Assembly: GCF_001664485.1 (NCBI RefSeq)
Contig: NZ_CP013630.1
Span: 3,913,501-3,977,500, forward strand
Direction of reading: 5' to 3'
Length of the DNA stretch: 64,000 bases
Source: Rhizobium sp. N324
Lineage (GTDB): Bacteria; Pseudomonadota; Alphaproteobacteria; Rhizobiales; Rhizobiaceae
Under the pieces are notes generated by a model, which was given only the letters and a program-made list of their open reading frames with translations, searched no databases and had not been told where the DNA came from. Below, piece after piece: positions 1 through 64,000 of the stretch (position 1 is its first letter; each line of letters begins with the position of its first letter). The translations under genes and the position numbers were made by a program.

Positions 1-42
1 GATGCTGGCAGAATCGTCAACGGTCAGGATGTTTGCACTCAT
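1..42 (-). CDS. CheY-like response regulator, N-terminal 14 residues only (partial)
   Basis: The gene starts with ATG at position 42 on the minus strand and runs off the left edge. The 14 visible codons read MSANILTVDDSASI, which is the standard opening of a single-domain CheY receiver: a short beta-1 strand followed by the acidic pair that binds Mg2+, then Ser. A GAGGT ribosome binding site lies about 8 bases upstream, in the 4-base gap plus 3' end of the STAS gene, so the two genes are surely co-transcribed. CheY proteins carry the phosphoryl signal from CheA to the motor. Full length and paralogue identity cannot be judged from this fragment. Confidence 0.8.
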   Translation of the reverse strand, partial: MSANILTVDDSASI

Positions 43-46
43 AACT

Positions 47-370
47 TTATACCTCTTTATGCAACCAGAACTTGGAATCTTCTCGATCGAAGGAGTCGAC
101 GAAACCCGCGCGCTCAAGTACCTTCAGGACCGAGCCGCTGGCAGGCGTAGAAAGTTTGAATGTCTTCCCCTCAGCTTTTGCTTGGCGGCGCGAGGACTCG
201 ATGAGTTGAACGAAACTCAGATCCGCTTCCGCACTTTCGGGAATGCTAATTGTGATTGTATCTTTGGCGCGAATTGCGTCAGTAAACTTTGAATATAGTT
301 CGGATACCGTGCGAATACTCAGCGCTTTCGGCAAATTTATAGATTCGTAATATTGCTTAGGAGTATCCAA
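47..370 (-). CDS. STAS-domain protein upstream of cheY (CheS-like)
   Basis: This 107-residue protein has the look of a STAS (anti-anti-sigma/MlaB-like) domain: beta-strand 'TITISIPESAEADLSFVQLIESSRRQA' pattern with an S-x-x-Q-L helix near residues 52-62, then 'KTFKLSTPASGSVLKVLERAGF' pattern near residues 68-92. The only sensible start is TTG at 370, because no in-frame ATG exists and a strong GAGGGGG ribosome site sits just upstream. It is followed 4 bases later by a cheY start. In Sinorhizobium a small protein, CheS, encoded directly before cheY1 binds CheA and speeds CheY1 dephosphorylation; the order here is the same, so a similar role is plausible. That assignment is inference from position; the STAS call itself is from sequence pattern. 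Confidence 0.65.
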   Translation of the reverse strand: MDTPKQYYESINLPKALSIRTVSELYSKFTDAIRAKDTITISIPESAEADLSFVQLIESSRRQAKAEGKTFKLSTPASGSVLKVLERAGFVDSFDREDSKFWLHKEV

Positions 371-711
371 TGCAGCCCCCTCGGCCGGAGAAATACTTGA
401 CGACCTTTAAAGGACTCTCACGGCAGCGTTAATGCGGGGTAAACAGCGGTTGTATGAAACTGTCGTATAACGAGTCCTGGGACTCCCAATTTCTCATCCG
501 GAATAAGTTGTATCTTTTTCTCAAAAATTAGAAACAAATAAAATAAAAGCAATAGGTTAAGCAATATTAACCAGATGCTAGATTTGGGCCGGCGCCCCAT
601 TCACATCTTTCGTTAATCACAACGCTGACGAGTCTTGCGCGTTTACCGGACGTTTCCATCCTGCCCGTAGAAATAGTGTCAAATAAGCCTATGTTTTAAG
701 AAAAGGTACAA
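371..711. promoter_or_regulatory. divergent intergenic region, AT-rich
   Basis: This 341-base gap separates the STAS/cheY unit from the MCP-like gene and must hold the promoters for both. It is much richer in A and T than its surroundings, especially 500-600. I could not find a convincing sigma-70 or sigma-54 promoter match. A short possible membrane-peptide ORF (418-600, minus) lies inside it and is listed separately. Confidence 0.4.
418..600 (-). CDS. possible 60-residue single-span membrane peptide
   Basis: The ORF begins MGRRPKSS, has one strongly hydrophobic stretch of about 20 residues (residues 9-27, Leu/Ile/Phe rich) and ends with a short polar tail. Basic residues precede the hydrophobic stretch, as in a signal anchor. 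A weak GAAAGATG stands upstream of the ATG. The composition follows from AT-rich DNA, which by chance yields Leu/Ile/Phe-rich frames, so this may be no gene at all. No family recognised. Confidence 0.2.
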   Translation of the reverse strand: MGRRPKSSIWLILLNLLLLFYLFLIFEKKIQLIPDEKLGVPGLVIRQFHTTAVYPALTLP

Positions 712-2463
712 ATGTTGGCACACGCTCTGGTATCGCCGATCGCTGCAGCCTACACGTCCGGACGGGACATCGGCCGGACCCTGGAATCGGCGCGCAGCCG
801 GGTCGAGGAACGTTTTCTTGAAGGCGGCACCGTGCTGCTCTCGGTGATGGATGTTCTCAACCGGCTGTTGAATTCTCTCGAGAGTGTCACCGCGGCGCTC
901 GACAATGGGGAATCGAGCGATACCGGCGCCGATCTCCGTGCCACGGTTCAGAGCCTGACGGCGCTGCCGGTCACCGAAGAAAATCGCCAGCAGGCACTCC
1001 TCTCGCTGGCGCAGACCGGCAGGGACCTACGCAAACACGTCTCCGACATGCAGGAGACGATGCGTTATCTCAGAACTTTCGCCGTGACCGTGAAGATCAC
1101 CGGCGCCGGCATTGCCGAATTCGCCGGCTTCGCACAGGAGATCCTGGAGCGAATCTATTCCGGCACCGATGAGGTCAACCGTTTCGCCACGCATCTCGAC
1201 AGTCTCGATAAGGAGGTCAAACTCGCCGCCTCCTTCGGCGCCAGTGTCTCCAAGGGTTACGCCGATACCGTTCCGGCCGTCGCCGCCGCCCTGCGCGACG
1301 ATGCCGCCAAGATTGCCGAACACCGCAAGCATCTCGGCGTCATCGCCCGTGAGGTCGGCGCAATCGCACGCGGCGTCCAGAGCAAGGTCGCCTCGACGCT
1401 CTCGGCCCTGCAGATCGGCGACATCACCCGCCAGCGCATCGAGCATGTGCAGGCGACCCTTTCGCTGCTTGAGGATTTCTTTGCCGGCGAAGAGAGCGCC
1501 AAGCTCGATGCCGGCGCGCGCAAGCGTCTCCAGAACGTCGTTCACCATCTGACGGCAGCGCAGATGAGCGACATGTGTGCCAATTTCCAGCGAGAATCGG
1601 AAAACGTCGTCACGACGATTGCCAGTTTCGACCACGACATGCGGGAGATCCTCAAGCTGCGTGACCAGATGAGCGGCGCGAGCGGCGAATCCGGCGGCAA
1701 TTTCATGCGCGCGCTGGAATCCAGCGTTTCGGCCGCCCACGAAATCGTCCAGCAGGTCGACACGGCAAGCCGGCAGGCCGACCAGGTGAGCCAGTCGACG
1801 ATCGGCACGGCCGCCAAGCTTTCCGAAGCGATCGCCAATATCCGTGCTGTCAAGACCGACATCCACTATATGGCTTTGAACACGAACCTGCGCTGCAGCC
1901 GTCTCGGCGAGGAAGGCAGGTCGATCAACGTCGTCACGGCCGAGCTGCGCATTTTCGCCGGCAAGCTCGACGAATCCGCCGATGCTATCGTCACCGGCCT
2001 GCCGGTGCTCGAAGCCGCTGCCGGACGCATCGCCCCCGCCGCCGATGCCGGGGCCGGCGGCCTGGGAGAGAGTCTGACGTCAGCCGTCGGCAACATCCAC
2101 TCCGCAGCCGACGTCATGGAAAACGAGCTGAAGGTGCTGGCCGAGAACGGTCGCGAGGTCGCCGCCAAGATCGGCCTGCTGATCGGCAAGCTCGATTTCC
2201 AGCGCGATCTCGGCGAAGTCTTTGCCCGCTGCGCGGATGTGCTTGATGAGGCGGCCGGCACCGAGGTCGCCGATATCTCCGATCTCACCGAGGTGATAGC
2301 GCCGCTCGACCGCAAGATCTTCAAGCACTATACGATGGTTCAGGAGCGCAGCATTCATCGCGACATCATCCCGGCGAGCGAGGACAGCGCTCCTGCCCCT
2401 GCGGCCGCCGAACCCGCCAAAGTCGAAAGCGACGAGGATCTTTTCGCCGACGCGCTGTTTTAG
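712..2463 (+). CDS. soluble methyl-accepting-chemotaxis-like signalling protein
   Basis: The 583-residue product is almost wholly alpha-helical and coiled-coil, with no signal peptide, no membrane segment and no HAMP domain visible. Residues about 386-402 (ALNTNLRCSRLGEEGR) match the hairpin tip of MCPs, whose consensus is LALNAAIEAARAGEQGRGF, but the CheW/CheA-contact Glu-Ala-Ala core is changed to Leu-Arg-Cys-Ser. Heptad-like helices flank the tip on both sides. The C-terminus is acidic and ends DLFADALF, after an Ala/Pro-rich linker. The ATG has an AAAAGG site 5-6 bases upstream. It is divergent from the STAS-cheY genes, so it probably feeds that chemotaxis-like pathway as a cytoplasmic receptor or scaffold. 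Whether it binds CheA/CheW at all is uncertain because of the altered tip. Confidence 0.7.
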   Translation: MLAHALVSPIAAAYTSGRDIGRTLESARSRVEERFLEGGTVLLSVMDVLNRLLNSLESVTAALDNGESSDTGADLRATVQSLTALPVTEENRQQALLSLAQTGRDLRKHVSDMQETMRYLRTFAVTVKITGAGIAEFAGFAQEILERIYSGTDEVNRFATHLDSLDKEVKLAASFGASVSKGYADTVPAVAAALRDDAAKIAEHRKHLGVIAREVGAIARGVQSKVASTLSALQIGDITRQRIEHVQATLSLLEDFFAGEESAKLDAGARKRLQNVVHHLTAAQMSDMCANFQRESENVVTTIASFDHDMREILKLRDQMSGASGESGGNFMRALESSVSAAHEIVQQVDTASRQADQVSQSTIGTAAKLSEAIANIRAVKTDIHYMALNTNLRCSRLGEEGRSINVVTAELRIFAGKLDESADAIVTGLPVLEAAAGRIAPAADAGAGGLGESLTSAVGNIHSAADVMENELKVLAENGREVAAKIGLLIGKLDFQRDLGEVFARCADVLDEAAGTEVADISDLTEVIAPLDRKIFKHYTMVQERSIHRDIIPASEDSAPAPAAAEPAKVESDEDLFADALF

Positions 2464-2495
2464 AGCCGCTCCGCGGGGACGCGCGGCGCTATAAT

Positions 2496-3578
2496 TTATC
2501 GCCGCCGGAACTTGTTGGCGGCCTCGATCGCCGCTTTCTGCTGATCGTCCTCGATGCCGAGATAGAAATCCTCGAGCGACGGGTCGGCGAGGCCGGCCCG
2601 GCGCGAGAGGACGTACCATTTCGCCGCCTCGACCGGATCGGGCGCCGTGCCGATGGCGTTGATATAAAGATGGGCGAGCTTGTTCTGTGCCGCGACGTTG
2701 CCGCCATTGGCGGCAAGTTTCAGCCATTCGAAGCCTTTGACATAATCCTTCGGCCCGCCGACGCCGTTGACGAGCCAGATGCCGAGATCGAGCTGGGCCG
2801 TGTCGAAACCGGCGCGCGCCGCGCGTACCATCCACTCGCGGGCAAGCTGCTTCTTTTCCTCGGGCAGGTCCTTCAGCGTCGCGTAGAGCTGCGCCACGGC
2901 GTATTGCGAATCGGCAATGCCTTGCTCGGCCGATTTCTCGTAGAATGGCAGCGCGAGCTTCAGTCCCTTCTCGCCGGGATTATCGGCGATGAGTAGCTGC
3001 GCCCAGTTGAATTCCGCCGAAGGATTGCCGGCCTCGGCGGCCTTGCGCATGTATTCGTCGGCCTTGACCTTGTCGCGCGGCACGCCCTCGCCTTCCATCA
3101 GGATCAGGGCATATTTGAACATTGCCGCCGCATCGCCGCCTTCGGCCGCCTTGCCGTACCAGAAGGCGGCATTCTTCACGTCCTTCTTGACGCCAAGCCC
3201 CTGCGAGAGGATTTCGCCAATCAGCGTCTGCGCCGCTGCATCGCCGAGCTGGGCGCGCGGCAGCGCCTTGTCCATCGCCGTCAGGTAATAACCGCGCTGG
3301 AAGGCGCCGTAGGCCTCGTCGACAGGTCCCTTGTAGTCCTTCTCCGGCGGCAGGTCCGGCAGCTTCGCACCCATGCGGTCGAACACGCCGACACCATCGG
3401 AGGGCCGCACATCGGGGCTGGAGGGCCGGTCGGTGCGGAAGGTCGAAGCCGGCGCCGAACCCGGCTGGCTGATGACGCTGTCGCTGGCCTGCGCCAAGAC
3501 GACACCCGGCATGGCCGCAACGAGGGCGGCCATGCTGGCAAGGGCAAATTTCAACAGGCGGGCGGTCGGGATCGGCAT
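2496..3578 (-). CDS. exported Sel1/TPR-repeat protein
   Basis: The 360-residue product starts with a signal peptide (MPIPTARLLKFALASMAALVAA then cleavage near VLAQ) and carries about six Sel1-like repeats between residues 95 and 350. Each has the pattern A..LG..L..G.GV..D..KA..W..KAAE.G...A, which stack into a helical solenoid for protein binding. I chose the ATG at 3578 rather than the longer frame from 3620: it opens on the signal peptide and lies 10 bases after the stop of the ThiE-like gene. Sel1 proteins act as periplasmic or envelope adaptors in other bacteria; the partner here is unknown. Same strand and tight spacing suggest an operon with the ThiE-like gene. Confidence 0.8.
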   Translation of the reverse strand: MPIPTARLLKFALASMAALVAAMPGVVLAQASDSVISQPGSAPASTFRTDRPSSPDVRPSDGVGVFDRMGAKLPDLPPEKDYKGPVDEAYGAFQRGYYLTAMDKALPRAQLGDAAAQTLIGEILSQGLGVKKDVKNAAFWYGKAAEGGDAAAMFKYALILMEGEGVPRDKVKADEYMRKAAEAGNPSAEFNWAQLLIADNPGEKGLKLALPFYEKSAEQGIADSQYAVAQLYATLKDLPEEKKQLAREWMVRAARAGFDTAQLDLGIWLVNGVGGPKDYVKGFEWLKLAANGGNVAAQNKLAHLYINAIGTAPDPVEAAKWYVLSRRAGLADPSLEDFYLGIEDDQQKAAIEAANKFRRR

Positions 3579-3588
3579 GAGCGGGATT

Positions 3589-4242
3589 TCAATCCTCAAA
3601 CCGTGGCGCTTTTTCGTCAAGCAAGGCGTTGACTTCAGCGACGATAGACGGCGCGCGGCTGGGCTCGCCGAACACCGCCAGCCGCAACGCCACGAATTCC
3701 GCTCCGGCCTCGGCGACGGCGAGCGCCGAGGCCGGATCGGTGCCGCCCATGACGATGCAGGGAATCTCGATCATCGACGCCCACCATTCGCCGAGCGCCA
3801 GGTTCTTCGGATGCGCCTCCGGCTTGATATCGCCGTCGAGCTTGCCGAAGAAGATATAGTCGGGCCTGACTTCGCCGATCTCGAGCGCATTGTGCCGGTC
3901 GGCTGCGTTGCCGCCGCCGACGATCAGCTTCGGCGCATGTTTTTCGATCGCTTCGGAAAGTGCCTCGGCATTGCCGGAAAGGTGCAGGCCATCGGCCTTT
4001 GACCGCCCCGCCACGCGGCTGTCGCCCGCAATCAGCGCGGCCGCCCCGGCATCCTGGATCAGCGGCACCAGCTTTTCGGCGTGTTTCTGGAAGACCCCGT
4101 CGTCGAGCCCGTATTGCGGCACGATCACCGAGGCGACATCGCCGCCCTTCAGCGCATCGGCAACGATCCTTGCCTGTTCATCGGCATCGGCAATATCGGG
4201 TGCGATGAGCACAAGGCGGCAGCGGTTTTCAGGTTCGGTCAT
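3589..4242 (-). CDS. thiamine-phosphate synthase-like protein (ThiE/TenI superfamily)
   Basis: The 217-residue protein is a TIM-barrel of the ThiE/TenI type. Supporting marks are the opening strand RLVLIAPDI, the DGLHLSG segment near residues 85-91 (family: DGVHLGQ), PDYIFFGKLDGD near 128-139, and the phosphate-binding GGTDPASALAVAEAGA near 166-181. ThiE condenses the pyrimidine and thiazole moieties of thiamine. The match is weaker than for a true ThiE: the family's Mg-binding and pyrimidine-contact segments are not all clear, and no other thi gene is near. It may be a second, divergent paralogue, as rhizobia often have. It runs straight into the Sel1 gene. Confidence 0.65.
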   Translation of the reverse strand: MTEPENRCRLVLIAPDIADADEQARIVADALKGGDVASVIVPQYGLDDGVFQKHAEKLVPLIQDAGAAALIAGDSRVAGRSKADGLHLSGNAEALSEAIEKHAPKLIVGGGNAADRHNALEIGEVRPDYIFFGKLDGDIKPEAHPKNLALGEWWASMIEIPCIVMGGTDPASALAVAEAGAEFVALRLAVFGEPSRAPSIVAEVNALLDEKAPRFED

Positions 4243-4349
4243 CAGGTCTTTCCGTTTCCTGCGATTTCCCCGTTGAGATCAGGGATCCGCACTCGTTTTG
4301 TGTGAGTAGTTCCGTTAGACGAGGCTTGCAAGAGGAGGACGTCGAAAGC

Positions 4350-5114
4350 ATGCCGCAGGATTTGTCATTCTACTACGCCGCCGTGCCCGCCGTTCTGCTG
4401 GTGGGCCTGGCAAAGGGCGGTATGGGCGACGCTTTGTCGCTGATCGGCCTGCCCTTTCTCGCCCTTGTCGTCTCGCCGGTCGAGGCGGCAGCGATCCTGT
4501 TGCCGATCCTGGTCTTCATGGACATGATCTCGCTCGTCATCTGGCGCAAGCACGGCGACTGGGAGACACTGAAGATCATGCTGCCGGGTGCCGTCTTCGG
4601 CATCGGCCTCGGCTGGGCGACCTCGGCACTCGTACCGGGCAACATACTGCGCATCGTCATCGGCGCGGTGACCATCCTGTTCTGCCTGCGCTATTTCTGG
4701 AACAATTACGGCCCTGGCGCCGGCAAGATCGTCCCGCCGCGCGGCCAGCGGCCGGTGGCCGCCGGCCTTTGGGGCACGTTTTCCGGTTACGGCAGCTTCG
4801 TCGCCCATGCCGGCGGCGCACCCTTCCAGATCTACGCGCTGCCGCTCAAGCTGCAACCGCGCGAATATACCGGCACCAGCGTGCGCTTCTTCGCAATCCT
4901 CAACGCCATCAAGCTGATCCCCTATTTCGCGCTCGGACAGCTCGACACCCAGAATCTCGCGACCTCCGCGACGCTCCTGCCCTTCGCCCCGCTCGCCACC
5001 CTTGCCGGCGCCTGGTGCGTGCGCCGCATGAAGCCGGCGATCTTCTACCCCTTCATGTACGCAATGGCCCTGATCGCCGCCTTTCTCATCATGCGAGAGG
5101 GTCTTGGCTGGTAA
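4350..5114 (+). CDS. TauE/SafE-family sulfite/organosulfonate exporter
   Basis: This integral membrane protein of 254 residues has 7-8 hydrophobic spans and the glycine-rich TauE signature near the N-terminus (VGLAKGGMGD, residues 19-28), repeated in diverged form in the second half (GTFSGYGSFVAHAGGAP), as expected for the internally duplicated family. Members export sulfite, sulfoacetate or related anions. I start at ATG 4350, which has AGAGGAGG 11 bases upstream; a GTG frame start at 4302 would add 16 unlikely residues. It is divergent from the ThiE-like gene, with about 100 bases between. The substrate cannot be read from sequence. Confidence 0.85.
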   Translation: MPQDLSFYYAAVPAVLLVGLAKGGMGDALSLIGLPFLALVVSPVEAAAILLPILVFMDMISLVIWRKHGDWETLKIMLPGAVFGIGLGWATSALVPGNILRIVIGAVTILFCLRYFWNNYGPGAGKIVPPRGQRPVAAGLWGTFSGYGSFVAHAGGAPFQIYALPLKLQPREYTGTSVRFFAILNAIKLIPYFALGQLDTQNLATSATLLPFAPLATLAGAWCVRRMKPAIFYPFMYAMALIAAFLIMREGLGW

Positions 5115-5242
5115 AGCCCGCCCTGCAGCAATCCTAAGTTTAACAGCGTCCTTAGGGCATCTGGACAGACGCGCAGCGCTGTACCACGCTGCAATGCACA
5201 ATTTCCTTGCTGGAACGGCCGGTTTGACGTAGCTTTCCCGTC

Positions 5243-5503
5243 ATGTCGAACACGGACCCCTTCTCTGCGATTGCCGATCCGAACCGGCGGTTTCTGCTGG
5301 AGGAATTGCGTCGTGCGCCGCGGACCGTCAACGAGCTCGCCGAGGGTCTGCCAATCAGCCGCCCCGCCGTGTCGCAGCACCTGAAAGCGCTGCTCGACAG
5401 CAACCTCGTCTCGGTGACCTCGGAAGGCACGAAACGCATCTACACGGTCAACAACCGCGGTTTCGACAAGCTCAATCTATGGCTGGATCAGTTCTGGGCT
5501 TGA
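5243..5503 (+). CDS. ArsR-family winged-helix regulator
   Basis: An 86-residue winged-helix protein. It opens with the ArsR pattern AIADPNRRFLLEELR, has the recognition helix pattern ISRPAVSQHLKALLDSNLV (residues 47-65), and a beta-wing TSEGTKRIYTVN. No cysteine pair is present, so a metal sensor of the classic ArsR kind is unlikely; the 'transcriptional repressor with activator-like (SdpR/YczG) subgroup' fits better. The domain is short for the family, ending right after the wing and one helix with LDQFWA. It stands alone between TauE and the Lrp gene; a target is not evident. Confidence 0.85.
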   Translation: MSNTDPFSAIADPNRRFLLEELRRAPRTVNELAEGLPISRPAVSQHLKALLDSNLVSVTSEGTKRIYTVNNRGFDKLNLWLDQFWA

Positions 5504-5553
5504 AGCAGGCTTCCGGATGTCGCGGGACCGGAACGATGGAATAGAACCGGGTC

Positions 5554-6021
5554 CTAATCCGCGATGGGAACAAACATCCCGACTTTGATATCTTTCAACA
5601 CGACATTCGTGTGAATGCTTTTGATCTGAGGATTCTCGGACATCAGATTGGCCGTGATTTCATCATATTGTCCGACATCGCGCGCAGTGATGATCGCGAC
5701 TAGGTCGACTGAACCGGTCACATAGTAGACCTGCTGAATATGCGCCTGCTTCGCCAGCCAGACCCGGAACTTGGAAAGAGCGTCATAATTCTCCCGCTCG
5801 ATTTCCATCCCCGCGATGAACATCATTGGGGTTCCGGCCGCCTTGCGATCGACCAGGGCAATCTCGGCCGTGATGATTCCAGAATCGCGCATCCGTTTCA
5901 GACGCCGCTGCACGGCAGAAGCGGAGAGGCCGACGAGGTCGCCGATGATCTCAGCCTTCATCTGACAATCGATCTGGATAATGTCCAGGATTTTGCGGTC
6001 CAGCTGGTCAATCGGTTCCAT
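5554..6021 (-). CDS. Lrp/AsnC-family regulator, upstream of and divergent from hom
   Basis: The 155-residue protein has an N-terminal helix-turn-helix (LDRKILDIIQIDCQ, then LVGLSASAVQRRLKRMRDSG, residues 7-50) and a C-terminal RAM ligand-binding/oligomerisation domain ending in IHTNVVLKDIK. Lrp/AsnC proteins bind amino acids and usually control a neighbouring transport or catabolic operon. It is divergent from the homoserine dehydrogenase gene with 229 bases between, so it is the obvious candidate regulator of the block to its right. Starts at 6027 and 6021 are both ATG; MEPIDQLDRK fits the family better. Confidence 0.88.
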   Translation of the reverse strand: MEPIDQLDRKILDIIQIDCQMKAEIIGDLVGLSASAVQRRLKRMRDSGIITAEIALVDRKAAGTPMMFIAGMEIERENYDALSKFRVWLAKQAHIQQVYYVTGSVDLVAIITARDVGQYDEITANLMSENPQIKSIHTNVVLKDIKVGMFVPIAD

Positions 6022-6250
6022 GATCATCGCCGTCAGTGGTCTTTGCGCATATTATGGCGAATCTGCGCGGTGAAACTGCATATTTCCGTCCATTTACAGT
6101 TATCGCCTTCATCGAGCATGATTCATCGCGGGAAATCTGCACGTCGTGACCGACCTTGGCAAAGTGGCCATCAATTTGGTCGTTCCGCAAGCTTTCCCCT
6201 AACCTTCTGCACCGTCATCCTTTGCTCGTCGCCCATGATGAGGAACCGAG

Positions 6251-7315
6251 ATGGTACAATACAATATCGCGCTTATCGGATTTGGCGGGGTCAACCGCGC
6301 CCTCGCTGAACTCCTGGCCAAGCAGAACGACCGCTGGCGAACCGAGCTCGGTTTTCAGCTCAACATCGTCGCGGTCACCGACCTCAATCTCGGCTCCGTC
6401 GTGTCAGCAAACGGCATCGACGCACGTATGCTCATCGAAACTAGATTTGAGAAGGGCGGGTTCGCGAACCTTTCCGGCGGATCAGCGGAAGCGGATAACG
6501 AGCAGGTCATCAGGCACGCGCCCGCCGACATTGTCGCGGAAGCGACCTTCACCAACCCCGGCGATGGCGAACCGGCCGTTTCCCATTGCCGCTGGGCGCT
6601 TGAAAGCGGCAAGCACGTAATCACCACCAACAAGGGCCCGGTCGCCCTTGCCGCCGCCGATCTTAAGGCGCTCGCCCGGCGCAACCATGTTTCCTTCGAA
6701 TACGAAGGCACGGTGATGAGCGGTACCCCCGTCATCCGCATGGCAAAAGCCACGCTTGCCGGTTCTGGGCTCAACGGTTTCGAAGGCATTCTGAACGGCA
6801 CCTCGAATTTCGTTTTGGGGCGCATGGAAAGCGGCCTCGGCTTCTCGGAAGCAGTCGGTGAGGCGCAGGCACTTGGTTATGCCGAGGCGGATCCGACGGC
6901 TGATGTCGAGGGCTATGACGTGCGGCTCAAGGTGGTCATTCTCGCCAACGAACTGCTTGGCGCCACGCTGACGCCGGGTGACGTTTCCTGCCGCGGTATC
7001 TCGTCACTGACTGTCGCCGACATCCAGTCGGCGGCCAAGGACCGGTGCCACTGGAAGTTGATCGGCTCGGCAATCCGTGGCGAAGACGGCCGGATCGAGG
7101 CCTCCGTGGCACCACGGCGCCTAGCTCTCGACCATCCGCTCGCAGGGGTGGGTGGTGCCATCAATGCAGTTTCCTTCAAGACTGACTTGCTTGGGGCCGT
7201 GACCGTCACGGGCCCCGGAGCTGGACGGGTCGAGACGGCCTATGCGCTTCTCTCCGACATTGTCGCCATCCACCGCGCCGCTCCGGCCCGCATGAACAAG
7301 GAAGCTGCAGAATGA
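6251..7315 (+). CDS. homoserine dehydrogenase, catabolic-type paralogue without ACT domain
   Basis: The 354-residue enzyme interconverts L-homoserine and L-aspartate 4-semialdehyde with NAD(P). It has a Rossmann opening ([13 protein letters not shown], residues 5-17), a TTNKGPVA strand near 122-129, the family motif NGTSNF near 181-186 and the catalytic stretch [16 protein letters not shown] near 216-231 with the conserved Asp and Lys. It lacks the C-terminal ACT domain found in the biosynthetic ThrA/Hom enzyme of rhizobia, so it would not be expected to be inhibited by threonine. It overlaps the aldehyde dehydrogenase by ATGA. Together with the downstream genes this favours use in the oxidative direction, homoserine to aspartate semialdehyde. 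Confidence 0.9.
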
Positions 7316-8721
7316 CTGCTGCAAACCGCCAGATCGCCTCGGCCGCCCCAGAGATCGCCGTCTTAAGTCCCTATGATGGTTCCCTCGTCGATATCGTTTC
7401 GGCCAGCGGCCCGAACGACATCGACGCACTCCTTGCCCGCACCAGGCATGGCGCCGCCCTGTCGCGCGCATTACCCCGGCATCGTCGGGCGGCGATTCTG
7501 GAGAAGGCGGCACGGCTTGTCGAAGAACAGTGCGAAGCGTTTGCCCGGACCATCGTCAGCGAGGCGGGCAAGACAATCGTCCAAGCGCGCAAGGAGACCT
7601 TACGCTGTATCAACACGCTGAAGCTGTCCGCAGAAGAGGCCAGGCGTAACGCCGGGGAGATCGTGCCGTTCGACGCCTATGCGGGCTCTGAGGCCCGTCA
7701 GGGCTGGTTCACACGCGAACCGCTTGGCGTGATCGCCGCCATCACACCCTACAACGATCCTCTGAACCTCGTCGCGCATAAGCTCGGCCCGGCGATTGCC
7801 GGCGGCAATTCGGTCCTGCTGAAGCCTTCGGAGTTAACGCCGCTTTCGGCTCTGAAGCTCGTCGAGACACTGGTTGCGGCGGGTCTTCCGGAAACGGTCG
7901 TCACCGTCGCCATCGGCGGCGCGGATCTCGGACACGCCATCGTTTCTGCTCGGGATATTCGAATGGTGTCGTTTACCGGCGGATTTACGACCGGCGAGGC
8001 CATTGCCCGGTCTGCCGGGCTGAAGAAGCTTGCCATGGATCTCGGCGGCAACGCGCCTGTTATCGTCATGGCGGATTGCGATATCGACAAGGCAGTGGCG
8101 GGGTGCATTTCGGGTGCCTATTGGGCCGCCGGTCAAAACTGCATCGGCGTGCAGCGCATTCTTGTCCAGGCCGACTGCTGCGAGCGCTTCCGTCAGGCAT
8201 TCGTGGCCGGCACCGCCAGGCTTAGCGCCGGCGATCCGGGTCGAGAGGAGACGGATGTTGGCCCGATGATCTCGCCGGCCGCGGCCGAACGGGCGCAAAC
8301 CGCCGTCGAACAGGCAATCGGAGCCGGAGCCCGGCTTTTGTGCGGACACCAGCGCGACGGCGCGCTCTACAGCCCGACGGTGCTTGAAGGCGTTCCTCGC
8401 CAAAGCAGACTCTGGCGGGAAGAGATATTCGCGCCGGTGGTCATGCTTGAGCGCTTCGAGACGCTTGCCGACGCGATTTGCATGGCGAACGAGCCGGATT
8501 ACAGCCTGCATGCCGGGATATTCACCGACAACCTCGCCGATGCGCTGGAGGCTGCGGCCGGCATCGAAGCCGGCGGGGTCATGATCAACGATTCCTCGGA
8601 CTATCGTTTTGACGCCATGCCCTTCGGCGGCTTCAAGCACGGGAGCATGGGGCGGGAGGGCGTACGCTTTGCCTATGAGGATATGACGCAGCCGAAAGTA
8701 GTCTGCATCAATCGCGCATGA
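7312..8721 (+). CDS. NAD(P)-dependent aldehyde dehydrogenase, probably aspartate-semialdehyde oxidising
   Basis: A 469-residue ALDH-superfamily enzyme. Visible landmarks are [25 protein letters not shown] split around residues 144-168, KPSELTP at 170, SFTGG at 221, and the catalytic Cys277 in GQNCIGVQR. The residue usually Glu in the ELGG motif is Asp here (MDLGGNAP, near residue 242), which is seen in some ALDH subgroups. Translation is coupled to hom by a 4-base overlap, so its substrate is very likely the hom product, aspartate 4-semialdehyde, which it would oxidise to aspartate. This differs from the phosphorylating Asd enzyme of biosynthesis. The substrate is inference from context; the superfamily is certain. 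Confidence 0.85.
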
Positions 8722-8852
8722 GCCGGAAAACTGCGGTGTTCCCAAATATACGCGGAGGAACGCCTCAAGAACAGCAAACTGCGCGGCCGAACCCCATCAA
8801 ACGGGGTTAAACTCCTTGACCATAAACCACGCAAAAGTGGGGAACAAAGTGG

Positions 8853-9632
8853 ATGACGAATGATATTTCCTGCGCTTTGCGGGTCGACGACGTGCACAAA
8901 AGCTACGGCGCTCATCAGGTGCTGAAAGGGATTTCCCTTACCGCGAGAAAGGGGGACGTCATATCGCTGATCGGCTCCTCCGGCTCCGGGAAAAGCACCT
9001 TCCTGCGTTGCATCAACTTTTTGGAGATTCCCGATCGAGGGCGCTTCGTCGTCAATGGCGAGGAGGTGGTCTTGAAGACAGGATCGGATGGCCGCGCCCA
9101 CCCTGCCAATTGGCGGCAGGTAGAGCGCATTCGCAGCGGCCTCGGCATGGTATTCCAAAGCTTCAACCTCTGGGCCCACATGACCGTCTTGGAGAATGTC
9201 GTCGAAGCGCCGATCCATGTGCTGGGCCTGGGCCGCAAGGAGGCGACGGAAAAGGCGGAGGCGCTGCTGCAGAAGGTCGGCCTTTATGAGAAGCGCAACG
9301 TCTATCCGGCCTTCATGTCGGGCGGCCAGCAGCAGCGCGCCTCGATTGCGCGGGCGCTTTGCGTCGACCCCTCCGTGATGTTGTTCGACGAGCCGACCTC
9401 GGCGCTTGATCCCGAGTTGGTGGGGGAAGTGCTTAAAGTCATTCGTGATCTCGCCGACGAGGGCAGGACGATGCTGCTGGTCACGCACGAGATGAAGTTC
9501 GCGCGCGACGTTTCCAGCCATGTGATGTTTCTCCATCAGGGGCGCGTTGAGGAAGAGGGCCGGCCGGAGCAGATCTTCGGCGCCCCCAGCAGCGTCCGAT
9601 GTCGCGAATTCACAAGCTCTTCACGTCACTGA
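8853..9632 (+). CDS. amino-acid ABC transporter ATP-binding protein, HisP/OccP type
   Basis: The 259-residue ATPase has Walker A GSSGSGKST, Q-loop FQSFNLW, signature MSGGQQQR, Walker B VMLFDEPTSALDPE and switch His in THEM. The segment from FNLWAHMTVLENV through APIHVLG is characteristic of the HisP/OccP/NocP group that energises uptake of basic amino acids and opines (histidine, lysine, arginine, ornithine, octopine) rather than of the GlnQ group. It lies 131 bases after the aldehyde dehydrogenase, and the binding protein and two permeases follow. The preference for arginine-like substrates matters for what the whole block degrades. Confidence 0.92.
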   Translation: MTNDISCALRVDDVHKSYGAHQVLKGISLTARKGDVISLIGSSGSGKSTFLRCINFLEIPDRGRFVVNGEEVVLKTGSDGRAHPANWRQVERIRSGLGMVFQSFNLWAHMTVLENVVEAPIHVLGLGRKEATEKAEALLQKVGLYEKRNVYPAFMSGGQQQRASIARALCVDPSVMLFDEPTSALDPELVGEVLKVIRDLADEGRTMLLVTHEMKFARDVSSHVMFLHQGRVEEEGRPEQIFGAPSSVRCREFTSSSRH

Positions 9633-9669
9633 GCACCGTTATTCGCCAATCAAAAGAAAGAGAACTGAC

Positions 9670-10440
9670 ATGAAAACTGCAATCTGCCTCATTGCCGGAG
9701 CCACTCTTCTCGCCTCTGCCGCCGGTGCGAACGCCGAAGTGCGCTTTGGCATCATGAATGAAGCCTACCCACCGTTCTTTACGAAGGACGCGAGCGGGAA
9801 TTGGGTCGGCTGGGAAATCGACCTGATGAATGCCGTCTGCTCCGAAATGAAGGAAACCTGCTCGGTCGTCGACATGTCGTGGGATGGCCTGATTCCCGGC
9901 CTCCAATCGAAGAAATTCGACGTTATCTGGTCTTCCATGTCGATCACCGATGAGCGCAAGAAGACGGTCGCCTTCACCGACAAGTACTACAACACGCCGA
10001 GCAAGCTGATCGGCGCGCAGGATGGCAAGACCGGCACCACGGCCGAGGATATCGCCGGCAAGACGATCGGCATCCAGGTTTCCACGATCCAAGCGGATTA
10101 CTACAAGAAATACTATGCGAGCGCTTCCTCGGAAAAAACCTATGCGACGCTCGACGAGGCGTTTCAGGACCTGGCCGTCGGCCGCATCGACTATGTCTTC
10201 GGTGATTCCATCCCGCTGATGAGCTTTCTCCAGACGGATTTTGGCAAGGGCTGTTGCGAGGATAAGGGCAACGTCAAGGATGACCCGCAGGTTTTGGGAC
10301 AGGGTATCGGTGGCGGCTTGCGCAAGGAGGACACCGAGCTTCTGGCAAGGCTGAACACCGCCATCGCCGCCGTACGGGCCAGCGGAAAATACGCTGAAAT
10401 CTCCAAAAAATATTTCGACTTCGACCTCTACGGCGAATGA
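9670..10440 (+). CDS. family-3 periplasmic amino-acid binding protein
   Basis: The 256-residue protein opens with a clear Sec signal peptide (MKTAICLIAGATLLASAAG, cleavage near ANA-EV) followed by the family 3 solute-binding fold: RFGIMNEAYPPFF, GWEIDLMNAVC, MSWDGLIPGLQSKKFD and MSITDERKK motifs. I start at ATG 9670 with an AAAGAGA site; the longer frame overlaps the ATPase gene. The SMSITDERKK(T)VAFTDKYY segment contains the usual alpha-carboxylate contacts. It supplies substrate to the two permeases encoded next. A strong hairpin follows its stop codon, which would be expected to raise its level above that of the permeases. Confidence 0.9.
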   Translation: MKTAICLIAGATLLASAAGANAEVRFGIMNEAYPPFFTKDASGNWVGWEIDLMNAVCSEMKETCSVVDMSWDGLIPGLQSKKFDVIWSSMSITDERKKTVAFTDKYYNTPSKLIGAQDGKTGTTAEDIAGKTIGIQVSTIQADYYKKYYASASSEKTYATLDEAFQDLAVGRIDYVFGDSIPLMSFLQTDFGKGCCEDKGNVKDDPQVLGQGIGGGLRKEDTELLARLNTAIAAVRASGKYAEISKKYFDFDLYGE

Positions 10441-10512
10441 ACGAAGTGCACGGGGGCGCGGCGAAGCGCGTCTCCCGGCATCCATTCCAACAATACCTTC
10501 TGAAAGAGAAAA

Positions 10513-10544
10513 GCGTTCGAGCCGCAAGGGTCTCGCTCGAACGC
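10513..10544 (+). other. intercistronic hairpin between binding protein and permease
   Basis: GCGTTCGAGC at 10513-10522 pairs perfectly with GCTCGAACGC at 10535-10544 around a 12-base loop. It sits about 70 bases after the binding-protein stop and 15 bases before the permease start, with no T-run. Such hairpins protect the 3' end of binding-protein messages from exonuclease and explain excess binding protein over permease; here that is inferred. Confidence 0.6.
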
Positions 10545-10559
10545 CGAGGAGCTGTTTTC

Positions 10560-11282
10560 ATGGCGACAAGCTCATCCATTGTGGAACTGCTTTCCCCATA
10601 TCCGCCCGGCTGGGGTGGGGTGCTGCTTTCGGGCGCGGCCTCAACCATCCTGATTTCGCTCGGTGCGTACGTGTTCGGCATACTGATCGGGCTGGCGGGT
10701 GCGACAGGTAAACTCAAGGGCAGCCGCGCCGTCGTCACCCTGCTGGATTTTTACACGACGGCAGTGCGCGCCATTCCGGAGCTGATCCTGATCATCGGCC
10801 TCTATTACGCCGGGACGGACGGCATCAACAGGGTGTTGTCCACGCTCGGTCTTCCATCGATCGAGATCAACGGCTTCCTTGCCGCGGTCGCCGTACTGGG
10901 CATCGTCCAAGGCGCCTATATGATCGAGGTGTTGCGCGGCTCGATCCTCGCCATTCCCATTGGCCAGATAGAGGCCGCCAGCGCCTTCGGGATGCGGCCC
11001 TGGTTGCGCTTCCGGCGGATCGTGCTGCCGGCGCTGATGCCGAACGCCCTGCCCGGCATGGCCAATTTGTGGATGTCGGTCACCAAGGACAGCGCGCTGA
11101 TCGCTGTCGTCGGATACCAGGAGTTGGCGTTGGCAACACGGCTCGCCGCCGGCAATACCAAGCATTACTTCCTGTTTTTCCTGGCCGCAGCCGTGCTCTA
11201 CCTGGTGATCACCCTCGTCTCCAATATCGTCTTCGGAGGTCTTGAAACCCATTTCCGGCGTGGACAGCCGAAATCAGCCTGA
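10560..11282 (+). CDS. amino-acid ABC transporter permease (HisQ-like)
   Basis: A 240-residue inner-membrane permease with about five spans. The first is near residues 22-48 (GAASTILISLGAYVFGILIGL), and the EAA loop IEAASAFGMRPWLRFRRIVLP near 140-160 contacts the ATPase. The ATG at 10560 has AGGAG 8 bases upstream; the longer frame from 10437 would overlap the binding protein and add an unlikely basic leader. It pairs with the second permease to form the heterodimeric channel of HisQM/OccQM-type importers. Confidence 0.9.
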   Translation: MATSSSIVELLSPYPPGWGGVLLSGAASTILISLGAYVFGILIGLAGATGKLKGSRAVVTLLDFYTTAVRAIPELILIIGLYYAGTDGINRVLSTLGLPSIEINGFLAAVAVLGIVQGAYMIEVLRGSILAIPIGQIEAASAFGMRPWLRFRRIVLPALMPNALPGMANLWMSVTKDSALIAVVGYQELALATRLAAGNTKHYFLFFLAAAVLYLVITLVSNIVFGGLETHFRRGQPKSA

Positions 11283-11293
11283 GGAGATAGACA

Positions 11294-11983
11294 GTGGATT
11301 TCTCATGGGTTTCCAGCTATTGGCCGCTTCTCGTTGCGGGCGCGACACAGACCATCTTGCTGCTTGTCATCTCGGTCGCTCTCGGGTTCGTCCTGGCGAT
11401 TGGTCTTGCGCTCGCGCAGATCGGCGGACCCTATTGGCTGCGATGGTGCGCCAAAAGTTACTGCACCTGCCTGCGCGGCACACCCCTGCTCATCCAATTG
11501 TGGTTGCTCTACTACGGTGTCGGATCCTTGCTGCCGATGATCCCGGGTCTGCGCGCAAGCTTCGTTTGGCCGATCGTGCGCGAGGGCTTCTTCTTCGCTG
11601 CGGTCAGCTTCACGCTCAACTACGCGGCCTACGAGGCCGAAGTATTACGCGGCGCGCTGCTTGCGGTGCCGAAAGGCGAACTGGAAGCCGGTCGCGCCTT
11701 TGGCATGACCCGCTGGACGCTTCTGCGACGCATATGGTTGCCGCGGGCGACCCGCATCGCCCTGCCGACGATCACCGGCGAGGTGGTGCTGCAACTGAAG
11801 GCAACGCCGCTCGCCTTCACTGTCACAGTAATGGATCTTTATGCCGTCGCCTACAAGATCAGGCAGGACACGCTGCTCGTCTACGAGCCTCTGATTGTCG
11901 TCACCATCTTCTATGTCTGCCTCACCATCGTCATCACGCGCGCCTTTCGCATTGTCGAAAGACAGCTGCCGGCGAGGCGCTGA
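11294..11983 (+). CDS. amino-acid ABC transporter permease (HisM-like), GTG start
   Basis: The 229-residue partner permease begins at GTG 11294, preceded by GAGGAGATAGACA, 11 bases after the first permease stops. It has about five membrane spans and the EAA loop ELEAGRAFGMTRWTLLRRIWLP near residues 133-154. Segments YAAYEAEVLRGAL and QLKATPLAFTVTVMDLYAVAYKI are typical of basic-amino-acid/opine permeases of the OccM/HisM kind. It completes an importer with the ATPase and binding protein encoded just upstream. Confidence 0.9.
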   Translation: MDFSWVSSYWPLLVAGATQTILLLVISVALGFVLAIGLALAQIGGPYWLRWCAKSYCTCLRGTPLLIQLWLLYYGVGSLLPMIPGLRASFVWPIVREGFFFAAVSFTLNYAAYEAEVLRGALLAVPKGELEAGRAFGMTRWTLLRRIWLPRATRIALPTITGEVVLQLKATPLAFTVTVMDLYAVAYKIRQDTLLVYEPLIVVTIFYVCLTIVITRAFRIVERQLPARR

Positions 11984-12014
11984 CGCTCTCGTTTGAAATT
12001 TACCGGAGAATCCA

Positions 12015-12065
12015 ATGTTCAAAGAAATCGACCGGGCCATGCGCCACGCCGGCCTTCCGGCCTGA
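12015..12065 (+). CDS. possible 16-residue leader peptide or gene remnant
   Basis: After a good CGGAGAATCC ribosome site comes ATG and 16 codons (MFKEIDRAMRHAGLPA), then TGA. The same frame stays open beyond the stop to about 12195, reading into the 5' end of the PLP-lyase gene. The good ribosome site with an immediate stop suggests either a leader peptide, or the beginning of a gene cut short by a nonsense or deletion event. The 200-base gap is otherwise unusual in an operon with tight spacing. No family recognised. Confidence 0.3.
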   Translation: MFKEIDRAMRHAGLPA

Positions 12066-12186
12066 TCGGCTCAACTGCCGCGCACACTGCTTCTCCGCGC
12101 CGCGTCAAGCAGCGCTCGCGAGATTGCACGGCTGAAAAACGACCACCTCCCTCAAATTCCAGGGAGTGAAATTGCAGGAGAATGTG

Positions 12187-13458
12187 ATGACCGCAACAAA
12201 ACTCTCAGATCTGCCCGCGCGCGGCATCGACCAGCGGAAGGCGGCGCCTGCCGCAAACGCGGGGCCCAGTCGAGAAACCCTGGCGCTAAACGGCGGGCTC
12301 GTCATCGACCCGGCGACGAAGGCGATCGCCCCGAACATTTCCATGTCCGTCAACAATGTGTTTATACCTGGCGACGGCCCATTTTCCGCCGACGGCGTCG
12401 ACGACCTGACGGCGCTGCCCTTTCTCTATGCGCGCTGGACCAACCCCACCGTGCGCCAGCTGGAACAGCGATTAGCCGCGCTCGAAGGGGCCGACGATGC
12501 GATGGCCACGGCGACGGGCGTCGCGGCGATCGGAGCCACGTTCTTCACCTTCCTCAAGAAGGGCGATCATCTGATCCTGAGCGATGTTTGCTATGCCGGC
12601 GCCAATGAGCTCGCCCGGCGCATATTGCCGGACTACGGTATTGAGGTGACGCCGGTCAATATGTCCCGCCCTGAAGACGTGGCGGCCGCCTTCCGGCCCA
12701 ACACGCGGCTCGTCCATTGCGAAAGTCCGTGCAATCCGATCCTGCGTCTGACCGACCTTGCTGCCATTGCCGAGCTTGCGCGAAAACACGGGGTTTTGAT
12801 GTCGGTCGATTCGACGCTTGCCACCCCCGTGGCCACGCAGCCGCTCTTGCTTGGCGTGGATCTCGTCATCCATTCGCTCACGAAATTCATCAACGGCCAT
12901 GGCGACGCATTGGGTGGAGTTGTCTGCGGGCGGAAGGAACTGGTTGAGAAAATCCGCTCGCGCGCCGGCGTCTATCTCGGTGCGTCGATGCCGGCCATGA
13001 ACGCCTGGCTGATCATGCGCGGCATCGATACACTGTTTCCCCGCATGCGCATGATCTCGGAGTCGGCCGCGAAGATCGCGGTCTTCCTTCAGGGCCATTC
13101 CGCTGTGGAGACGGTGACTTATCCCGGACTTGCTTCCCATCCCCAGCATGATCTGGCGAAGCGCCAGATGGATATGTTCGGAGGCATCGTGACCTTCCGG
13201 GTGAAGAATCCCGGCCAGATGGCGCGACAACTCGCCGAACGCCTCAAAGTCGCCCATTATACCTTCTCGCTCGGTCATCAGCGCTCGATCGTCGTCTTGC
13301 TCGACACGCAGGAAATGATGAAATCCACTTACCAGCTGACCGGCGAGCAGCTCGAGGATTACCGCCGTTTTGCCGGCGACGGCGTGTTCCGCCTGTCGGT
13401 CGGGCTGGAAGCGACCGACGATCTGATCGGCGATCTTCATCAGGCTATTTCCAACTGA
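12187..13458 (+). CDS. Cys/Met-metabolism PLP enzyme, candidate canavanine gamma-lyase
   Basis: The 423-residue protein belongs to the cystathionine gamma-synthase/lyase fold. Marks are YARWTNPT (residues ~86-93, cofactor-phosphate Tyr and Arg from the partner subunit), ATATGVAAIGA (cofactor clamp), SDVCYAGA with the substrate-side Tyr, SVDSTLATP with the pyridine-N Asp, and Lys233 in HSLTKFINGHGD, which forms the internal aldimine. It is not next to sulfur genes but between a basic-amino-acid importer and aspartate ammonia-lyase, with homoserine dehydrogenase upstream. Canavanine gamma-lyase, a member of this family known from Pseudomonas and Rhizobiales, splits canavanine to homoserine and hydroxyguanidine, and its partners are exactly these enzymes. 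Start ATG 12187 has AGGAG 7 bases upstream. Alternatives are methionine or O-acyl-homoserine gamma-lyase. Confidence 0.7.
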   Translation: MTATKLSDLPARGIDQRKAAPAANAGPSRETLALNGGLVIDPATKAIAPNISMSVNNVFIPGDGPFSADGVDDLTALPFLYARWTNPTVRQLEQRLAALEGADDAMATATGVAAIGATFFTFLKKGDHLILSDVCYAGANELARRILPDYGIEVTPVNMSRPEDVAAAFRPNTRLVHCESPCNPILRLTDLAAIAELARKHGVLMSVDSTLATPVATQPLLLGVDLVIHSLTKFINGHGDALGGVVCGRKELVEKIRSRAGVYLGASMPAMNAWLIMRGIDTLFPRMRMISESAAKIAVFLQGHSAVETVTYPGLASHPQHDLAKRQMDMFGGIVTFRVKNPGQMARQLAERLKVAHYTFSLGHQRSIVVLLDTQEMMKSTYQLTGEQLEDYRRFAGDGVFRLSVGLEATDDLIGDLHQAISN

Positions 13459-13484
13459 GCGGAGAGAAGGAAGGAGCGGGGGCC

Positions 13485-14894
<1,410 letters not shown>

Positions 14895-14906
14895 AGGAAA
14901 GCAAAA

Positions 14907-15701
14907 ATGGCTGTTTTCACAGATCTGTCGGAGGCAGACTGCGGGAGGATCGCGACGGCCTATCGTCTGGGAAGTCTTACATCGGTGATCGGCATTGCCG
15001 ATGGTGACGCCGAAACCACTTACCTTTTCCGCTCCGCGCGCGGTGAGTTCATTGTCACCTTATTCGAAAGCGAGGCCGACCCCTTCGACCTCGAGGGGGC
15101 CTTCCGAACGATGGAAACGCTGTCTGGCGCCGGCATTCCCTGTCCGGCAACCTTTCGCACCGACGCCGGTGCGGCGACGATTACCGTGTCGGACAAGCTT
15201 GTCGCCGTTGTCGGTTTTGTGCCAGGCTCTCGACTGAGCGAAGTCACTCCGGGCAAATGCCATGCGCTTGGGAGCTGTGTCGCACGAATCCACGAGACAC
15301 TGAGGCGTTCAACAACACGAGCCTCGCTCGGGCTGCCGAAAGGTCCTGTGCACGGTGCGCTCAATCGCGACAACGTCTTCTTCCTCGACGAGATGGTGAG
15401 CGGCGTCATCAATTTCCGCTTGCGCCATGATGATGTTCTGATCGCCGAACTCGCGGAGGTCATAGTGCATTGGGCTGTGGCAGCAGACGGCACTCTCGAG
15501 AGGACGCTCGTCAGCGCATTGCTCGCTGGCTACGACGACATCAGGTCCCTCAGCGAAGCGGAGTGGCGGGCCGTGCCGGCTTTCGTCATGGCAGCGGCCG
15601 CCACCATGTTTGCGCAGAACGACAGACTTGCCGATCTCGAAGCCGCCACACAGCGGGTCTTCCTCTCCGCCAAGGACTGCATTCAGGATATCCGGCCATG
15701 A
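14907..15701 (+). CDS. homoserine-kinase-II-like protein lacking catalytic aspartates (pseudokinase)
   Basis: The 264-residue protein is a clear relative of ThrB2 homoserine kinase (APH/choline-kinase fold): it starts MAVFTDLSEADC and has LGSLTSVIGIADGDAETTYLF-type opening, a GIPCPAT strand and a long collinear C-lobe. In active ThrB2 the catalytic loop reads HADLFPDNVFF and the metal-binding segment reads GLIDF. Here they read HGALNRDNVFF (catalytic Asp replaced by Ala151) and GVINF (Mg-ligand Asp replaced by Asn169). Both key acids are gone while the frame is intact and the surrounding sequence conserved. Phosphotransfer is therefore unlikely. A role in binding homoserine, perhaps as a sensor or regulator of the pathway, is inference. 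It overlaps the AsnC gene by ATGA. Confidence 0.8.
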   Translation: MAVFTDLSEADCGRIATAYRLGSLTSVIGIADGDAETTYLFRSARGEFIVTLFESEADPFDLEGAFRTMETLSGAGIPCPATFRTDAGAATITVSDKLVAVVGFVPGSRLSEVTPGKCHALGSCVARIHETLRRSTTRASLGLPKGPVHGALNRDNVFFLDEMVSGVINFRLRHDDVLIAELAEVIVHWAVAADGTLERTLVSALLAGYDDIRSLSEAEWRAVPAFVMAAAATMFAQNDRLADLEAATQRVFLSAKDCIQDIRP

Positions 15702-16138
15702 AGCGCATCCTCGACCGATCCGACGAGCGCATTCTAACCGAGCTAACCCGCAACGGCCGGATTCCCCACGCCGAACTGGCCGAAAAAGTCCACCTGTCGC
15801 GCAACGCCGTTCGCCAACGCATCGAGCGATTGGAACGCGACGGCCTGATTCAGGGCTATACGATTGTCGTAGGCGACGGAAAGCCGCGGGCAGCCATCAC
15901 AGCAATGATCTTCGTGTATCGTCACGACCGTATGCGCGGCGGCGACGTCATCCAGACGCTCAAAGGGATACCGGAGGTCGTCTCCTGCGACGTCATGAGC
16001 GGTGAGTTCGACCTGGTCGTGCGGGTTGAGGCAAGCGCGGCAGACCGCATCCGCGAAATCTGGCAAGAGGTTTCGGCGATGCAAGGGGTGCGTGACACGC
16101 TGACGGCATTTGCCCTGTCTTCGATGATCAAGCGTTGA
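15698..16138 (+). CDS. Lrp/AsnC-family regulator closing the homoserine/canavanine block
   Basis: The 146-residue protein has a helix-turn-helix (ILDRSDERILTEL, then LAEKVHLSRNAVRQRIERLERDG, residues 3-48) and a RAM domain (FVYRHDRMRGGDVIQTLKGIPEV, then CDVMSGEFDLVVRVEA). Its ATG at 15698 overlaps the stop of the kinase-like gene (ATGA), so it is translated from the same message. The product would then be made with the pathway enzymes, as in autoregulated catabolic operons. It is not a near copy of the other Lrp protein at 5554-6021, which suggests different effectors, for example the imported substrate and a pathway intermediate. Confidence 0.88.
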   Translation: MKRILDRSDERILTELTRNGRIPHAELAEKVHLSRNAVRQRIERLERDGLIQGYTIVVGDGKPRAAITAMIFVYRHDRMRGGDVIQTLKGIPEVVSCDVMSGEFDLVVRVEASAADRIREIWQEVSAMQGVRDTLTAFALSSMIKR

Positions 16139-16251
16139 CCGAAAGGGACGGCAGGTCAACGACATAAGCACACAGCGCCGCTCGTCTTTTCAGACGCGCA
16201 AAGTACGCGATGCGACTTATAGAAATGGTATGCGCCGCAGCTCGTAAAAGC

Positions 16252-16281
16252 CCAGCCGCGATGCCGCTGGCATCGGGCTGG
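16252..16281 (+). terminator. hairpin downstream of the Lrp/AsnC gene
   Basis: CCAGCC-g-CGATGCC pairs with GGCATCG-GGCTGG around a 3-base loop, with one bulged base. It has no T-run, so it may be a factor-assisted terminator or message-stabilising hairpin. It lies 114 bases past the stop at 16138 in a 245-base gap that otherwise holds nothing I recognise. Confidence 0.4.
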
Positions 16282-16383
16282 CGCAATTCTGGTGTAAAAT
16301 CACCGGGTCTTGCTGATTTCAGGCGGAATGGATGGATTTACCTTTTCTTTCGCAAGATGATCGACCGGCGACCCTTGGGAAGA

Positions 16384-16557
16384 TCAGTGGACGGATGACT
16401 TGAGACGCATAATCTCGTCCTTGATGCGCAGCTTGCGGCGCTTGCATTCGGCAATTTCCGTATCGGAGATAGAGGGAGCTGTTCTGAGCGCGTGCAGCTC
16501 CTCTTCGAGAGCGACATGCTTTTTCTGGAGTGATTCAAGATGAGCTTGAACTGTCAT
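16384..16557 (-). CDS. DUF465 (YdcH-like) small protein, 57 residues
   Basis: A short gene easily missed. The product starts MTVQAHLESLQKKHVALEEEL and ends with ECKRRKLRIKDEIMRLKSS plus VH; this 'LxxKHxxLExxI ... LKKxKLxLKDEI' arrangement of two antiparallel helices is the DUF465/YdcH signature. The minus-strand ATG at 16557 follows AGGAAGGGTCAA. The function of the family is unknown. It is head-to-head with a second DUF465 gene at 16786. Confidence 0.85.
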   Translation of the reverse strand: MTVQAHLESLQKKHVALEEELHALRTAPSISDTEIAECKRRKLRIKDEIMRLKSSVH

Positions 16558-16785
16558 TTGACCCTTCCTTCCTCTTACCCTCCCCGGCCAACATCGTCGG
16601 GGATCAAGGTGTCAACGCGGCGGACTGTGACATATTTTTGAAGGCTTGTCGAAGGCCAAAAGATGAAGACTGGATGGCAATTTCATGATCAAGACTAACT
16701 AGCCGTTACCCGTATTTGGTGATAGGAGCTTGCGGAAATCATCGGCAGATCGGACAAGGTCCGAGGACGACAACGGGGAATGCAT

Positions 16786-16989
16786 ATGGCCGATCAGGAA
16801 CAGGCGGAAATCAGGCTCACAGTTGCGCGGCTGCGCCAGGAGCACGAGGATTTCGACGCCGCGATCAACGCCATGATCCAGATCGGATGCGACGCTCTGC
16901 GGATCCAGCGCATGAAGAAGAAGAAGCTCGTCATCAAGGACAGGCTTTCGAAGCTGGAAGATCAGATCATCCCTGACATCATCGCCTGA
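16786..16989 (+). CDS. DUF465 (YdcH-like) small protein, 67 residues
   Basis: The protein reads [30 protein letters not shown], then [25 protein letters not shown]: two charged helices with the DUF465 KKKKLxxKDxxxxLE ending. ATG 16786 has GGGGA 6 bases upstream; an in-frame ATG at 16780 is possible. It lies 10 bases before purE on the same strand, so it may share the purEK transcript, an arrangement common in rhizobia and relatives. The family's biochemical role is unknown. Confidence 0.85.
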
Positions 16990-16999
16990 GGGGATAACA

Positions 17000-17497
17000 A
17001 TGATGACAGACAGACCGTCCGTCGCCATCATCATGGGCAGCCAGTCCGACTGGGAGACCATGAAGAACGCCGCCGACACGCTGGAGGCGCTTGAGATCCC
17101 TTATGACGCGCGCATCATTTCGGCGCATCGCACACCCGACCGGCTGGTCAATTTTGCCAAGGGCGCGCGGGCGGAGGGCTTCAAAGTCATCATCGCTGGT
17201 GCCGGCGGCGCCGCCCACCTGCCGGGAATGGCCGCATCGATGACGCCGCTGCCGGTTTTCGGCGTACCGGTCCAATCCAAAACCATGTCAGGCCAGGACA
17301 GCCTTCTTTCCATCGTGCAGATGCCGGCGGGCATTCCGGTGGGAACACTTGCCATCGGCAAGGCCGGTGCGGTCAATGCCGCCCTGCTCGCCGCCGCCGT
17401 GCTTGCCCTTTCCGACGAAGAAATCGCCGACCGGCTCGACGAATGGCGCGAGCGCCAGAGTGCCGCCGTCGCCGAATACCCGATGGACGACCTATGA
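17000..17497 (+). CDS. purE: N5-carboxyaminoimidazole ribonucleotide mutase, class I PurE
   Basis: This 165-residue cytoplasmic enzyme moves the carboxyl group of N5-CAIR to C4 in purine synthesis. It shows the family opening [11 protein letters not shown] with the Ser-Asp phosphate/catalytic site, SAHRTPDRL with the catalytic His, and [12 protein letters not shown]. Length is standard for bacterial class I PurE. The start is ATG 17000 or ATG 17003, both after GGGGATAACA. It overlaps purK by ATGA, giving translational coupling of consecutive enzymes. Confidence 0.97.
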
Positions 17498-18570
17498 CGG
17501 CAAGAACGATCGGCATCATCGGCGGCGGCCAGCTCGGCCGCATGCTGGCCATTGCCGCCGCCAGGCTGAATTTTCGCACGGTCATTCTCGAGCCGCAGGC
17601 GGACTGCCCGGCCGCCCAGCTCGCCAACCGGCAGATTATCGCCGCCTATGACGATCCGGCGGCACTGGCCGAACTTGCGGATCTCTGCGATGTCGTCACC
17701 TACGAATTCGAAAACGTGCCGGTCGCAGCCGCCGAGATGCTCTCCGCAAGCGTATCGGTCTATCCGCCGCCAAAGGCGCTGGAAGCCGCTCAGGACCGCC
17801 TCGTCGAAAAGCGTTTTCTCAATGGCTGCGGCATAACGACCGCCCGCTTCCACGCGGTCGACAGCCAGACCGATCTCGAAGCCGCGCTTGAGGATTTCGG
17901 CGGCCAGGGTGTGCTGAAGACCCGCCGTCTCGGTTATGACGGCAAAGGCCAGAAGGTTTTCCGCTCGGTGGCCGACAGCGTTGATTGCGCCTATGCCGCG
18001 CTCGGCGCCGTGCCGCTGATCCTCGAAAGTTTCGTCGCTTTCGAGCGTGAGATCTCGATCATCGCCGCCCGCGCCACCGACGGTACGGTCGTCTGCTTCG
18101 ATCCCGCCGAAAATGTCCATCGCAACGGCATCCTCCACACCTCGACGGTTCCGGCTGCGATCTCGCCTGCGACGGCGGACGCCGCGCGCCGATCGGCCGA
18201 AAAGATCCTCACAGCATTGAATTATGTCGGCGTTATCGGCATCGAATTCTTTGTGCTTGCCGATGGCAGCCTGATTGCCAATGAGATGGCGCCGCGCGTC
18301 CACAATTCCGGCCACTGGACCGAGGCCGCCTGCGTGGTCAGCCAGTTCGAGCAACATATCCGTGCCGTCGCCGGCCTGCCGCTCGGCAATGCCGATCGCC
18401 ATTCCGACTGCGTCCTGCAGAACCTGATCGGCGACGATATCCTGGCCGTTCCCGGCTGGCTGAAGCGCTCCGATACGATGGTCCATCTCTACGGCAAGAC
18501 CGAATGGCGTCCCGGCCGCAAGATGGGCCATGTCACCACCTTGACGCCGAAATCACCGGTTTCGGCCTGA
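17494..18570 (+). CDS. purK: N5-carboxyaminoimidazole ribonucleotide synthase
   Basis: The 358-residue ATP-grasp enzyme makes N5-CAIR from AIR, bicarbonate and ATP, supplying PurE. It opens [18 protein letters not shown], the PurK N-terminal Rossmann motif, has TYEFENVP near residue 70, the ATP-grasp lysine segment [11 protein letters not shown] near 144-154, EREISII and the Mg-binding [13 protein letters not shown] near 265-277. ATG 17494 overlaps the purE stop. A terminator-like hairpin follows at 18656. Confidence 0.97.
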
Positions 18571-18610
18571 GAAAACACCTTTGCGCCTTGGGAAAAACAC
18601 CGTCATGCGG

Positions 18611-18639
18611 TTGACACGGAAAAGGTGACGGGGTATCTG
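18611..18639 (+). promoter_or_regulatory. sigma-70-like promoter for ykgO
   Basis: A perfect -35 box TTGACA (18611-18616) is separated by 17 bases from TATCTG (18634-18639). It is the best housekeeping-promoter match seen in the window. It lies 97 bases before the ykgO start and would place the transcription start near 18646, just before the hairpin at 18656. Confidence 0.6.
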
Positions 18640-18655
18640 CTCCCCCACCTAAACA

Positions 18656-18677
18656 GCGCGCCCGACGGCGCGCTTTT
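18656..18677 (+). terminator. rho-independent terminator after purEK, inside the ykgO leader
   Basis: GCGCGCC (18656-18662) pairs with GGCGCGC (18667-18673) around a CGAC tetraloop and is followed by TTTT. It can end the purEK transcript. Because the promoter at 18611-18639 lies upstream, the same hairpin would also be the first structure in the ykgO message. Confidence 0.7.
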
Positions 18678-18735
18678 GATTGTTAAAAGATACGGGCGAA
18701 TGTGAATTCCCCCACAGAGATCGCGGATCAGAAAA

Positions 18736-18861
18736 ATGAAGATCAAGAATTCGCTCAAGTCGCTCAAGGCTCGCCACCGTGACAACCGTCTGGTTCGCCG
18801 CAAGGGCCGCATTTACATCATCAACAAGCTGAACCCGCGCTACAAGGCTCGTCAGGGCTGA
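18736..18861 (+). CDS. ykgO: ribosomal protein L36, cysteine-free form
   Basis: The 41-residue basic protein reads [19 protein letters not shown], then [22 protein letters not shown]. It is bL36 of the YkgO type: it keeps the RR.GR.Y.I.K pattern but has no cysteines, so it does not bind zinc. In organisms with both forms this one replaces the zinc form when zinc is short; many rhizobia carry it as their L36. ATG 18736 follows ATCAGAAAA. It has its own promoter and a leader of about 90 bases. Confidence 0.95.
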
Positions 18862-18973
18862 TTTCGCGCGCGTCCGGATCGCTTCGCCCGCGCGGCTTGC
18901 GTCGGCAGATATCCGGTGGGTCACTGCGGTGATCACGTCAAATTTGTTTGATCTTCGGCGTTGGCGGGCTAAT

Positions 18974-19582
18974 ATGTCCGCCATGCGCTTTTTTGCTTTG
19001 ACGTCAGCGGCGCTGCCGCTCATCCTCTTCACCGCCACCTTTCCGGCCACTGCGGCGGAAAAGGACGTTATCGTCGAGCAGGCGGATGTCAATTCCTCCC
19101 CGAAACAGCACCTCGACCAGCTCTTCAGCCAGCTGAAACGCGAGCGCGATCCCGACAAAGCCAGCGGCATCGCCAATGAGATCCGCATGGAATGGAACGA
19201 TTCCGGCAGCGCCACCATCAACCTGCTGATGCAGTGGGCCGACAAGGCGATCGAGGAAAAGCGCAATCCCGCCGCCCTCGACTTCCTCGACGAGGCGATT
19301 GCGCTGAAACCCGATTATGCCGAAAGCTGGAACCGTCGCGCGACGCTGAATTTCGTCATGGGCAATTATCGCAAGTCGATGTCCGATATCGAACGCGTGC
19401 TCGATCTCGAGCCGCGCCATTTCGGCGCGCTCTCCGGCCTGGCGGCGATCCTCAGCAATTCCGGCAACGACCAGCTGACCTTGAAGGCCTGGGAGCGTTT
19501 TCTTGATATCTATCCCGCCGAACGTACCGCGCAGGAACAGGCCAACACGCTTGCGGAAAAACTCGCCGGCAACCGCACTTGA
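18974..19582 (+). CDS. exported tetratricopeptide-repeat protein
   Basis: The 202-residue product begins with a signal peptide (MSAMRFFALTSAALPLILF, cleavage near ATA-AE) and has about three TPR units between residues 65 and 185, including LLMQWADKAIEEKRNPAALDFLDEAIALKPDYAESWNRRA split pattern and MSDIERVLDLEPRHFGALSGLA. TPRs form a protein-binding superhelix. I start at ATG 18974, after GGCGGGCTAAT; a frame start at 18929 would bury the signal peptide. The partner is unknown. It stands alone between ykgO and the hydrolase gene. Confidence 0.8.
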   Translation: MSAMRFFALTSAALPLILFTATFPATAAEKDVIVEQADVNSSPKQHLDQLFSQLKRERDPDKASGIANEIRMEWNDSGSATINLLMQWADKAIEEKRNPAALDFLDEAIALKPDYAESWNRRATLNFVMGNYRKSMSDIERVLDLEPRHFGALSGLAAILSNSGNDQLTLKAWERFLDIYPAERTAQEQANTLAEKLAGNRT

Positions 19583-19698
19583 TCCTCGGGGCGTGATCTT
19601 GATCGCCGGTCAAGCCGCGCAATCTAGAACCGGAGACGGGAAACGACGCAAGGCGTCCGCTCTCCGCAAAATAGCCACAACTATCGCCCGTTAAGATC

Positions 19699-20754
19699 AT
19701 GCTTGCAGAAGTTTCCGCTCTTCTCGCCCCGCTCGCCGCCGCCATTGGTTACTCCTCCTACAAGGCGCGGCAATTCGAGCGTACCTATCCGAATATCGGC
19801 GAACTGACGGATGTCGGCGGTTACCGCATGAATGCCGTCCATATCGAGCCTCCCGAAAATGCCGATCTGCCGGCCCTCGTCTTCATTCACGGCGCCAGCG
19901 GCAATCTGCTCGACCAGGTCGTCGCCTTCCGCGCCGCACTCGAAGGCCGGGCGGAAATGCTGTTCGTCGATCGTCCCGGTCACGGTTATTCCGAACGCGG
20001 CGGCCCTGACAACGCCGCGCCCTCCGGTCAGGCCGATGCGGTCGCCAGGCTGATGGAAAAGCGCGGCATCGAAAAAGCTATCATCGTCGGCCATTCCTTC
20101 GGCGGCGCGATCACCGCCGCCTTCGGCCTGCGCCATCCCGACAAGACCGCCGGTCTGCTCTTCCTGGCGCCCGCTACCCATCCCTGGCCGGGCGGCATCG
20201 ACTGGTATTATCACGTGGCCACCGTGCCGGTTCTCGGCTGGCTCTTCAACCACGCGATCGTCGTGCCGCTTGGGCTGAGCCGGCTGGAGCGCGGCACGCT
20301 GAACGTCTTCCGCCCCAATCCGCGCCCGGCCGACTACATCGAAAAGACCGGTCCGTCGCTGGTGCTGCGACCCGACGCTTTCCACAACAACGCCGCCGAT
20401 TTAAAAAGACTGCTTGCCTATGTGAAGCAACAGTCGCCGCTCTATGCGCAGATCACCGCACCGACCGTCATCATCACAGGCGACAGCGACGCGATCGTCT
20501 GGGAGCACCTGCATTCGCGCGGCCTGGCCCGCGATATAGCAGGCTCCGAACTCATCACCGTTCGCGGCGTCGGCCACAAGCCGGATTATCTTGCAACCGA
20601 TGTCGCCATTGCCGCCATCGAGAAGATCGCCGGCAAGCCGCGCGACCTGCAGGCGATCGCCCGCCGCGCCGAGGAGCGGCTCGCCGCCGCATCCCCCGAT
20701 CGGACGGTCGCGACGACGCCGTCGTTGAGGCCAGGCGCCCTGCACGGCGCATGA
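19699..20754 (+). CDS. alpha/beta hydrolase, possibly membrane-anchored
   Basis: A 351-residue alpha/beta-fold hydrolase. The N-terminus (MLAEVSALLAPLAAAIGYSS) could be an uncleaved anchor. The oxyanion segment FIHGASGN is near residue 56, the strand DRPGHGYS near 95, and the nucleophile elbow GHSFGG near 131-136. Acid TGDSDAIV near 258 and His in GVGHKPD near 293 complete the Ser-Asp-His triad. The C-terminal 50 residues are Ala/Arg-rich and outside the domain. The substrate is unknown; haloperoxidase/lipase-like relatives are common in rhizobia. No good ribosome site is visible at this ATG. Confidence 0.8.
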   Translation: MLAEVSALLAPLAAAIGYSSYKARQFERTYPNIGELTDVGGYRMNAVHIEPPENADLPALVFIHGASGNLLDQVVAFRAALEGRAEMLFVDRPGHGYSERGGPDNAAPSGQADAVARLMEKRGIEKAIIVGHSFGGAITAAFGLRHPDKTAGLLFLAPATHPWPGGIDWYYHVATVPVLGWLFNHAIVVPLGLSRLERGTLNVFRPNPRPADYIEKTGPSLVLRPDAFHNNAADLKRLLAYVKQQSPLYAQITAPTVIITGDSDAIVWEHLHSRGLARDIAGSELITVRGVGHKPDYLATDVAIAAIEKIAGKPRDLQAIARRAEERLAAASPDRTVATTPSLRPGALHGA

Positions 20755-20856
20755 CTTCGTCGGCTTCGGAACTCGTCACATAAAACCAATCGCTTGCATT
20801 GCCGCTAGCTGCCGCAGCCCCATATCTCTCCATCATTGTCCATAGGAGGGGAATTC

Positions 20857-22593
20857 ATGGGCCGCCTGCATATCGGGACGATCTCCGTCATTGCGACACT
20901 GTCGCTGAGCCTGACCTCGGCCTTCGCCGCCTCGCCGGCCCCTGTCGAGGCAGAGCACGGCATGGTCGTCACCGCCCAGCATCTGGCGACCGATGTCGGC
21001 GTCGAGGTGCTGAAGAGCGGCGGCAATGCTGTCGACGCGGCCGTTGCCGTCGGTTATGCGCTGGCGGTCGTCTATCCCTCGGCCGGCAATCTCGGCGGCG
21101 GCGGCTTCATGACCATTCGGCTGAAGGACGGCACCAAGACCTTTCTCGATTTCCGCGAACGCGCGCCGCTTGCCGCCACGAAAACCATGTATCTCGATGC
21201 CAAGGGCGATATCGTGCCGCGCGCCAGCCTGGACGGTTATCTTGCCGTCGGCGTTCCTGGCTCGGTCATGGGCTTCGAAACCGCACGCGAGAAATACGGG
21301 ACAAAGCAGCGCCAGGATCTGATCGCGCCGGCGCTCCGCTTCGCCAGGGAAGGCTACACCCTGGAACAGGGCGATGCCGCAAGTTTCGCCGGCAGCGCCA
21401 AGCGCCTCGCCAAAGACGAGGCGGCGGCGAAGATCTTCCTGAAAGCCGATGGCAAACCTTATGCATCGGGCGAAACGCTCCAGCAGCCCGACCTTGCCGC
21501 GGTCCTGGCAGCCATATCCGAAAAAGGTCCGGACGCTTTCTACAAGGCGGCGCCCGCCGAGGAGATCGTCAAGGCAAGCCAGGCCAAAGGCGGCATCCTC
21601 GCCAGGCAAGATTTCGAGGAATATGCCGTGCGCGAGTTGAAGCCGGTCGAGTGCAATTATCGCGGTTACGACATCATCTCCTCGCCCCCGCCCTCCTCCG
21701 GCGGCGTCATCATCTGCGAGATCCTCAACGTTCTCGAAGCTTATCCGCTTTCCTACCTGGGTTACGGGTCAGCCGATACTGTGCATGTCATGGTCGAGGC
21801 CATGCGCTACGCCTATGTCGATCGCAACGCTGCGCTCGGCGATCCCGATTTCGTCGAGAACCCGGTCGCAAAGCTCACCGACAAGGCCTATGCCAAGGAG
21901 ATCGCCGCCAAGATCGATCCCTACAAGGCCGGCATTTCGGCCAACCTGAAACCGCTCGGCGGCAAGGAAAGCACCGAGACGACGCATTATTCGATCATCG
22001 ACGACGAGGGTAATGCGGTTGCCGTCACCTACACGCTGAACGGCTCCTTCGGCGCCGCCGTCGTGGCCCCTGGCACCGGCGTGCTGCTCAACAACGAGAT
22101 GGACGACTTCACCTCCAAACCCGGCGTGCCGAACCTCTATGGCCTCGTGCAGGGCGAAGCCAATGCCATCGCACCGAAGAAGACGCCGCTCTCCTCGATG
22201 AGCCCGACGATCGTCACCAAGGACGGCAAGCCCTTCATGGTGATCGGCAGTCCCGGCGGCTCGCGCATTATCACCATCACGCTGGAGGCGATCCTCAACG
22301 TCGTCGATTTCGGCATGGATATCAGCCAGGCGGTGAACGCGCCGCGCATCCACCATCAATGGCAGCCCGACAAGGTCTATCTCGAACCCTATGCGATTTC
22401 GCCCGACACAGAAAAGACCCTCGCCGCCATGGGTTACAGCTTCGACGGTGGCAATGATGCGCCGCTTTGGGGCCAGGCCGCCGGCATCCTCGTCGGCGGC
22501 AAAAGTCTCGCCGCCATCGAAAAGGGCGGCGGTGCGCGGTATAATGGCGCCATGGACAGCCGGGCCACAGAAGGCTCTGCGAACGGCTACTGA
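20857..22593 (+). CDS. ggt: gamma-glutamyltransferase (gamma-glutamyltranspeptidase)
   Basis: The 578-residue periplasmic enzyme cleaves the gamma-glutamyl bond of glutathione and related amides. It has a signal peptide (MGRLHIGTISVIATLSLSLT, cleavage near AFA-AS), the N-terminal HGMVVTAQ and GGNAVDAAVA segments, the substrate Arg in FRERAP and the autoprocessing site TTHYSIID near residue 375-382, where Thr376 becomes the nucleophile and N-terminus of the small subunit. PLSSMSPTIV and GSPGGSRI follow as in the family. The start is ATG 20857 with AGGAGGGG just before it; the longer frame would begin at TTG and translate the ribosome site. Confidence 0.95.
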   Translation: MGRLHIGTISVIATLSLSLTSAFAASPAPVEAEHGMVVTAQHLATDVGVEVLKSGGNAVDAAVAVGYALAVVYPSAGNLGGGGFMTIRLKDGTKTFLDFRERAPLAATKTMYLDAKGDIVPRASLDGYLAVGVPGSVMGFETAREKYGTKQRQDLIAPALRFAREGYTLEQGDAASFAGSAKRLAKDEAAAKIFLKADGKPYASGETLQQPDLAAVLAAISEKGPDAFYKAAPAEEIVKASQAKGGILARQDFEEYAVRELKPVECNYRGYDIISSPPPSSGGVIICEILNVLEAYPLSYLGYGSADTVHVMVEAMRYAYVDRNAALGDPDFVENPVAKLTDKAYAKEIAAKIDPYKAGISANLKPLGGKESTETTHYSIIDDEGNAVAVTYTLNGSFGAAVVAPGTGVLLNNEMDDFTSKPGVPNLYGLVQGEANAIAPKKTPLSSMSPTIVTKDGKPFMVIGSPGGSRIITITLEAILNVVDFGMDISQAVNAPRIHHQWQPDKVYLEPYAISPDTEKTLAAMGYSFDGGNDAPLWGQAAGILVGGKSLAAIEKGGGARYNGAMDSRATEGSANGY

Positions 22594-22680
22594 CGGTCGG
22601 CAGCAGCCGACAAACGCGATGGGCCATTCGTGTCACGGTGACAAAGTCGCCGTTCACAATTGGCTTGCCGCACCCTAAGC

Positions 22681-23688
22681 ATGAGCGAACCCCGCAAGCA
22701 GGACGATTCCCGAATGGTCAGCATTGAAATGATTGTCGCCGCCCGCGCCCGTCTGCGCGGTCACGCGAGGCGCACGCCGCTTCTCTCCTCTCCCTTCCTG
22801 AACCAGATCGCCGGCAGGCGCCTTTTCGTAAAGGCCGAATGCCTGCAGCATTCCGGCTCGTTCAAGTTTCGCGGCGGCTGGTCGGCCGTCTCCGGTCTCG
22901 ATCCGGCGGTACGCTCGAGGGGTGTCATCGCCTTTTCCTCCGGCAACCATGCCCAGGGCGTCGCGCTTGCCGCCAAGCTGCACGATGTACCCTGCGTCAT
23001 CATCATGCCCAGCGACGCACCGAAGCTGAAGATCGCCAACACCCGCGCCTTCGGCGCCGAAGTGGTGCTCTACGACCGTGTTGCCGAGGATCGCGACGCG
23101 ATCGGCGCCAAGCTCTCGGCCGAGCGCAGCCTGACGCTGATCAAGCCTTTCGACGAACCGCTTGTCATCGCCGGCCAGGGCACGACCGGCCTCGAAATTT
23201 CCGAGCAGGCGGAAGAGGAAGGCGTGAAATCAGCCGAAGTCCTCGTGCCCTGCGGCGGCGGCGGATTGACCTCCGGCATCGCGCTCGCGCTCGAAGCCAG
23301 CGCTCCCGGCTTTCGCGTCCGCCCCTGCGAACCGAAGGATTTCGACGACACCGCCCGCTCGCTCGCCTCCGGCCGGATCGAACGCAATGCGTCGATATCA
23401 GGCTCGCTCTGCGATGCGATCCTGACGCCACAGCCCGGCAATATCACCTTCCCGATCCTCAAGCGCCTCGCCGGCGCCGGCATCGTCGTCACCGACGAGG
23501 AGGCGCTGCGCGCCATGGCGCTCGCTTTCGTCAGGCTGAAGATCGTCGTCGAGCCCGGCGGCGCCGTAGCACTCGCCGCCGCCCTCTTCCATGGCGAAGC
23601 GCTGGAAAGCGACACGATCGTCGCCGTCACATCGGGCGGCAACGTCGATTCCGACATCTTCGCCATGGCACTCGAACGCTTCGGCTGA
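22681..23688 (+). CDS. PLP-dependent threonine/serine dehydratase (fold type II)
   Basis: The 335-residue enzyme deaminates L-threonine and/or L-serine to an oxo acid and ammonia. It has the PLP lysine in SGSFKFRG near residues 59-66, the SSGNHAQGVA phosphate/pyridine contact near 89-98, and the glycine-rich PLP phosphate cup CGGGGLTSG near 192-200. The C-terminal regulatory ACT domain of biosynthetic IlvA is absent, and a TSGGNVD stretch with the Ser opposing the pyridine nitrogen closes the domain. It is thus a catabolic (TdcB-like) or serine-racemase-like enzyme. ATG 22681 is used; ATG 22714 is possible. It is convergent with the broken PhyH gene. Confidence 0.9.
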   Translation: MSEPRKQDDSRMVSIEMIVAARARLRGHARRTPLLSSPFLNQIAGRRLFVKAECLQHSGSFKFRGGWSAVSGLDPAVRSRGVIAFSSGNHAQGVALAAKLHDVPCVIIMPSDAPKLKIANTRAFGAEVVLYDRVAEDRDAIGAKLSAERSLTLIKPFDEPLVIAGQGTTGLEISEQAEEEGVKSAEVLVPCGGGGLTSGIALALEASAPGFRVRPCEPKDFDDTARSLASGRIERNASISGSLCDAILTPQPGNITFPILKRLAGAGIVVTDEEALRAMALAFVRLKIVVEPGGAVALAAALFHGEALESDTIVAVTSGGNVDSDIFAMALERFG

Positions 23689-23744
23689 GGACATCGTCAG
23701 GCAACCGGCCGCCGGCAACGTCCGATGATAAATGCAGGTCGTAG

Positions 23745-23772
23745 GGCATCCGGCTCTCACAAGCCGGATGCC
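23745..23772. terminator. hairpin between convergent genes
   Basis: GGCATCCGGCT (23745-23755) pairs perfectly over 11 bases with AGCCGGATGCC (23762-23772) around a 6-base loop. It lies between the dehydratase stop and the PhyH pseudogene stop. No clear T-run on either side, so efficiency is uncertain. Confidence 0.5.
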
Positions 23773-23783
23773 GCATTCAGCCG

Positions 23784-24589
23784 TCAGATGGAGTGAAGCG
23801 CCCGGCGGATTGCCATCTCGACCGGCGAATAGGCGCCGTCCTCCCGTTCAAGCCGAAGAGGTTCGGAAGGTGCCAGGCCGGGCTGCGCCATGAAGCGCGG
23901 TTTTTTGCCGCGATGCTTTTGCGCTGCATGGATAAGGAACGGATGGCACAGATAGACCGTGCCCGCCTGCCCTGTCGCCAAGGCCAACGGCCGGTCTTCG
24001 CCGACATGCTCCGGCCTCAGATGCGCCATACCCGCCTCGCCCGCCGGTGCCAAAAGGCGGGCGATATCCTTGTGCGAGCCGATGCGGATGCGGGTCGGCG
24101 CATCCTCCTCTCTGACATCCGAAAACAGGAAAAGCATCAGCAGCGCCCGCCCGCGCGAGGTGACGTTCACCCGCCAGGCGGAAAAGTCGCGTTGCTCGTT
24201 CGGATCGGATGCCACACCGGGAAAGCTCAGATCGACATGCCAGCCGGCATCGCCGGGATCGTCTGGATAGGGAAATCGCACCGGGAACTGCCAAGCCCGG
24301 TGCGTGGCTCCCAGCGCCCTTTGCCGGCAAGCTGGTCGAACGCCGAATGCAGTACCGGTGTGTTGACGGCTTTCTCGAACGGTCCTCCTCCATAGCCGGC
24401 AAGCCGCACGACGGGCTGCGTCCACGTTCTTGGCTCATCCGCATCGAAGGGTATTATCGCGCCACATGATGGCACGAGCTTCCTCCGCCAATTCGCGGGG
24501 AAAAGCTTCGTCGATCCGGATAAGGCCATCCTCGATGAATTGCTCGATCTGCGCAGCGCTCAGCGCCGGCGGGTAAACATTGATGTCAT
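23784..24589 (-). pseudogene. phytanoyl-CoA dioxygenase (PhyH) family gene broken by frameshifts
   Basis: Reading the minus strand gives one protein scattered over three frames. Frame 1 ends ...FPRELAEEARAIMWRDN near 24455. Frame 2 carries IPFDADEPRTWTQPVVRLAGYG through ...RWEPRTGLGS near 24295. Frame 3 carries FPVRFPYPDDPGDAGWHVD and continues to the stop at 23784. The Fe(II) ligands WHVD and the distal His in FLIHAAQ are still present in frame 3, as is the 2-oxoglutarate-side Arg region. At least two indels are needed to restore the gene. The ATGs nearest the expected start (24580, 24589) are in yet another frame, so a third may exist. Sequencing error is the alternative. The intact enzyme would hydroxylate an unknown substrate. 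Confidence 0.8.
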
Positions 24590-24818
24590 GAAATATCTCT
24601 CTATCGCCAAACCTGCAGGCTCTTTCCTTGGCCAGATGCAGGGTGGTTACACTAACGGCAACGCGCCAGCCGCGAAGGCTGGTAATCGACCGCATCTTCC
24701 GATGCCCGAAGGCAGAGCTTTAAAGGCTCAAGAAGAAGGCCGTGGCGATATTGAGAGTGATCATCTTCATAACAAGCCAAAGCTATAGCCCCGCGACCGC
24801 AGGGTCAATGCGAAGATG

Positions 24819-25712
24819 TCAGGCCGTCTCGCTGAGCGCGCCATGCACCGACTGCAGCACGAGCTCGGCAAGCCGGGCCGCAGCCGGCTGCGGTTCGGGT
24901 TCGGCGCGATGCAGGACCAGACCGAGCTTTGGCAAATCAGGCAGGCCGATCGTCTCCGGCGCCAGCGGCCGGACCTTTGCCGGCAGGCCGATCGGTGTGC
25001 GGATGGTGATGCCGAGACCGGCCGCCGCCGCTGCCCAGAGACCGCCGAGGCTTGGGCTGACGAAGGCGAGTCGCCAGGAAATGCCGGCCTCGTCAAGTGC
25101 CCGGGTCGCCGCGCTGCGCATCAGACACGGCGCCTCCAGCGAGGCGAGCGGCATCGGTTCGCCACTTGCCACATGCCAGCCACGCGATCCCTCGGCAGGT
25201 CCGATCCAGCGCATCGGCACCTCGCCGATCCGCTCGCAATGCGCCGTCAGCGCGCCGTCGCTCCAGGCAAGCGCCAGATCGAGCTTGCCTGCGGTGACGC
25301 GCTCGAGCAGTTCGGCATTGCGCACCACCCGCGCCTCGATCCGCACTTTTGGATGCGCCCGCGCGAAGCGGCCGAGCACCTCCGGCAGCAGGGTCTCGCC
25401 GAAATCCTCCTGCAGGCCGAGCCGCACCCAGCCTTCCAGCTCGATGCTATGCACGGCCGCCGCCGCCTCGTCGTTCAACTCCAGCAGCCGCCTGGCATAA
25501 CCCAGCATCGTCTCGCCGGCATCGGTGAGCGCCAGCCCGCGTCCCGCTTTGCGGAAGATCGGCGTGCCCGCCTGCTCCTCCAGCTTCTTCAGCTGCGCGC
25601 TGACCGCCGAGGTGGAGCGTCCGAGCTTTTCGGCCGCCTTGGCGAAATTGCCGAGCTCCATGCCGGTCGAAAAGGTGCGCAGCACATCGAGATCGAAGAT
25701 CGTCCGTCGCAT
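24819..25712 (-). CDS. LysR-family regulator of the tautomerase-cupin operon
   Basis: The 297-residue protein has the LysR winged helix at its N-terminus (FDLDVLRTFSTGMELGNFAKAAEKL, then RSTSAVSAQLKKLEEQAG; residues 6-49) and a two-lobed periplasmic-binding-protein-like effector domain from about residue 90. It is divergent from the tautomerase gene with 115 bases between, which is the usual layout for a LysR protein that controls its neighbour. Direct repeats in that gap are listed separately. The effector is unknown. Confidence 0.9.
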   Translation of the reverse strand: MRRTIFDLDVLRTFSTGMELGNFAKAAEKLGRSTSAVSAQLKKLEEQAGTPIFRKAGRGLALTDAGETMLGYARRLLELNDEAAAAVHSIELEGWVRLGLQEDFGETLLPEVLGRFARAHPKVRIEARVVRNAELLERVTAGKLDLALAWSDGALTAHCERIGEVPMRWIGPAEGSRGWHVASGEPMPLASLEAPCLMRSAATRALDEAGISWRLAFVSPSLGGLWAAAAAGLGITIRTPIGLPAKVRPLAPETIGLPDLPKLGLVLHRAEPEPQPAAARLAELVLQSVHGALSETA

Positions 25713-25722
25713 CGATAGTCCC

Positions 25723-25768
25723 GATTTTCAGGATCACTTGTTCATAATATTCTGATTTTCAGCATCAC
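25723..25768. promoter_or_regulatory. direct repeats in the lysR-tautomerase divergent promoter
   Basis: GATTTTCAGGATCAC at 25723-25737 recurs as GATTTTCAGCATCAC at 25754-25768, a 14 of 15 match. The repeats start 31 bases apart, near three helical turns, so two protein subunits would bind the same face. The position in the divergent promoter makes it a candidate operator for the LysR protein, though LysR sites are more often inverted repeats. Confidence 0.5.
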
Positions 25769-25827
25769 CGTGCCGTGCGATGGTGCTGCTGTCAAGGCCG
25801 ACGACGGCCTGAACCATGGAGATCCCG

Positions 25828-26247
25828 ATGCCCTTCGTTCGCATTTCCCTTCGCAAAGGCAAGTCGCCGGACTATCTCGCCGCACTCGCCGACACCATCC
25901 AGCGCGCCCTGGTCGAGACCTTCGACGTGCCGGAAAACGATCGTTTCCAGGCGATTCATCAGCATGACGAGAACGAGCTGATCTTCGACCGCGGCTATCT
26001 CGCCGGCCCGCGCTCCGCCGATTTCGTCTATATCTCGATCACCATCGGCAGGCCCCGCACTGCCGAGATGAAGGCGGCCCTCTATCGGCGGCTCGCCGAT
26101 CTGCTCAGCCAATCGCCGGGCCTGCGGCCCGAGGACGTGATGATCGTCATCAGCACAAGCGCCCCGGAAGACTGGTCCTTCGGCGACGGCATTGCCCAGA
26201 TGACCAACGCCGATTGGCGGTCGCAGGCGGCCGGAGGCCAAAGATGA
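25828..26247 (+). CDS. tautomerase-superfamily protein
   Basis: The 139-residue product starts Met-Pro (MPFVRISLRKG), so removal of Met exposes Pro1, the catalytic base of 4-oxalocrotonate tautomerase-like enzymes. This is why I choose ATG 25828, which has GGAGATCCCG before it, rather than the frame start at 25816. It is twice the length of a 4-OT monomer, as in the Tautomerase_2 group: two beta-alpha-beta units, the second around DVMIVISTSAPEDWSFG. It overlaps the cupin gene by ATGA. The substrate is unknown; ring-cleavage products or hydroxymuconate-like acids are handled by relatives. Confidence 0.85.
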   Translation: MPFVRISLRKGKSPDYLAALADTIQRALVETFDVPENDRFQAIHQHDENELIFDRGYLAGPRSADFVYISITIGRPRTAEMKAALYRRLADLLSQSPGLRPEDVMIVISTSAPEDWSFGDGIAQMTNADWRSQAAGGQR

Positions 26248-26648
26248 GCGCTTCGAACCCGAAGACGATGGCCGTCAGGCGCCCCGGCAAGGCGATCCAC
26301 TCGCCCGACGGTGTCGCAACCGCGCCTTTCTGGGTCGAGATGCTGCTTGAAGGCAGCGCCGACGGCGAAAACACCGCGATGCGCGCCACACTCGATCCCG
26401 GCACCATCACCCGCTGGCATACGCACCCTCGAGGCCAGTTACTCTATGTGCTTTCAGGGCATGGGCTGGCGCAGTGCAAGGATGGTCCGGTCGAGGAACT
26501 GCGCGCCGGTGATGCCGTCTGGTTTGCGCCCGGCGAGCGCCATTGGCACGGGGCTGCCGATGACAGCCCCTTCAGCTATCTCAGCATCCAGGCGACGGAT
26601 AACGGCAGCATCGTCGAATGGCTGCAGCCGGTGGAGGCACGGTCATGA
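26244..26648 (+). CDS. small cupin-domain protein
   Basis: A 134-residue single-domain cupin. The metal-binding motif 1 is WHTHPRGQLLYVLSG near residues 56-70 (two His, Gln in place of the usual third ligand, then Gly), and motif 2 is PGERHWHGA near 95-103. Many members of this group sit beside tautomerases and carboxymuconolactone decarboxylases and are of unproven function, probably small-molecule isomerases, oxygenases or sensors. It is translationally coupled on both sides (ATGA overlaps at 26244 and 26645). Confidence 0.85.
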   Translation: MSASNPKTMAVRRPGKAIHSPDGVATAPFWVEMLLEGSADGENTAMRATLDPGTITRWHTHPRGQLLYVLSGHGLAQCKDGPVEELRAGDAVWFAPGERHWHGAADDSPFSYLSIQATDNGSIVEWLQPVEARS

Positions 26649-27202
26649 TCGCCATGCAGTACAGCTTCACCTTGCCCGCCGATTACGACATGTCGATCGT
26701 CGACCGGCGCATCCGCGACAAAGGTCCGCTGCTCGACGGCTTTCCCAATCTCGGCTTCAAGGCCTATCTCAGCGCCCGTAAGGGCGAATTCGGCAGCCGG
26801 GACAATCTTTATGCGCCCTTCTACCTCTGGCAAAGGCCGGAAGGAGCGAGCGACTTCCTCTGCGGCCCGGGATTTGCGGCGCTCACCGGCGCTTTCGGCT
26901 GGCCCCAGGTAAAAACCTGGATCATTTGGCAGGCGGAAATCTCGCCCGATATCGCTGCAGCCAGGTTCGCCACCCGCGAGATCCTGCAAATCGAGCCGTA
27001 CGCGCCGCTTGCCGAGATCCGCCGCGCCGAAAGCGCTGAGACTGAAGCTGATGTTGCGACAGGCGGCGCCCTTGCCTCCATCTGCGGTTTCGAACCGACG
27101 ACATGGACGCGGGTACGCTTCAGCCTATGGCGAGCGATCCCCGAGTGCGGCGCGCACATGCAGGCCTATCGCCTCGGTCACCTATCCCTGGCTCGAACCT
27201 GA
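26645..27202 (+). CDS. DUF4865 family protein
   Basis: The 185-residue protein starts MIAMQYSFTLPADYDMSIVD and continues IRDKGPLLDGFPNLGFKAYL, with LYAPFYLW and GPGFAALTGAFGWP segments, which is the DUF4865 signature. The family has no known activity; the fold resembles dimeric alpha/beta-barrel monooxygenase-like proteins in its strand-helix order, but that is my inference. Its constant company, tautomerase and cupin, suggests a shared small-molecule pathway. ATG 26645 overlaps the cupin stop. The 3' end is 2 bases from the convergent LysE-family gene. Confidence 0.8.
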   Translation: MIAMQYSFTLPADYDMSIVDRRIRDKGPLLDGFPNLGFKAYLSARKGEFGSRDNLYAPFYLWQRPEGASDFLCGPGFAALTGAFGWPQVKTWIIWQAEISPDIAAARFATREILQIEPYAPLAEIRRAESAETEADVATGGALASICGFEPTTWTRVRFSLWRAIPECGAHMQAYRLGHLSLART

Positions 27203-27204
27203 AC

Positions 27205-27840
27205 TTAAACGGTTGCCCGGCGATGGAGGGCGAGCGAACCGGCCAGCGCCAGCAGCGCACCGCCGCAGGCACGCTCCAGCCAGAGGGCGCCTGAGGTTTT
27301 CAGGAAGCGTAACGCCTGCGAGCCGAAGAAGGCGTAGCCGAACATGATGAGGAAATCGAGGGCGGCAAAGGTGAGCGCCAGCAGCGCATATTGGGTCGCC
27401 TGCGGCAGGGCGGGGTCGATGAACTGCGGCAGGAAGGCCGAGAAGAACAAATAGCCCTTCGGATTGGTCGCCGCGACCATGAAGCTCTTCAGTGCGATCG
27501 AAACGGGCGACACCGCCCCCGCAGGCGCGCCGGACTTCAGCACTGCATCGATCGTGCCCTTCGAGCGCAGCAGCATGATGCCGAGAAAGGCGAGATAGGC
27601 AGCGCCCGCCCATTTCAGCATCGAGAACCAGAATTCCGATGCCGCCAGCAAGGCGCCGAGCCCGATCGCGACGGCGCCGATCAGCACGAAATCGGAAAGC
27701 ACCGCGCCGATCATGCCGGCAGCTGCCCGCCGCAGGCCATGCCGCGAACCGTTGGTCAGCGCCAGCAGCACCGTCGGCCCCGGTGTGGCGATGCCGACGA
27801 AGGAAACGGCTGCGAAAGCCAGAAGCGTGACTATATCCAT
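27205..27840 (-). CDS. LysE/RhtB-family amino-acid exporter
   Basis: The 211-residue membrane protein has about six hydrophobic spans and the LysE-family N-terminal pattern ATPGPTVLLALTNGSRHG near residues 19-36. The ATNPKGYLFFSAFLPQF stretch near 120-136 is the other conserved region. Members export homoserine lactone/threonine (RhtB), lysine or cysteine. I start at ATG 27840 with GGGAGGGATC before it; the frame start at 27933 would overlap the pykA terminator. Regulation and substrate are not visible. Confidence 0.9.
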   Translation of the reverse strand: MDIVTLLAFAAVSFVGIATPGPTVLLALTNGSRHGLRRAAAGMIGAVLSDFVLIGAVAIGLGALLAASEFWFSMLKWAGAAYLAFLGIMLLRSKGTIDAVLKSGAPAGAVSPVSIALKSFMVAATNPKGYLFFSAFLPQFIDPALPQATQYALLALTFAALDFLIMFGYAFFGSQALRFLKTSGALWLERACGGALLALAGSLALHRRATV

Positions 27841-27911
27841 AGTGATCCCTCCCAATCCAGGGAGCGAAACTTGCATGCGCCGCAGCCCTTGGCAATGCCG
27901 CCCCGTCGACG

Positions 27912-27951
27912 AAAAAGCCCGCCACCTCCGCAAGCGGGAGACGGCGGGCTT
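27912..27951 (-). terminator. rho-independent terminator of pykA
   Basis: On the minus strand AAGCCCGCC (27951-27943) pairs with GGCGGGCTT (27923-27915) around a loop that can itself fold as CTCC/GGAG. It is followed by TTTTT. It lies 19 bases after the pykA stop. Confidence 0.8.
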
Positions 27952-27969
27952 CGAACGGATGCGATCGGA

Positions 27970-29409
27970 TCAGATGCCGCTCTGGCCGTCGGAACCGATA
28001 TAGGCGATGCGGATCATGTTGGTGGCGCCGGGCGTGCCGAGCGGCACACCGGCCGAGATGATGATGCGATCGCCCGGTTTGCCGAAGCCCTCGTCCGCGA
28101 CGATGCGGCAGGCGCGGTTGACCATGTCGTCGAGATCGGTCGCGTCATGGGTGACGACGCAATGCAGGCCCCAGACGACGGCAAGGCGGCGTGCCGTCTT
28201 GATGATCGGCGACAGCGCCAGGATCGGCACCTGCGGACGCTCACGCGAGGCGCGAAGGCCTGTCGTGCCCGACGAGGTGTAACAGACGATCGCCGACAGC
28301 TTCAGCGTTTCGGCGATCTGGCGCGCGGCGAGCGAGATCGCATCGGCGCCGGTCGCTTCCGGCTGGGCCCGCTGGGCATAGATGATGCCGGGATAATGCG
28401 GCTCGCGCTCGATGGCGGTGGCAATCGACGCCATGGTCGAGACGGCTTCGACCGGATAGTCGCCCGAGGCCGATTCGGCCGAGAGCATGACGGCATCGGC
28501 GCCTTCGAAGACGGCGGTCGCGACGTCGGACACTTCGGCGCGCGTCGGCACCGGGGCGGAGATCATCGATTCCAGCATCTGCGTGGCGACGACCACCGGC
28601 TTGCCCGAACGGCGGCAGGCGCGGATCAGCTGCTTCTGGATGCCGGGAACGGATTCAAGCGGCATTTCGACGCCGAGATCGCCGCGGGCGACCATCAATG
28701 CGTCGGAAAGCTCGATGATTTCCTCGATACGTTCAAGGGCCTGCGGCTTTTCGATCTTCGACATCAGGCCGACGCGGCCACGGGCGATCTTGCGCACTTC
28801 TGCAAGGTCGTCGGGACGCTGGACGAAGGACAGCGCCACCCAGTCGACATCGTCGGTGGCAAGCACGGCGTCGAGATCGGCGCGGTCCTTATCCGTCAGA
28901 GCGCCGACGCCGAGCAGCGTGTCGGGAAGGCTGACGCCCTTGCGGTCGGAGATGCGCGTGCCCGAAATAACGGTGGTGACGATGCTCTTGCCGTCGCATT
29001 TTTCGGCGCGCAGCGCCAGCTTGCCGTCGTCGATCAGCAGGCGGTGGCCAGGCTGCACCGATTCCAGAATTTCGGGATGCGGCAGATAGACGCGGTTCTG
29101 ATCGCCGAGCGCTTCGTTGTTGTCGAGCGTGAAGGTCTGGCCGGGCTTCAGGTCGACCTTGCTGTCGACGAATTTGCCGACACGCAGTTTCGGTCCCTGC
29201 AGATCGGCGAGAATGCCGATCGGCCGGCCGGAGCGGGCTTCGACCGAGCGAATGCGCTGGATCAGCGTACGCATCATGTCATGGTTTGCATGGCTCATAT
29301 TGATGCGGAAGACATCGGCACCGGCCTGGTGCAGCTTCTCGATCATCGATTCCTCAGCGGAGGCGGGCCCGAGGGTGGCGAGGATTTTAATTTTGCGATT
29401 ACGCTTCAT
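27970..29409 (-). CDS. pykA: pyruvate kinase
   Basis: The 479-residue glycolytic enzyme transfers phosphate from phosphoenolpyruvate to ADP. It opens MKRNRKIKILATLGPAS, has FRINMSHA near residues 34-41, DLQGPKLRVG near 70-79, the K+ and Mg2+ site MSKIEKPQALE near 214-224 and MVARGDLGVE near 237-246, and SAESASGDYP near 312-321. ATG 29409 overlaps the stop of the DUF1036 gene by one base (TGATG), so the two are an operon. Length is normal. Confidence 0.97.
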   Translation of the reverse strand: MKRNRKIKILATLGPASAEESMIEKLHQAGADVFRINMSHANHDMMRTLIQRIRSVEARSGRPIGILADLQGPKLRVGKFVDSKVDLKPGQTFTLDNNEALGDQNRVYLPHPEILESVQPGHRLLIDDGKLALRAEKCDGKSIVTTVISGTRISDRKGVSLPDTLLGVGALTDKDRADLDAVLATDDVDWVALSFVQRPDDLAEVRKIARGRVGLMSKIEKPQALERIEEIIELSDALMVARGDLGVEMPLESVPGIQKQLIRACRRSGKPVVVATQMLESMISAPVPTRAEVSDVATAVFEGADAVMLSAESASGDYPVEAVSTMASIATAIEREPHYPGIIYAQRAQPEATGADAISLAARQIAETLKLSAIVCYTSSGTTGLRASRERPQVPILALSPIIKTARRLAVVWGLHCVVTHDATDLDDMVNRACRIVADEGFGKPGDRIIISAGVPLGTPGATNMIRIAYIGSDGQSGI

Positions 29410-29894
29410 CAATTCTGGCTTTCTTGCGTCCCTGGGGTGTCGGAGAGTTGGACCATCCAGCTGCCCTGGCGGCCCGTATCGTATTCCTTGAATCCCATCT
29501 TCTGGTAACCGCGGGCATAACAATCCTGCACACCCGTGATCTTGAACTCGTTTTCCGCCACGCACATCTGCACGTCACCCGTCCAACGTCCTCCCCGGGC
29601 GGCGTCCTCTGCGTAGAGGTAATAATAACGCGATTGCAATTCTCCCTCGATCAACGTGGCGCAGGTCGTTGCCGGCACCTGCCACCAGCCTTCCGTCATC
29701 CAGCCATCCTTGGCCCGATAGCCGATCGCGACGCCGACGAGATTTTGCGTTCCGTTGCAGACGCGAAAATCGGCGCGTGCGGCATCTGCAATAAAAAACG
29801 GCATGACAGCTGCAAGAGCGAACAGAGCGAGACGGACCAGCGGTCCGGACCGCGTGAGGAAACTTGGCGCGGCTTGGATCAACACGGCTCCCAA
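29409..29894 (-). CDS. exported DUF1036 protein, coupled to pykA
   Basis: The 161-residue product has a signal peptide (LVRLALFALAAVMPFFIA, cleavage near ARA-DF) followed by the DUF1036 pattern: FRVCNGTQNLVGVAIGY, GWMTEGWW, ATTCATLIEGEL, YYLYAEDAARGG and the CVAENEF/DCYARGY cysteines. Four cysteines suggest two disulfide bonds in the periplasm. DUF1036 has no known activity; alphaproteobacteria keep it next to pyk. The stop overlaps the pykA start, so its translation could influence pykA. Confidence 0.9.
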   Translation of the reverse strand: MGAVLIQAAPSFLTRSGPLVRLALFALAAVMPFFIADAARADFRVCNGTQNLVGVAIGYRAKDGWMTEGWWQVPATTCATLIEGELQSRYYYLYAEDAARGGRWTGDVQMCVAENEFKITGVQDCYARGYQKMGFKEYDTGRQGSWMVQLSDTPGTQESQN

Positions 29895-30105
29895 ATAGCT
29901 CCACGGTTATTCGTATCCGTGTCTTCTTGCGCCGCCGTCAAGCGAAAGTCAACGCAATGCTAATCGATTATATTTCCTTTCACAAACCGCCCGTCGAGGG
30001 TTCGGCTCAGCCTCTGTCCGACTGCGGCGCTTGAACGTGACGCAGACGCATGCGATCACTGCGCCCGACCGCGCCCGACGACCCAATGACGATCGGTAAT
30101 TCCTG

Positions 30106-30894
30106 ATGGACGACTTCCAATCCTTCGAAATCCTATCCGGCAAACATGACAAAGGCATGGTGATCCTCGCCGATCACGCGATGAACCGCCTTCCCGCGAG
30201 ATATGGCCGGCTCGGCCTGCCCGAGACGGCTTTCGCCCGTCACATCGCCTATGACATCGGCATCGAGGGTCTCACGCGGCAGCTTTCGGAAAGCCTCGGC
30301 GTCCCGGCGGTGCTCGGCGGCTTCTCGCGCCTGCTGATCGACCCGAACCGCGGCGAGGACGATCCGACGCTGATCATGAAAATATCCGACGGCGCCGTCA
30401 TATCAGGCAATCATCCGGTCACGCCGCAGGAATGGGACGACCGGATCGCAACCTTCCACCGCCCCTATCACCATGCCGTGGCCGCAACGATCGACAGTGT
30501 GGCGAACGCCACCGGCCGGGCGCCGCTGGTGCTGTCGCTGCATTCCTTCACGCCGGCCTGGAAGGGCGTTCCCCGCCCCTGGCACGTCGCCGTGCTCTGG
30601 GACAGCGACGGCCGAGTCGTCGCTCCGCTGCTCGACCTGCTGCGCGCCGATCCCGATCTCATCGTCGGCGACAACGAACCCTATGACGGCGCGCTGAAGG
30701 GCGATACCATGTACCGCCACTGCATGATGACAGGCATTCCGCACGCGCTGCTCGAGGTGCGCCAGGATCTGATTGCGGACGAGGCCGGCATATCCGCATG
30801 GGCCGAACGCCTGACGCCGATCTTTGCGGCGATGAATGCCGATCCCGCCTTGCACGAATACGACGTCCACCTCTCGCGCACGGGTCCTTATTAA
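30106..30894 (+). CDS. N-formylglutamate amidohydrolase family protein
   Basis: The 262-residue protein resembles HutG/N-formylglutamate deformylase: ILADHAMNRLP near residues 21-31 (family DHAs-N-lP), RLLIDPNRGEDD near 79-90 (dPNR motif), LSLHSFTP near 144-151 and GDNEPYDG near 186-193. It would hydrolyse N-formyl-L-glutamate or a similar N-acyl acid. No hut genes are nearby, so the link to histidine breakdown is not supported here. The ribosome site is weak. It precedes the DUF1244 gene by 29 bases on the same strand. Confidence 0.9.
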   Translation: MDDFQSFEILSGKHDKGMVILADHAMNRLPARYGRLGLPETAFARHIAYDIGIEGLTRQLSESLGVPAVLGGFSRLLIDPNRGEDDPTLIMKISDGAVISGNHPVTPQEWDDRIATFHRPYHHAVAATIDSVANATGRAPLVLSLHSFTPAWKGVPRPWHVAVLWDSDGRVVAPLLDLLRADPDLIVGDNEPYDGALKGDTMYRHCMMTGIPHALLEVRQDLIADEAGISAWAERLTPIFAAMNADPALHEYDVHLSRTGPY

Positions 30895-30923
30895 AGGCCC
30901 CTCTTAATAGAAAGGAGAGCGGG

Positions 30924-31229
30924 ATGAGCACGCTCAGCAAGAAACAGCAGACTGAATTCGAGGCCGCCGCCTTCCGCCGCCTCCTCGCGCATCTTCGCGA
31001 CCGCGGCGATGTTCAGAACATCGACCTGATGAACCTGGCCGGCTTCTGCCGCAACTGCCTGTCGAACTGGTACCGCGAAGCCGCCGAGGCCGACGGCGTC
31101 CCGATGACCAAGGACGAATCGCGCGAGATGGTCTATGGCATGCCTTATGAAGACTGGAAGAATCTTCACCAGAACGAGGCCTCGCCTGTGCAAAAGGCTG
31201 CTTTTGAACTGAACAACCCGCACAAATAG
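30924..31229 (+). CDS. DUF1244 family protein
   Basis: A 101-residue, mostly helical protein with the DUF1244 pattern: FEAAAFRRLLAHLRDRGDVQNIDLMNLAGFCRNCLSNWY spread over residues 12-50, with a Cys-Arg-Asn-Cys pair, and MVYGMPYEDWK near 69-79. The CxxC pair could bind a metal or form a disulfide. The family is restricted mainly to proteobacteria and has no proven role. ATG 30924 has AAAGGAG 8 bases upstream. gapR follows on the same strand. Confidence 0.9.
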   Translation: MSTLSKKQQTEFEAAAFRRLLAHLRDRGDVQNIDLMNLAGFCRNCLSNWYREAAEADGVPMTKDESREMVYGMPYEDWKNLHQNEASPVQKAAFELNNPHK

Positions 31230-31319
31230 CTTAGGCGGCCGACAACGGGCTTGACCGTGACGCCGCTTCACGGCAGTCACGTGCCTTCAAAATTGATCAT
31301 CCCCAACCAGGAGAACACG

Positions 31320-31583
31320 ATGTCTGATGCTCATGGCGTCGCCCGCGACCAGCTTCGCGCTTTCATCGAGCGCATTGAACGGCTGGAAGAAGAAAAGAAG
31401 ACCATCGCCGACGACATCAAGGACGTCTATGGCGAAGCCAAGGGAATGGGCTTCGATACCAAGATCCTGAAGAAGGTCGTGGCGCTGCGCAAAAAGGACG
31501 AGCAGGAGCGCATGGAAGAGGAAGCTATCCTCGACACCTACCTGCACGCGCTGGGCATGATCGAGTCGCCGCCGGAAGGCTGA
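31320..31583 (+). CDS. gapR: GapR-family nucleoid-associated DNA-binding protein (DUF2312)
   Basis: The 87-residue protein matches Gap[20 protein letters not shown], then [23 protein letters not shown], then [14 protein letters not shown]. Two long helices and a short third one form a tetrameric clamp that, in Caulobacter, encircles overtwisted DNA ahead of replication and transcription and helps gyrase. The lysine-rich second helix is kept. ATG 31320 has CAGGAGAACACG before it; the frame start at 31251 is too early. Two strong terminator hairpins follow. Confidence 0.92.
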
Positions 31584-31612
31584 TACGCCTCGCACCGCTG
31601 ATAATGCCGACA

Positions 31613-31643
31613 AGCCGCTGGAGCGATCCGGCGGCTTTCCTTT
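31613..31643 (+). terminator. terminator after gapR
   Basis: AGCCGCTGGA (31613-31622) pairs with TCCGGCGGCT (31627-31636), with one G-T pair, around a GCGA tetraloop. TTCCTTTG follows. It lies 30 bases beyond the gapR stop. Confidence 0.75.
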
Positions 31644-31693
31644 GTCCGTAGGCGCCGGCTCGACAGCCATCTGCCGTGTCGACCCGCCAAAAG

Positions 31694-31723
31694 AAAAACC
31701 GCCGGATCGCTCCGGCGGTTTTT
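31694..31723. terminator. bidirectional terminator between gapR and the DUF882 gene
   Basis: AAAAACCGCCGGA (31694-31706) pairs perfectly with TCCGGCGGTTTTT (31711-31723) around TCGC. It ends in T-runs on both strands, so it can stop transcripts from gapR and from the convergent DUF882 gene. Its core resembles the hairpin at 31613. Confidence 0.88.
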
Positions 31724-31744
31724 GATATTTCCTGATCGGCGAAC

Positions 31745-33583
31745 TCAGTTCGTATTGAACTTGCGCACTTCCATGAAGTTGACAGCCGTGCCGCTGAAGC
31801 GGGCAGGATCGACCGAAGCGGTTTTGACATTGAAGCCCTCGGCATAGACAGCGGTCGGCTGGGCGCGCATCGTCTGGCTGACGAAACGCGGTGCCTTGAC
31901 CTGCTTGGAGGCCATTTCGAGGCGGGCATTGGTCAGTGCCCATTGCGAGATCATCTTTTCCGTCAGCTTCGGCTCGGTCCGAACCGTCGTGCGGCTGGCA
32001 TCGGCTGCGGCGGCTTCCTTCTGCGTCGGGCGGCGGCCCTTGGCGGGAAGTCCCTGGCTCGCGGCGCTATCGGCGGCCGGTTGGTCGAAGCCGTCGCCAA
32101 AGCTTGCCGATTTGGTCATCGGCGGCGCCAGGGCTGCGAGCTCGAGCGGCGGCTTTGCGGCAGGCGCCTTTTGCGTCATCGCGGCATTGATCGCCTGCTC
32201 CACCGTCATCTCAGGCGCCTTCGCGATCTGACTTTCCCCCTCGTTGCGCTGCTGCTCGAGCGCATCGGCAACGGCGGGAGACAGAGCATCCTGTTCGGCT
32301 TCGTCGGCCTCGGCTTCCGGATCGGCATCGGCCGCGGCAAGAAGGTTCTCGGCAACGGCAGGGCGTTCGATCGGCGTCGGAACCGGCAGGCCGTTGTTGC
32401 CCATCAGCGACGCAACCTCGGCATCGCCAGGCGCGCGGCGCGGGCCGAGAAGCGAGGGAACCGGAATGCTGTAGGCGCTGAGATCGGCAAACTGCTGCGG
32501 CTGGGCCTGATCGGCCGGAAGGGCCGCTGCAAGAGCCTGTTGCGCGGCGTTACCCGAAGGCGGCGCGATGAGCGCGCTCGCCACGTCGCTGCCGGCCGGC
32601 TGATTGCTGAATGCCGGGCGAACCTGCGGCACCGGCGCGTTCAGATCGGCGACTTCGGTCTGCTGCGGCTCGACAGGAGCAGGCTCGGGCGCAGCCTTCG
32701 GCGGCGTTGCCTTGGCGACGGCCACAGGCGCCGAATCGTCCGAATCGTCTTCCTGCTCGTCCGCTCCGCCGCCAAACAGCGCAGCAAACAGCGTCTTGTG
32801 CTTCGGCGCCGATTCGGAAGCGCTGGCGATCTCGATCTGCGTGCCGCTGACGCGGCGCTTATAGTCGGCCATGGCCTGCTGATAGCCCGGCAGCGGCTTA
32901 CCGTCAGCCGGAATATGAATGGTGTTGCCGTTCGGGAAAAGCCGGACCAGCTCGTCGCGGCTCATGCGTGGCCAGGCGCGAACGCCGCCGACATCCATAT
33001 GCACGAAGGGCGAACCCGATTTCGGATAGAAGCCGACGCCGCCGACCTGCATCTTCATGCCGATCCCACGCAAAGTCGCGAGTTTGACGTCCGGAATAAA
33101 GAAGTCCATCGCCTTGCCGAGCATATGTTGGCTCTTTTCGGCGACGCCGGAGTTGCGCGAGCGGCCGCGCAGCATCTCGTTGGTACCCGGCGAACGGAAA
33201 CCGCAGACGACGTTGATATAATCCCGCGAACCGCTCTGGCGATAGACTTCCCAGATCAGGTCGAACAGCCGCGGATCCATCTTCGTCGGCTGGTTCTTGC
33301 GCCAGTCGCGAAGGAAGCGGTTCAGCTGCTCCAGACCCTTGGGGTCGAACTTGCCGTTGCGCTTGTAGGTGATCACGGCTTTTTCGCCGGTATGGATGAA
33401 ATAGAGTTTGAGGCTACGGGTGTCGCCCGCAGCCTCAGAAGGTGTACTAACGAATACCGGTGAGGAAACCGCGACCGCAAGAAGGGCGGCCGCTGCCGTC
33501 CTTGCTACCTTTCCGCAGATGTCGGCGCACAACGAACGCCAGCTCAAGCGCGAAGGCTTGGAATTCCCATTCAGATTCGGCAA
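31745..33583 (-). CDS. DUF882 / M15-like murein endopeptidase (MepK-related) with long disordered tail
   Basis: The 612-residue product has an N-terminal signal/anchor (TAAAALLAVAVSSPVF, residues 29-44), then a DUF882 (peptidase M15) domain to about residue 230. Its zinc site is visible: SQHMLGKAMDFFIP near residues 150-163 (H-x6-D) and FVHMDVG near 196-202 (second His). Relatives such as MepK cleave peptidoglycan crosslinks in the periplasm. The remaining 380 residues are Ala/Pro/Glu-rich, low complexity and apparently disordered, with a conserved-looking end (VYAEGFNVKTASVDPARF). The tail is far longer than in MepK (about 180 residues). A bidirectional terminator follows its stop. Confidence 0.88.
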   Translation of the reverse strand: MPNLNGNSKPSRLSWRSLCADICGKVARTAAAALLAVAVSSPVFVSTPSEAAGDTRSLKLYFIHTGEKAVITYKRNGKFDPKGLEQLNRFLRDWRKNQPTKMDPRLFDLIWEVYRQSGSRDYINVVCGFRSPGTNEMLRGRSRNSGVAEKSQHMLGKAMDFFIPDVKLATLRGIGMKMQVGGVGFYPKSGSPFVHMDVGGVRAWPRMSRDELVRLFPNGNTIHIPADGKPLPGYQQAMADYKRRVSGTQIEIASASESAPKHKTLFAALFGGGADEQEDDSDDSAPVAVAKATPPKAAPEPAPVEPQQTEVADLNAPVPQVRPAFSNQPAGSDVASALIAPPSGNAAQQALAAALPADQAQPQQFADLSAYSIPVPSLLGPRRAPGDAEVASLMGNNGLPVPTPIERPAVAENLLAAADADPEAEADEAEQDALSPAVADALEQQRNEGESQIAKAPEMTVEQAINAAMTQKAPAAKPPLELAALAPPMTKSASFGDGFDQPAADSAASQGLPAKGRRPTQKEAAAADASRTTVRTEPKLTEKMISQWALTNARLEMASKQVKAPRFVSQTMRAQPTAVYAEGFNVKTASVDPARFSGTAVNFMEVRKFNTN

Positions 33584-33761
33584 CTCGATCCCCGTCAGAC
33601 AGACAATGTCCCGTACTGTCTCAGATGACTGTCAAATGCGGTCACACGATGGCAAAAATGCCACACATGATCAACCTTTTCTTTACATAGTGAACGGGCC
33701 ACTAACAAGTGGTTTATGATCAGTAACAAATCGTGGTTGCCTTAGTCTTAACAAAAAGCGC

Positions 33762-35306
33762 TTAAGCCGCATCTTTCTGGGGATTATCGGGGTCTATGCC
33801 GTAATCTTTCAGTTTGCGATAAAGTGTGGATCGGCCGATGCCAAGTTTCCGCGCCACTTGACTCATTTGCCCGCGATAGAATTTGAGCGCGAATCGGATG
33901 AGCTCCTCCTCGACATCGGCAAGCCTGCGCACGTCGCCGGCGGGATTGACGCTGGCGATGGCGTTTTCCGAGGTTTCGGACAGACGGTGGTGCACCTCGC
34001 CCGAGATCGACGCCCTGAATTCCTCGCCATAGCTGTCGTCGGGATCGAGGCCGGTATTGTCGGCAACGAGCGCCAGGTGATCCACGACTTCGTATTCCGG
34101 CAGCTGGGCGGCGATCTGCGGGAAGTCCCCCTCGGTCAGTTCCGGCCCTTCGGCGAGAACGACCGCGCGGAAGATCGCATTTTCGAGCTGGCGGATATTG
34201 CCCGGCCAGTCATAGGCGGTCAGCAAGGCCAGCGCGCCTGAATTCACCGTCATGCGGCGGCCGTTCTTCTGCTCGCTGGAGAAGCGGTCGGCAAAGACCC
34301 GCACCAGATGCGGAATGTCTTCCTTGCGCTTGCGCAGCGCCGGAATGGTGATCGGGAAGACGTTGAGGCGATAGTAAAGATCCTCGCGGAAATGGCCGTT
34401 CTTGACCTCCTCGATCAGATCCTTGTTGGTCGCCGAAATCAGCCGGACATTGACCTTATGCGCGGTGCGCGCGCCGACGGTCTCGATCTCGCCCTGCTGC
34501 ACGGCGCGCAACAGCTTCACCTGCACCTCGAGCGGCAGGTCGCCGATCTCATCGAGGAAGATGGTGCCGCCGTCAGCTTCCATGAATTTGCCGATATGGC
34601 GCTCGGTTGCGCCTGTGAAGGCGCCCTTCTCGTGGCCAAAGAGAATGCTCTCGACGAGATTGTGCGGGATCGCTCCGCAATTGACCGTGACGAAAGGCTT
34701 GTTCGAGCGGTCGCCGCCGGACTGGATGGCACGCGCCACCAGTTCCTTGCCGACGCCGGATTCGCCTTCAAGCACGACCGGGATGTTGGACTGCGCCGCC
34801 CGCTGGGCGAGATCGATGACGCGGAGCATCGCCGGACTTGCCGATACGATGTCGTCGAAGCCGACCGAGCCCGAGCGCGACCGGCGTCCGGCCCGTGCCT
34901 TCACTTCGCGCTGGTCGAGCTTCATCGCGTTCGAGATCGAGGTGGCGATGCGTTCGGGCGAGACCGGCTTGACGACGAAATCGAAGGCGCCGGCGCGCAT
35001 TGCCTGCACCACCGTTTCGATGCCGCCTTGCCCCGTCTGCACGATGACGGGAATCTGCGTGCCGAATTCATGAAGCGCGTCGAGGAATTCGAGGCCGGTC
35101 ATCTCCGGCATCATCAGGTCGAGCACGATGACGTTGAAAAGGCCGCTGTCGCGTTTGACCATTTCCAAGCCGATACGGCCGTTTTCCGCCTGGTGCACGA
35201 CATGGCCGTGACGCTCGATTGCGTTCTTGAGCAGGCGGCGTTGCACCGGGTCGTCCTCGACCACGAGGATTTGCCCTGCTCCCTTGAGCTCATTGTAACC
35301 GGTCAT
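33762..35306 (-). CDS. sigma-54-dependent response regulator (NtrC/DctD architecture)
   Basis: The 514-residue protein has a receiver domain (VEDDP near 17-21, phospho-acceptor Asp63 in VLDLMMPEMTG, Lys in VVKPVSPE near 113), a sigma-54 AAA+ domain with Walker A GESGVGKE near 182, the sigma-54 contact loop GAFTGA near 230 and Walker B GGTIFLDEIGD near 247, and a C-terminal Fis-type helix-turn-helix (MSQVARKLGIGRSTLYRKLKDYG). An unusual 60-residue acidic linker lies between AAA+ and HTH. No histidine kinase is adjacent, so it is an orphan regulator. It is divergent from pepF with about 205 bases between. Confidence 0.95.
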   Translation of the reverse strand: MTGYNELKGAGQILVVEDDPVQRRLLKNAIERHGHVVHQAENGRIGLEMVKRDSGLFNVIVLDLMMPEMTGLEFLDALHEFGTQIPVIVQTGQGGIETVVQAMRAGAFDFVVKPVSPERIATSISNAMKLDQREVKARAGRRSRSGSVGFDDIVSASPAMLRVIDLAQRAAQSNIPVVLEGESGVGKELVARAIQSGGDRSNKPFVTVNCGAIPHNLVESILFGHEKGAFTGATERHIGKFMEADGGTIFLDEIGDLPLEVQVKLLRAVQQGEIETVGARTAHKVNVRLISATNKDLIEEVKNGHFREDLYYRLNVFPITIPALRKRKEDIPHLVRVFADRFSSEQKNGRRMTVNSGALALLTAYDWPGNIRQLENAIFRAVVLAEGPELTEGDFPQIAAQLPEYEVVDHLALVADNTGLDPDDSYGEEFRASISGEVHHRLSETSENAIASVNPAGDVRRLADVEEELIRFALKFYRGQMSQVARKLGIGRSTLYRKLKDYGIDPDNPQKDAA

Positions 35307-35512
35307 TGTCGCCTCACTTCATGCGAAACCATGAAGCGCACTCTGACAGGAAGGCTTGAACATCCAGTTTTGAGAAACAATTGCATTTTAACGATTGGAA
35401 CGGGTCGTTTCGTGCCGAAGCGACGCCTTTCATGCGCCGAAAGGCCCTTGATGCCGGGCCTTCTCGCGCTTATTCAAGCAGACCTGTTATGAAAGTGGAG
35501 AGGAATTGCCCC

Positions 35513-37366
35513 ATGAAAATCGAGCTCCCGCACGCCCGCCTTCTTTTGTCGGCAGCAGCGCCAGCCGGGCCCTCCGATCCGGGGCTCGGCGATCTGCCGG
35601 TCTGGAGGCTGCAGGATCTTTATCCCTCCGCCACCTCGACCGCCTTCGTCGCCGACATGGAAAAGGCCGGCAAGGCCGCGATCGCCTTTGAAGAAAAATG
35701 GAAGGGCAAACTCGCCGAGGCGGCGACGAAAGCCGGCGACGAAGGCATCGGCGCCGCGCTGAAGGAATATGAGGCGCTGGACGATATCATGGGCCGCCTC
35801 GGCTCCTTCGCCGGCCTCACCTATTTCTCCGACACCACCGATCCGGCCAACGGCAAGCTCTACGGCGACGTGCAGACCAAGATCACCGAATTCTCCGGCC
35901 ATCTGCTGTTCTTCGCGCTCGAACTCAACCGCATCGACGACGCGGTGATCGATGCCAGCATGGCCAAAGACCCCGCTGCCGGCCACTATCGTCCCTGGCT
36001 GGTCGACCTCCGGAAAGACAAGCCCTACCAACTCGACGACCGGCTGGAACAGCTCTTCCTCGAAAAGTCGATGACCTCGGCAGCCGCCTTCAACCGCCTC
36101 TTCGATGAAACCATGGCGGAACTGCGCTATGAAATCGATGGCCAAAAAGTGCCGCTCGAAGTGGCGCTGAACATGCTGCAGGAGAAGGATCCCGAGGTGC
36201 GCCGCAAGGCTGCCATGGCACTCGCGGCAACCTTCAAGGCGAATATCCGCATCTTCACGCTGATCACCAATACGCTTGCCAAGGACAAGGATATTGCCGA
36301 CCGCTGGCGCGGCTTCGAGGACATCGCCGACTCCAGGCATCTCGCAAACCGCGTCGAGCGCGAGGTCGTCGATGCGCTGGCTGCGGCCGTGCGTGAAGCC
36401 TATCCCCGCCTTTCTCACCGCTATTACAAGATGAAGGCGAAATGGCTCGGCATGGAGCAGATGAATTTCTGGGATCGCAACGCGCCCCTTCCGGAAACCT
36501 CCAGCGCCGTCATCTCCTGGCCCGAGGCGAAGGATACGGTGCTTTCGGCCTACGGCAATTTCGCCCCCGAGATGGCTGATATCGCCCGGCGCTTCTTCGA
36601 CGAGCAGTGGATCGACGCCCCGGTCCGCCCCGGCAAGGCGCCCGGCGCCTTTGCCCATCCGACGGTTCCCTCGGCCCACCCCTATGTGCTCGTCAATTAC
36701 ATGGGCAAGCCGCGCGACGTGATGACGCTTGCCCATGAACTCGGCCATGGCGTGCATCAGGTTCTCGCCGGCGCGCAAGGGGCGCTGATGTGCCAGACGC
36801 CGCTGACGCTTGCCGAGACCGCGTCGGTCTTCGGCGAGATGCTGACCTTCCGCGCGCTTCTCGAAAAGACCAGCGACAAGCGCGAGCGCAAGGCGATGCT
36901 TGCCCAGAAGGTCGAGGACATGATCAACACGGTCGTGCGACAGATCGCCTTCTACGAATTCGAGCGCAAGCTGCACACCGCCCGCAAGGCGGGCGAACTC
37001 ACAGCCGACGATATCGGCGAACTCTGGCTGTCGGTCCAGTCGGAAAGCCTCGGGCCGGCGATCAGCATTTCGGAAGGATACGAGACCTATTGGGCCTATA
37101 TCCCCCATTTCATCCACTCGCCCTTCTATGTCTACGCCTATGCCTTCGGCGATTGCCTGGTGAATTCGCTCTATGCCGTCTACCAGAAGGCCGAGAAGGG
37201 TTTTCAGGAGAAGTATTTCGAGCTGCTGAAGGCCGGCGGCACCAAGCATCATTCGGAGCTTTTGAAGCCCTTCGGCCTCGACGCCACCGATCCGTCGTTC
37301 TGGAGCCAGGGCCTGTCGATGATCGAAGGGCTGATCGACGAATTGGAGGCTTTGGATAGGGCGTAA
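35513..37366 (+). CDS. pepF: M3 family oligoendopeptidase F
   Basis: The 617-residue cytoplasmic zinc peptidase degrades short peptides. The zinc motif HELGHG begins at residue 408, with the third ligand Glu in LTLAETASVFGEM some 28 residues later. The N-terminal domain (WRLQDLYPS..., DMEKAGKAAIAFEEKW) and the C-terminal SEGYETYWAYIPHFIHSPFYVYAYAFG region (in pieces) fit the PepF/M3B clade. ATG 35513 has GGAGAGG about 10 bases upstream; ATG 35489 is an alternative that would translate the ribosome site. A repeat element separates it from pabB. Confidence 0.93.
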   Translation: MKIELPHARLLLSAAAPAGPSDPGLGDLPVWRLQDLYPSATSTAFVADMEKAGKAAIAFEEKWKGKLAEAATKAGDEGIGAALKEYEALDDIMGRLGSFAGLTYFSDTTDPANGKLYGDVQTKITEFSGHLLFFALELNRIDDAVIDASMAKDPAAGHYRPWLVDLRKDKPYQLDDRLEQLFLEKSMTSAAAFNRLFDETMAELRYEIDGQKVPLEVALNMLQEKDPEVRRKAAMALAATFKANIRIFTLITNTLAKDKDIADRWRGFEDIADSRHLANRVEREVVDALAAAVREAYPRLSHRYYKMKAKWLGMEQMNFWDRNAPLPETSSAVISWPEAKDTVLSAYGNFAPEMADIARRFFDEQWIDAPVRPGKAPGAFAHPTVPSAHPYVLVNYMGKPRDVMTLAHELGHGVHQVLAGAQGALMCQTPLTLAETASVFGEMLTFRALLEKTSDKRERKAMLAQKVEDMINTVVRQIAFYEFERKLHTARKAGELTADDIGELWLSVQSESLGPAISISEGYETYWAYIPHFIHSPFYVYAYAFGDCLVNSLYAVYQKAEKGFQEKYFELLKAGGTKHHSELLKPFGLDATDPSFWSQGLSMIEGLIDELEALDRA

Positions 37367-37465
37367 GGCTCGGCCAGACTTTAGAGCGAATGCCATGGTG
37401 GCCAATCATCCGCCAACCGCATTCTGCAACGTCCACGAGGAATCATGGCGGTACCCCCATCACCC

Positions 37466-37634
37466 TCATTCCTGTCCTCGGGCTTGACCCGAGGGATGTC
37501 ACAGGAATCCAGCGCGCCCAAGTCCTTGGGCGCAGGAGACTCCTTGTCTGCCGGAAATGAGTCACTCACGGCGCGGACGCGCCGTGGCCGGATTCCTGTG
37601 ACATCCCTCGGGTCAAGCCCGAGGACAGGAATGA
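37466..37634. repeat. rhizobial intergenic mosaic element with 45-bp perfect inverted repeat
   Basis: The arm at 37466-37510 is the exact reverse complement, over all 45 bases, of the arm at 37590-37634. Each arm also holds the smaller palindrome CCTCGGGCTTGACCCGAGG. Between the arms are two further hairpins: CGCCCAAG/CTTGGGCG near 37515-37535 and CACGGCGC-GGAC-GCGCCGTG near 37567-37586. This nested palindrome design in a 363-base gap between pepF and pabB matches the RIME-type elements known from Rhizobium. It has no transposase and is probably moved or maintained in trans. The rest of the gap (37367-37465, 37635-37729) holds nothing else I recognise. Confidence 0.85.
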
Positions 37635-37729
37635 GTGGAGTGTGGAGCGTGGAGTCTCAGCCTGCCGCTGCATCCCAAAGAACAAAACCGCCGCAGCGAT
37701 CGGATAGATAAGCAAGATGCGGCGCAACC

Positions 37730-38884
37730 ATGTCTGACCCCTACATTCTCTTCCGCGACGATACGACCAGCCGGGTGATGCTTTTCACCGAACCGGCCGA
37801 GATCATCATTGCGCGAACGCGCACCGAATTCTTCACCGCCCTTATCAGAATGGAAGCGGCCAAGGCCGCAGGCAAATGGCTTGCCGGTTACATGGCCTAC
37901 GAGGCCGGATATCTCTTCGAAGAAAAACTCGCCTCCTTCGCTGGGGAAAATCGCGAAACTCCTCTTCTCCTTTTCGGCGTCTTCGACGCGCCCCACCCGG
38001 ACACACACCCGCTTGCCCGGCCGAAACAGCGTCTCGAAAACGAAGAGTTCCTCACCGCCCCGAAAGCCGCCTGGGATTTCCCTATATATAAAGAGCGTTT
38101 CGACCGGCTTCACGAGCATCTCAGGCTCGGCGACGCCTATCAGGCGAACCTCACCATGCCGGTCGAGGCCCGCTGGAACGGCGATCCTCGCGCTGCCTTC
38201 TGGTCGCTGATCGAACGCCAGCCGGTCAAATACGGCGCCCTGATCGATCTCGGCGGTCCGGTCATCCTGTCGCGGTCGCCCGAACTGTTCTTCCGCACCG
38301 ATGAAGAGGGCTGGATCGAGACCCATCCGATGAAGGGCACGGCGAAACGCGGCGCCAACGCCACGGAGGATGCCGAGATTGTCGCGGCCATGCGCCGCGA
38401 TATCAAGACGCAGGCGGAAAACCGCATGATCGTCGATTTGCTGCGCAACGATATCTCCCGCATCACCGAGGTCGGCACGCTTGACGTCCCGAAGCTCTTC
38501 GACATCGAGACCTATCCGACCGTCCATCAGATGGTCAGCCATGTGCAGGCAAGGCTCATCCCCGGGCTTTCGATCCGCGACATCTTTTCCGCGCTTTTTC
38601 CCTGCGGCTCGATCACCGGCGCGCCGAAGATCCGCGCGATGGAAATCCTCCACGCGCTCGAGGATGAGCCCCGCGACGCCTATTGCGGCGCAATCGGCAT
38701 GGTTTCGCCGAGCGGCGCCATGCGGTTCTCCGTCGCCATCCGCACCATAACGCTGTTTGACGGCGGCCGGGCCGTCTTCAATGTCGGCGGCGGAATCGTC
38801 TTCGATTCCACCGCCGAGGCCGAATATGAGGAATGCCTGCTCAAGGCCCGCTTCGCCGTCGGCGATCAATGGATCGCGCGATGA
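37730..38884 (+). CDS. pabB: aminodeoxychorismate synthase component I
   Basis: The 384-residue enzyme converts chorismate and ammonia to 4-amino-4-deoxychorismate for folate synthesis. It has the chorismate-enzyme core: LHEHLRLGDAYQANLT near residues 126-141 (the QxNLT step), SRSPELFF near 181-188, HPMKGTAKRG near 201-210, RMIVDLLRNDISRI near 227-240, FPCGSITGAPKIRAM near 290-304 and EAEYEECLLKA near the end. The N-terminal part is short compared with TrpE. It overlaps the class IV aminotransferase by ATGA. No glutaminase (pabA) gene is near, so the glutamine amidotransferase must come from elsewhere. Confidence 0.93.
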   Translation: MSDPYILFRDDTTSRVMLFTEPAEIIIARTRTEFFTALIRMEAAKAAGKWLAGYMAYEAGYLFEEKLASFAGENRETPLLLFGVFDAPHPDTHPLARPKQRLENEEFLTAPKAAWDFPIYKERFDRLHEHLRLGDAYQANLTMPVEARWNGDPRAAFWSLIERQPVKYGALIDLGGPVILSRSPELFFRTDEEGWIETHPMKGTAKRGANATEDAEIVAAMRRDIKTQAENRMIVDLLRNDISRITEVGTLDVPKLFDIETYPTVHQMVSHVQARLIPGLSIRDIFSALFPCGSITGAPKIRAMEILHALEDEPRDAYCGAIGMVSPSGAMRFSVAIRTITLFDGGRAVFNVGGGIVFDSTAEAEYEECLLKARFAVGDQWIAR

Positions 38885-39510
38885 ACGATTTTTCGCTGAT
38901 CGAGACGCTGCGCTGGCAGCCCGGCGACGGTTTTATCCGCCTGCGGCTGCACCTCGCCCGGCTTTCCCGCTCCGCCCGCCGCCTTGGCTTCCCGCAGCCG
39001 ATCGATGCCGTGGCAAGGCTTGACGAAGCCGTTTCAGCTGCCGTCGGTCCGCTGCGCGTCCGCCTGACCTTCGACGCTCAAGGCCGCATGGAGGTGACGA
39101 GCGCCGCCTTCGTTCCGCTGACCCCCGGCACCACTTGGACCGTCCGCATCTCCGAAACCCGTCTGAACTCCGCAGACAAGCTGCTGCGTCACAAGACCAC
39201 GCGCCGGGCCGCCTACGAGGCCGCGCGCGCCGAATATCCGTCTGCCGACGCCGATGAAGTCATCCTCCTGAACGAGCATGGCGAAGTCTGCGAGGGCACC
39301 ATCACCTCGATCTTCGTGGATGACGGCACCGGCATGCTGCGCACCCCGCCCGTCTCCTGCGGCCTGCTCGCCGGGGTGCTGCGCACCGAGCTCATCTGCG
39401 CGCGCAAGGCCCGTGTCGGCCGCCTCATCCTTGCCGATCTCGATGCCGGCACGCTTTATATCGGCAATTCGCTGCGCGGCCTGATCCGCGCCGACCTTCT
39501 GAGGAACTGA
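38881..39510 (+). CDS. pabC: class IV aminotransferase, probable aminodeoxychorismate lyase
   Basis: A 209-residue PLP fold-type IV protein. The opening FSLIETLRW and the RLRLHLARLSRSARRLGF segment are standard. The PLP lysine is in KLLRHKTTRRAAY near residue 100, and the NEHGEVCEGTITSIFV stretch near 137-152 is the family's E-x-T/N-x-F motif. PabC releases pyruvate from aminodeoxychorismate to give 4-aminobenzoate. It is about 60 residues shorter than E. coli PabC, as is usual for the pabB-linked form in rhizobia. ATG 38881 overlaps the pabB stop. Confidence 0.85.
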   Translation: MNDFSLIETLRWQPGDGFIRLRLHLARLSRSARRLGFPQPIDAVARLDEAVSAAVGPLRVRLTFDAQGRMEVTSAAFVPLTPGTTWTVRISETRLNSADKLLRHKTTRRAAYEAARAEYPSADADEVILLNEHGEVCEGTITSIFVDDGTGMLRTPPVSCGLLAGVLRTELICARKARVGRLILADLDAGTLYIGNSLRGLIRADLLRN

Positions 39511-39512
39511 CC

Positions 39513-39797
39513 ATGTTCATTCTCTCCCTCACCTATATCAAATCTCCTGATGAGGCCGACGTGCATATGGAGCCGCATTTGGCCTGGGTGAAGGAAGGTT
39601 ATGCCAAGGGCTGGTTCCTCGCCTCCGGCCGCAAGGTGCCGCGCACCGGTGGCGTAATCCTCGCCATCGGCGACCGCGCCGCGATCGAGGCCCATGTCGC
39701 CGCCGATCCTTTCACCCTCCATGGCGTCGCCGAATATGACATTTCCGAGCTTGCGGTGACGACGACGGTCGAAGGACTGGAAATCCTCAAACGCTGA
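39513..39797 (+). CDS. YciI-family protein
   Basis: A 94-residue protein of the dimeric alpha/beta-barrel YciI family, with the pattern EPHLAWVKEGYAKGWFLASGRKVPRTGG (in pieces over residues 20-47) and a central DPF..HGVAEYDI. The His in EPHLAW is the proposed catalytic residue of this family. It begins 2 bases after pabC stops, so it is in the same operon. The role is not known; a protective or accessory step on a labile pab intermediate is conceivable but is only a guess. Confidence 0.85.
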   Translation: MFILSLTYIKSPDEADVHMEPHLAWVKEGYAKGWFLASGRKVPRTGGVILAIGDRAAIEAHVAADPFTLHGVAEYDISELAVTTTVEGLEILKR

Positions 39798-39986
39798 TTT
39801 TACGGAGGCGGGGCGGATGATCCGTCGCCTGCCGGCCTCACCCGCCCGATATTTGAGCTTTCCCCCTCAACACTCTTTATTGTGACGCGGTTTTATGGTT
39901 AGAGCCGGTCACCTCGCAATTTCTGCGGCAATTTCAAAAGAATTCTTCGGGCTGCACGCCTTCGTCCCCTTCCATAGGAGAAAAGA

Positions 39987-41438
39987 ATGACGGAACAGAA
40001 CTATCCGGTATATGCCGAAATTACCGGTCCGATCGTGATGATCGGCTTTGGCTCCATCGGCCGCGGCACCCTGCCGCTGATCGAGCGCCACTTCAAATTC
40101 GACAAGAGCCGGATGGTCGTTATCGACCCGCGCGAAGAGCCCTCCGACATGGAGATCCTGAAAAAGCACGGCGTCCGTCACATCAAGGAATATGTCACCA
40201 AGGACAATTACAAGGAGCTGCTGAAGCCGCTTCTGACGGAAGGTGAAGGCCAGGGTTTCTGCGTCAACCTCTCGGTCGACACCTCCTCGCTCGACCTTAT
40301 CAAGCTCTGCCGCAAGCATGATGTGCTCTACGTCGACACCGTCGTTGAGCCCTGGCTCGGCTTCTATTTCGACAAGGGTATGAGCAATGCCGACCGCACC
40401 AACTATGCGCTGCGGGAAACCGTGCGCAAGGAAAAGGCGAAGAACCCGGGCGGTGCCACCGCCGTTTCCACCTGCGGCGCCAATCCGGGCATGGTCTCCT
40501 GGTTCGTCAAGCAGGCGCTCGTCAACCTCGCCAACGACACCGGCCTGAAGTTCGATGAACCGGACCAGCACGATCGCGAAGGCTGGGCCAAGCTGATGAA
40601 GAAGCTCGGCGTCAAGGGCGTCCACATCGCCGAGCGCGACACCCAGCGCACCAAGCATCCGAAGCCGCTCAACGTCTTCTGGAACACCTGGTCGGTCGAA
40701 GGCTTCATCTCCGAAGGCCTGCAGCCGGCCGAACTCGGCTGGGGCACGCATGAAGAGTGGATGCCGAAGAACGCCAAGAAGCACAAGAAAGGCAACAAGG
40801 CGGCGATCTATCTGGAGCAGCCGGGCGCCAACACCCGCGTGCGCACCTGGTGCCCGACGCCCGGCCCGCAATATGGCTTCCTCGTCACCCACAACGAGTC
40901 GATCTCGATCGCCGACTACTTCACGGTTCGCGACAAGGACGGCGAAGTGACCTTCCGCCCGACCTGCCATTATGCCTACCATCCGGCCAACGACGCCGTG
41001 CTTTCGCTGCATGAAATGTTCGGCAATGGCGGCACGCCGCAGCCGGTCCACCACGTTCTCGACGAGGACGAGCTGGAGGACGGCATCGACGAACTCGGCG
41101 TCCTGCTCTACGGCCATGAGAAGAACGCCTACTGGTACGGCTCGCGCCTGTCGCTCGAAGAAACGCGCCGCATCGCGCCCTACCAGAACGCCACCGGCCT
41201 GCAGGTCACTTCAGCCGTTCTCGCCGGCATGGTCTGGGCGCTGGAAAACCCGACTGCCGGCATCGTCGAAGCCGACGAGATCGATTACAAGCGCTGCCTC
41301 GAAGTGCAGATGCCCTATCTCGGCCCGGTCGAGGGACACTACACCGACTGGACCCCCCTCGACGGCCGCCCGGGCCTTTTCCCTGAGGATATCGACACCA
41401 AGGATCCGTGGCAGTTCAGGAACATTCTCGTTCGCTGA
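39987..41438 (+). CDS. hss: homospermidine synthase
   Basis: The 483-residue NAD-dependent enzyme makes sym-homospermidine from putrescine, the main long polyamine of rhizobia. It opens with an NAD-binding GFGSIGRGTLPL near residues 19-30, has TVVEPWLGFYF near 111-121 and STCGANPGMVSW near 150-161, typical of the bacterial HSS fold. Length fits the known bacterial enzymes. A TAGGAGAAAAG site precedes ATG 39987. A strong bidirectional terminator follows 19 bases after the stop. It forms a single-gene unit. Confidence 0.96.
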   Translation: MTEQNYPVYAEITGPIVMIGFGSIGRGTLPLIERHFKFDKSRMVVIDPREEPSDMEILKKHGVRHIKEYVTKDNYKELLKPLLTEGEGQGFCVNLSVDTSSLDLIKLCRKHDVLYVDTVVEPWLGFYFDKGMSNADRTNYALRETVRKEKAKNPGGATAVSTCGANPGMVSWFVKQALVNLANDTGLKFDEPDQHDREGWAKLMKKLGVKGVHIAERDTQRTKHPKPLNVFWNTWSVEGFISEGLQPAELGWGTHEEWMPKNAKKHKKGNKAAIYLEQPGANTRVRTWCPTPGPQYGFLVTHNESISIADYFTVRDKDGEVTFRPTCHYAYHPANDAVLSLHEMFGNGGTPQPVHHVLDEDELEDGIDELGVLLYGHEKNAYWYGSRLSLEETRRIAPYQNATGLQVTSAVLAGMVWALENPTAGIVEADEIDYKRCLEVQMPYLGPVEGHYTDWTPLDGRPGLFPEDIDTKDPWQFRNILVR

Positions 41439-41456
41439 GATCACTCGTGCAAGTTT

Positions 41457-41486
41457 AAAAATGCCCGCCGCAAGGCGGGCATTTTT
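41457..41486. terminator. terminator after hss
   Basis: AAAAATGCCCGCC (41457-41469) pairs perfectly with GGCGGGCATTTTT (41474-41486) around GCAA. The T-run and tetraloop make it a textbook rho-independent terminator, usable on both strands. Confidence 0.92.
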
Positions 41487-41609
41487 GTAACGCCTGCTGT
41501 CTAAATGCCGCCCGGCACCCCGCCAAGGCTTGCCTTCGCGACGGGCGCGCGCCATGTTTTGCCCGAACTTGGCGGCTGTCCGCCACACCGAATCGCCGGG
41601 AGAAGCCTT

Positions 41610-41984
41610 ATGAAAATCAGAACTGGTCTCGTTCTTGTCGGTGCCGCCGCCGCGCTTGCCGCCTGCGTTTCATCGGAGCCGCGACAGAGGTCGATTGCAG
41701 TCGCCCCACCCGTTACGAATTCTGTTGAAGGCGAATGGACGGATGCCAATGGCTTAACCTCCACCTTCACAGGCGGGCAGTTTGTAACGCGCACAAGCGA
41801 CGGAACAAACACGCAGATGGCATCGGGAACTTATACGGTCGGATCTGATCAAATTATCCAGATTAACCTTTATTCGAATGTGAAAAAAACAAGCTCTCTC
41901 GTCAATTGCGCCCTCATTGGACCAAGCCAGCTTAATTGCACCACCGCAACAGGGTCCCAGTTCACCCTTTCCCGCCGCGGCTGA
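41610..41984 (+). CDS. outer-membrane lipoprotein of the Omp10 family
   Basis: The 124-residue product has a lipoprotein signal (MKIRTGLVLVGAAAALAAC; lipobox LAAC, so Cys19 becomes the lipidated residue). The mature part matches Brucella Omp10 in pattern: EGEW.D.NGL.S.F.GG.F.TRT, then VNCALIGPSQLNCT..TGSQFTLSRR. Two cysteines in VNC...LNC probably form a disulfide. It is anchored on the periplasmic face of, or exposed at, the outer membrane. Base composition is slightly lower in GC than its neighbours. Function is unknown. The start is ATG 41610; the longer frame from 41505 has no signal. Confidence 0.85.
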   Translation: MKIRTGLVLVGAAAALAACVSSEPRQRSIAVAPPVTNSVEGEWTDANGLTSTFTGGQFVTRTSDGTNTQMASGTYTVGSDQIIQINLYSNVKKTSSLVNCALIGPSQLNCTTATGSQFTLSRRG

Positions 41985-42010
41985 GGATAAGACGATAGGC
42001 TAAGCACACC

Positions 42011-42331
42011 ATGCGCGCCCTCGCCGTTTACCTCGTGCTGCTGCTCGCGCTGCCGCTTGCGACGCTTGCCATCCTTTTTCCGGCCAACGTCTATCGGGCC
42101 CAGGGCATCGCCGCTCTCGATTGCGACGGACCGGGCCAGGTGCTGATGTTGGCCGTGCCGACAATATTGATCTACGGCGCCGGCGCACACTTTGCCTATC
42201 GGGCCGGCCGGCGCTTTCACCGCCTCGTTTTTCTTCTTTGCCTGATCATCGCCCTCGCCACGGTTGCGAATATCGCGGGGGCCGTGCACGAACTCTACCG
42301 AAACGCCGCCGACGGCGAATGCTTGGGATAA
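42011..42331 (+). CDS. small hypothetical membrane protein
   Basis: The 106-residue protein has three predicted membrane spans (residues 4-24, 44-62 and 69-90) with the first near the N-terminus and a short Cys-containing loop (LDCDGPGQ). A final Cys is near the C-terminus (DGECLG). No family recognised. It follows the omp10-like gene by 26 bases, but no strong ribosome site is visible, so the gene is likely but not certain. Confidence 0.6.
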   Translation: MRALAVYLVLLLALPLATLAILFPANVYRAQGIAALDCDGPGQVLMLAVPTILIYGAGAHFAYRAGRRFHRLVFLLCLIIALATVANIAGAVHELYRNAADGECLG

Positions 42332-42503
42332 GCACCCGGCTTTTTTATCCCGCCCCCTTGGAAAGCGCCCGGCCTGGCCCAGCTTTCTCTTGCGGTCGCC
42401 CATCGTCTGATGGAACATCCGCGGGCCGGGAACCGCCCCGGCGAACGAAGGAAGGGATTGGCGAGGATCAGGGGAATCTCTCGCCTCAATCAGGAGAACA
42501 GGG

Positions 42504-44486
42504 ATGACGAAGTCTTTTAGCTTCGGTCTTTTGACCGCGTCCATGCTAGCGCTGAGCGCGGGCGCCGCTTTTGCCGATTACGAACTCAATATTCTTCATA
42601 TCAACGATTTCCATTCGCGCATCGAATCGATCAACAAGTTCGACTCCACCTGCTCGGCCGAGGAAGAAGGCAAGAAGGAATGCTTCGGCGGTGCTGCCCG
42701 TCTGAAGACCGCGATCGACCAGCGCCGTCAGGCGCTATCCGGCAAGAATGTCCTCCTGCTGAATGCCGGCGACAATTTTCAGGGCTCGCTGTTCTACACC
42801 ACCTATAAGGGCGCTGCGGAAGCCGAATTCCTCAACCTGATGAAGTTCGACGCCATGACCGTCGGCAACCATGAATTCGACGACAGCGAGGACGGGCTTG
42901 CGACCTTCCTCGACAAGGTGCAGTTCCCCGTCGTCACCGCCAACGTCAAGGCAGCAGCCGCCTCCAAGCTCGGCGACCGTATCAAGCCCTCGCTGGTGCT
43001 CGATGTCGGCGGCCAGAAGATCGGCATCGTCGGCGCGGTCACCAATGACACAGCGGAACTGTCCTCCCCCGGCCCGAACGTCACCATCGCCGATGATGTC
43101 CAGGCGATCACCTCGGCCGTTCAGGATCTGAAGGGCCAGGGCGTCAACAAGATCATCGCGCTGACCCATGTCGGCTACCCCCGCGATCTCGCTTTGATCG
43201 CCAAGATCCCGGATGTCGACGTCGTTGTCGGCGGCCTTTCCCATAGCCTGCTTTCCAACACCGACCCCAAAGCCGAAGGCCCCTATCCGACGATGGTCGA
43301 CAATCCGGGCGGCTACAAGGTGCCGGTCGTCCAGGCCGCCTCCTACAGCAAGTATCTCGGCGATCTCGTCGTCAATTTCGACGATAGCGGCGTCGTCAAG
43401 GATGCCAAGGGCGATCCGATCCTGATCGATTCCAGCTTCACGCCCGATCCGGCTGTCGTTGCCCGCATCGCGGATCTCGCCAAACCGATCGAAGAACTGC
43501 GCAAGAAGGTCATCGGCTCCTCCGAAGCCCCGATCGAAGGCGATCGCAAGGTCTGCCGCGTCAAGGAATGCTCGATGGGCAATCTGGTGGCCGATGCCAT
43601 GCTCGATCGCACCAAAAATCAGGGCGTCACCATCGCCTTCCAGAACGGCGGCGGCCTGCGCGCATCGATCGACGGCGGTGAGGTCACCCAGGGCGAAGTC
43701 ATCACCGTCCTGCCCTTCCAGAATACGCTCGCCACTTTCGAGGCCACCGGCGCAGATGTCGTCAAGGCGCTCGAAAACGGCGTCAGCCAGATCGATCAGG
43801 GCGCCGGCCGCTTCCCGCAGGTCGCCGGCCTGAAATTCGCCTTCGACCAGTCGAAGCCTGTCGGCAGCCGCGTCAGCAATGTCCAGGTGAAGGACGGCGA
43901 CAGTTTCGCTCCGATCGACCAGGCCAAGACTTACAAGGTCGCCACCAACAACTTCATGCGGGCCGGCGGCGACGGCTATTCGATCTTCAAGGACGGCAAG
44001 AACGCCTATGACTTTGGTCCGGATCTTGCCGACGTGACCGCCGAATATCTGGCCGCCCACTCGCCCTATAAGCCCTATACAGACGGCCGCGTCACTGAAA
44101 ACGGCGCAGCTGTGGCGCAGGCGCAGGCGCCGTCTGCCGAACCGGCCGCTCCCGCACCGGCAACGCCGCCAGCCCCTGCACCAACCGCCGAACCCGCCCC
44201 CGCCCCTGCAGCACCGGCAGCACCCGCGCCAGCCACCGAGCCTGCCCCGGCGGCACCAGCAACACCGGCAACACCCGCCCCCGCTGCGGAAGCCGCGCCG
44301 GCAGCCTCCGCACCTGCCGCAACGACGCCGTCCACCCATGTCATCGCCGCGGGCGATACCTTCTGGGATCTGGCCGTGACCTTCTATGGCGACGGCACGC
44401 TGTGGCGGAAGCTGTCGGAGGCCAACGGGAAGCCGAACCCGCGCCATCTGATGGTCGGCAAAGAGATCGAGGTTCCCGCCAAGTAA
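42504..44486 (+). CDS. exported 5'-nucleotidase/metallophosphoesterase with C-terminal LysM domain
   Basis: The 660-residue protein has a signal peptide (cleavage near AFA-DY), a metallophosphoesterase domain (ILHINDFHSRIE near residue 29-40, NAGDNFQGS near 88-96, TVGNHEFDD near 118-126, THVGYPRD near 223), a 5'-nucleotidase C-terminal domain (MGNLVADAML, QNGGGLRASI, VLPFQNTLATFE) and then an Ala/Pro-rich repeat linker (about 545-612). A LysM domain (HVIAAGDTFWDLAVTFYGDG..., about 614-660) would bind peptidoglycan. The usual GGHSH metal-site motif reads GGLSHS: Leu245 replaces the first His, a metal ligand in relatives. It probably hydrolyses nucleotides in the periplasm. ATG 42504 has CAGGAG upstream. 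A strong terminator follows. Confidence 0.9.
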   Translation: MTKSFSFGLLTASMLALSAGAAFADYELNILHINDFHSRIESINKFDSTCSAEEEGKKECFGGAARLKTAIDQRRQALSGKNVLLLNAGDNFQGSLFYTTYKGAAEAEFLNLMKFDAMTVGNHEFDDSEDGLATFLDKVQFPVVTANVKAAAASKLGDRIKPSLVLDVGGQKIGIVGAVTNDTAELSSPGPNVTIADDVQAITSAVQDLKGQGVNKIIALTHVGYPRDLALIAKIPDVDVVVGGLSHSLLSNTDPKAEGPYPTMVDNPGGYKVPVVQAASYSKYLGDLVVNFDDSGVVKDAKGDPILIDSSFTPDPAVVARIADLAKPIEELRKKVIGSSEAPIEGDRKVCRVKECSMGNLVADAMLDRTKNQGVTIAFQNGGGLRASIDGGEVTQGEVITVLPFQNTLATFEATGADVVKALENGVSQIDQGAGRFPQVAGLKFAFDQSKPVGSRVSNVQVKDGDSFAPIDQAKTYKVATNNFMRAGGDGYSIFKDGKNAYDFGPDLADVTAEYLAAHSPYKPYTDGRVTENGAAVAQAQAPSAEPAAPAPATPPAPAPTAEPAPAPAAPAAPAPATEPAPAAPATPATPAPAAEAAPAASAPAATTPSTHVIAAGDTFWDLAVTFYGDGTLWRKLSEANGKPNPRHLMVGKEIEVPAK

Positions 44487-44510
44487 GACGATATGTCCCG
44501 ATTTCCATGG

Positions 44511-44539
44511 CCGGCCCGGGCTTTCCCGGGCCGGTTTTT
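44511..44539 (+). terminator. terminator after the nucleotidase gene
   Basis: CCGGCCCGGG (44511-44520) pairs perfectly with CCCGGGCCGG (44525-44534) around CTTT, followed by TTTTT. It lies 25 bases after the stop. Confidence 0.92.
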
Positions 44540-44610
44540 CTTTCTATAGGGTGAACCACGATTTCGGGGCTGCGTATGAGCCGACGAGACAAAAGAGCGT
44601 TGGGGCCAGA

Positions 44611-45645
44611 ATGACAGCAGATATTTCACTCCGCCCGGCAGATCATCCGGCCGTCAAGTCAGGCAAGATCGGCGTCCTGCTGGTCAATCTCGGCACGCCC
44701 GATGGCACCGACTACACGTCGATGCGCCGCTATCTCCGGGAGTTCCTCACCGATCGCCGCGTCATCGAATGGTCGCCCTGGAAGTGGTATCCGATCCTGT
44801 TCGGCATCGTGCTCAATACCCGCCCGCAAAAGGTCGGCAAGGCCTATGAGCTGATCTGGAACAAGCAGAAGAACGAAAGTTACCTCCGCACCTATACGCG
44901 CAATCAGTCCGAGCTGATGGCCGAGCGCCTGAAGGATCTGGCGACGGTCAAAGTGGATTGGGCAATGCGCTACGGCACGCCGTCGATCGCCTCGCGCATC
45001 GACGCGCTGAAGCAGGAAGGCTGCGACCGTATCGTGCTCTTCCCGCTTTATCCGCAATATGCGGCGGCGACCACCGCCACCGTCAACGACAAGGCGTTCC
45101 AGAAGCTGCTTTCGATGCGCTGGCAGCCGGCATTGCGCACCGTGCCCGACTATCACGACGACGAGACCTATATCGAAGCCCTCGCAAACTCCGTCGAGAA
45201 GCATCTTGCGACGCTCGACTGGAAGCCGGAAATGCTGCTCGCCTCGTTCCACGGCATTCCGATGTCCTATTTCAAGCAGGGCGATCCCTATTACTGTCAA
45301 TGCCAGAAGACCGGCCGGCTGCTGCGCGAGCGGCTCGGGCTCACCAAGGAAAACTTCATGGTCACCTTCCAGTCCCGCTTCGGGCCGGAGGAATGGCTGC
45401 AGCCCTATACCGACAAGACGGTGGAGAAGCTTGCCGAGGACGGCGTCAAGCGCATCGCCGTCATCAATCCCGGCTTCGTCTCCGACTGTCTGGAAACCCT
45501 GGAAGAAATCGCCGAACAGGCGGCCCATTCCTTCCACGAGAATGGCGGCGAGAAGTTCGCGCATATCCCCTGCCTCAACGACGGCGAGGACGGCATGACG
45601 GTGTTGGAAAAGGTCGTCCGCCGCGAATTGCAGGGCTGGATCTGA
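44611..45645 (+). CDS. hemH: ferrochelatase
   Basis: The 344-residue enzyme inserts Fe2+ into protoporphyrin IX, the last step of haem synthesis, at the inner membrane. It has VLLVNLGTPD near residues 23-32, FPLYPQYAAATTA near 146-158, the catalytic His in SFHGIP near 214-219 and the Glu-containing FVSDCLETLEEI near 288-299. The two halves of the chelatase fold are complete. I use ATG 44611 (MTADISLRPADH), preceded by GGGG; a frame start at 44551 is unsupported. The cysteine set YYCQCQKTG near 230-238 suggests the [2Fe-2S]-bearing subgroup may need checking. Confidence 0.95.
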   Translation: MTADISLRPADHPAVKSGKIGVLLVNLGTPDGTDYTSMRRYLREFLTDRRVIEWSPWKWYPILFGIVLNTRPQKVGKAYELIWNKQKNESYLRTYTRNQSELMAERLKDLATVKVDWAMRYGTPSIASRIDALKQEGCDRIVLFPLYPQYAAATTATVNDKAFQKLLSMRWQPALRTVPDYHDDETYIEALANSVEKHLATLDWKPEMLLASFHGIPMSYFKQGDPYYCQCQKTGRLLRERLGLTKENFMVTFQSRFGPEEWLQPYTDKTVEKLAEDGVKRIAVINPGFVSDCLETLEEIAEQAAHSFHENGGEKFAHIPCLNDGEDGMTVLEKVVRRELQGWI

Positions 45646-45792
45646 GAGATTCCACGCTGAAAAACCTGCCCTGACTCATCCTCCTTTTCCTTGGAGGTGG
45701 GGCATCCGTGGGTCATTTCTTCCTCGCAAAGAACATGCTACCTCACCACATCAGTTGTGAGGCGCGCATGCATGCGCCGATAGGAGGAATTC

Positions 45793-46827
45793 ATGCTGTT
45801 CGGCGGCTTCGACATCGTCGTGATCGTACTCGTCATCTTCGTCATCCTGGTGCTTTTTGCCGGGATCAAGACCGTGCCGCAGGGCTATCGCTATACGATC
45901 GAGCGCTTCGGCCGCTACACCCGCACGCTGGAGCCCGGCCTCAACCTCATCACCCCCTTCATCGAGCGCGTCGGTGCCCGGTTGAACGTGATGGAGCAGG
46001 TGCTGAACGTGCCGACCCAGGAGGTGATCACCAAGGACAATGCCTCGGTTTCGGCCGATGCCGTCGCCTTCTACCAGGTGCTGAACGCCGCCCAGTCCGC
46101 CTATCAGGTTGCCAACCTCGAAAACGCCATCCTCAATCTGACCATGACCAATATCCGCTCGGTCATGGGCTCGATGGATCTCGACGAACTGCTCTCCAAC
46201 CGCGATGCGATCAACGACCGGCTGCTGCGCGTCGTCGACGAAGCCGTGCAGCCCTGGGGCATCAAGGTCACCCGCGTCGAAATCAAGGACATCCAGCCGC
46301 CGCGCGACCTCGTCGATGCGATGGCCCGGCAGATGAAGGCAGAGCGCGAGAAGCGTGCCCAGGTGCTGGAAGCCGAAGGTTCACGCAACGCACAGATCCT
46401 CAGGGCCGAAGGCGCCAAGCAATCCGCCATTCTCCAGGCCGAAGGCCAGCGCGAGGCGGCCTTCCGCAACGCCGAAGCCCGCGAGCGCCTGGCCGAGGCC
46501 GAAGCCAAAGCGACAAAGATGGTCTCCGAAGCAATCGCCGCCGGCGATATCCAGGCGATCAACTATTTCGTCGCGCAAAAATACACCGAGGCGCTCACCT
46601 CGATCGGTTCGGCATCCAATTCCAAGATCGTGCTGATGCCGATGGAAGCCTCTTCCATCCTGGGCTCGCTCGGTGGCATCGGCGCCATTGCCCGCGAAGT
46701 GTTCGGCGATGCGGGCAACAACCCGGCATCACCGCCCTTGCCGCGTCCCCGCCAGGCACCGGCACGCTCGACGCCGCCGATCAATCCGTCGACCCCCAAT
46801 CCGTTCAATCCCGATCAGGAGCGCTAA
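45793..46827 (+). CDS. SPFH/band-7 membrane protease-associated protein (QmcA-like)
   Basis: The 344-residue protein has one N-terminal membrane span (residues 5-25), the SPFH core (VPQGYRYTIERFGRYTRTLEPGLN, residues 28-51, then ITKDNASVSADAVAFYQV) and a long coiled coil rich in Ala/Glu with the repeating EAEG pattern (residues 178-235). The tail is Pro-rich. QmcA-type proteins form ring scaffolds with the FtsH-HflKC or NfeD partners in the inner membrane. The NfeD gene follows 3 bases later, so the pair is one translation unit. AGGAGGAATTC precedes the ATG. Confidence 0.92.
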   Translation: MLFGGFDIVVIVLVIFVILVLFAGIKTVPQGYRYTIERFGRYTRTLEPGLNLITPFIERVGARLNVMEQVLNVPTQEVITKDNASVSADAVAFYQVLNAAQSAYQVANLENAILNLTMTNIRSVMGSMDLDELLSNRDAINDRLLRVVDEAVQPWGIKVTRVEIKDIQPPRDLVDAMARQMKAEREKRAQVLEAEGSRNAQILRAEGAKQSAILQAEGQREAAFRNAEARERLAEAEAKATKMVSEAIAAGDIQAINYFVAQKYTEALTSIGSASNSKIVLMPMEASSILGSLGGIGAIAREVFGDAGNNPASPPLPRPRQAPARSTPPINPSTPNPFNPDQER

Positions 46828-46830
46828 ACC

Positions 46831-47286
46831 ATGCTGGCGAAGATCATCGCCGAACTTGGTCCGTGGAGCTGGTGGGTCGCGGGCCTCGTGTTGCTCGCCG
46901 CCGAAATGATCGTGCCCGGCTTCTTCCTGGTCTGGATCGGCCTTGCCGCCCTGATCGTCGGCGCGCTGTCGCTCATCTTCTGGGACAGCGCCTTCTGGGT
47001 CTGGGAGCTGCAGGCGATCCTTTTTGCGCTGCTCGCCGTCGCCGCAACCTTTGCCGGCCGCCGGCTGACATTGCGCAATTCGACGACCGACGAGCCCTTC
47101 CTCAATCAGCGCGGCGCGAGCCTCGTCGGCCGCACGGCGACGCTGCACGAACCGATCCGCGAGGGCCGCGGCCGCATCCGCCTCGACGATACGCTATGGC
47201 AGGTGATGGGACCCGACCTGCCGGCGGGAACGCAGGTGAAGGTGGTTTCGAGCAACGGTCGCGATCTCAGAGTCGAGCCCGTCTGA
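46831..47286 (+). CDS. NfeD-family membrane protein, partner of the SPFH protein
   Basis: The 151-residue protein has 2-3 hydrophobic spans (residues 9-29, 31-52, 60-80) and a C-terminal beta-barrel OB-fold domain (TATLHEPIREGRGRIRLDD, WQVMGPDLPAGTQVKVV) as in the short NfeD1b/YbbK-partner class. It lacks the ClpP-like protease domain of long NfeD proteins. Its ribosome site (AGGAGCGC) lies in the end of the SPFH gene. NfeD binds SPFH proteins in the membrane. Its stop is 13 bases from the convergent KpsF gene stop, with no obvious terminator between. Confidence 0.9.
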   Translation: MLAKIIAELGPWSWWVAGLVLLAAEMIVPGFFLVWIGLAALIVGALSLIFWDSAFWVWELQAILFALLAVAATFAGRRLTLRNSTTDEPFLNQRGASLVGRTATLHEPIREGRGRIRLDDTLWQVMGPDLPAGTQVKVVSSNGRDLRVEPV

Positions 47287-47299
47287 TGAACAGCTCTGA

Positions 47300-48295
47300 T
47301 CAGGCGACGCCGATCCGCAGCAGATCGTGGAAATGCACCAGCCCGACCGGGCGGCGCTCGTCGTCGATGACGATCAGCGCGCCGATGTGATGCTGGTTGA
47401 GCAGCGCCAGCGCCGCGGTCGCCAGCATTGTCGGCTTCACCGTCTTCGGCGTCCGCGTCATGATGTCGTCGACGGCAAGTTCGGCAAGATTGCGGGTCAG
47501 GTTGCGCGCCATGTCGCCTTCGGTGACGATGCCGCAGAGCCGCCCATTCTCGTCAAGCACGCCGACGCAGCCGAAATGCTTGCGCGACAGCACGGTGATC
47601 GCCTCCGGCATCGCCGTGCCCCTGGCCACGAGCGGCAGCCGCTCGCCGGTATGCATGATATCGGCGACATGCATCAGGCTCGCGCCCAGCTTGCCGCCGG
47701 GATGGAAGACGTGGAAATCCGTGGCGGTAAAGCCGCGCGCCTCCAACAGCGCCACGGCCAGCGCGTCGCCGATTGCAAGCTGCATCAGCGTCGAGGTTGT
47801 CGGCGCCAGCCCGTTCGGGCAGGCCTCCTGCTCGTTCGGCACGAGAAGGACGATATCGGCCGCTGTTGCAAGCGAGGAACGGTCGCTGCAGGTGATCGCG
47901 ATCAGCGGAATGGAGAAACGCCGCGTAAAGGAGATGATGCTTTTGAGCTCGGCGCTCTCGCCGCCTTTGGAAATCGCCAACACCACGTCGTCGGGCGCGA
48001 TCATGCCGAGGTCGCCGTGATTGGCCTCCGCCGCATGCACGAAAAAGGCAGGCGTCCCGGTTGACGCGAACGTCGCCGCAAGCTTGGCGCCGATATGCCC
48101 GCTTTTACCGACGCCGGTGACGATGACGCGGCCGGAGATGTCTCCGATGGTTTCGACTGCGCGTGTGAAGGGGCCGGCCAATCCATTGTCGAAGGCCTGT
48201 TCGAGCGCCTCAAGACCGCGTCTTTCGATCTCTATCGTGCGTTTTGCCGATTCGAGCACGCTGTTTTCAACGAGGTTTATCGCTCTTCTGTTCAT
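47300..48295 (-). CDS. kdsD: KpsF/GutQ-type arabinose-5-phosphate isomerase
   Basis: The 331-residue enzyme interconverts ribulose 5-phosphate and arabinose 5-phosphate for Kdo and LPS synthesis. It has an SIS domain (VIVTGVGKSGHIGAKLAATFASTGT near residues 57-81 with the catalytic Ser/His, and HAAEANHGDLGM near 88-99) and two CBS domains (ADIMHTGERLPLV near 210 and DDIMTRTPKTV near 276). The HGDLG pattern and the STLMQLAIGDALAVAL helix near 166-181 are characteristic of the family. The CBS pair probably senses CMP-Kdo or a nucleotide. It is transcribed away from the OMP gene at 48421. Symbol kdsD is by function; KpsF paralogue not excluded. Confidence 0.93.
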   Translation of the reverse strand: MNRRAINLVENSVLESAKRTIEIERRGLEALEQAFDNGLAGPFTRAVETIGDISGRVIVTGVGKSGHIGAKLAATFASTGTPAFFVHAAEANHGDLGMIAPDDVVLAISKGGESAELKSIISFTRRFSIPLIAITCSDRSSLATAADIVLLVPNEQEACPNGLAPTTSTLMQLAIGDALAVALLEARGFTATDFHVFHPGGKLGASLMHVADIMHTGERLPLVARGTAMPEAITVLSRKHFGCVGVLDENGRLCGIVTEGDMARNLTRNLAELAVDDIMTRTPKTVKPTMLATAALALLNQHHIGALIVIDDERRPVGLVHFHDLLRIGVA

Positions 48296-48420
48296 GAAGC
48301 TGCGTTAGACCTTTTCACTTTCCAAGTCCACCCCGCACTCTTTCCGAAATGTGAACGGCGCCCGCCGTCGGCAACGAATGATTAACCACGAGGCTTTACC
48401 TTTGGGTAAGAACCGAAAGC

Positions 48421-49977
48421 ATGTCAGGCGCGAATTGCATGGGCCAACCAAAACAGACGAGCAGTGTGACGCCGCTCCGCGCCATGAGCCGTGCCGTCTG
48501 CTTTACTGCGTTCGGCAGCCTGCTTCTCGGCCAGACACCGGCTTTCGCGCAGTCCGCTTCGTTGCAGTCGGCGACCAGTCGCGCAGTATCCTCCGAGAAC
48601 AATCGCGCTACGAGCGGGGCGGCATCCGAAGCCGGTTTCGATGACGGGAGCGACGGTTTGGCCGCGCCGGCGGCAAACAGTGCGGCCACAAACGCAGACG
48701 ATGCCCAGAGGCCCGCCATACCGGACGCGCAATCCGGCGACGACATTACCGGCTCCATCCTCGACGAGGACATTCGCCGGCTGAACACCCGCGAAGCGCC
48801 GATCGACGACACGCTGCCGCGCCGCAAGGCTGCCGAAAGCGCCTCGACGGCGGAAACCCCGGGCATTCCGATCGGCACCTTCGTGCTGCGCCCGAGCGTC
48901 ACCCAGAGCATCAACACCGAGACCACCAAGGACGGCAATACCAGAGAGCAGCGCTCCTTCCTCGAAACCGATGCGGCCGCGACGCTGACCTCAGACTGGG
49001 GCCTACACCAGCTGACAGTAACCTCGGAAGGCGCCTGGCAAAAGAATGTCAGCGGCGAAGGCGAGGAGCAACCTTCCTTCAAGATCAACAGCGACCTCAG
49101 GCTGGATCTTCCCGACGATACGGTCGCCCACCTCACCGCAGGTTATAATTTCTATCGGGAAGATACAGACGACCCCGACGCCATTGCCAATGCCGCGCAA
49201 CAGTCCGACGTGCAGGAATTCACAGCCGGCGCCTCCGTTCAACGCGATTTCGGCATCCTGCGCGGCACGACGGCACTGGCGCTGAGCCGCTCGATCTATT
49301 CCGATGCCACGCTTTCGAACGGCGCGACCGTGACCTTGAGCGACCGCGACCAGACGACGGGCACGCTGCGCGGCCGCGTCGGCTATGAGCTGTCGCCCGC
49401 GCTCATCCCCTTCATCGAAGCCACGGTCGGCCGTACTCTCTATGACGAAACGCGCGACTCCGCCGGTTACGAACGTTCGGGTCACAGCTATGGCGCCAAG
49501 GCCGGCGTCGAAGTCGATCTCGGCGAAAAGCTCAAGGGTGAGGTCGGTGTCGGCTACGCGATGGCCGATTTTGAAGACAGCCGTCTGTCTTCGATCGATA
49601 CCGCGACGCTCGATGCGAGCCTGCTCTGGTCGCCGATCCGCGGCACCGACGTCAATTTCGACCTGCAGACGAGCATCCAGCCCTCGACCACGGCGGGCGA
49701 GAGTGGCTACGTCTCGCACGCCTTGACCACGACGGTCACCCACCAGCTGCGCGACAATCTGGTGGGCACGATGATCGGCGGCGTCATATGGCGCGACTAT
49801 CCCACTGACAGCACCATCAACGACGAGCTGGTCTACACCGCGGCGACTGGGCTGACCTGGAATATCAACCGCTATCTCGATCTGACCAGCACGCTCGGCT
49901 ACGAGCTGACCACGCGCAAGGATGGCGACGACTCGCAGCAATTCCGCGCCGGCGTCGGCCTGAAGCTCAAACGCTAG
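48421..49977 (+). CDS. outer-membrane beta-barrel protein with long N-terminal linker
   Basis: The 518-residue product has a signal peptide (MSRAVCFTAFGSLLLGQTPA, starting at residue 22, cleavage near AFA-QS), so ATG 48484 is an alternative start. After cleavage comes a 100-residue Ala/Ser/Asp-rich low-complexity stretch, then alternating hydrophobic strands from about residue 155 to the end, finishing with FRAGVGLKLKR, as in a 14- to 16-strand barrel. This fits the 'outer membrane beta-barrel protein' family of alphaproteobacteria. Function unknown; general diffusion or adhesion is possible. The stop codon TAG is the first 3 bases of a palindromic repeat. Confidence 0.85.
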   Translation: MSGANCMGQPKQTSSVTPLRAMSRAVCFTAFGSLLLGQTPAFAQSASLQSATSRAVSSENNRATSGAASEAGFDDGSDGLAAPAANSAATNADDAQRPAIPDAQSGDDITGSILDEDIRRLNTREAPIDDTLPRRKAAESASTAETPGIPIGTFVLRPSVTQSINTETTKDGNTREQRSFLETDAAATLTSDWGLHQLTVTSEGAWQKNVSGEGEEQPSFKINSDLRLDLPDDTVAHLTAGYNFYREDTDDPDAIANAAQQSDVQEFTAGASVQRDFGILRGTTALALSRSIYSDATLSNGATVTLSDRDQTTGTLRGRVGYELSPALIPFIEATVGRTLYDETRDSAGYERSGHSYGAKAGVEVDLGEKLKGEVGVGYAMADFEDSRLSSIDTATLDASLLWSPIRGTDVNFDLQTSIQPSTTAGESGYVSHALTTTVTHQLRDNLVGTMIGGVIWRDYPTDSTINDELVYTAATGLTWNINRYLDLTSTLGYELTTRKDGDDSQQFRAGVGLKLKR

Positions 49978-50090
49978 AGCATGATGCCGAAAAGTGTGAG
50001 CGGTTTTCGGGCGACATCATGCTCTAACTCTTTAATTTAGAACAGGATTCAGATTTAAGGCCGACCCGGCCTTAAATCATCCTGTTCTAG
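49975..50090. repeat. rhizobial palindromic repeat, copy 1
   Basis: The 116-base element is built of two hairpins. The first closes with AGAGCATGATG/CATCATGCTCT (49976-49986 and 50014-50024). The second closes with TAGAACAGGAT/ATCCTGTTCTA (50038-50048 and 50079-50089) and contains TTTAAGGCCG/CGGCCTTAAA inside. It begins at the TAG stop codon of the barrel gene. Copy 2 is at 57327. It may act as an RNA hairpin that ends or stabilises the transcript. Confidence 0.85.
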
Positions 50091-50162
50091 CGCAACGGTA
50101 CCTGCCCCAGACCACACGCAAAAGCGTCTTCCGAAATTGCTCCGAAGTGATCTGTCACCGGC

Positions 50163-51014
50163 TCAGGCTGATGCTATCAGATCCTGCAGGATGCCGATGA
50201 TGCGGCGGTGCTGATGGGCGTGACGTGTGCGGATGCTGGTTGCGGCATAGACCGTCTGTTGAATAGGGGGAGCGTCCTCTATCGGGAAAGCGACACCCTC
50301 CTCGGCAAGTCGCGCGGCGCTGCTTTTCATGACGTAGGCGGCGCCTCCCAGCGTCGTCAGCAAACCCGTAATGGCGGTGTTCTGCCCCGACGCCAGCGGC
50401 GCTGCCGACAGATGCGGCAAAGCCAGTCTGTGGGCACGGTCGAAGGCCGGTGAATAGATGGCCTGGATATAGGTTTCGGGTCGAAGTGCGCCGACGGTGC
50501 AGGCGACGGTGCTGACCAGATGATATGTCATTTCCCCGATTCTCTCATAGTGAAGGTCGGGCAGGTAGTGCGGAGTATAGAGAACGGCCAGATCGAGATC
50601 TCCAGCTGCGAGGTCTCGGTTCATCTGGATCGAGTAGTCCGCTTCCACGTAGATCGATGTCGCAGGCAGCTCGGCGCGGACCGCGGAAAGCCAGCGCCCG
50701 GCAAAGATTTCGGCAAGGTCGTGCTGAATGCCAAGCCGCATGGATCGCTCATAGGCGCCCGCATTCTCGACTGCTCGGGTTGCCTCATGCCACTGGTATT
50801 GCAGAGCTTTCGCATGATCGAGGAAACGCAGGCCCGACGCTGTCGGCGCGGTGCCACCCTTGTTGCGCGTGAAGAGCTTTCGGTTGAACTGCGCCTCCAG
50901 CGCCTTAACGCGATGGGAAACGGTTGATTGCGTAATGTTCAACCGTTCGGCCGTGCGATTGAAGCTGCGGGTTTCCATCAGGTCGAGAAAAGTCTCGATA
51001 AGATCAATCTGCAT
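50163..51014 (-). CDS. LysR-family regulator of the FAD/GcvT-Rieske operon
   Basis: The 283-residue regulator has a LysR helix-turn-helix (IDLIETFLDLMETRSFNRTAERL, then ITQSTVSHRVKALEAQFNR; residues 3-46) and a C-terminal effector domain. I start at ATG 51014, skipping ten unlikely upstream residues. It is divergent from the first oxidase gene, and an inverted repeat of the LysR type is centred between them at 51067. It thus probably switches on the operon when its N-methyl substrate or a breakdown product binds. Confidence 0.92.
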   Translation of the reverse strand: MQIDLIETFLDLMETRSFNRTAERLNITQSTVSHRVKALEAQFNRKLFTRNKGGTAPTASGLRFLDHAKALQYQWHEATRAVENAGAYERSMRLGIQHDLAEIFAGRWLSAVRAELPATSIYVEADYSIQMNRDLAAGDLDLAVLYTPHYLPDLHYERIGEMTYHLVSTVACTVGALRPETYIQAIYSPAFDRAHRLALPHLSAAPLASGQNTAITGLLTTLGGAAYVMKSSAARLAEEGVAFPIEDAPPIQQTVYAATSIRTRHAHQHRRIIGILQDLIASA

Positions 51015-51059
51015 GTTCTTTCTTGGCTCACTGCGCGAGGGCAACCTTGCATTTTTCTA

Positions 51060-51074
51060 ATCGAATTCTTCGAT
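51060..51074. promoter_or_regulatory. T-N11-A LysR-type operator
   Basis: ATCGAA-TTC-TTCGAT is a perfect 6-base inverted repeat. It satisfies T-N11-A, the LysR-type box. It lies 46 bases before the lysR start and 74 bases before the oxidase start, an expected place for activator binding in a divergent promoter. Confidence 0.6.
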
Positions 51075-51147
51075 CAATAAAGCAAGTTTCCTCCGCTTGA
51101 TGCTGCTGGCGTTCGTTGCCACACTTCCCTTCGAGCGAGGAGCAGCC

Positions 51148-53598
51148 ATGTCGAATTTGCCGTCTCAAGCGCGTGTTGTGATCATCGGGGGAGGCGCTGT
51201 CGGCGTCTCCGCACTCTATCATCTGGCCATGGCGGGCTGGACCGACGCGGTGCTTCTGGAAAAAAACGAATTGACTGCCGGATCGACTTGGCATGCGGCC
51301 GGCAATGTGCCGACGTTTTCTTCCTCCTGGTCGATCATGAACATGCAGCGCTATTCGGCCTCGCTCTATCGCGAGCTGGGCGCTCAGGTCGGCTATCCGA
51401 TGAACTACCACGTGACCGGCTCGATCCGGCTCGGCCACTCGAACGAGCGGCTGCAGGAATTCAAGCGTGTGGTCGGCATGGGACGCTATCAGGGCATGGA
51501 CCTCGACATCCTATCGCCCGAGCAGATCAAGTCGAAATACCCCTTTGTCGAGACCCATGACCTCATCGGCGCGCTCCACGATCCGCATGACGGCGACATC
51601 GATCCGGCGCAGCTGACCCAGGCCTTGGCAAAGGGCGCGCGCGATCTGGGGGCGAGGATCTTCCGCTTCTGTCCCGCAACCGGCGCGCGCCGGGAAAACG
51701 ACGAATGGGTCGTTTCCACCCCGGAGGGTGACATCCGCTGCGAATATGTCGTCAATGCCGCCGGCTATTACGCCCGCGAAGTCGGCAAATGGTTCGGCCG
51801 CGAGGTGCCGATGATGGTGATGAGCCATCAGTACATGCTGTTCGAAGAAATTCCTGAGCTTGCGGCCTGGTCGAAGGAGGTAGGCCACAAGCTGCCGCTG
51901 CTGCGAGACGTCGATAGCTCCTATTATCTGCGGCAGGAAAAGACCGGAATGAACCTCGGTCCCTATGAGCGCAATTGTAAGGCGCATTGGCTGACGCCCG
52001 ACGATCCGATGCCGGAGGATTTCTCCTTCCAGCTTTTCCCCGACGATCTCGAGCGGCTCGAATGGTATCTCAATGACGCAGTCGAGCGCGTGCCGATCCT
52101 CGGCACCGCCGGTCTGTCACGCATGATCAACGGGCCCATTCCCTATACACCGGATGGCAATCCGCTGATCGGGCCGATGCCGGGCGTGCCGAATGCGTTT
52201 GAGGCGTGCGTCTTCACTTTCGGTATCTGCCAGGCGGGCGGTGCCGGCAAGGTGCTGGCCGAATGGGTGACCGAAGGGCAGACCGAATGGGACATGTGGT
52301 CCTGCGACCCACGTCGCTACACGCGCTTTGCTTCCGACCAGGATTACTGCGTCGCCAAGGGCATGGAAGTTTACGGCCACGAATATGCGATGCATTTCCC
52401 GAAACACGCCTGGCCTGCCGGTCGCAACAGGAAACTCTCGCCGATCCATGATCGGATCGCGGCGCTTGGTGCGCAATTCAAGCCCTATAATGGCTGGGAA
52501 CGCGCCAACTGGTATGCCAAATCAAGCGATGACACGTCAGAACAATCAACGCAGACCTGGAATCGGGCGGGGCCGTGGCAAAAACGGATCGAGGAGGAAT
52601 GCCTGGCAGTGCGTGATGCTGCGGGCATTCTCGATCTGCCAGGCTTTTCCCGCTACCGCCTGCAGGGTGAGGGCGCCCGCGACTGGCTGCTCGGCTTGAT
52701 CACTGGCAAGGTGCCGAAACCCGGCCGCATCGGACTTGCCTATTTTGCTGACGACAAAGGCCGTATCGTCACCGAAATGTCGCTGATGGCGCTTGAAGAG
52801 AACCTTCTCTTCTTGACCACGGCAGCGACAGCGCAGTGGCACGATTTCGCATGGTTGCAGAAGCATCTGCCGAAAGACGCGCGATTCACCCTCGACGATG
52901 TGACGGACAGTTTGGCCTGCCAGATCCTGTCAGGGCCGAAATCGCGTGCCATCCTCGCAGAAATCACGGATGCCGATCTTTCCAAGTCCTGGCTGACACA
53001 CCAGTCCTGCCAGATAGCAGGCCGCCGGCTGCAGCTGGTGCGCGTTTCCTTCGTCGGCGAGCTCGGCTGGGAGCTTCACACGAAGGTGGACGACACGGCC
53101 ACGGTCTTCGACGCGGTCTGGGCTGCAGGCCGGAAGCATGGCCTGAAGCCATTCGGCATGGAAGCACTCGACAGCCTGCGCATCGAAAAGGGCTACCGCG
53201 CCTGGAAGGGCGACCTTTCGACCGATTACACCGTGCTGCAGGGCGGGCTGGAGCGTTTCGTCGACTGGGCAAAACCCGATTTCAAAGGCAAGGCGGCGCT
53301 CGAGCGCGAGAAGCAGCAGGGTGTGACGAAGCGCTTCGTCACATTGGCCGTCGATGCCGGCGAATGCGACGCCCCCTATATGTCGACGCTCTGGCGCGAC
53401 GGTCAGGTGGTGGGAGAGACAACGTCGGGCAACTGGGGCTACCGCGTCGGCAAATCCGTGGCGCTCGGCATGCTGCGGTCGGATCTGGCGCTGCCTGGCA
53501 CGGAGCTGGAGGTTGAAATTTTCGGCGACCGGTTCAAGGCCGTCGTCCAGCCCGACCGGCCGTTGTGGGACCCCGAAAACGAGAGGCTGCGAGCATGA
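51148..53598 (+). CDS. FAD-dependent oxidase/dehydrogenase fused to a GcvT-like folate domain (1 of 2)
   Basis: The 816-residue protein belongs to the dimethylglycine/sarcosine dehydrogenase family. It has an FAD-binding Rossmann motif ([17 protein letters not shown], residues 10-26), the STWHAAG motif near residue 49, whose His is the covalent FAD site in relatives, a second FAD segment ([12 protein letters not shown]) near 355-366 and a C-terminal aminomethyltransferase (GcvT) domain from about residue 460 to the end ([10 protein letters not shown] and [20 protein letters not shown]). It oxidises an N-methyl group and passes the one-carbon unit to tetrahydrofolate. ATG 51148 has GCGAGGAG upstream. 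Its stop overlaps the second oxidase start. Confidence 0.9.
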
Positions 53599-56048
53599 CG
53601 AAACCCATCCCCCAAAAGGCACACGCGGTGATCATCGGCGGCGGGGTGTCAGGCTGTTCCATCGCCTACCATCTGGCGAAGCTTGGCTGGACCGATGTCG
53701 TATTGCTCGAACGCAAACAGCTCACCTCAGGCACCACATGGCACGCGGCGGGCCTCATCGGTCAGCTCCGCGCCTCGCAAAACATGACGCGCCTCGCCAA
53801 ATATTCGGCCGACCTCTACGCCAGGCTGGAGGCCGAAACCGGCATCGCCACCGGCATGCGCCAAAATGGCTCGATCACCGTTGCCCTGACCGAAGAGCGT
53901 AAGGAAGAGATCTACCGTCAAGCCTCGTTGGCCCGGGCGTTCAAAATCGACGTTCGCGAGATTTCGCCGGAAGAGGCGAAGGCGCTTTACCCGCATCTCA
54001 ACATCGGTGACATCAAGGCAGCGGTTCACCTGCCGCTCGACGGACAATGCGACCCGACAAACATCGCCATGGCGCTCGCCAAGGGAGCTCGGCAGCACGG
54101 TGCGAACATCATCGAAGGCGTAAAGGTCATCGAGGTGCTCGCGAGGGATGGTCGAGTCGTCGGCGTCGTCTGCGAGCAGGCCGGCGAGCGTTTCAGCATC
54201 GAGACGGAAAATGTCGTCAACGCCGCCGGCATGTGGGGCAGAGATCTCGCTCGGCAATCCGGCGTCGCCTTGCCGCTACATGCCTGCGAGCATTTCTACA
54301 TCGTCACCGAGCCGGTTGGGGGGCTGAAGTCTCTGCCTGTGCTGCGTGTGCCGGACGAGTGCGCTTATTACAAGGAAGATGCCGGCAAGATGCTCATCGG
54401 CGCCTTCGAGCCGGTCGCCAAGCCCTGGCCGCCGGCGGGCGAGGCGATCCGCGAGGACTTTTGCTTCGACCAATTGCCGGAGGATTTCGACCACTTCCAG
54501 CCGATCCTCGAAATGGCGATCAACCGGATGCCGATGCTGGAAACTGCCGGCATCCACACCTTCTTCAACGGCCCGGAGAGCTTTACGCCCGACGATCGCT
54601 ACTATTTAGGCGAGGCGCCGGAACTGAAAGGGTATTGGGTGGCGGCCGGATACAATTCGATCGGCATCGTATCTTCTGGCGGCGCCGGTATGGCGCTTGC
54701 TCAATGGATGAACGACGGCGAACCGCCCTTCGATCTCTGGGAGGTAGACATCCGCCGCGCCCAGCCCTTCCAGAAGAACCGGCTCTATCTGAAGGAGCGT
54801 GTCACGGAGACGCTCGGCCTGCTTTACGCGGACCATTTCCCTTATCGGCAGATGGCGACCGCGCGCGGTATACGCCGCTCGCCGATCCATGAGCACCTTG
54901 CGGCGCGTGGCGCCGTGTTCGGCGAAGTGGCTGGCTGGGAGCGCGCCAACTGGTTTGCCAGGGACGGGCAAGAGCGGGAATACAAGTATAGCTGGCGGCG
55001 ACAGAACTGGTTTGAAAACCAACGCGAGGAACATCTGGCAATCAGGACCGGCGTCGGTCTCTTCGACATGACCTCCTTTGGCAAAATCCGGGTCGAAGGG
55101 CGCGACGCCTGTCGCTTCCTGCAACGGCTCTGCGCGAACCAGATAGACGTGCCCGCCGGCCGTATCGTCTACACGCAGATGCTGAACCGTCGTGGCGGCA
55201 TCGAAAGTGACCTCACCGCAACCCGGCTGACCGAAACCGCCTTCTTGCTCATTGTTCCAGGGGCGACACTGCAGCGGGATCTTGCCTGGTTGCGCAGGCA
55301 CGTGGCCGATGAAAATGTCGTGCTTACCGATATGACGGCCGCCGAAAGCGTGCTCTGCGTGATGGGTCCGAAGTCACGTCAGCTGATGCAGAGGATCAGC
55401 CCTGACGATTTCTCCAACGACGCTCATCCCTTCGGCACCGCGCGGGAAATCGAGATCGGCATGGGACTGGCTCGCGCTCACCGCGTCACCTATGTCGGCG
55501 AGCTCGGCTGGGAGCTTTATGTCTCCACCGACCAGGCCGCCCACGTTTTTGAGGCGCTGGAACTGGCAGGCCTGGACCTCGGTCTGAAGCTTTGCGGCAT
55601 CCACACGCTCGATAGCTGCCGCATCGAAAAGGGGTTCCGCCATTTTGGCCATGACATTACCGATGAGGATCATGTGCTGGAAGCGGGTCTTGGCTTCGCC
55701 GTCAAGACGGGCAAAGGCGAGTTCCTCGGCCGCGATGCCGTCTTGCGCAAGCAGGAAACGGGCCTTGATCGCCGGCTGGTGCAATTCAAGCTCACAGATC
55801 CTGAACCGTTGCTCTTTCACAACGAGGCAATCATCCGCGACGGAGAGATCGTCGGCACGATAACCTCCGGTAATTACGGCCATTTCCTCGGCGGTGCAAT
55901 CGGGCTGGGTTACGTGCCCTGTGAGGGTGAGAGCGTGGCGAAAGTGCTTGGCTCATTTTACGAGATCGAGATTGCAGGAACGAGGGTGAGAGCCGAGCCA
56001 TCCCTTGCGCCGATGTATGATCCGAATGCCGCGAGGGTCCGGATGTGA
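53595..56048 (+). CDS. FAD-dependent oxidase/dehydrogenase fused to a GcvT-like folate domain (2 of 2)
   Basis: The 817-residue paralogue of the preceding protein has the same architecture: [22 protein letters not shown] (residues 11-32), TTWHAAGL with the covalent-FAD His, [20 protein letters not shown] in the FAD domain, and a GcvT domain with [20 protein letters not shown] and [17 protein letters not shown]. The sequences differ enough to suggest different substrates or sequential demethylation. ATG 53595 overlaps the previous stop by ATGA. Tandem copies would demethylate, for example, dimethylglycine then sarcosine, or successive N-methyls of a betaine. Exact substrate unknown. Confidence 0.9.
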
Positions 56049-56082
56049 TGACGGACCTATCGGTATTTCCGGAGACATTCCC

Positions 56083-57318
56083 ATGCTAGCACATGAAACC
56101 CAAACACCGGCTGCGCCATCGGTCGACCGCATCGATCAGCTCATTGCGGCTCATAAGCCGGGCCACGGTCTTGCCCGGCCATTCTACATGGATCCGGACA
56201 TTTATGAGCGTGATCTGGAGCGCGTGTTCCGCCGCCATTGGCATTGCCTCGCGCATGAGAGCGTTGTTCCGAAGCCGAATGACTTCGAAGTGTTTCGCAT
56301 GGCCTCGGAGCAGGTGATCGTCACGCGACATGCCGATGGAACAATTCATGCGCTGCTCAATGTCTGCCGCCATCGCGGCGCCGAGGTCTGCACCCGGGAT
56401 AAGGGCAATGCCCGTGTTTTCGTCTGTCCCTACCATGCCTGGACCTATGGCAATGACGGAAGCCTGAAGGCAGCAAGGCTGATGCCAAAAGATTTCAAGC
56501 GGGAGGATTATGGACTGAAGACGCTGCATGTCCGTGTGGTCGAAGGCTTGATCTTCATTTCCTTCGCAGACGACCCGCTCGATTTCTCCGAGGTCGAAAA
56601 TCTGCTCCATGCGACCTGCGGCCAATATGGCTGGCGGCAGGCTAAGGTAGCGCATCGGCAGACCTATCCTGTCGACGCCAACTGGAAGCTGGCGGTGGAA
56701 AACTATGTGGAATGCTACCATTGCGGCCCGGCGCACCCCGAATATTCGCAGACTCATGCGCTGGAACAGCCGCTGCACATGATCGAGGCGCTGAACGCCG
56801 CGATGGAGGAACGCACATGCGCCCTCGGCATCGCGGTCGGTTCCGGCGATCACTGGCAGACATCCGCGACGGGCAGAGAAGCCATCCACGCGTTCCGCTA
56901 TGCGCTTTACGACGGTGTTAAGACCGGCAGCCAAGACGGCTCGCCGCTCAGCATGCTGATGGGCCGATTTACGGAATTTGATGGCGGCGTCACCTCAGTC
57001 CATCTCGGTGGCACCTCATTTCTCGTCTGCTATCCTGACCACGGTATGATCTATCGCTTCATTCCGAAGGGCCCGACAGCTTGCGAGATGGAACTGATCT
57101 GGCTCGTCAACAGTGAAGCCGAGGAGGGCAGAGACTATGATCTCGCCAAGCTCGTGTGGCTCTGGACGGTGACGACCGACGAGGACAAGGCCATCATCGA
57201 GCATACGTCGCGCGGCGTTCTCTCGCATTATTTTTTGCCGGGACCGATCGCGCCGATGGAGCAGAACGAGCTGCGCTATATCGATTGGTATCTGGACGAG
57301 ATCAGCCGGCCGAACTGA
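56083..57318 (+). CDS. Rieske-type aromatic-ring-hydroxylating/N-demethylating oxygenase, alpha subunit
   Basis: The 411-residue oxygenase has the Rieske [2Fe-2S] ligands CRH (Cys95, His97) and CPYH (Cys115, His118) and the mononuclear iron site NWKLAVENYVECYHCGPAH near residues 200-218 (His213, His218). The sequence resembles the betaine/carnitine/stachydrine demethylase group (glycine betaine monooxygenase GbcA, Stc2) rather than a dioxygenase of aromatics. It needs an electron-transfer partner, and no ferredoxin-reductase gene is present in the window. With the FAD/GcvT oxidases upstream it would remove the first N-methyl group. ATG 56083 has CCGGAG upstream, and it lies 34 bases after the second oxidase stop. 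A palindromic repeat follows. Confidence 0.9.
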   Translation: MLAHETQTPAAPSVDRIDQLIAAHKPGHGLARPFYMDPDIYERDLERVFRRHWHCLAHESVVPKPNDFEVFRMASEQVIVTRHADGTIHALLNVCRHRGAEVCTRDKGNARVFVCPYHAWTYGNDGSLKAARLMPKDFKREDYGLKTLHVRVVEGLIFISFADDPLDFSEVENLLHATCGQYGWRQAKVAHRQTYPVDANWKLAVENYVECYHCGPAHPEYSQTHALEQPLHMIEALNAAMEERTCALGIAVGSGDHWQTSATGREAIHAFRYALYDGVKTGSQDGSPLSMLMGRFTEFDGGVTSVHLGGTSFLVCYPDHGMIYRFIPKGPTACEMELIWLVNSEAEEGRDYDLAKLVWLWTVTTDEDKAIIEHTSRGVLSHYFLPGPIAPMEQNELRYIDWYLDEISRPN

Positions 57319-57326
57319 TCGAATTC

Positions 57327-57442
57327 TAGAGCATGATGCCGAAAAGTGTGAGCGGTTTTCTCATGACATCATGCTCTAACTCTTTAATTTAGAACAGGAT
57401 TCAGATTTTAGGCCAACCGGGCCTGAAATCATCCTGTTCTAA
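57327..57442. repeat. rhizobial palindromic repeat, copy 2
   Basis: This copy matches the repeat at 49975 at nearly every position of the two outer palindromes (AGAGCATGATG/CATCATGCTCT and TAGAACAGGAT/ATCCTGTTCTA). The inner arms of the second hairpin differ by compensated changes (TTTTAGGCC / GGCCTGAAA). It begins 8 bases after the Rieske gene stop, so both copies flank gene ends. Confidence 0.85.
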
Positions 57443-57505
57443 TGCAGGTCGCCCGGAAGTGTGCAGCGGTTCCCGATAGCGACATGCATAAAAACAACAA
57501 ACTAA

Positions 57506-57537
57506 AGCGCCGCGCATCCGGTGGGACGCGCGGCGCT
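57506..57537 (-). terminator. terminator-like hairpin after galU
   Basis: On the minus strand AGCGCCGCGC (57537-57528) pairs with GCGCGGCGCT (57515-57506) around a 12-base loop; the following bases TTAGTTTGTTGTTTT are T-rich. It lies 27 bases downstream of the galU stop and can end galU transcripts. Confidence 0.7.
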
Positions 57538-57563
57538 CTGTCATCAATGCGCTGAAGCAAACC

Positions 57564-58451
57564 TTACCGCAGGCCGGCCAGCAATTCCTTGAAACCGCCT
57601 TCGACGGTCGGGCGGATATCGGCGCGTTCGAGGGCGTAGGCGACATTTGCCAGGATGAAGCCATCCTTGGCGCCGCAGTCGTAGGTCGTGCCGCGGAAGT
57701 GATACCCGGCAAAATCCTGTTCCTTCAGCAGCTTCAGCATGCCGTCGGTGAGCTGGATCTCGTTGCCGGCGCCGCGCTCCTGAGTTTCGAGGATCTTGAA
57801 AATCTCCGGCTGCAGGATGTAGCGGCCGTTGATGAAGAAGTTGGAAGGCGCCGTTCCCTTGGCGGGCTTTTCCACCATGCCGGTGATTCGGAAGCCCTCG
57901 CCGATCGCCTCGCCGACGCCGACGATGCCGTATTTATGCGCCTGATCGGGCGCGCATTCCTCGACGGCGATGATATTGCCGCCGCTTTGGCCGTAAAGGT
58001 CGATCATGCCCTTCATGCAGCCCTTGTCGCCCTTCATGATCATATCGGGCAGCAGCAGAGCGAAGGGCTCGTCACCGACGATCTCGCGGGCGCACCAGAC
58101 CGCGTGGCCGAGGCCGAGCGGCTCCTGCTGGCGGGTGAAGCTCACCGTGCCGGCCTTCGGCAATTGCTGGGCGAGAAGGGTAATCTCAGCCTTCTTGGCG
58201 CGCTCCTTGAGCGTCTGCTCCAGCTCGAAATGGATGTCGAAATAATCTTCGATGACGTGCTTGTTGCGTCCGGTGACGAAAACCAGATGTTCGATCCCGG
58301 CCTCGATCGCCTCGTCGACGACATATTGAATGATCGGCTTGTCGACGACGGTCAACATTTCTTTCGGAACAGCCTTGGTTGCAGGGAGGAATCGCGTTCC
58401 CAACCCGGCAACCGGAAATACTGCTTTACGAACTTTGTTGTGTTGAGCCAC
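57564..58451 (-). CDS. galU: UTP-glucose-1-phosphate uridylyltransferase
   Basis: The 295-residue enzyme makes UDP-glucose for exopolysaccharide, LPS and glycogen. It opens [21 protein letters not shown] with the nucleotide-binding Gly-rich loop, [19 protein letters not shown], and [13 protein letters not shown] near the metal-binding Asp and [10 protein letters not shown] in the sugar half. I chose GTG 58451, giving VAQHNKVRK, because AGGAGG lies exactly 6 bases before it; ATG 58475 would translate that site and lacks a good site of its own. Length is standard. It is divergent from the lytic transglycosylase. Confidence 0.95.
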
Positions 58452-58656
58452 ACCCGGCCTCCTGCTTCGATTCATATCGCTTTGGAAATGGAGCTTTTTA
58501 GCTTTAACTAGTATAGAATTGCTACTGTTTTGCAAATGGTGACCGCAGCGGATCGCCATGGTAAAGAATTTGTTGACTCCGTTCCTGTAGTCTCGGGTCT
58601 GGGCGGACATGATGCGCCGCTGCGCCAGAAACTGAAGATGACGGATAAGACTGTCG

Positions 58657-59880
58657 ATGACCCAGAATCACAAATACTCCCTTCGTGGTCTTGCTCTCGC
58701 CCTCATTGTCGCCGCCCATGTGGGACTGGTCCCCGACAACGCGAAAGCCGATTCCCGGTTCCAGAAATGGATCGCGGATTTTTACCAAACAGCCGCTCAG
58801 AGTGGCATCAGTAAGGCAACCTATCAAAAGGCCTTTTCTGGGGTGAGCGAGCCCGATCCGACCGTGCTCGAAAAGGCGGCCTACCAGCCTGAATTCACTT
58901 CGAAGATCTGGGACTACGTCGATTCCCGCGTCAATCCGTATACGGTCAAGATCGGCCGTGAGATGGCCGCAAAGCACGCCAGAACGCTCGCTGCGATCGA
59001 ACAGCGATTCGGCGTCGACAAGACCATTCTGCTCGCCATCTGGTCGATGGAATCGAACTACGGTGCGATCCTCGACAAGGACGACCGGCTGCACTACGTG
59101 CCGCGCGCGCTGGCAACCCTTGCCTATGCCGATCCGAGCCGCGCCAAATTCGCCAAGAAGCAGCTGGTCGCCGCGCTGAAGATCCTGCAGAACGGCGACG
59201 TGCCGGCCCGCGAGATGACCGGCTCCTGGGCGGGCGCCATGGGCCACACCCAGTTCATTCCGACAAGCTACCTGCTTTACGCCGTCGATGCCGACGGCAA
59301 TGGCCATCGCGACATCTGGAACTCCGTGCCCGATGCGCTGGCGACCTCGGCCAATCTGCTGATGAAGAACGGCTGGGATACCGGCAAGACCTGGGGCTAC
59401 GAGGTTGTCGTTCCCGCCGCAGCCGCCAAACAGGTGGGCAAGACCCATACGCTCGCCCAATGGGCAGCGCTCGGCCTGACCCGTCCGAACGGCAAGGCCT
59501 TCCGCGAAGGCGCCACCAAGGCCATGTTGAAAATGCCGGCCGGACCGAACGGCCCGGGCTTCCTGATGACCGCCAACTTTTTCACCATCAAGAACTACAA
59601 TGCCTCGGACAGCTACGCGCTTGCCGTCGGCCTGCTGGCCGACCAGATCGCCGGCTATGGCGGCATGCAGCAGCGCTGGCCGCGCCCGGACGGCGCCCTC
59701 GACATCACCGAAAAATTCGAGCTGCAGACCCGTCTGAAGACACTCGGCTATTACAATGGCGAGGTCGACGGCAATTTCGGCTCGGGGTCGAAGGCGGCGA
59801 TTTCAGCCGTGCAGCAGCGCATCGGCATGCAACCGGATGGCGAACCCTCATTGCCGCTTCTGAACGCCCTTCGTCGCTAG
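58657..59880 (+). CDS. MltB-type lytic murein transglycosylase with peptidoglycan-binding domain
   Basis: The 407-residue protein has a signal peptide ([17 protein letters not shown], cleavage near AKA-DS), the transglycosylase domain with catalytic Glu in IWSMESNYG near residue 130 and [17 protein letters not shown] near 188-204, and a C-terminal peptidoglycan-binding domain ([20 protein letters not shown], residues about 355-400). It cleaves the glycan backbone of murein with 1,6-anhydro formation in the periplasm. No lipobox, so it would be soluble or transiently bound. The SGNH gene follows about 90 bases later. Confidence 0.93.
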
Positions 59881-59966
59881 AAGCGGCGGAATCGTGACCT
59901 AGATAACAGCGGGAGTGGACGCTGGCCTGCCCTGCGTGCAAAATGCCGGCAGATGCGGAACTGCCC

Positions 59967-61187
59967 ATGATGAAGAAAATTGATCGAACCCCAGTCCGTT
60001 GGCTGATGCTCGCCTTGACGGCGGCGTCGCTCTGCATCGGCGCGCTTGCGCCGGTGCGTGTCGCCGAGGCCCAGGAGCAGCAGCGCTACCAACGCCGGTC
60101 GATCCTCGATTTCTTCCTAGGCCGGCGCTATCTCGATGACGGTCCGCAGGCCCCGGATGCCCCGCAGCCGAGGCGCCAGCAGCAGCAGCGCAAGCGCCCG
60201 CCGGCGCAGAAGGCGGTGGTCAATACCCGCACCGCGCCGCCGGTGCGGCCGCCCGTGCAGGAAGAGCCGGTTGTGCAGAAGCTCGGCGATGCCAAGAAAA
60301 TCCTGATCGTCGGCGATTTCCTCGCCAGCGGCCTCGGCGACGGTCTGACCGCCGCCTTCGAAACCTCGCCCGGCGTCGTCGTCGAAGCCCGCGGCAATGT
60401 CTCATCGGGTCTCGTCCGCGACGATTATTACGACTGGCCGGAACAGCTGCCGAAGATGATCGACGAGTTGAAGCCGGCAATGGTCGTCGTCATGATCGGC
60501 GCCAACGACCGCCAGCAGATGATGACCGATACCGCCAAGGAAAAATTCCGCACCGATGGCTGGTTTTCCGAATACACAAGCCGCGTCCTGTCCTTCGGCA
60601 AAGAAGTTACCGACCGCAAGATCCCGCTGCTCTGGGTCGGCCTGCCCGCCTTCGAATCCGATCAGATGACGGCCGATGCCGTTCAGATGAACCAGCTCTA
60701 TCGCAACCAGGTCGAAAGCATCGGCGGCGAATTCGTCGATATCTGGGATGGTTTCGTCGATGAAAACGGCAACTACATCGTCACCGGCTCCGATGTGAAC
60801 GGTCAGCAGGTGCGTCTGCGCACCTCCGATGGCATCAACCTGACACAGGCCGGCCGGCGCAAGATTGCCTTTTATGTGGAAAAACCAGCGCGCCGCCTTC
60901 TCGGCACCCAGGCAAGCCCGGATCTGATCCGCCTCGACTCCAGCAATCTGCCCGGCCTCGGCCTTCCCACCAATCCGGTCGAACATACCGTGCCGATCAG
61001 CCTCTCCGACCCTAATCTCGACGGCGGCGCCGAGCTTCTCGGCGCCAGGCCTCCGCCAACGGCTTTGACGCGATCGCCCCGCGACCGCCTGGTCGAGCAG
61101 GGCGAAATGACGCCGGCGCCGCCCGGCCGCGTCGATGATTACCGCCTGCCTGCGGCAAAGACGCCAGCCGAAGTCTCGGTCAAATAA
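59967..61187 (+). CDS. DUF459 SGNH-fold exported protein lacking Ser and His of the catalytic set
   Basis: The 406-residue protein has an N-terminal signal/anchor (PVRWLMLALTAASLCIGALA, residues 8-27) and a Gln/Arg/Pro-rich linker to about residue 105. The DUF459 (SGNH hydrolase-like) domain follows: block I reads IVGDFLASGLG where GDS is expected, block III keeps GANDRQ, and block V reads DGINLTQAG where DGxHLT is expected. Thus the nucleophile Ser is Phe and the catalytic His is Asn. It is probably not a hydrolase of the usual kind; some DUF459 proteins of rhizobia may share this. The C-terminal 80 residues are disordered. Start ATG 59967, with 59943 possible. It follows the transglycosylase gene. 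Confidence 0.8.
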   Translation: MMKKIDRTPVRWLMLALTAASLCIGALAPVRVAEAQEQQRYQRRSILDFFLGRRYLDDGPQAPDAPQPRRQQQQRKRPPAQKAVVNTRTAPPVRPPVQEEPVVQKLGDAKKILIVGDFLASGLGDGLTAAFETSPGVVVEARGNVSSGLVRDDYYDWPEQLPKMIDELKPAMVVVMIGANDRQQMMTDTAKEKFRTDGWFSEYTSRVLSFGKEVTDRKIPLLWVGLPAFESDQMTADAVQMNQLYRNQVESIGGEFVDIWDGFVDENGNYIVTGSDVNGQQVRLRTSDGINLTQAGRRKIAFYVEKPARRLLGTQASPDLIRLDSSNLPGLGLPTNPVEHTVPISLSDPNLDGGAELLGARPPPTALTRSPRDRLVEQGEMTPAPPGRVDDYRLPAAKTPAEVSVK

Positions 61188-61221
61188 AAAGTCCGCGCGG
61201 CAGCCTTCCTCTTCGTTCCGT

Positions 61222-61857
61222 TTACGTCGACGCCGCCTGCGGCCAGCTCAGATAATAATAGTTCGAGCCGATCAGGCCGAAGAAGGCGTTGCTGTCGGTC
61301 GTCTGATCGACATAGCTGCCGTTTTCCTTGACGAAAGCGCCATCGGCGCCGCGCTCCAGATGCGCACCGAGAAAATCGCTCCAGCCGCTGACATCGATCG
61401 CCTTGCCGGCTTTGCTTTCAGTATCGGCCTCGTCGGGATCGTCGACGTCCCAGGCGGTAATCGATACACCCTGCGTCGGATCGGTGATGGTCAGCGTGCC
61501 GGCCTCCAGCGCGGCCAGCATGTCATGGGCCTTGCCGCTCTCGCCTTCGGCCGCAGCCGCATCCTGCAACTGCTCTTTCAGCATCGACATGAAGGAAGCG
61601 CTGGTCACGTCGGCGCCGTCTTCCGTCGCGTCAGTCCGATCTGATGTATCGCTCTGGGATGAAAGCGTGTCGAGCAGCCCGGACAGTGCCCGATTGGAAA
61701 GCAGCGAAGCGGAACTCGAATCGAGCCCGTAGGCGCTCAGGATACTGGCGACCGACGAACTCTGCCTATCCTGCGAACTGTCGTCGTCGGAGCTGCGAAG
61801 GTTTTTCAGGGCATATTGGGCCGAGACCAGCCGGGTGCTGTCAACTGCGGAAACCAT
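61222..61857 (-). CDS. hypothetical Ser/Asp-rich protein of rhizobia
   Basis: The 211-residue acidic protein (start MVSAVDSTRLVSAQYALKNL at 61857, AGGATTTTTCAC before it) has a Ser/Asp low-complexity middle (residues 25-110). A C-terminal part contains DFLGAHLERGADGAFVKENGS and ends SNYYYLSWPQAAST. No signal peptide or membrane span. I do not recognise a family. It is convergent with the SGNH gene (34 bases between stops). A frame extending back to 62016 is rejected because of its odd basic leader. Confidence 0.7.
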   Translation of the reverse strand: MVSAVDSTRLVSAQYALKNLRSSDDDSSQDRQSSSVASILSAYGLDSSSASLLSNRALSGLLDTLSSQSDTSDRTDATEDGADVTSASFMSMLKEQLQDAAAAEGESGKAHDMLAALEAGTLTITDPTQGVSITAWDVDDPDEADTESKAGKAIDVSGWSDFLGAHLERGADGAFVKENGSYVDQTTDSNAFFGLIGSNYYYLSWPQAAST

Positions 61858-62024
61858 GTGAAAAATCCTGGTGAAATGCCTGTGCGGCGTCGGTCGCCGC
61901 CGGCTCCTCCTGAGCTCGGCGTCCGCTGGAAAATCTCGCGTCCCGGCATTGCTTGAAGCTTGCGGCGGATGCCTCCGCGTCAAGCGTTCGCACCAGCGGC
62001 GGTCGCACCAGCGCATCCCCCCAA

Positions 62025-62050
62025 TAAAAAACTCCGCCGGAAAGGCGGAG
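62025..62050 (-). terminator. rho-independent terminator after gltD
   Basis: On the minus strand CTCCGCC (62050-62044) pairs with GGCGGAG (62038-62032) around a 5-base loop and is followed by TTTTTTAT. It lies 31 bases downstream of the gltD stop. Confidence 0.85.
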
Positions 62051-62081
62051 CTTTGTCTCGGGAGTTTTGTGCGGCCAGCGG

Positions 62082-63536
62082 TCAGTTCGGCAGAACGCTC
62101 GAACCCATCAATGCCTCGTCGATGGCGCGCGCCGCCTGGCGGCCTTCGCGGATCGCCCAGACCACCAGCGACTGGCCGCGGCGCACATCGCCCGCCGTCC
62201 AGAACTTGTCGACCGATGTCTTGTAGTCGCGGTCGTTGGCGACGACATTGGTCGAGCCGCGCTTGTCAGTGTTGAGCGTCAGCTTTCCCTCGAGTTCCTT
62301 CAGCACGCTTGTCGTGAACGGCCCGCGGAAACCGATGGCGATGAAGGCGAGATCGGCGCGGATGACGAATTCCGTGCCCGGAACCGGCCGCCGGCGCTCG
62401 TCGACCTCGCAGCACTTGACACCGGTCAGCACCCCATCTTCGCCGACGAATTCGAGCGTCGCCACCTGGAACTCGCGCACGGCGCCTTCGGCCTGCGAGG
62501 AGGAAGTGCGCATCTTCGTCGCCCAGAAGGGCCAGACGGCGAGCTTGTCTTCCTTCTCCGGCGGCTGCGGCCGGATGTCGAGCTGAGTGACCTTGACGGC
62601 TCCCTGGCGGAACGCCGTGCCGACGCAGTCCGAAGCCGTGTCGCCGCCGCCGACGACGACGATATGCTTGGCCCCGGCAAGGATCGGGTCCGACGGCCAG
62701 CCGACGCTGTCGATGTTCTCGCGCCCGACGCGGCGGTTCTGCTGCACCAGATAGGGCATGGCGTCATGCACGCCGGCAAGGTCCGTGCCGGGAATGCCCG
62801 CTTCACGCGGAGTCTCGGAGCCGCCGCAATAGAGAACGGCATCGTGATCGGCGAGCAGCTGCTCGACCTTGACGTCGACGCCGACATTGACGCCGCAATG
62901 GAAGGTGACGCCCTCGCCCTTCATCTGCTCGACGCGGCGATCGATGAAGTTCTTCTCCATCTTGAAATCGGGAATGCCGTAACGCAGCAGGCCGCCCGGC
63001 TTCGTCTCGCGTTCATAGACATGCACCTCGTGGCCGGCGCGGCCGAGCTGCTGGGCAGCCGCCATGCCGGCGGGACCGGAGCCGATCACCGCGACCTTCT
63101 TGCCGGTGTGGACGGTGGCCGGCTGCGGCCGGATGAAACCGAGTTCATAAGCCTTGTCGGCAATCGCCTGCTCGACCGTCTTGATGGCAACCGGCGCATC
63201 TTCGAGATTCAAAGTGCAGGCTTCCTCGCAAGGCGCCGGGCAGACGCGGCCGGTGAACTCCGGGAAGTTGTTGGTCGAATGCAGGTTCTGGATCGCCGCT
63301 TCCCAGTTGTTGTTGTAGACGAGGTCGTTCCAGTCGGGGATCTGGTTGTGCACAGGGCAACCGGTGGGGCCGTGACAGTAGGGGATGCCACAGTCCATGC
63401 AGCGCGCGGCCTGTTTCTGCACTTCCGGATCCGACATCGGGATCGTGAATTCGCGGAAATGGCGGATACGATCCGACGCCGGCTGGTACTTCGCCACCTG
63501 CCGGTCGATTTCCAGAAACCCTGTTACCTTACCCAT
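62082..63536 (-). CDS. gltD: glutamate synthase (NADPH) small subunit
   Basis: The 484-residue subunit feeds electrons from NADPH to the large subunit for glutamate formation from glutamine and 2-oxoglutarate. It has an N-terminal ferredoxin-like domain with [4Fe-4S] cysteines (CMDCGIPYCHGPTGCPVHNQ near residues 46-65 and CPAPCEEAC near 99-107), FAD-binding GSGPAGMAAAQQLGRAGH near 150-167 and NADPH-binding VVGGGDTASDCVG near 290-302. ATG 63536 has AGGGACG before it; the frame from 63674 would overlap the intergenic region. It follows gltB with 226 bases between. Confidence 0.95.
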   Translation of the reverse strand: MGKVTGFLEIDRQVAKYQPASDRIRHFREFTIPMSDPEVQKQAARCMDCGIPYCHGPTGCPVHNQIPDWNDLVYNNNWEAAIQNLHSTNNFPEFTGRVCPAPCEEACTLNLEDAPVAIKTVEQAIADKAYELGFIRPQPATVHTGKKVAVIGSGPAGMAAAQQLGRAGHEVHVYERETKPGGLLRYGIPDFKMEKNFIDRRVEQMKGEGVTFHCGVNVGVDVKVEQLLADHDAVLYCGGSETPREAGIPGTDLAGVHDAMPYLVQQNRRVGRENIDSVGWPSDPILAGAKHIVVVGGGDTASDCVGTAFRQGAVKVTQLDIRPQPPEKEDKLAVWPFWATKMRTSSSQAEGAVREFQVATLEFVGEDGVLTGVKCCEVDERRRPVPGTEFVIRADLAFIAIGFRGPFTTSVLKELEGKLTLNTDKRGSTNVVANDRDYKTSVDKFWTAGDVRRGQSLVVWAIREGRQAARAIDEALMGSSVLPN

Positions 63537-63715
63537 CTCTTCGTCCCTTACCCTCATGACCGCCTCATCCGCGGCCAATTGTCTGTCGTCAGTCCCGGCA
63601 TTCCGGGCGGGTTGCTTCTCTTGACCGTCATTGGAACATATCCCCTGAAACTTCCGGGCGATCTCGACGGCCATCGGCCGCCGGCATGATCGTCACGGAT
63701 CATCGAGACGTTTCC

Positions 63716-63752
63716 GATATTCGCCACCTGCAATCAGCCCGTGGCGAATATC
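63716..63752 (-). other. hairpin between gltB and gltD
   Basis: GATATTCGCCAC (63716-63727) pairs perfectly over 12 bases with GTGGCGAATATC (63741-63752) around a 13-base loop. It stands 10 bases after the gltB stop with no T-run, so it may partly end transcription or protect the gltB message. The rest of the 226-base gap (63537-63762) shows nothing else clear. Confidence 0.55.
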
Positions 63753-63762
63753 CCGGTGCAAA

Positions 63763-64000
63763 TCACTCGGCGGCGATGCCCATCCGGCTGCGCTCCATTT
63801 CCTCAAGCGCACGGCGGTATTCCACAGGCATGACCTTGCGGAATTTCGGACGGTAGTCGGCCCAGTGATCGAGGATCTGCTTGGCGCGGGTGGAGCCCGT
63901 ATAGTGCAGATGGTTGGAAATCAGCTGGTAAAGGCGCTCCTCGTCATGACGGGTCATGTCGCCCGAGACGTCGACACGCCCCTTATGCATGAGATCCCCG
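63763..64000 (-). CDS. gltB: glutamate synthase large subunit, C-terminal end (partial)
   Basis: Only the last 78 or so codons are in the window; the gene continues past 64000. The visible C-terminus reads LMHKGRVDVSGDMTRHDEERL, then HLHYTGSTRAKQILDHW and FRKVMPVEYRRALEEM, which is the conserved end of bacterial GltB (glutamate synthase alpha subunit). It catalyses glutamine hydrolysis, ammonia tunnelling and reductive amination of 2-oxoglutarate with gltD, the next gene. The frame is open to the right edge. Confidence 0.9.
   Translation of the reverse strand, partial: GDLMHKGRVDVSGDMTRHDEERLYQLISNHLHYTGSTRAKQILDHWADYRPKFRKVMPVEYRRALEEMERSRMGIAAE

Follow-up and report, generated by a model that had tools for sequence, protein, structure and literature searches.

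A probable homoserine-catabolic gene block in Rhizobium sp. N324 with an importer and a lyase unlike those of the canavanine operon, and S-methylmethionine as its leading candidate substrate

Gene organization of the block

The window, a stretch of 64,000 nucleotides from the Rhizobium sp. N324 genome, harbors at 5554–16138 two Lrp/AsnC regulators that flank a set of amino acid transport and degradation genes. The preliminary description had listed these genes and their order, and both are confirmed by the gene limits and by Pfam and NCBIfam profiles, with all frames open. Lrp1 (5554–6027, minus strand; PF13404 and PF01037) is divergent, and a regulator of its type stands at the head of most loci of types A–C among the relatives compared. 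The divergent intergenic region (6028–6250) presumably contains the promoter as well as a predicted Lrp1 site. The remaining genes lie on the plus strand, beginning with a homoserine dehydrogenase (HSD, 6251–7315; NF004912, 471.9 bits, cut-off 373) and an aldehyde dehydrogenase (ALDH, 7312–8721; PF00171), the latter presumably acting on aspartate semialdehyde. The four-gene ABC importer comprises a HisP-type ATPase (8853–9632; NCBIfam profiles and canavanine-operon comparison), a solute-binding protein of the LAO/HisJ type (9670–10440; profiles and residue alignment), and two permeases (10560–11282, with its start chosen by comparing relatives, and 11294–11983; both PF00528). Comparison with relatives identifies the remnant of a dapA-like gene at 12015–12065, and at its position an intact gene is found in four related loci (L012, L016, L021, and L034).

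The importer is followed by the gateway PLP lyase (12187–13458), a Cys/Met-metabolism PLP enzyme (PF01053, E 3.5e-106), and by aspartate ammonia-lyase (aspartase, 13485–14894; NF008909, 656.6 bits, cut-off 510). The next gene (14907–15701) is ThrB/APH-like, in agreement with the homoserine-kinase-like protein described earlier, but its kinase character is not borne out. In alignment with the solved homoserine kinase 2ppq, the motif HADL…IDF is replaced by HGAL…INF, such that the two aspartates that mark ThrB (in HxDL and in IDF) are both missing. The protein therefore looks like a conserved, ThrB-derived pseudokinase. The block ends with Lrp2 (15698–16138), recognized by its likeness to the canavanine-operon Lrp.

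Nine other loci (L012, L016–L022, and L034) carry Lrp1, HSD, ALDH, importer, lyase, the ThrB-like gene, and Lrp2 in the identical order, and seven of the nine also have aspartase. Because the order recurs in these nine loci, the arrangement is not due to chance. A search for known RNA regulators such as the SAM riboswitch gave no Rfam match at E ≤ 0.1 between positions 4000 and 18000 of the window, nor any at the gathering score in ten related loci.

The homoserine-to-fumarate chassis

The proposed route from homoserine via aspartate semialdehyde and aspartate to fumarate is borne out at the level of gene content, as profiles and comparison with the canavanine operon place HSD, ALDH, and aspartase in the block, the same enzymes that serve this conversion in that operon. 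The accompanying importer (HisP/LAO type) and PLP enzyme (gamma type) are borne out as well. Kinship of the chassis with the canavanine operon shows in the genes flanking the lyase, which are 57–76% identical to their counterparts in R. leguminosarum Norway (HSD 74%, ALDH 70%, importer ATPase 76%, aspartase 64%, and Lrp2 67%), whereas the lyase is only 42.6% identical.

The gateway PLP lyase

In the tree, the window lyase falls outside the canavanine-gamma-lyase (CanGL) clade and within a clade of its own, clade W. Support is 100/100 both for clade W, with 31 rows, and for CanGL, with 14; a third clade (mid50) lies between them, and beyond W and mid50 the closest clade is CanGL. The preliminary description had regarded grouping with methionine gamma-lyase or O-acetylhomoserine sulfhydrylase as evidence against a canavanine function; the single methionine gamma-lyase in the tree falls outside the enzyme's clade, and no named O-acetylhomoserine sulfhydrylase is among the tree rows. 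In the mid50 loci, an amidase adjoins the lyase in L210 and L212, the latter also having GatB, and the single neighbor scanned in L211 is a beta-lactamase-fold protein. These mid50-clade neighbors (L210–L212) give no clue to the ancestral substrate.

The two clades also differ in their residues, numbered here after the Citrobacter freundii methionine gamma-lyase. E114, D240, and N61, which are defined as CanGL marks in the present analysis and not in print, are each found in 26 of 27 aligned CanGL rows, while all 52 clade W rows have A114, Y240, and W61. Position 338 is phenylalanine in clade W and valine in CanGL; positions 61 and 338 are taken here to line the side-chain pocket. The residue alignment that had been suggested as a check on canavanine thus finds the window lyase without the clade-conserved E114/D240 pair. 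The enzyme scores below the cut-off of all 25 NCBIfam models shown out of 58 matched, the best being methionine gamma-lyase (TIGR01328; 322.3 bits against a cut-off of 549.7), and its best solved relatives are likewise methionine gamma-lyases (279.1 bits).

Importer and genomic neighborhood

Importers of the window type occur with homocysteine S-methyltransferase (HMT) alone in 21 survey loci, including one on contig C2 of the window's genome. The solute-binding protein has Q117 and I121 (LAO numbering), matching these HMT-only operons. The HisP/OccP-type importer had been read as a pointer to canavanine; however, since its closest kin occur with HMT alone, it does not single out canavanine. 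The LAO Asp11 position was considered as a discriminating site and dropped, as the binding proteins of types A–C and that of the canavanine operon share Asn there, along with other pocket residues.

The clade W lyase is associated with HMT and not with the CtdA deacylase or the SMR exporter, which accompany canavanine lyase. HMT is present in 19 of 26 loci of the clade W lyase and lacking from the window locus and six others (L012, L017, L019, L032, L033, and L034), while neither CtdA nor SMR occurs in any of the 26. CtdA is found in 11 of 16 CanGL loci. No CtdA-type deacylase is found in the window's genome at E ≤ 1e-60, and the second B3/4 protein of that genome is 30% identical to CtdA. Of the 17 Rhizobiaceae survey genomes with the lyase, 11 have HMT no more than 4 kb away from it and 16 have HMT at any position, versus 46 of 377 others (Fisher p 3.5e-13, uncorrected for kinship); the HMT counted for one genome (G549) is of a distant kind (56%). 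Among distinct type-C loci, the window's included, only five of ten have HMT.

The HMT of the relatives scores higher with the MmuM model (S-methylmethionine type, 129.5 bits) than with the betaine type (63.7 bits), but the two proteins tested (129.5 and 122.2 bits) remain below the MmuM cut-off of 215 (NF007020). Of 124 loci with an HMT alignment longer than 250 aa (genome repeats included), 123 have the sequence GGCCG; GGCC is presumably the zinc motif of the family. Four loci (L206–L209) have the lyase with neither importer nor HMT. Six neighbors scanned in L206/L207 gave three Pfam matches (a GTPase of the EngA kind, a glycosyltransferase, and NnrU) and no clue to the substrate.

Proposed function and alternative substrates

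It is proposed that the block combines a homoserine-catabolic chassis (HSD, ALDH, aspartase, pseudokinase, and Lrp2) with an importer and a lyase unlike those of the canavanine operon, and that S-methylmethionine (SMM) is the most likely substrate, a reading to which we assign a probability of about 0.5. The ABC system would import a cationic amino acid bearing a group that leaves readily from the gamma position, and the PLP lyase would expel this group to yield homoserine; HSD, ALDH, and aspartase would then convert homoserine to fumarate and ammonia. The shared chassis suggests homoserine as the lyase product. SMM, a cationic sulfonium amino acid whose leaving group would be dimethyl sulfide, is suggested by the HMT linkage, the kinship of the importer, and the missing acidic pair. 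Counting against SMM, the window locus itself has no HMT, half of the distinct type-C loci and L206–L209 lack it as well, the HMT of the relatives is under the MmuM cut-off so that the methyl donor is putative, pocket residues of the binding protein are shared with the canavanine operon, and no Rfam element was found.

Canavanine, the substrate originally favored and here dropped as first choice on the identity comparison, tree, residues, and neighborhood, would require the lyase to be a second, divergent canavanine gamma-lyase. The chassis and importer superfamily shared with the real canavanine operon and the closeness of CanGL in the tree, second only to mid50, speak for it, yet the enzyme lies outside CanGL without E114/D240, CtdA and SMR are in none of the 26 loci, and the window's genome has no CtdA at the threshold above. 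Moreover, one genome (G462) retains both systems, with an operon of the window's type on contig C2 and, on C4, a canavanine operon that includes CtdA, and a canavanine function leaves the HMT association unexplained; this reading is improbable. Somewhat less improbable, although still unlikely, is a lyase acting on methionine that HMT supplies from a methyl donor, or on some other amino acid with a gamma substituent (O-acylhomoserine, cystathionine, or selenium analogues). Methionine is the HMT product, and methionine gamma-lyases are both the best solved relatives and the best NCBIfam model, but the score far under the cut-off and the replacement of C115, K239, and D240 make a plain methionine gamma-lyase unlikely. 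Methionine gamma-lyase cleaves methionine to 2-oxobutyrate, and with such a product HSD, ALDH, and aspartase would be idle in type C.

That free homoserine is the food of the operon and the lyase incidental is the least probable of the readings considered. HSD, ALDH, pseudokinase, and Lrp2 are 73, 69, 55, and 67% identical to pRL8 genes of R. johnstonii 3841, and one report places an R. leguminosarum homoserine cluster near the orthologous gene (PMC10228743). Against it, the importer finds its closest likeness in HMT-only operons, where HSD is not found, and the lyase is present in all ten distinct type-C loci, a count that is not independent because the loci were chosen by the lyase.

Extending the SMM reading, clade W may tentatively be viewed as a bacterial SMM gamma-lyase (SMM to dimethyl sulfide and homoserine) by which rhizobia would use a plant sulfur amino acid and form a terrestrial dimethyl sulfide source, the lyase being one of several interchangeable gateways on a chassis used for canavanine too, and probably for free homoserine; we consider this slightly less likely than not to hold as a whole. 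A bacterial SMM-to-dimethyl-sulfide activity (EC 3.3.1.2) is known from work of the 1960s. If the sulfonium reading is true, the lyase would provide a gene for this activity, and a rhizosphere source of dimethyl sulfide would be directly testable. Among the 20 top-ranked titles of each full-text search, with most subscription journals outside the range covered, none assigns a PLP lyase gene to SMM.

Comparison with known systems

The window lyase belongs to the same PLP fold family as the C. freundii methionine gamma-lyase and retains Y58, R60, Y113, D185, S207, K210, and R374. In contrast, C115, K239, and D240, presumably diagnostic of methionine gamma-lyase, are replaced by G, V, and Y.

Type-A loci resemble the mmuPM system in that an amino acid importer is paired with an HMT, which belongs broadly to the MmuM family. 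However, they use an ABC importer instead of the permease MmuP, and their HMT scores under the MmuM cut-off. The mmuPM system has no counterpart of the window-type lyase or of the homoserine chassis. An SMM use of the mmuPM kind is described for E. coli MmuM in PMC12366255.

The homoserine cluster region of pRL8 (RL_RS25505 and neighbors) shares HSD, ALDH, the ThrB-like pseudokinase, and Lrp with the window block. Unlike the latter, it has neither the clade W lyase nor a window-type importer in the 19 kb examined, and its match to aspartase extends over no more than 274 of 469 residues.

The closest comparison is with the canavanine operon and its canavanine-gamma-lyase (Hauth et al. 2022, doi 10.1039/d2cb00128d, as relayed in PMC10018355), where the CtdA (B3/4) deacylase adjoins the degradation genes. 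Both have an importer, a gamma-type PLP enzyme, HSD, ALDH, aspartase, a phosphotransferase, and Lrp. The window block differs in its lyase clade, in binding-protein residues 117 and 121, in lacking CtdA and SMR, in the divergent Lrp1 in front, and in placing HSD and ALDH before the importer. Gene content alone would label the block a canavanine operon, but the lyase, its residues, and the neighbors disagree, indicating a modular design in which a single homoserine-to-fumarate chassis is combined with one gateway or another.

Organization of the block

The genes of the block at 5554–16138, which the preliminary description read as a canavanine-to-fumarate (or homoserine-to-fumarate) pathway with canavanine favored, are all found, open, at the positions assigned to them. 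Apart from the divergent Lrp/AsnC gene at the front (Lrp1), they lie on the + strand. The window is part of C1, a contig of 4.64 Mb; the genome has six contigs and 6.97 Mb in all. Two pairs of genes overlap by four bases each: homoserine dehydrogenase (HSD) with aldehyde dehydrogenase (ALDH), and the ThrB-like gene with the second regulator gene (Lrp2). A DapA-like gene is located between permease 2 and the lyase in R. sophoriradicis (L034). The window sequence matches both ends of the L034 gene, with ~0.8 kb missing and eight bases common at the junction, and the remnant is a 16-codon frame at 12015–12065.

Loci related to the block fall into four architectures. Type A consists of Lrp1, then ABC(4)-HMT, where HMT is a homocysteine S-methyltransferase, and has no lyase. 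Type B is Lrp1, then ABC(4)-lyase W-HMT, lyase W being of the window's clade. Type C, that of the window, is Lrp1, then HSD-ALDH-ABC(4)-(DapA)-lyase W-(AspA)-pseudokinase-Lrp2-(HMT), and type D is the canavanine operon. The ten distinct type C loci (window, L012, L016–L022, and L034) all have HSD, ALDH, the pseudokinase, and Lrp2; aspartase is present in eight, HMT in five, and intact dapA in only four, so DapA is probably dispensable in this type.

The PLP lyase

In a maximum-likelihood tree of 90 rows (near-copies >93% removed), the lyase at 12187–13458 belongs to a clade of 31 rows (W; support 100/100), and the canavanine-γ-lyase (CanGL) sequences form a clade of 14 rows (C; 100/100). The sister of W is a clade with ~50% identity to the window lyase (mid50; 24 rows plus five ungrouped inside; 98/84). 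Long-branch warnings concern the outer paralogs and methionine γ-lyase (MGL), outside these three clades, with the exception of one long mid50 row (L040).

The clades are also distinguished by individual residues (C. freundii MGL numbering; row sets include near-copies). MGL harbors G114, C115, K239, and D240; clade C has E114 (26/27), A115 (27), V239 (27), and D240 (26/27), and clade W has A114 (52/52), G115 (52), V239 (51), and Y240 (52). At positions 61 and 338, which presumably line the MGL side-chain pocket, clade W carries W61 (52/52) and F338 (51/52), and clade C carries N61 and V338 (26/27 each). Of the 37 mid50 rows, W61 and A114 each occur in 26, and H240 and V338 in all. Y58, R60, Y113, D185, S207, K210, and R374 are retained in clade W. 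Judged from the alignment, clade C would hold the oxyguanidine head with an acidic pair, whereas the pocket of clade W is predicted to be uncharged and aromatic.

Members of mid50 (L210, L212, and PLP rows of the clade) adjoin amidase or GatB genes. Several canavanine loci have a second Cys/Met-type PLP gene near CtdA (L011:5913-7163, L075:2127-3329, L214, L217, and L221), which forms a separate branch in the tree.

Genomic neighbors of the lyase

CtdA, a B3/4-type deacylase, and SMR, an exporter, are companions of CanGL in the canavanine operon. Neither occurs in the flanks of lyase W (at most ~12 kb on either side) at any of 26 loci (21 from genome contigs, the hand-chosen plasmid loci L012, L013, L014, and L016, and the window). 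HMT is present at 19 of them and absent at the window, L012, L017, L019, L032, L033, and L034. HMT is found at none of 16 CanGL loci, 11 of which have CtdA. CtdA is not seen at L073 and L074 (insertion sequences nearby), L078 (A. fabrum), L215, and L219; the last two are second CanGL copies in genomes where the other copy has CtdA.

Rhizobiaceae genomes were surveyed for lyase W, HMT, and CanGL (394 each) and CtdA (384). Lyase W is encoded at 67–100% identity in 17 genomes, with a 49–51% relative in three more; HMT (E ≤ 1e-90) occurs in 62, CanGL (E ≤ 1e-150) in 6, and CtdA (E ≤ 1e-60) in 13. HMT accompanies lyase W in 16 of the 17 genomes, ≤4 kb away in 11 and elsewhere in five (G000, G474, G549, with just the distant 56% kind, G607, and G734), and is not found at this threshold in G023 (Fisher p 3.5e-13, uncorrected for kinship). 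Locus and survey counts overlap (L017 = G023, L020 = G757, L021 = G462, L032 = G734, L033 = G607).

Among the CtdA-positive genomes, from a search of ten fewer genomes than for the other genes and with an incomplete listing of negatives, only G462 also has lyase W. Its contig C2 carries an entire lyase W operon that includes HMT, and C4 an entire canavanine operon that includes CtdA. The proposed pathway is half right. The gene content stands, but four observations disfavor canavanine as the substrate: the clade of the lyase, its residues, the lack of CtdA and SMR, and the occurrence of both systems in G462.

HMT contexts were retrieved for 60 of the 63 survey places (all but G692, G612, and G599). 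At 43 loci with HMT ≥67% (L146–L188), an importer of this type adjoins HMT in 31 (21 type A, 8 type B, and 2 type C), the lyase is present in 11, and neither accompanies HMT in 11; Lrp1 is not found in 5 of the 21 type A loci. A binding protein of this type occurs at none of 17 loci with distant HMT (54–62%, L189–L205). Besides the type C block, Rhizobium sp. N324 has a type A locus on contig C2 (L174, G000:C2:227831-240727). The binding protein of this locus shares 74% identity with that of the window, and its HMT is the only one of the genome at E ≤ 1e-10.

The plasmid locus L013 (A. larrymoorei pTiAF3.44, named pTi) has lyase W, the pseudokinase, Lrp2, HMT, and an unannotated two-piece HSD match; its adjoining importer is of another type, with a binding protein 30% identical.

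Importer and candidate substrate

A LAO-rooted FastTree tree separates the 55 distinct solute-binding proteins of types A, B, and C (support 0.79) from the 11 of type D (0.94). LAO positions 117 and 121 are Q and I or V in 55/55 of the former, A and T in 11/11 of the latter; the two groups share Asn at position 11 and Trp at position 52. The window protein is 69–72% identical to those found with HMT only and 61% to that of the canavanine operon. Tree, residues, and identities together place the window importer nearest to those that accompany HMT alone, and the substrate of these is expected to donate a methyl group to homocysteine.

S-Methylmethionine (SMM) is a cationic plant amino acid and carries a good γ-leaving group, dimethyl sulfide. 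Against the MmuM model, the HMT reaches 129.5 bits (below the cutoff of 215), compared with 63.7 for the betaine type; among solved structures, it matches best the homocysteine S-methyltransferase 5dml (66.5 bits; betaine-homocysteine methyltransferase, 44.5). Donation of the SMM methyl group to homocysteine is described for E. coli MmuM (PMC12366255). DMSP and betaine are possible other donors. In CanGL, loss of the leaving group yields homoserine (PMC10018355); by analogy, lyase W acting on a sulfonium would expel its leaving group and deliver homoserine to the same chassis. SMM or a close sulfonium is the best candidate to replace canavanine, at about even odds.

The ThrB-like putative pseudokinase

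Aligned with the homoserine kinase 2ppq, the ThrB-like protein has HGAL...INF in place of HADL...IDF. HGA[LI] and INFR occur together in 20 of 22 type C and D loci, a set including genome repeats, and INFR alone in the other two; both also occur in all three modules on pRL8, pNGR234b, and pAt2788b. It is a fair guess that this putative, ThrB-derived pseudokinase is a homoserine sensor acting with Lrp2. The HGAL...INF form spans three operon kinds (window 14907–15701; L011–L013, L016–L022, L034, and L226–L228).

At E ≤ 1e-60, 56 plasmid records, pRL8 among them, have an HSD of the window kind. A second HSD match on C1 (38% identical) is perhaps the biosynthetic enzyme. On A. fabrum pAt2788b (L228:6925-13815), a homoserine module adjoins a phosphotransferase and a gene of the octopine/nopaline dehydrogenase family, which may represent a further gateway.

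Relationship to the canavanine operon

Plasmid pRLN3 of R. leguminosarum Norway (from Lotus) carries B3/4(CtdA)-ABC(4)-PLP-SMR-HSD-ALDH-DapA-AspA-phosphotransferase-Lrp. The PLP enzyme encoded there shares 87% identity with P0135 of R. leguminosarum WSM2304, which has a UniRef name beginning "Canav", 74–75% with several enzymes from Pseudomonas, and 74% with P0190, named canavanine-γ-lyase by a source. CtdA is reported to adjoin the canavanine genes of P. canavaninivorans and R. leguminosarum (PMC10018355). Identities between the window and pRLN3 are 74% for HSD, 70% for ALDH, 76% for the ATPase, 61% for the binding protein, 69 and 68% for the permeases, 64% for aspartase, 57% for the ThrB-like protein, and 67% for Lrp2, yet just 42.6% for the PLP enzyme. 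The simplest description is that the window block and the canavanine operon have a common chassis with different gateways.
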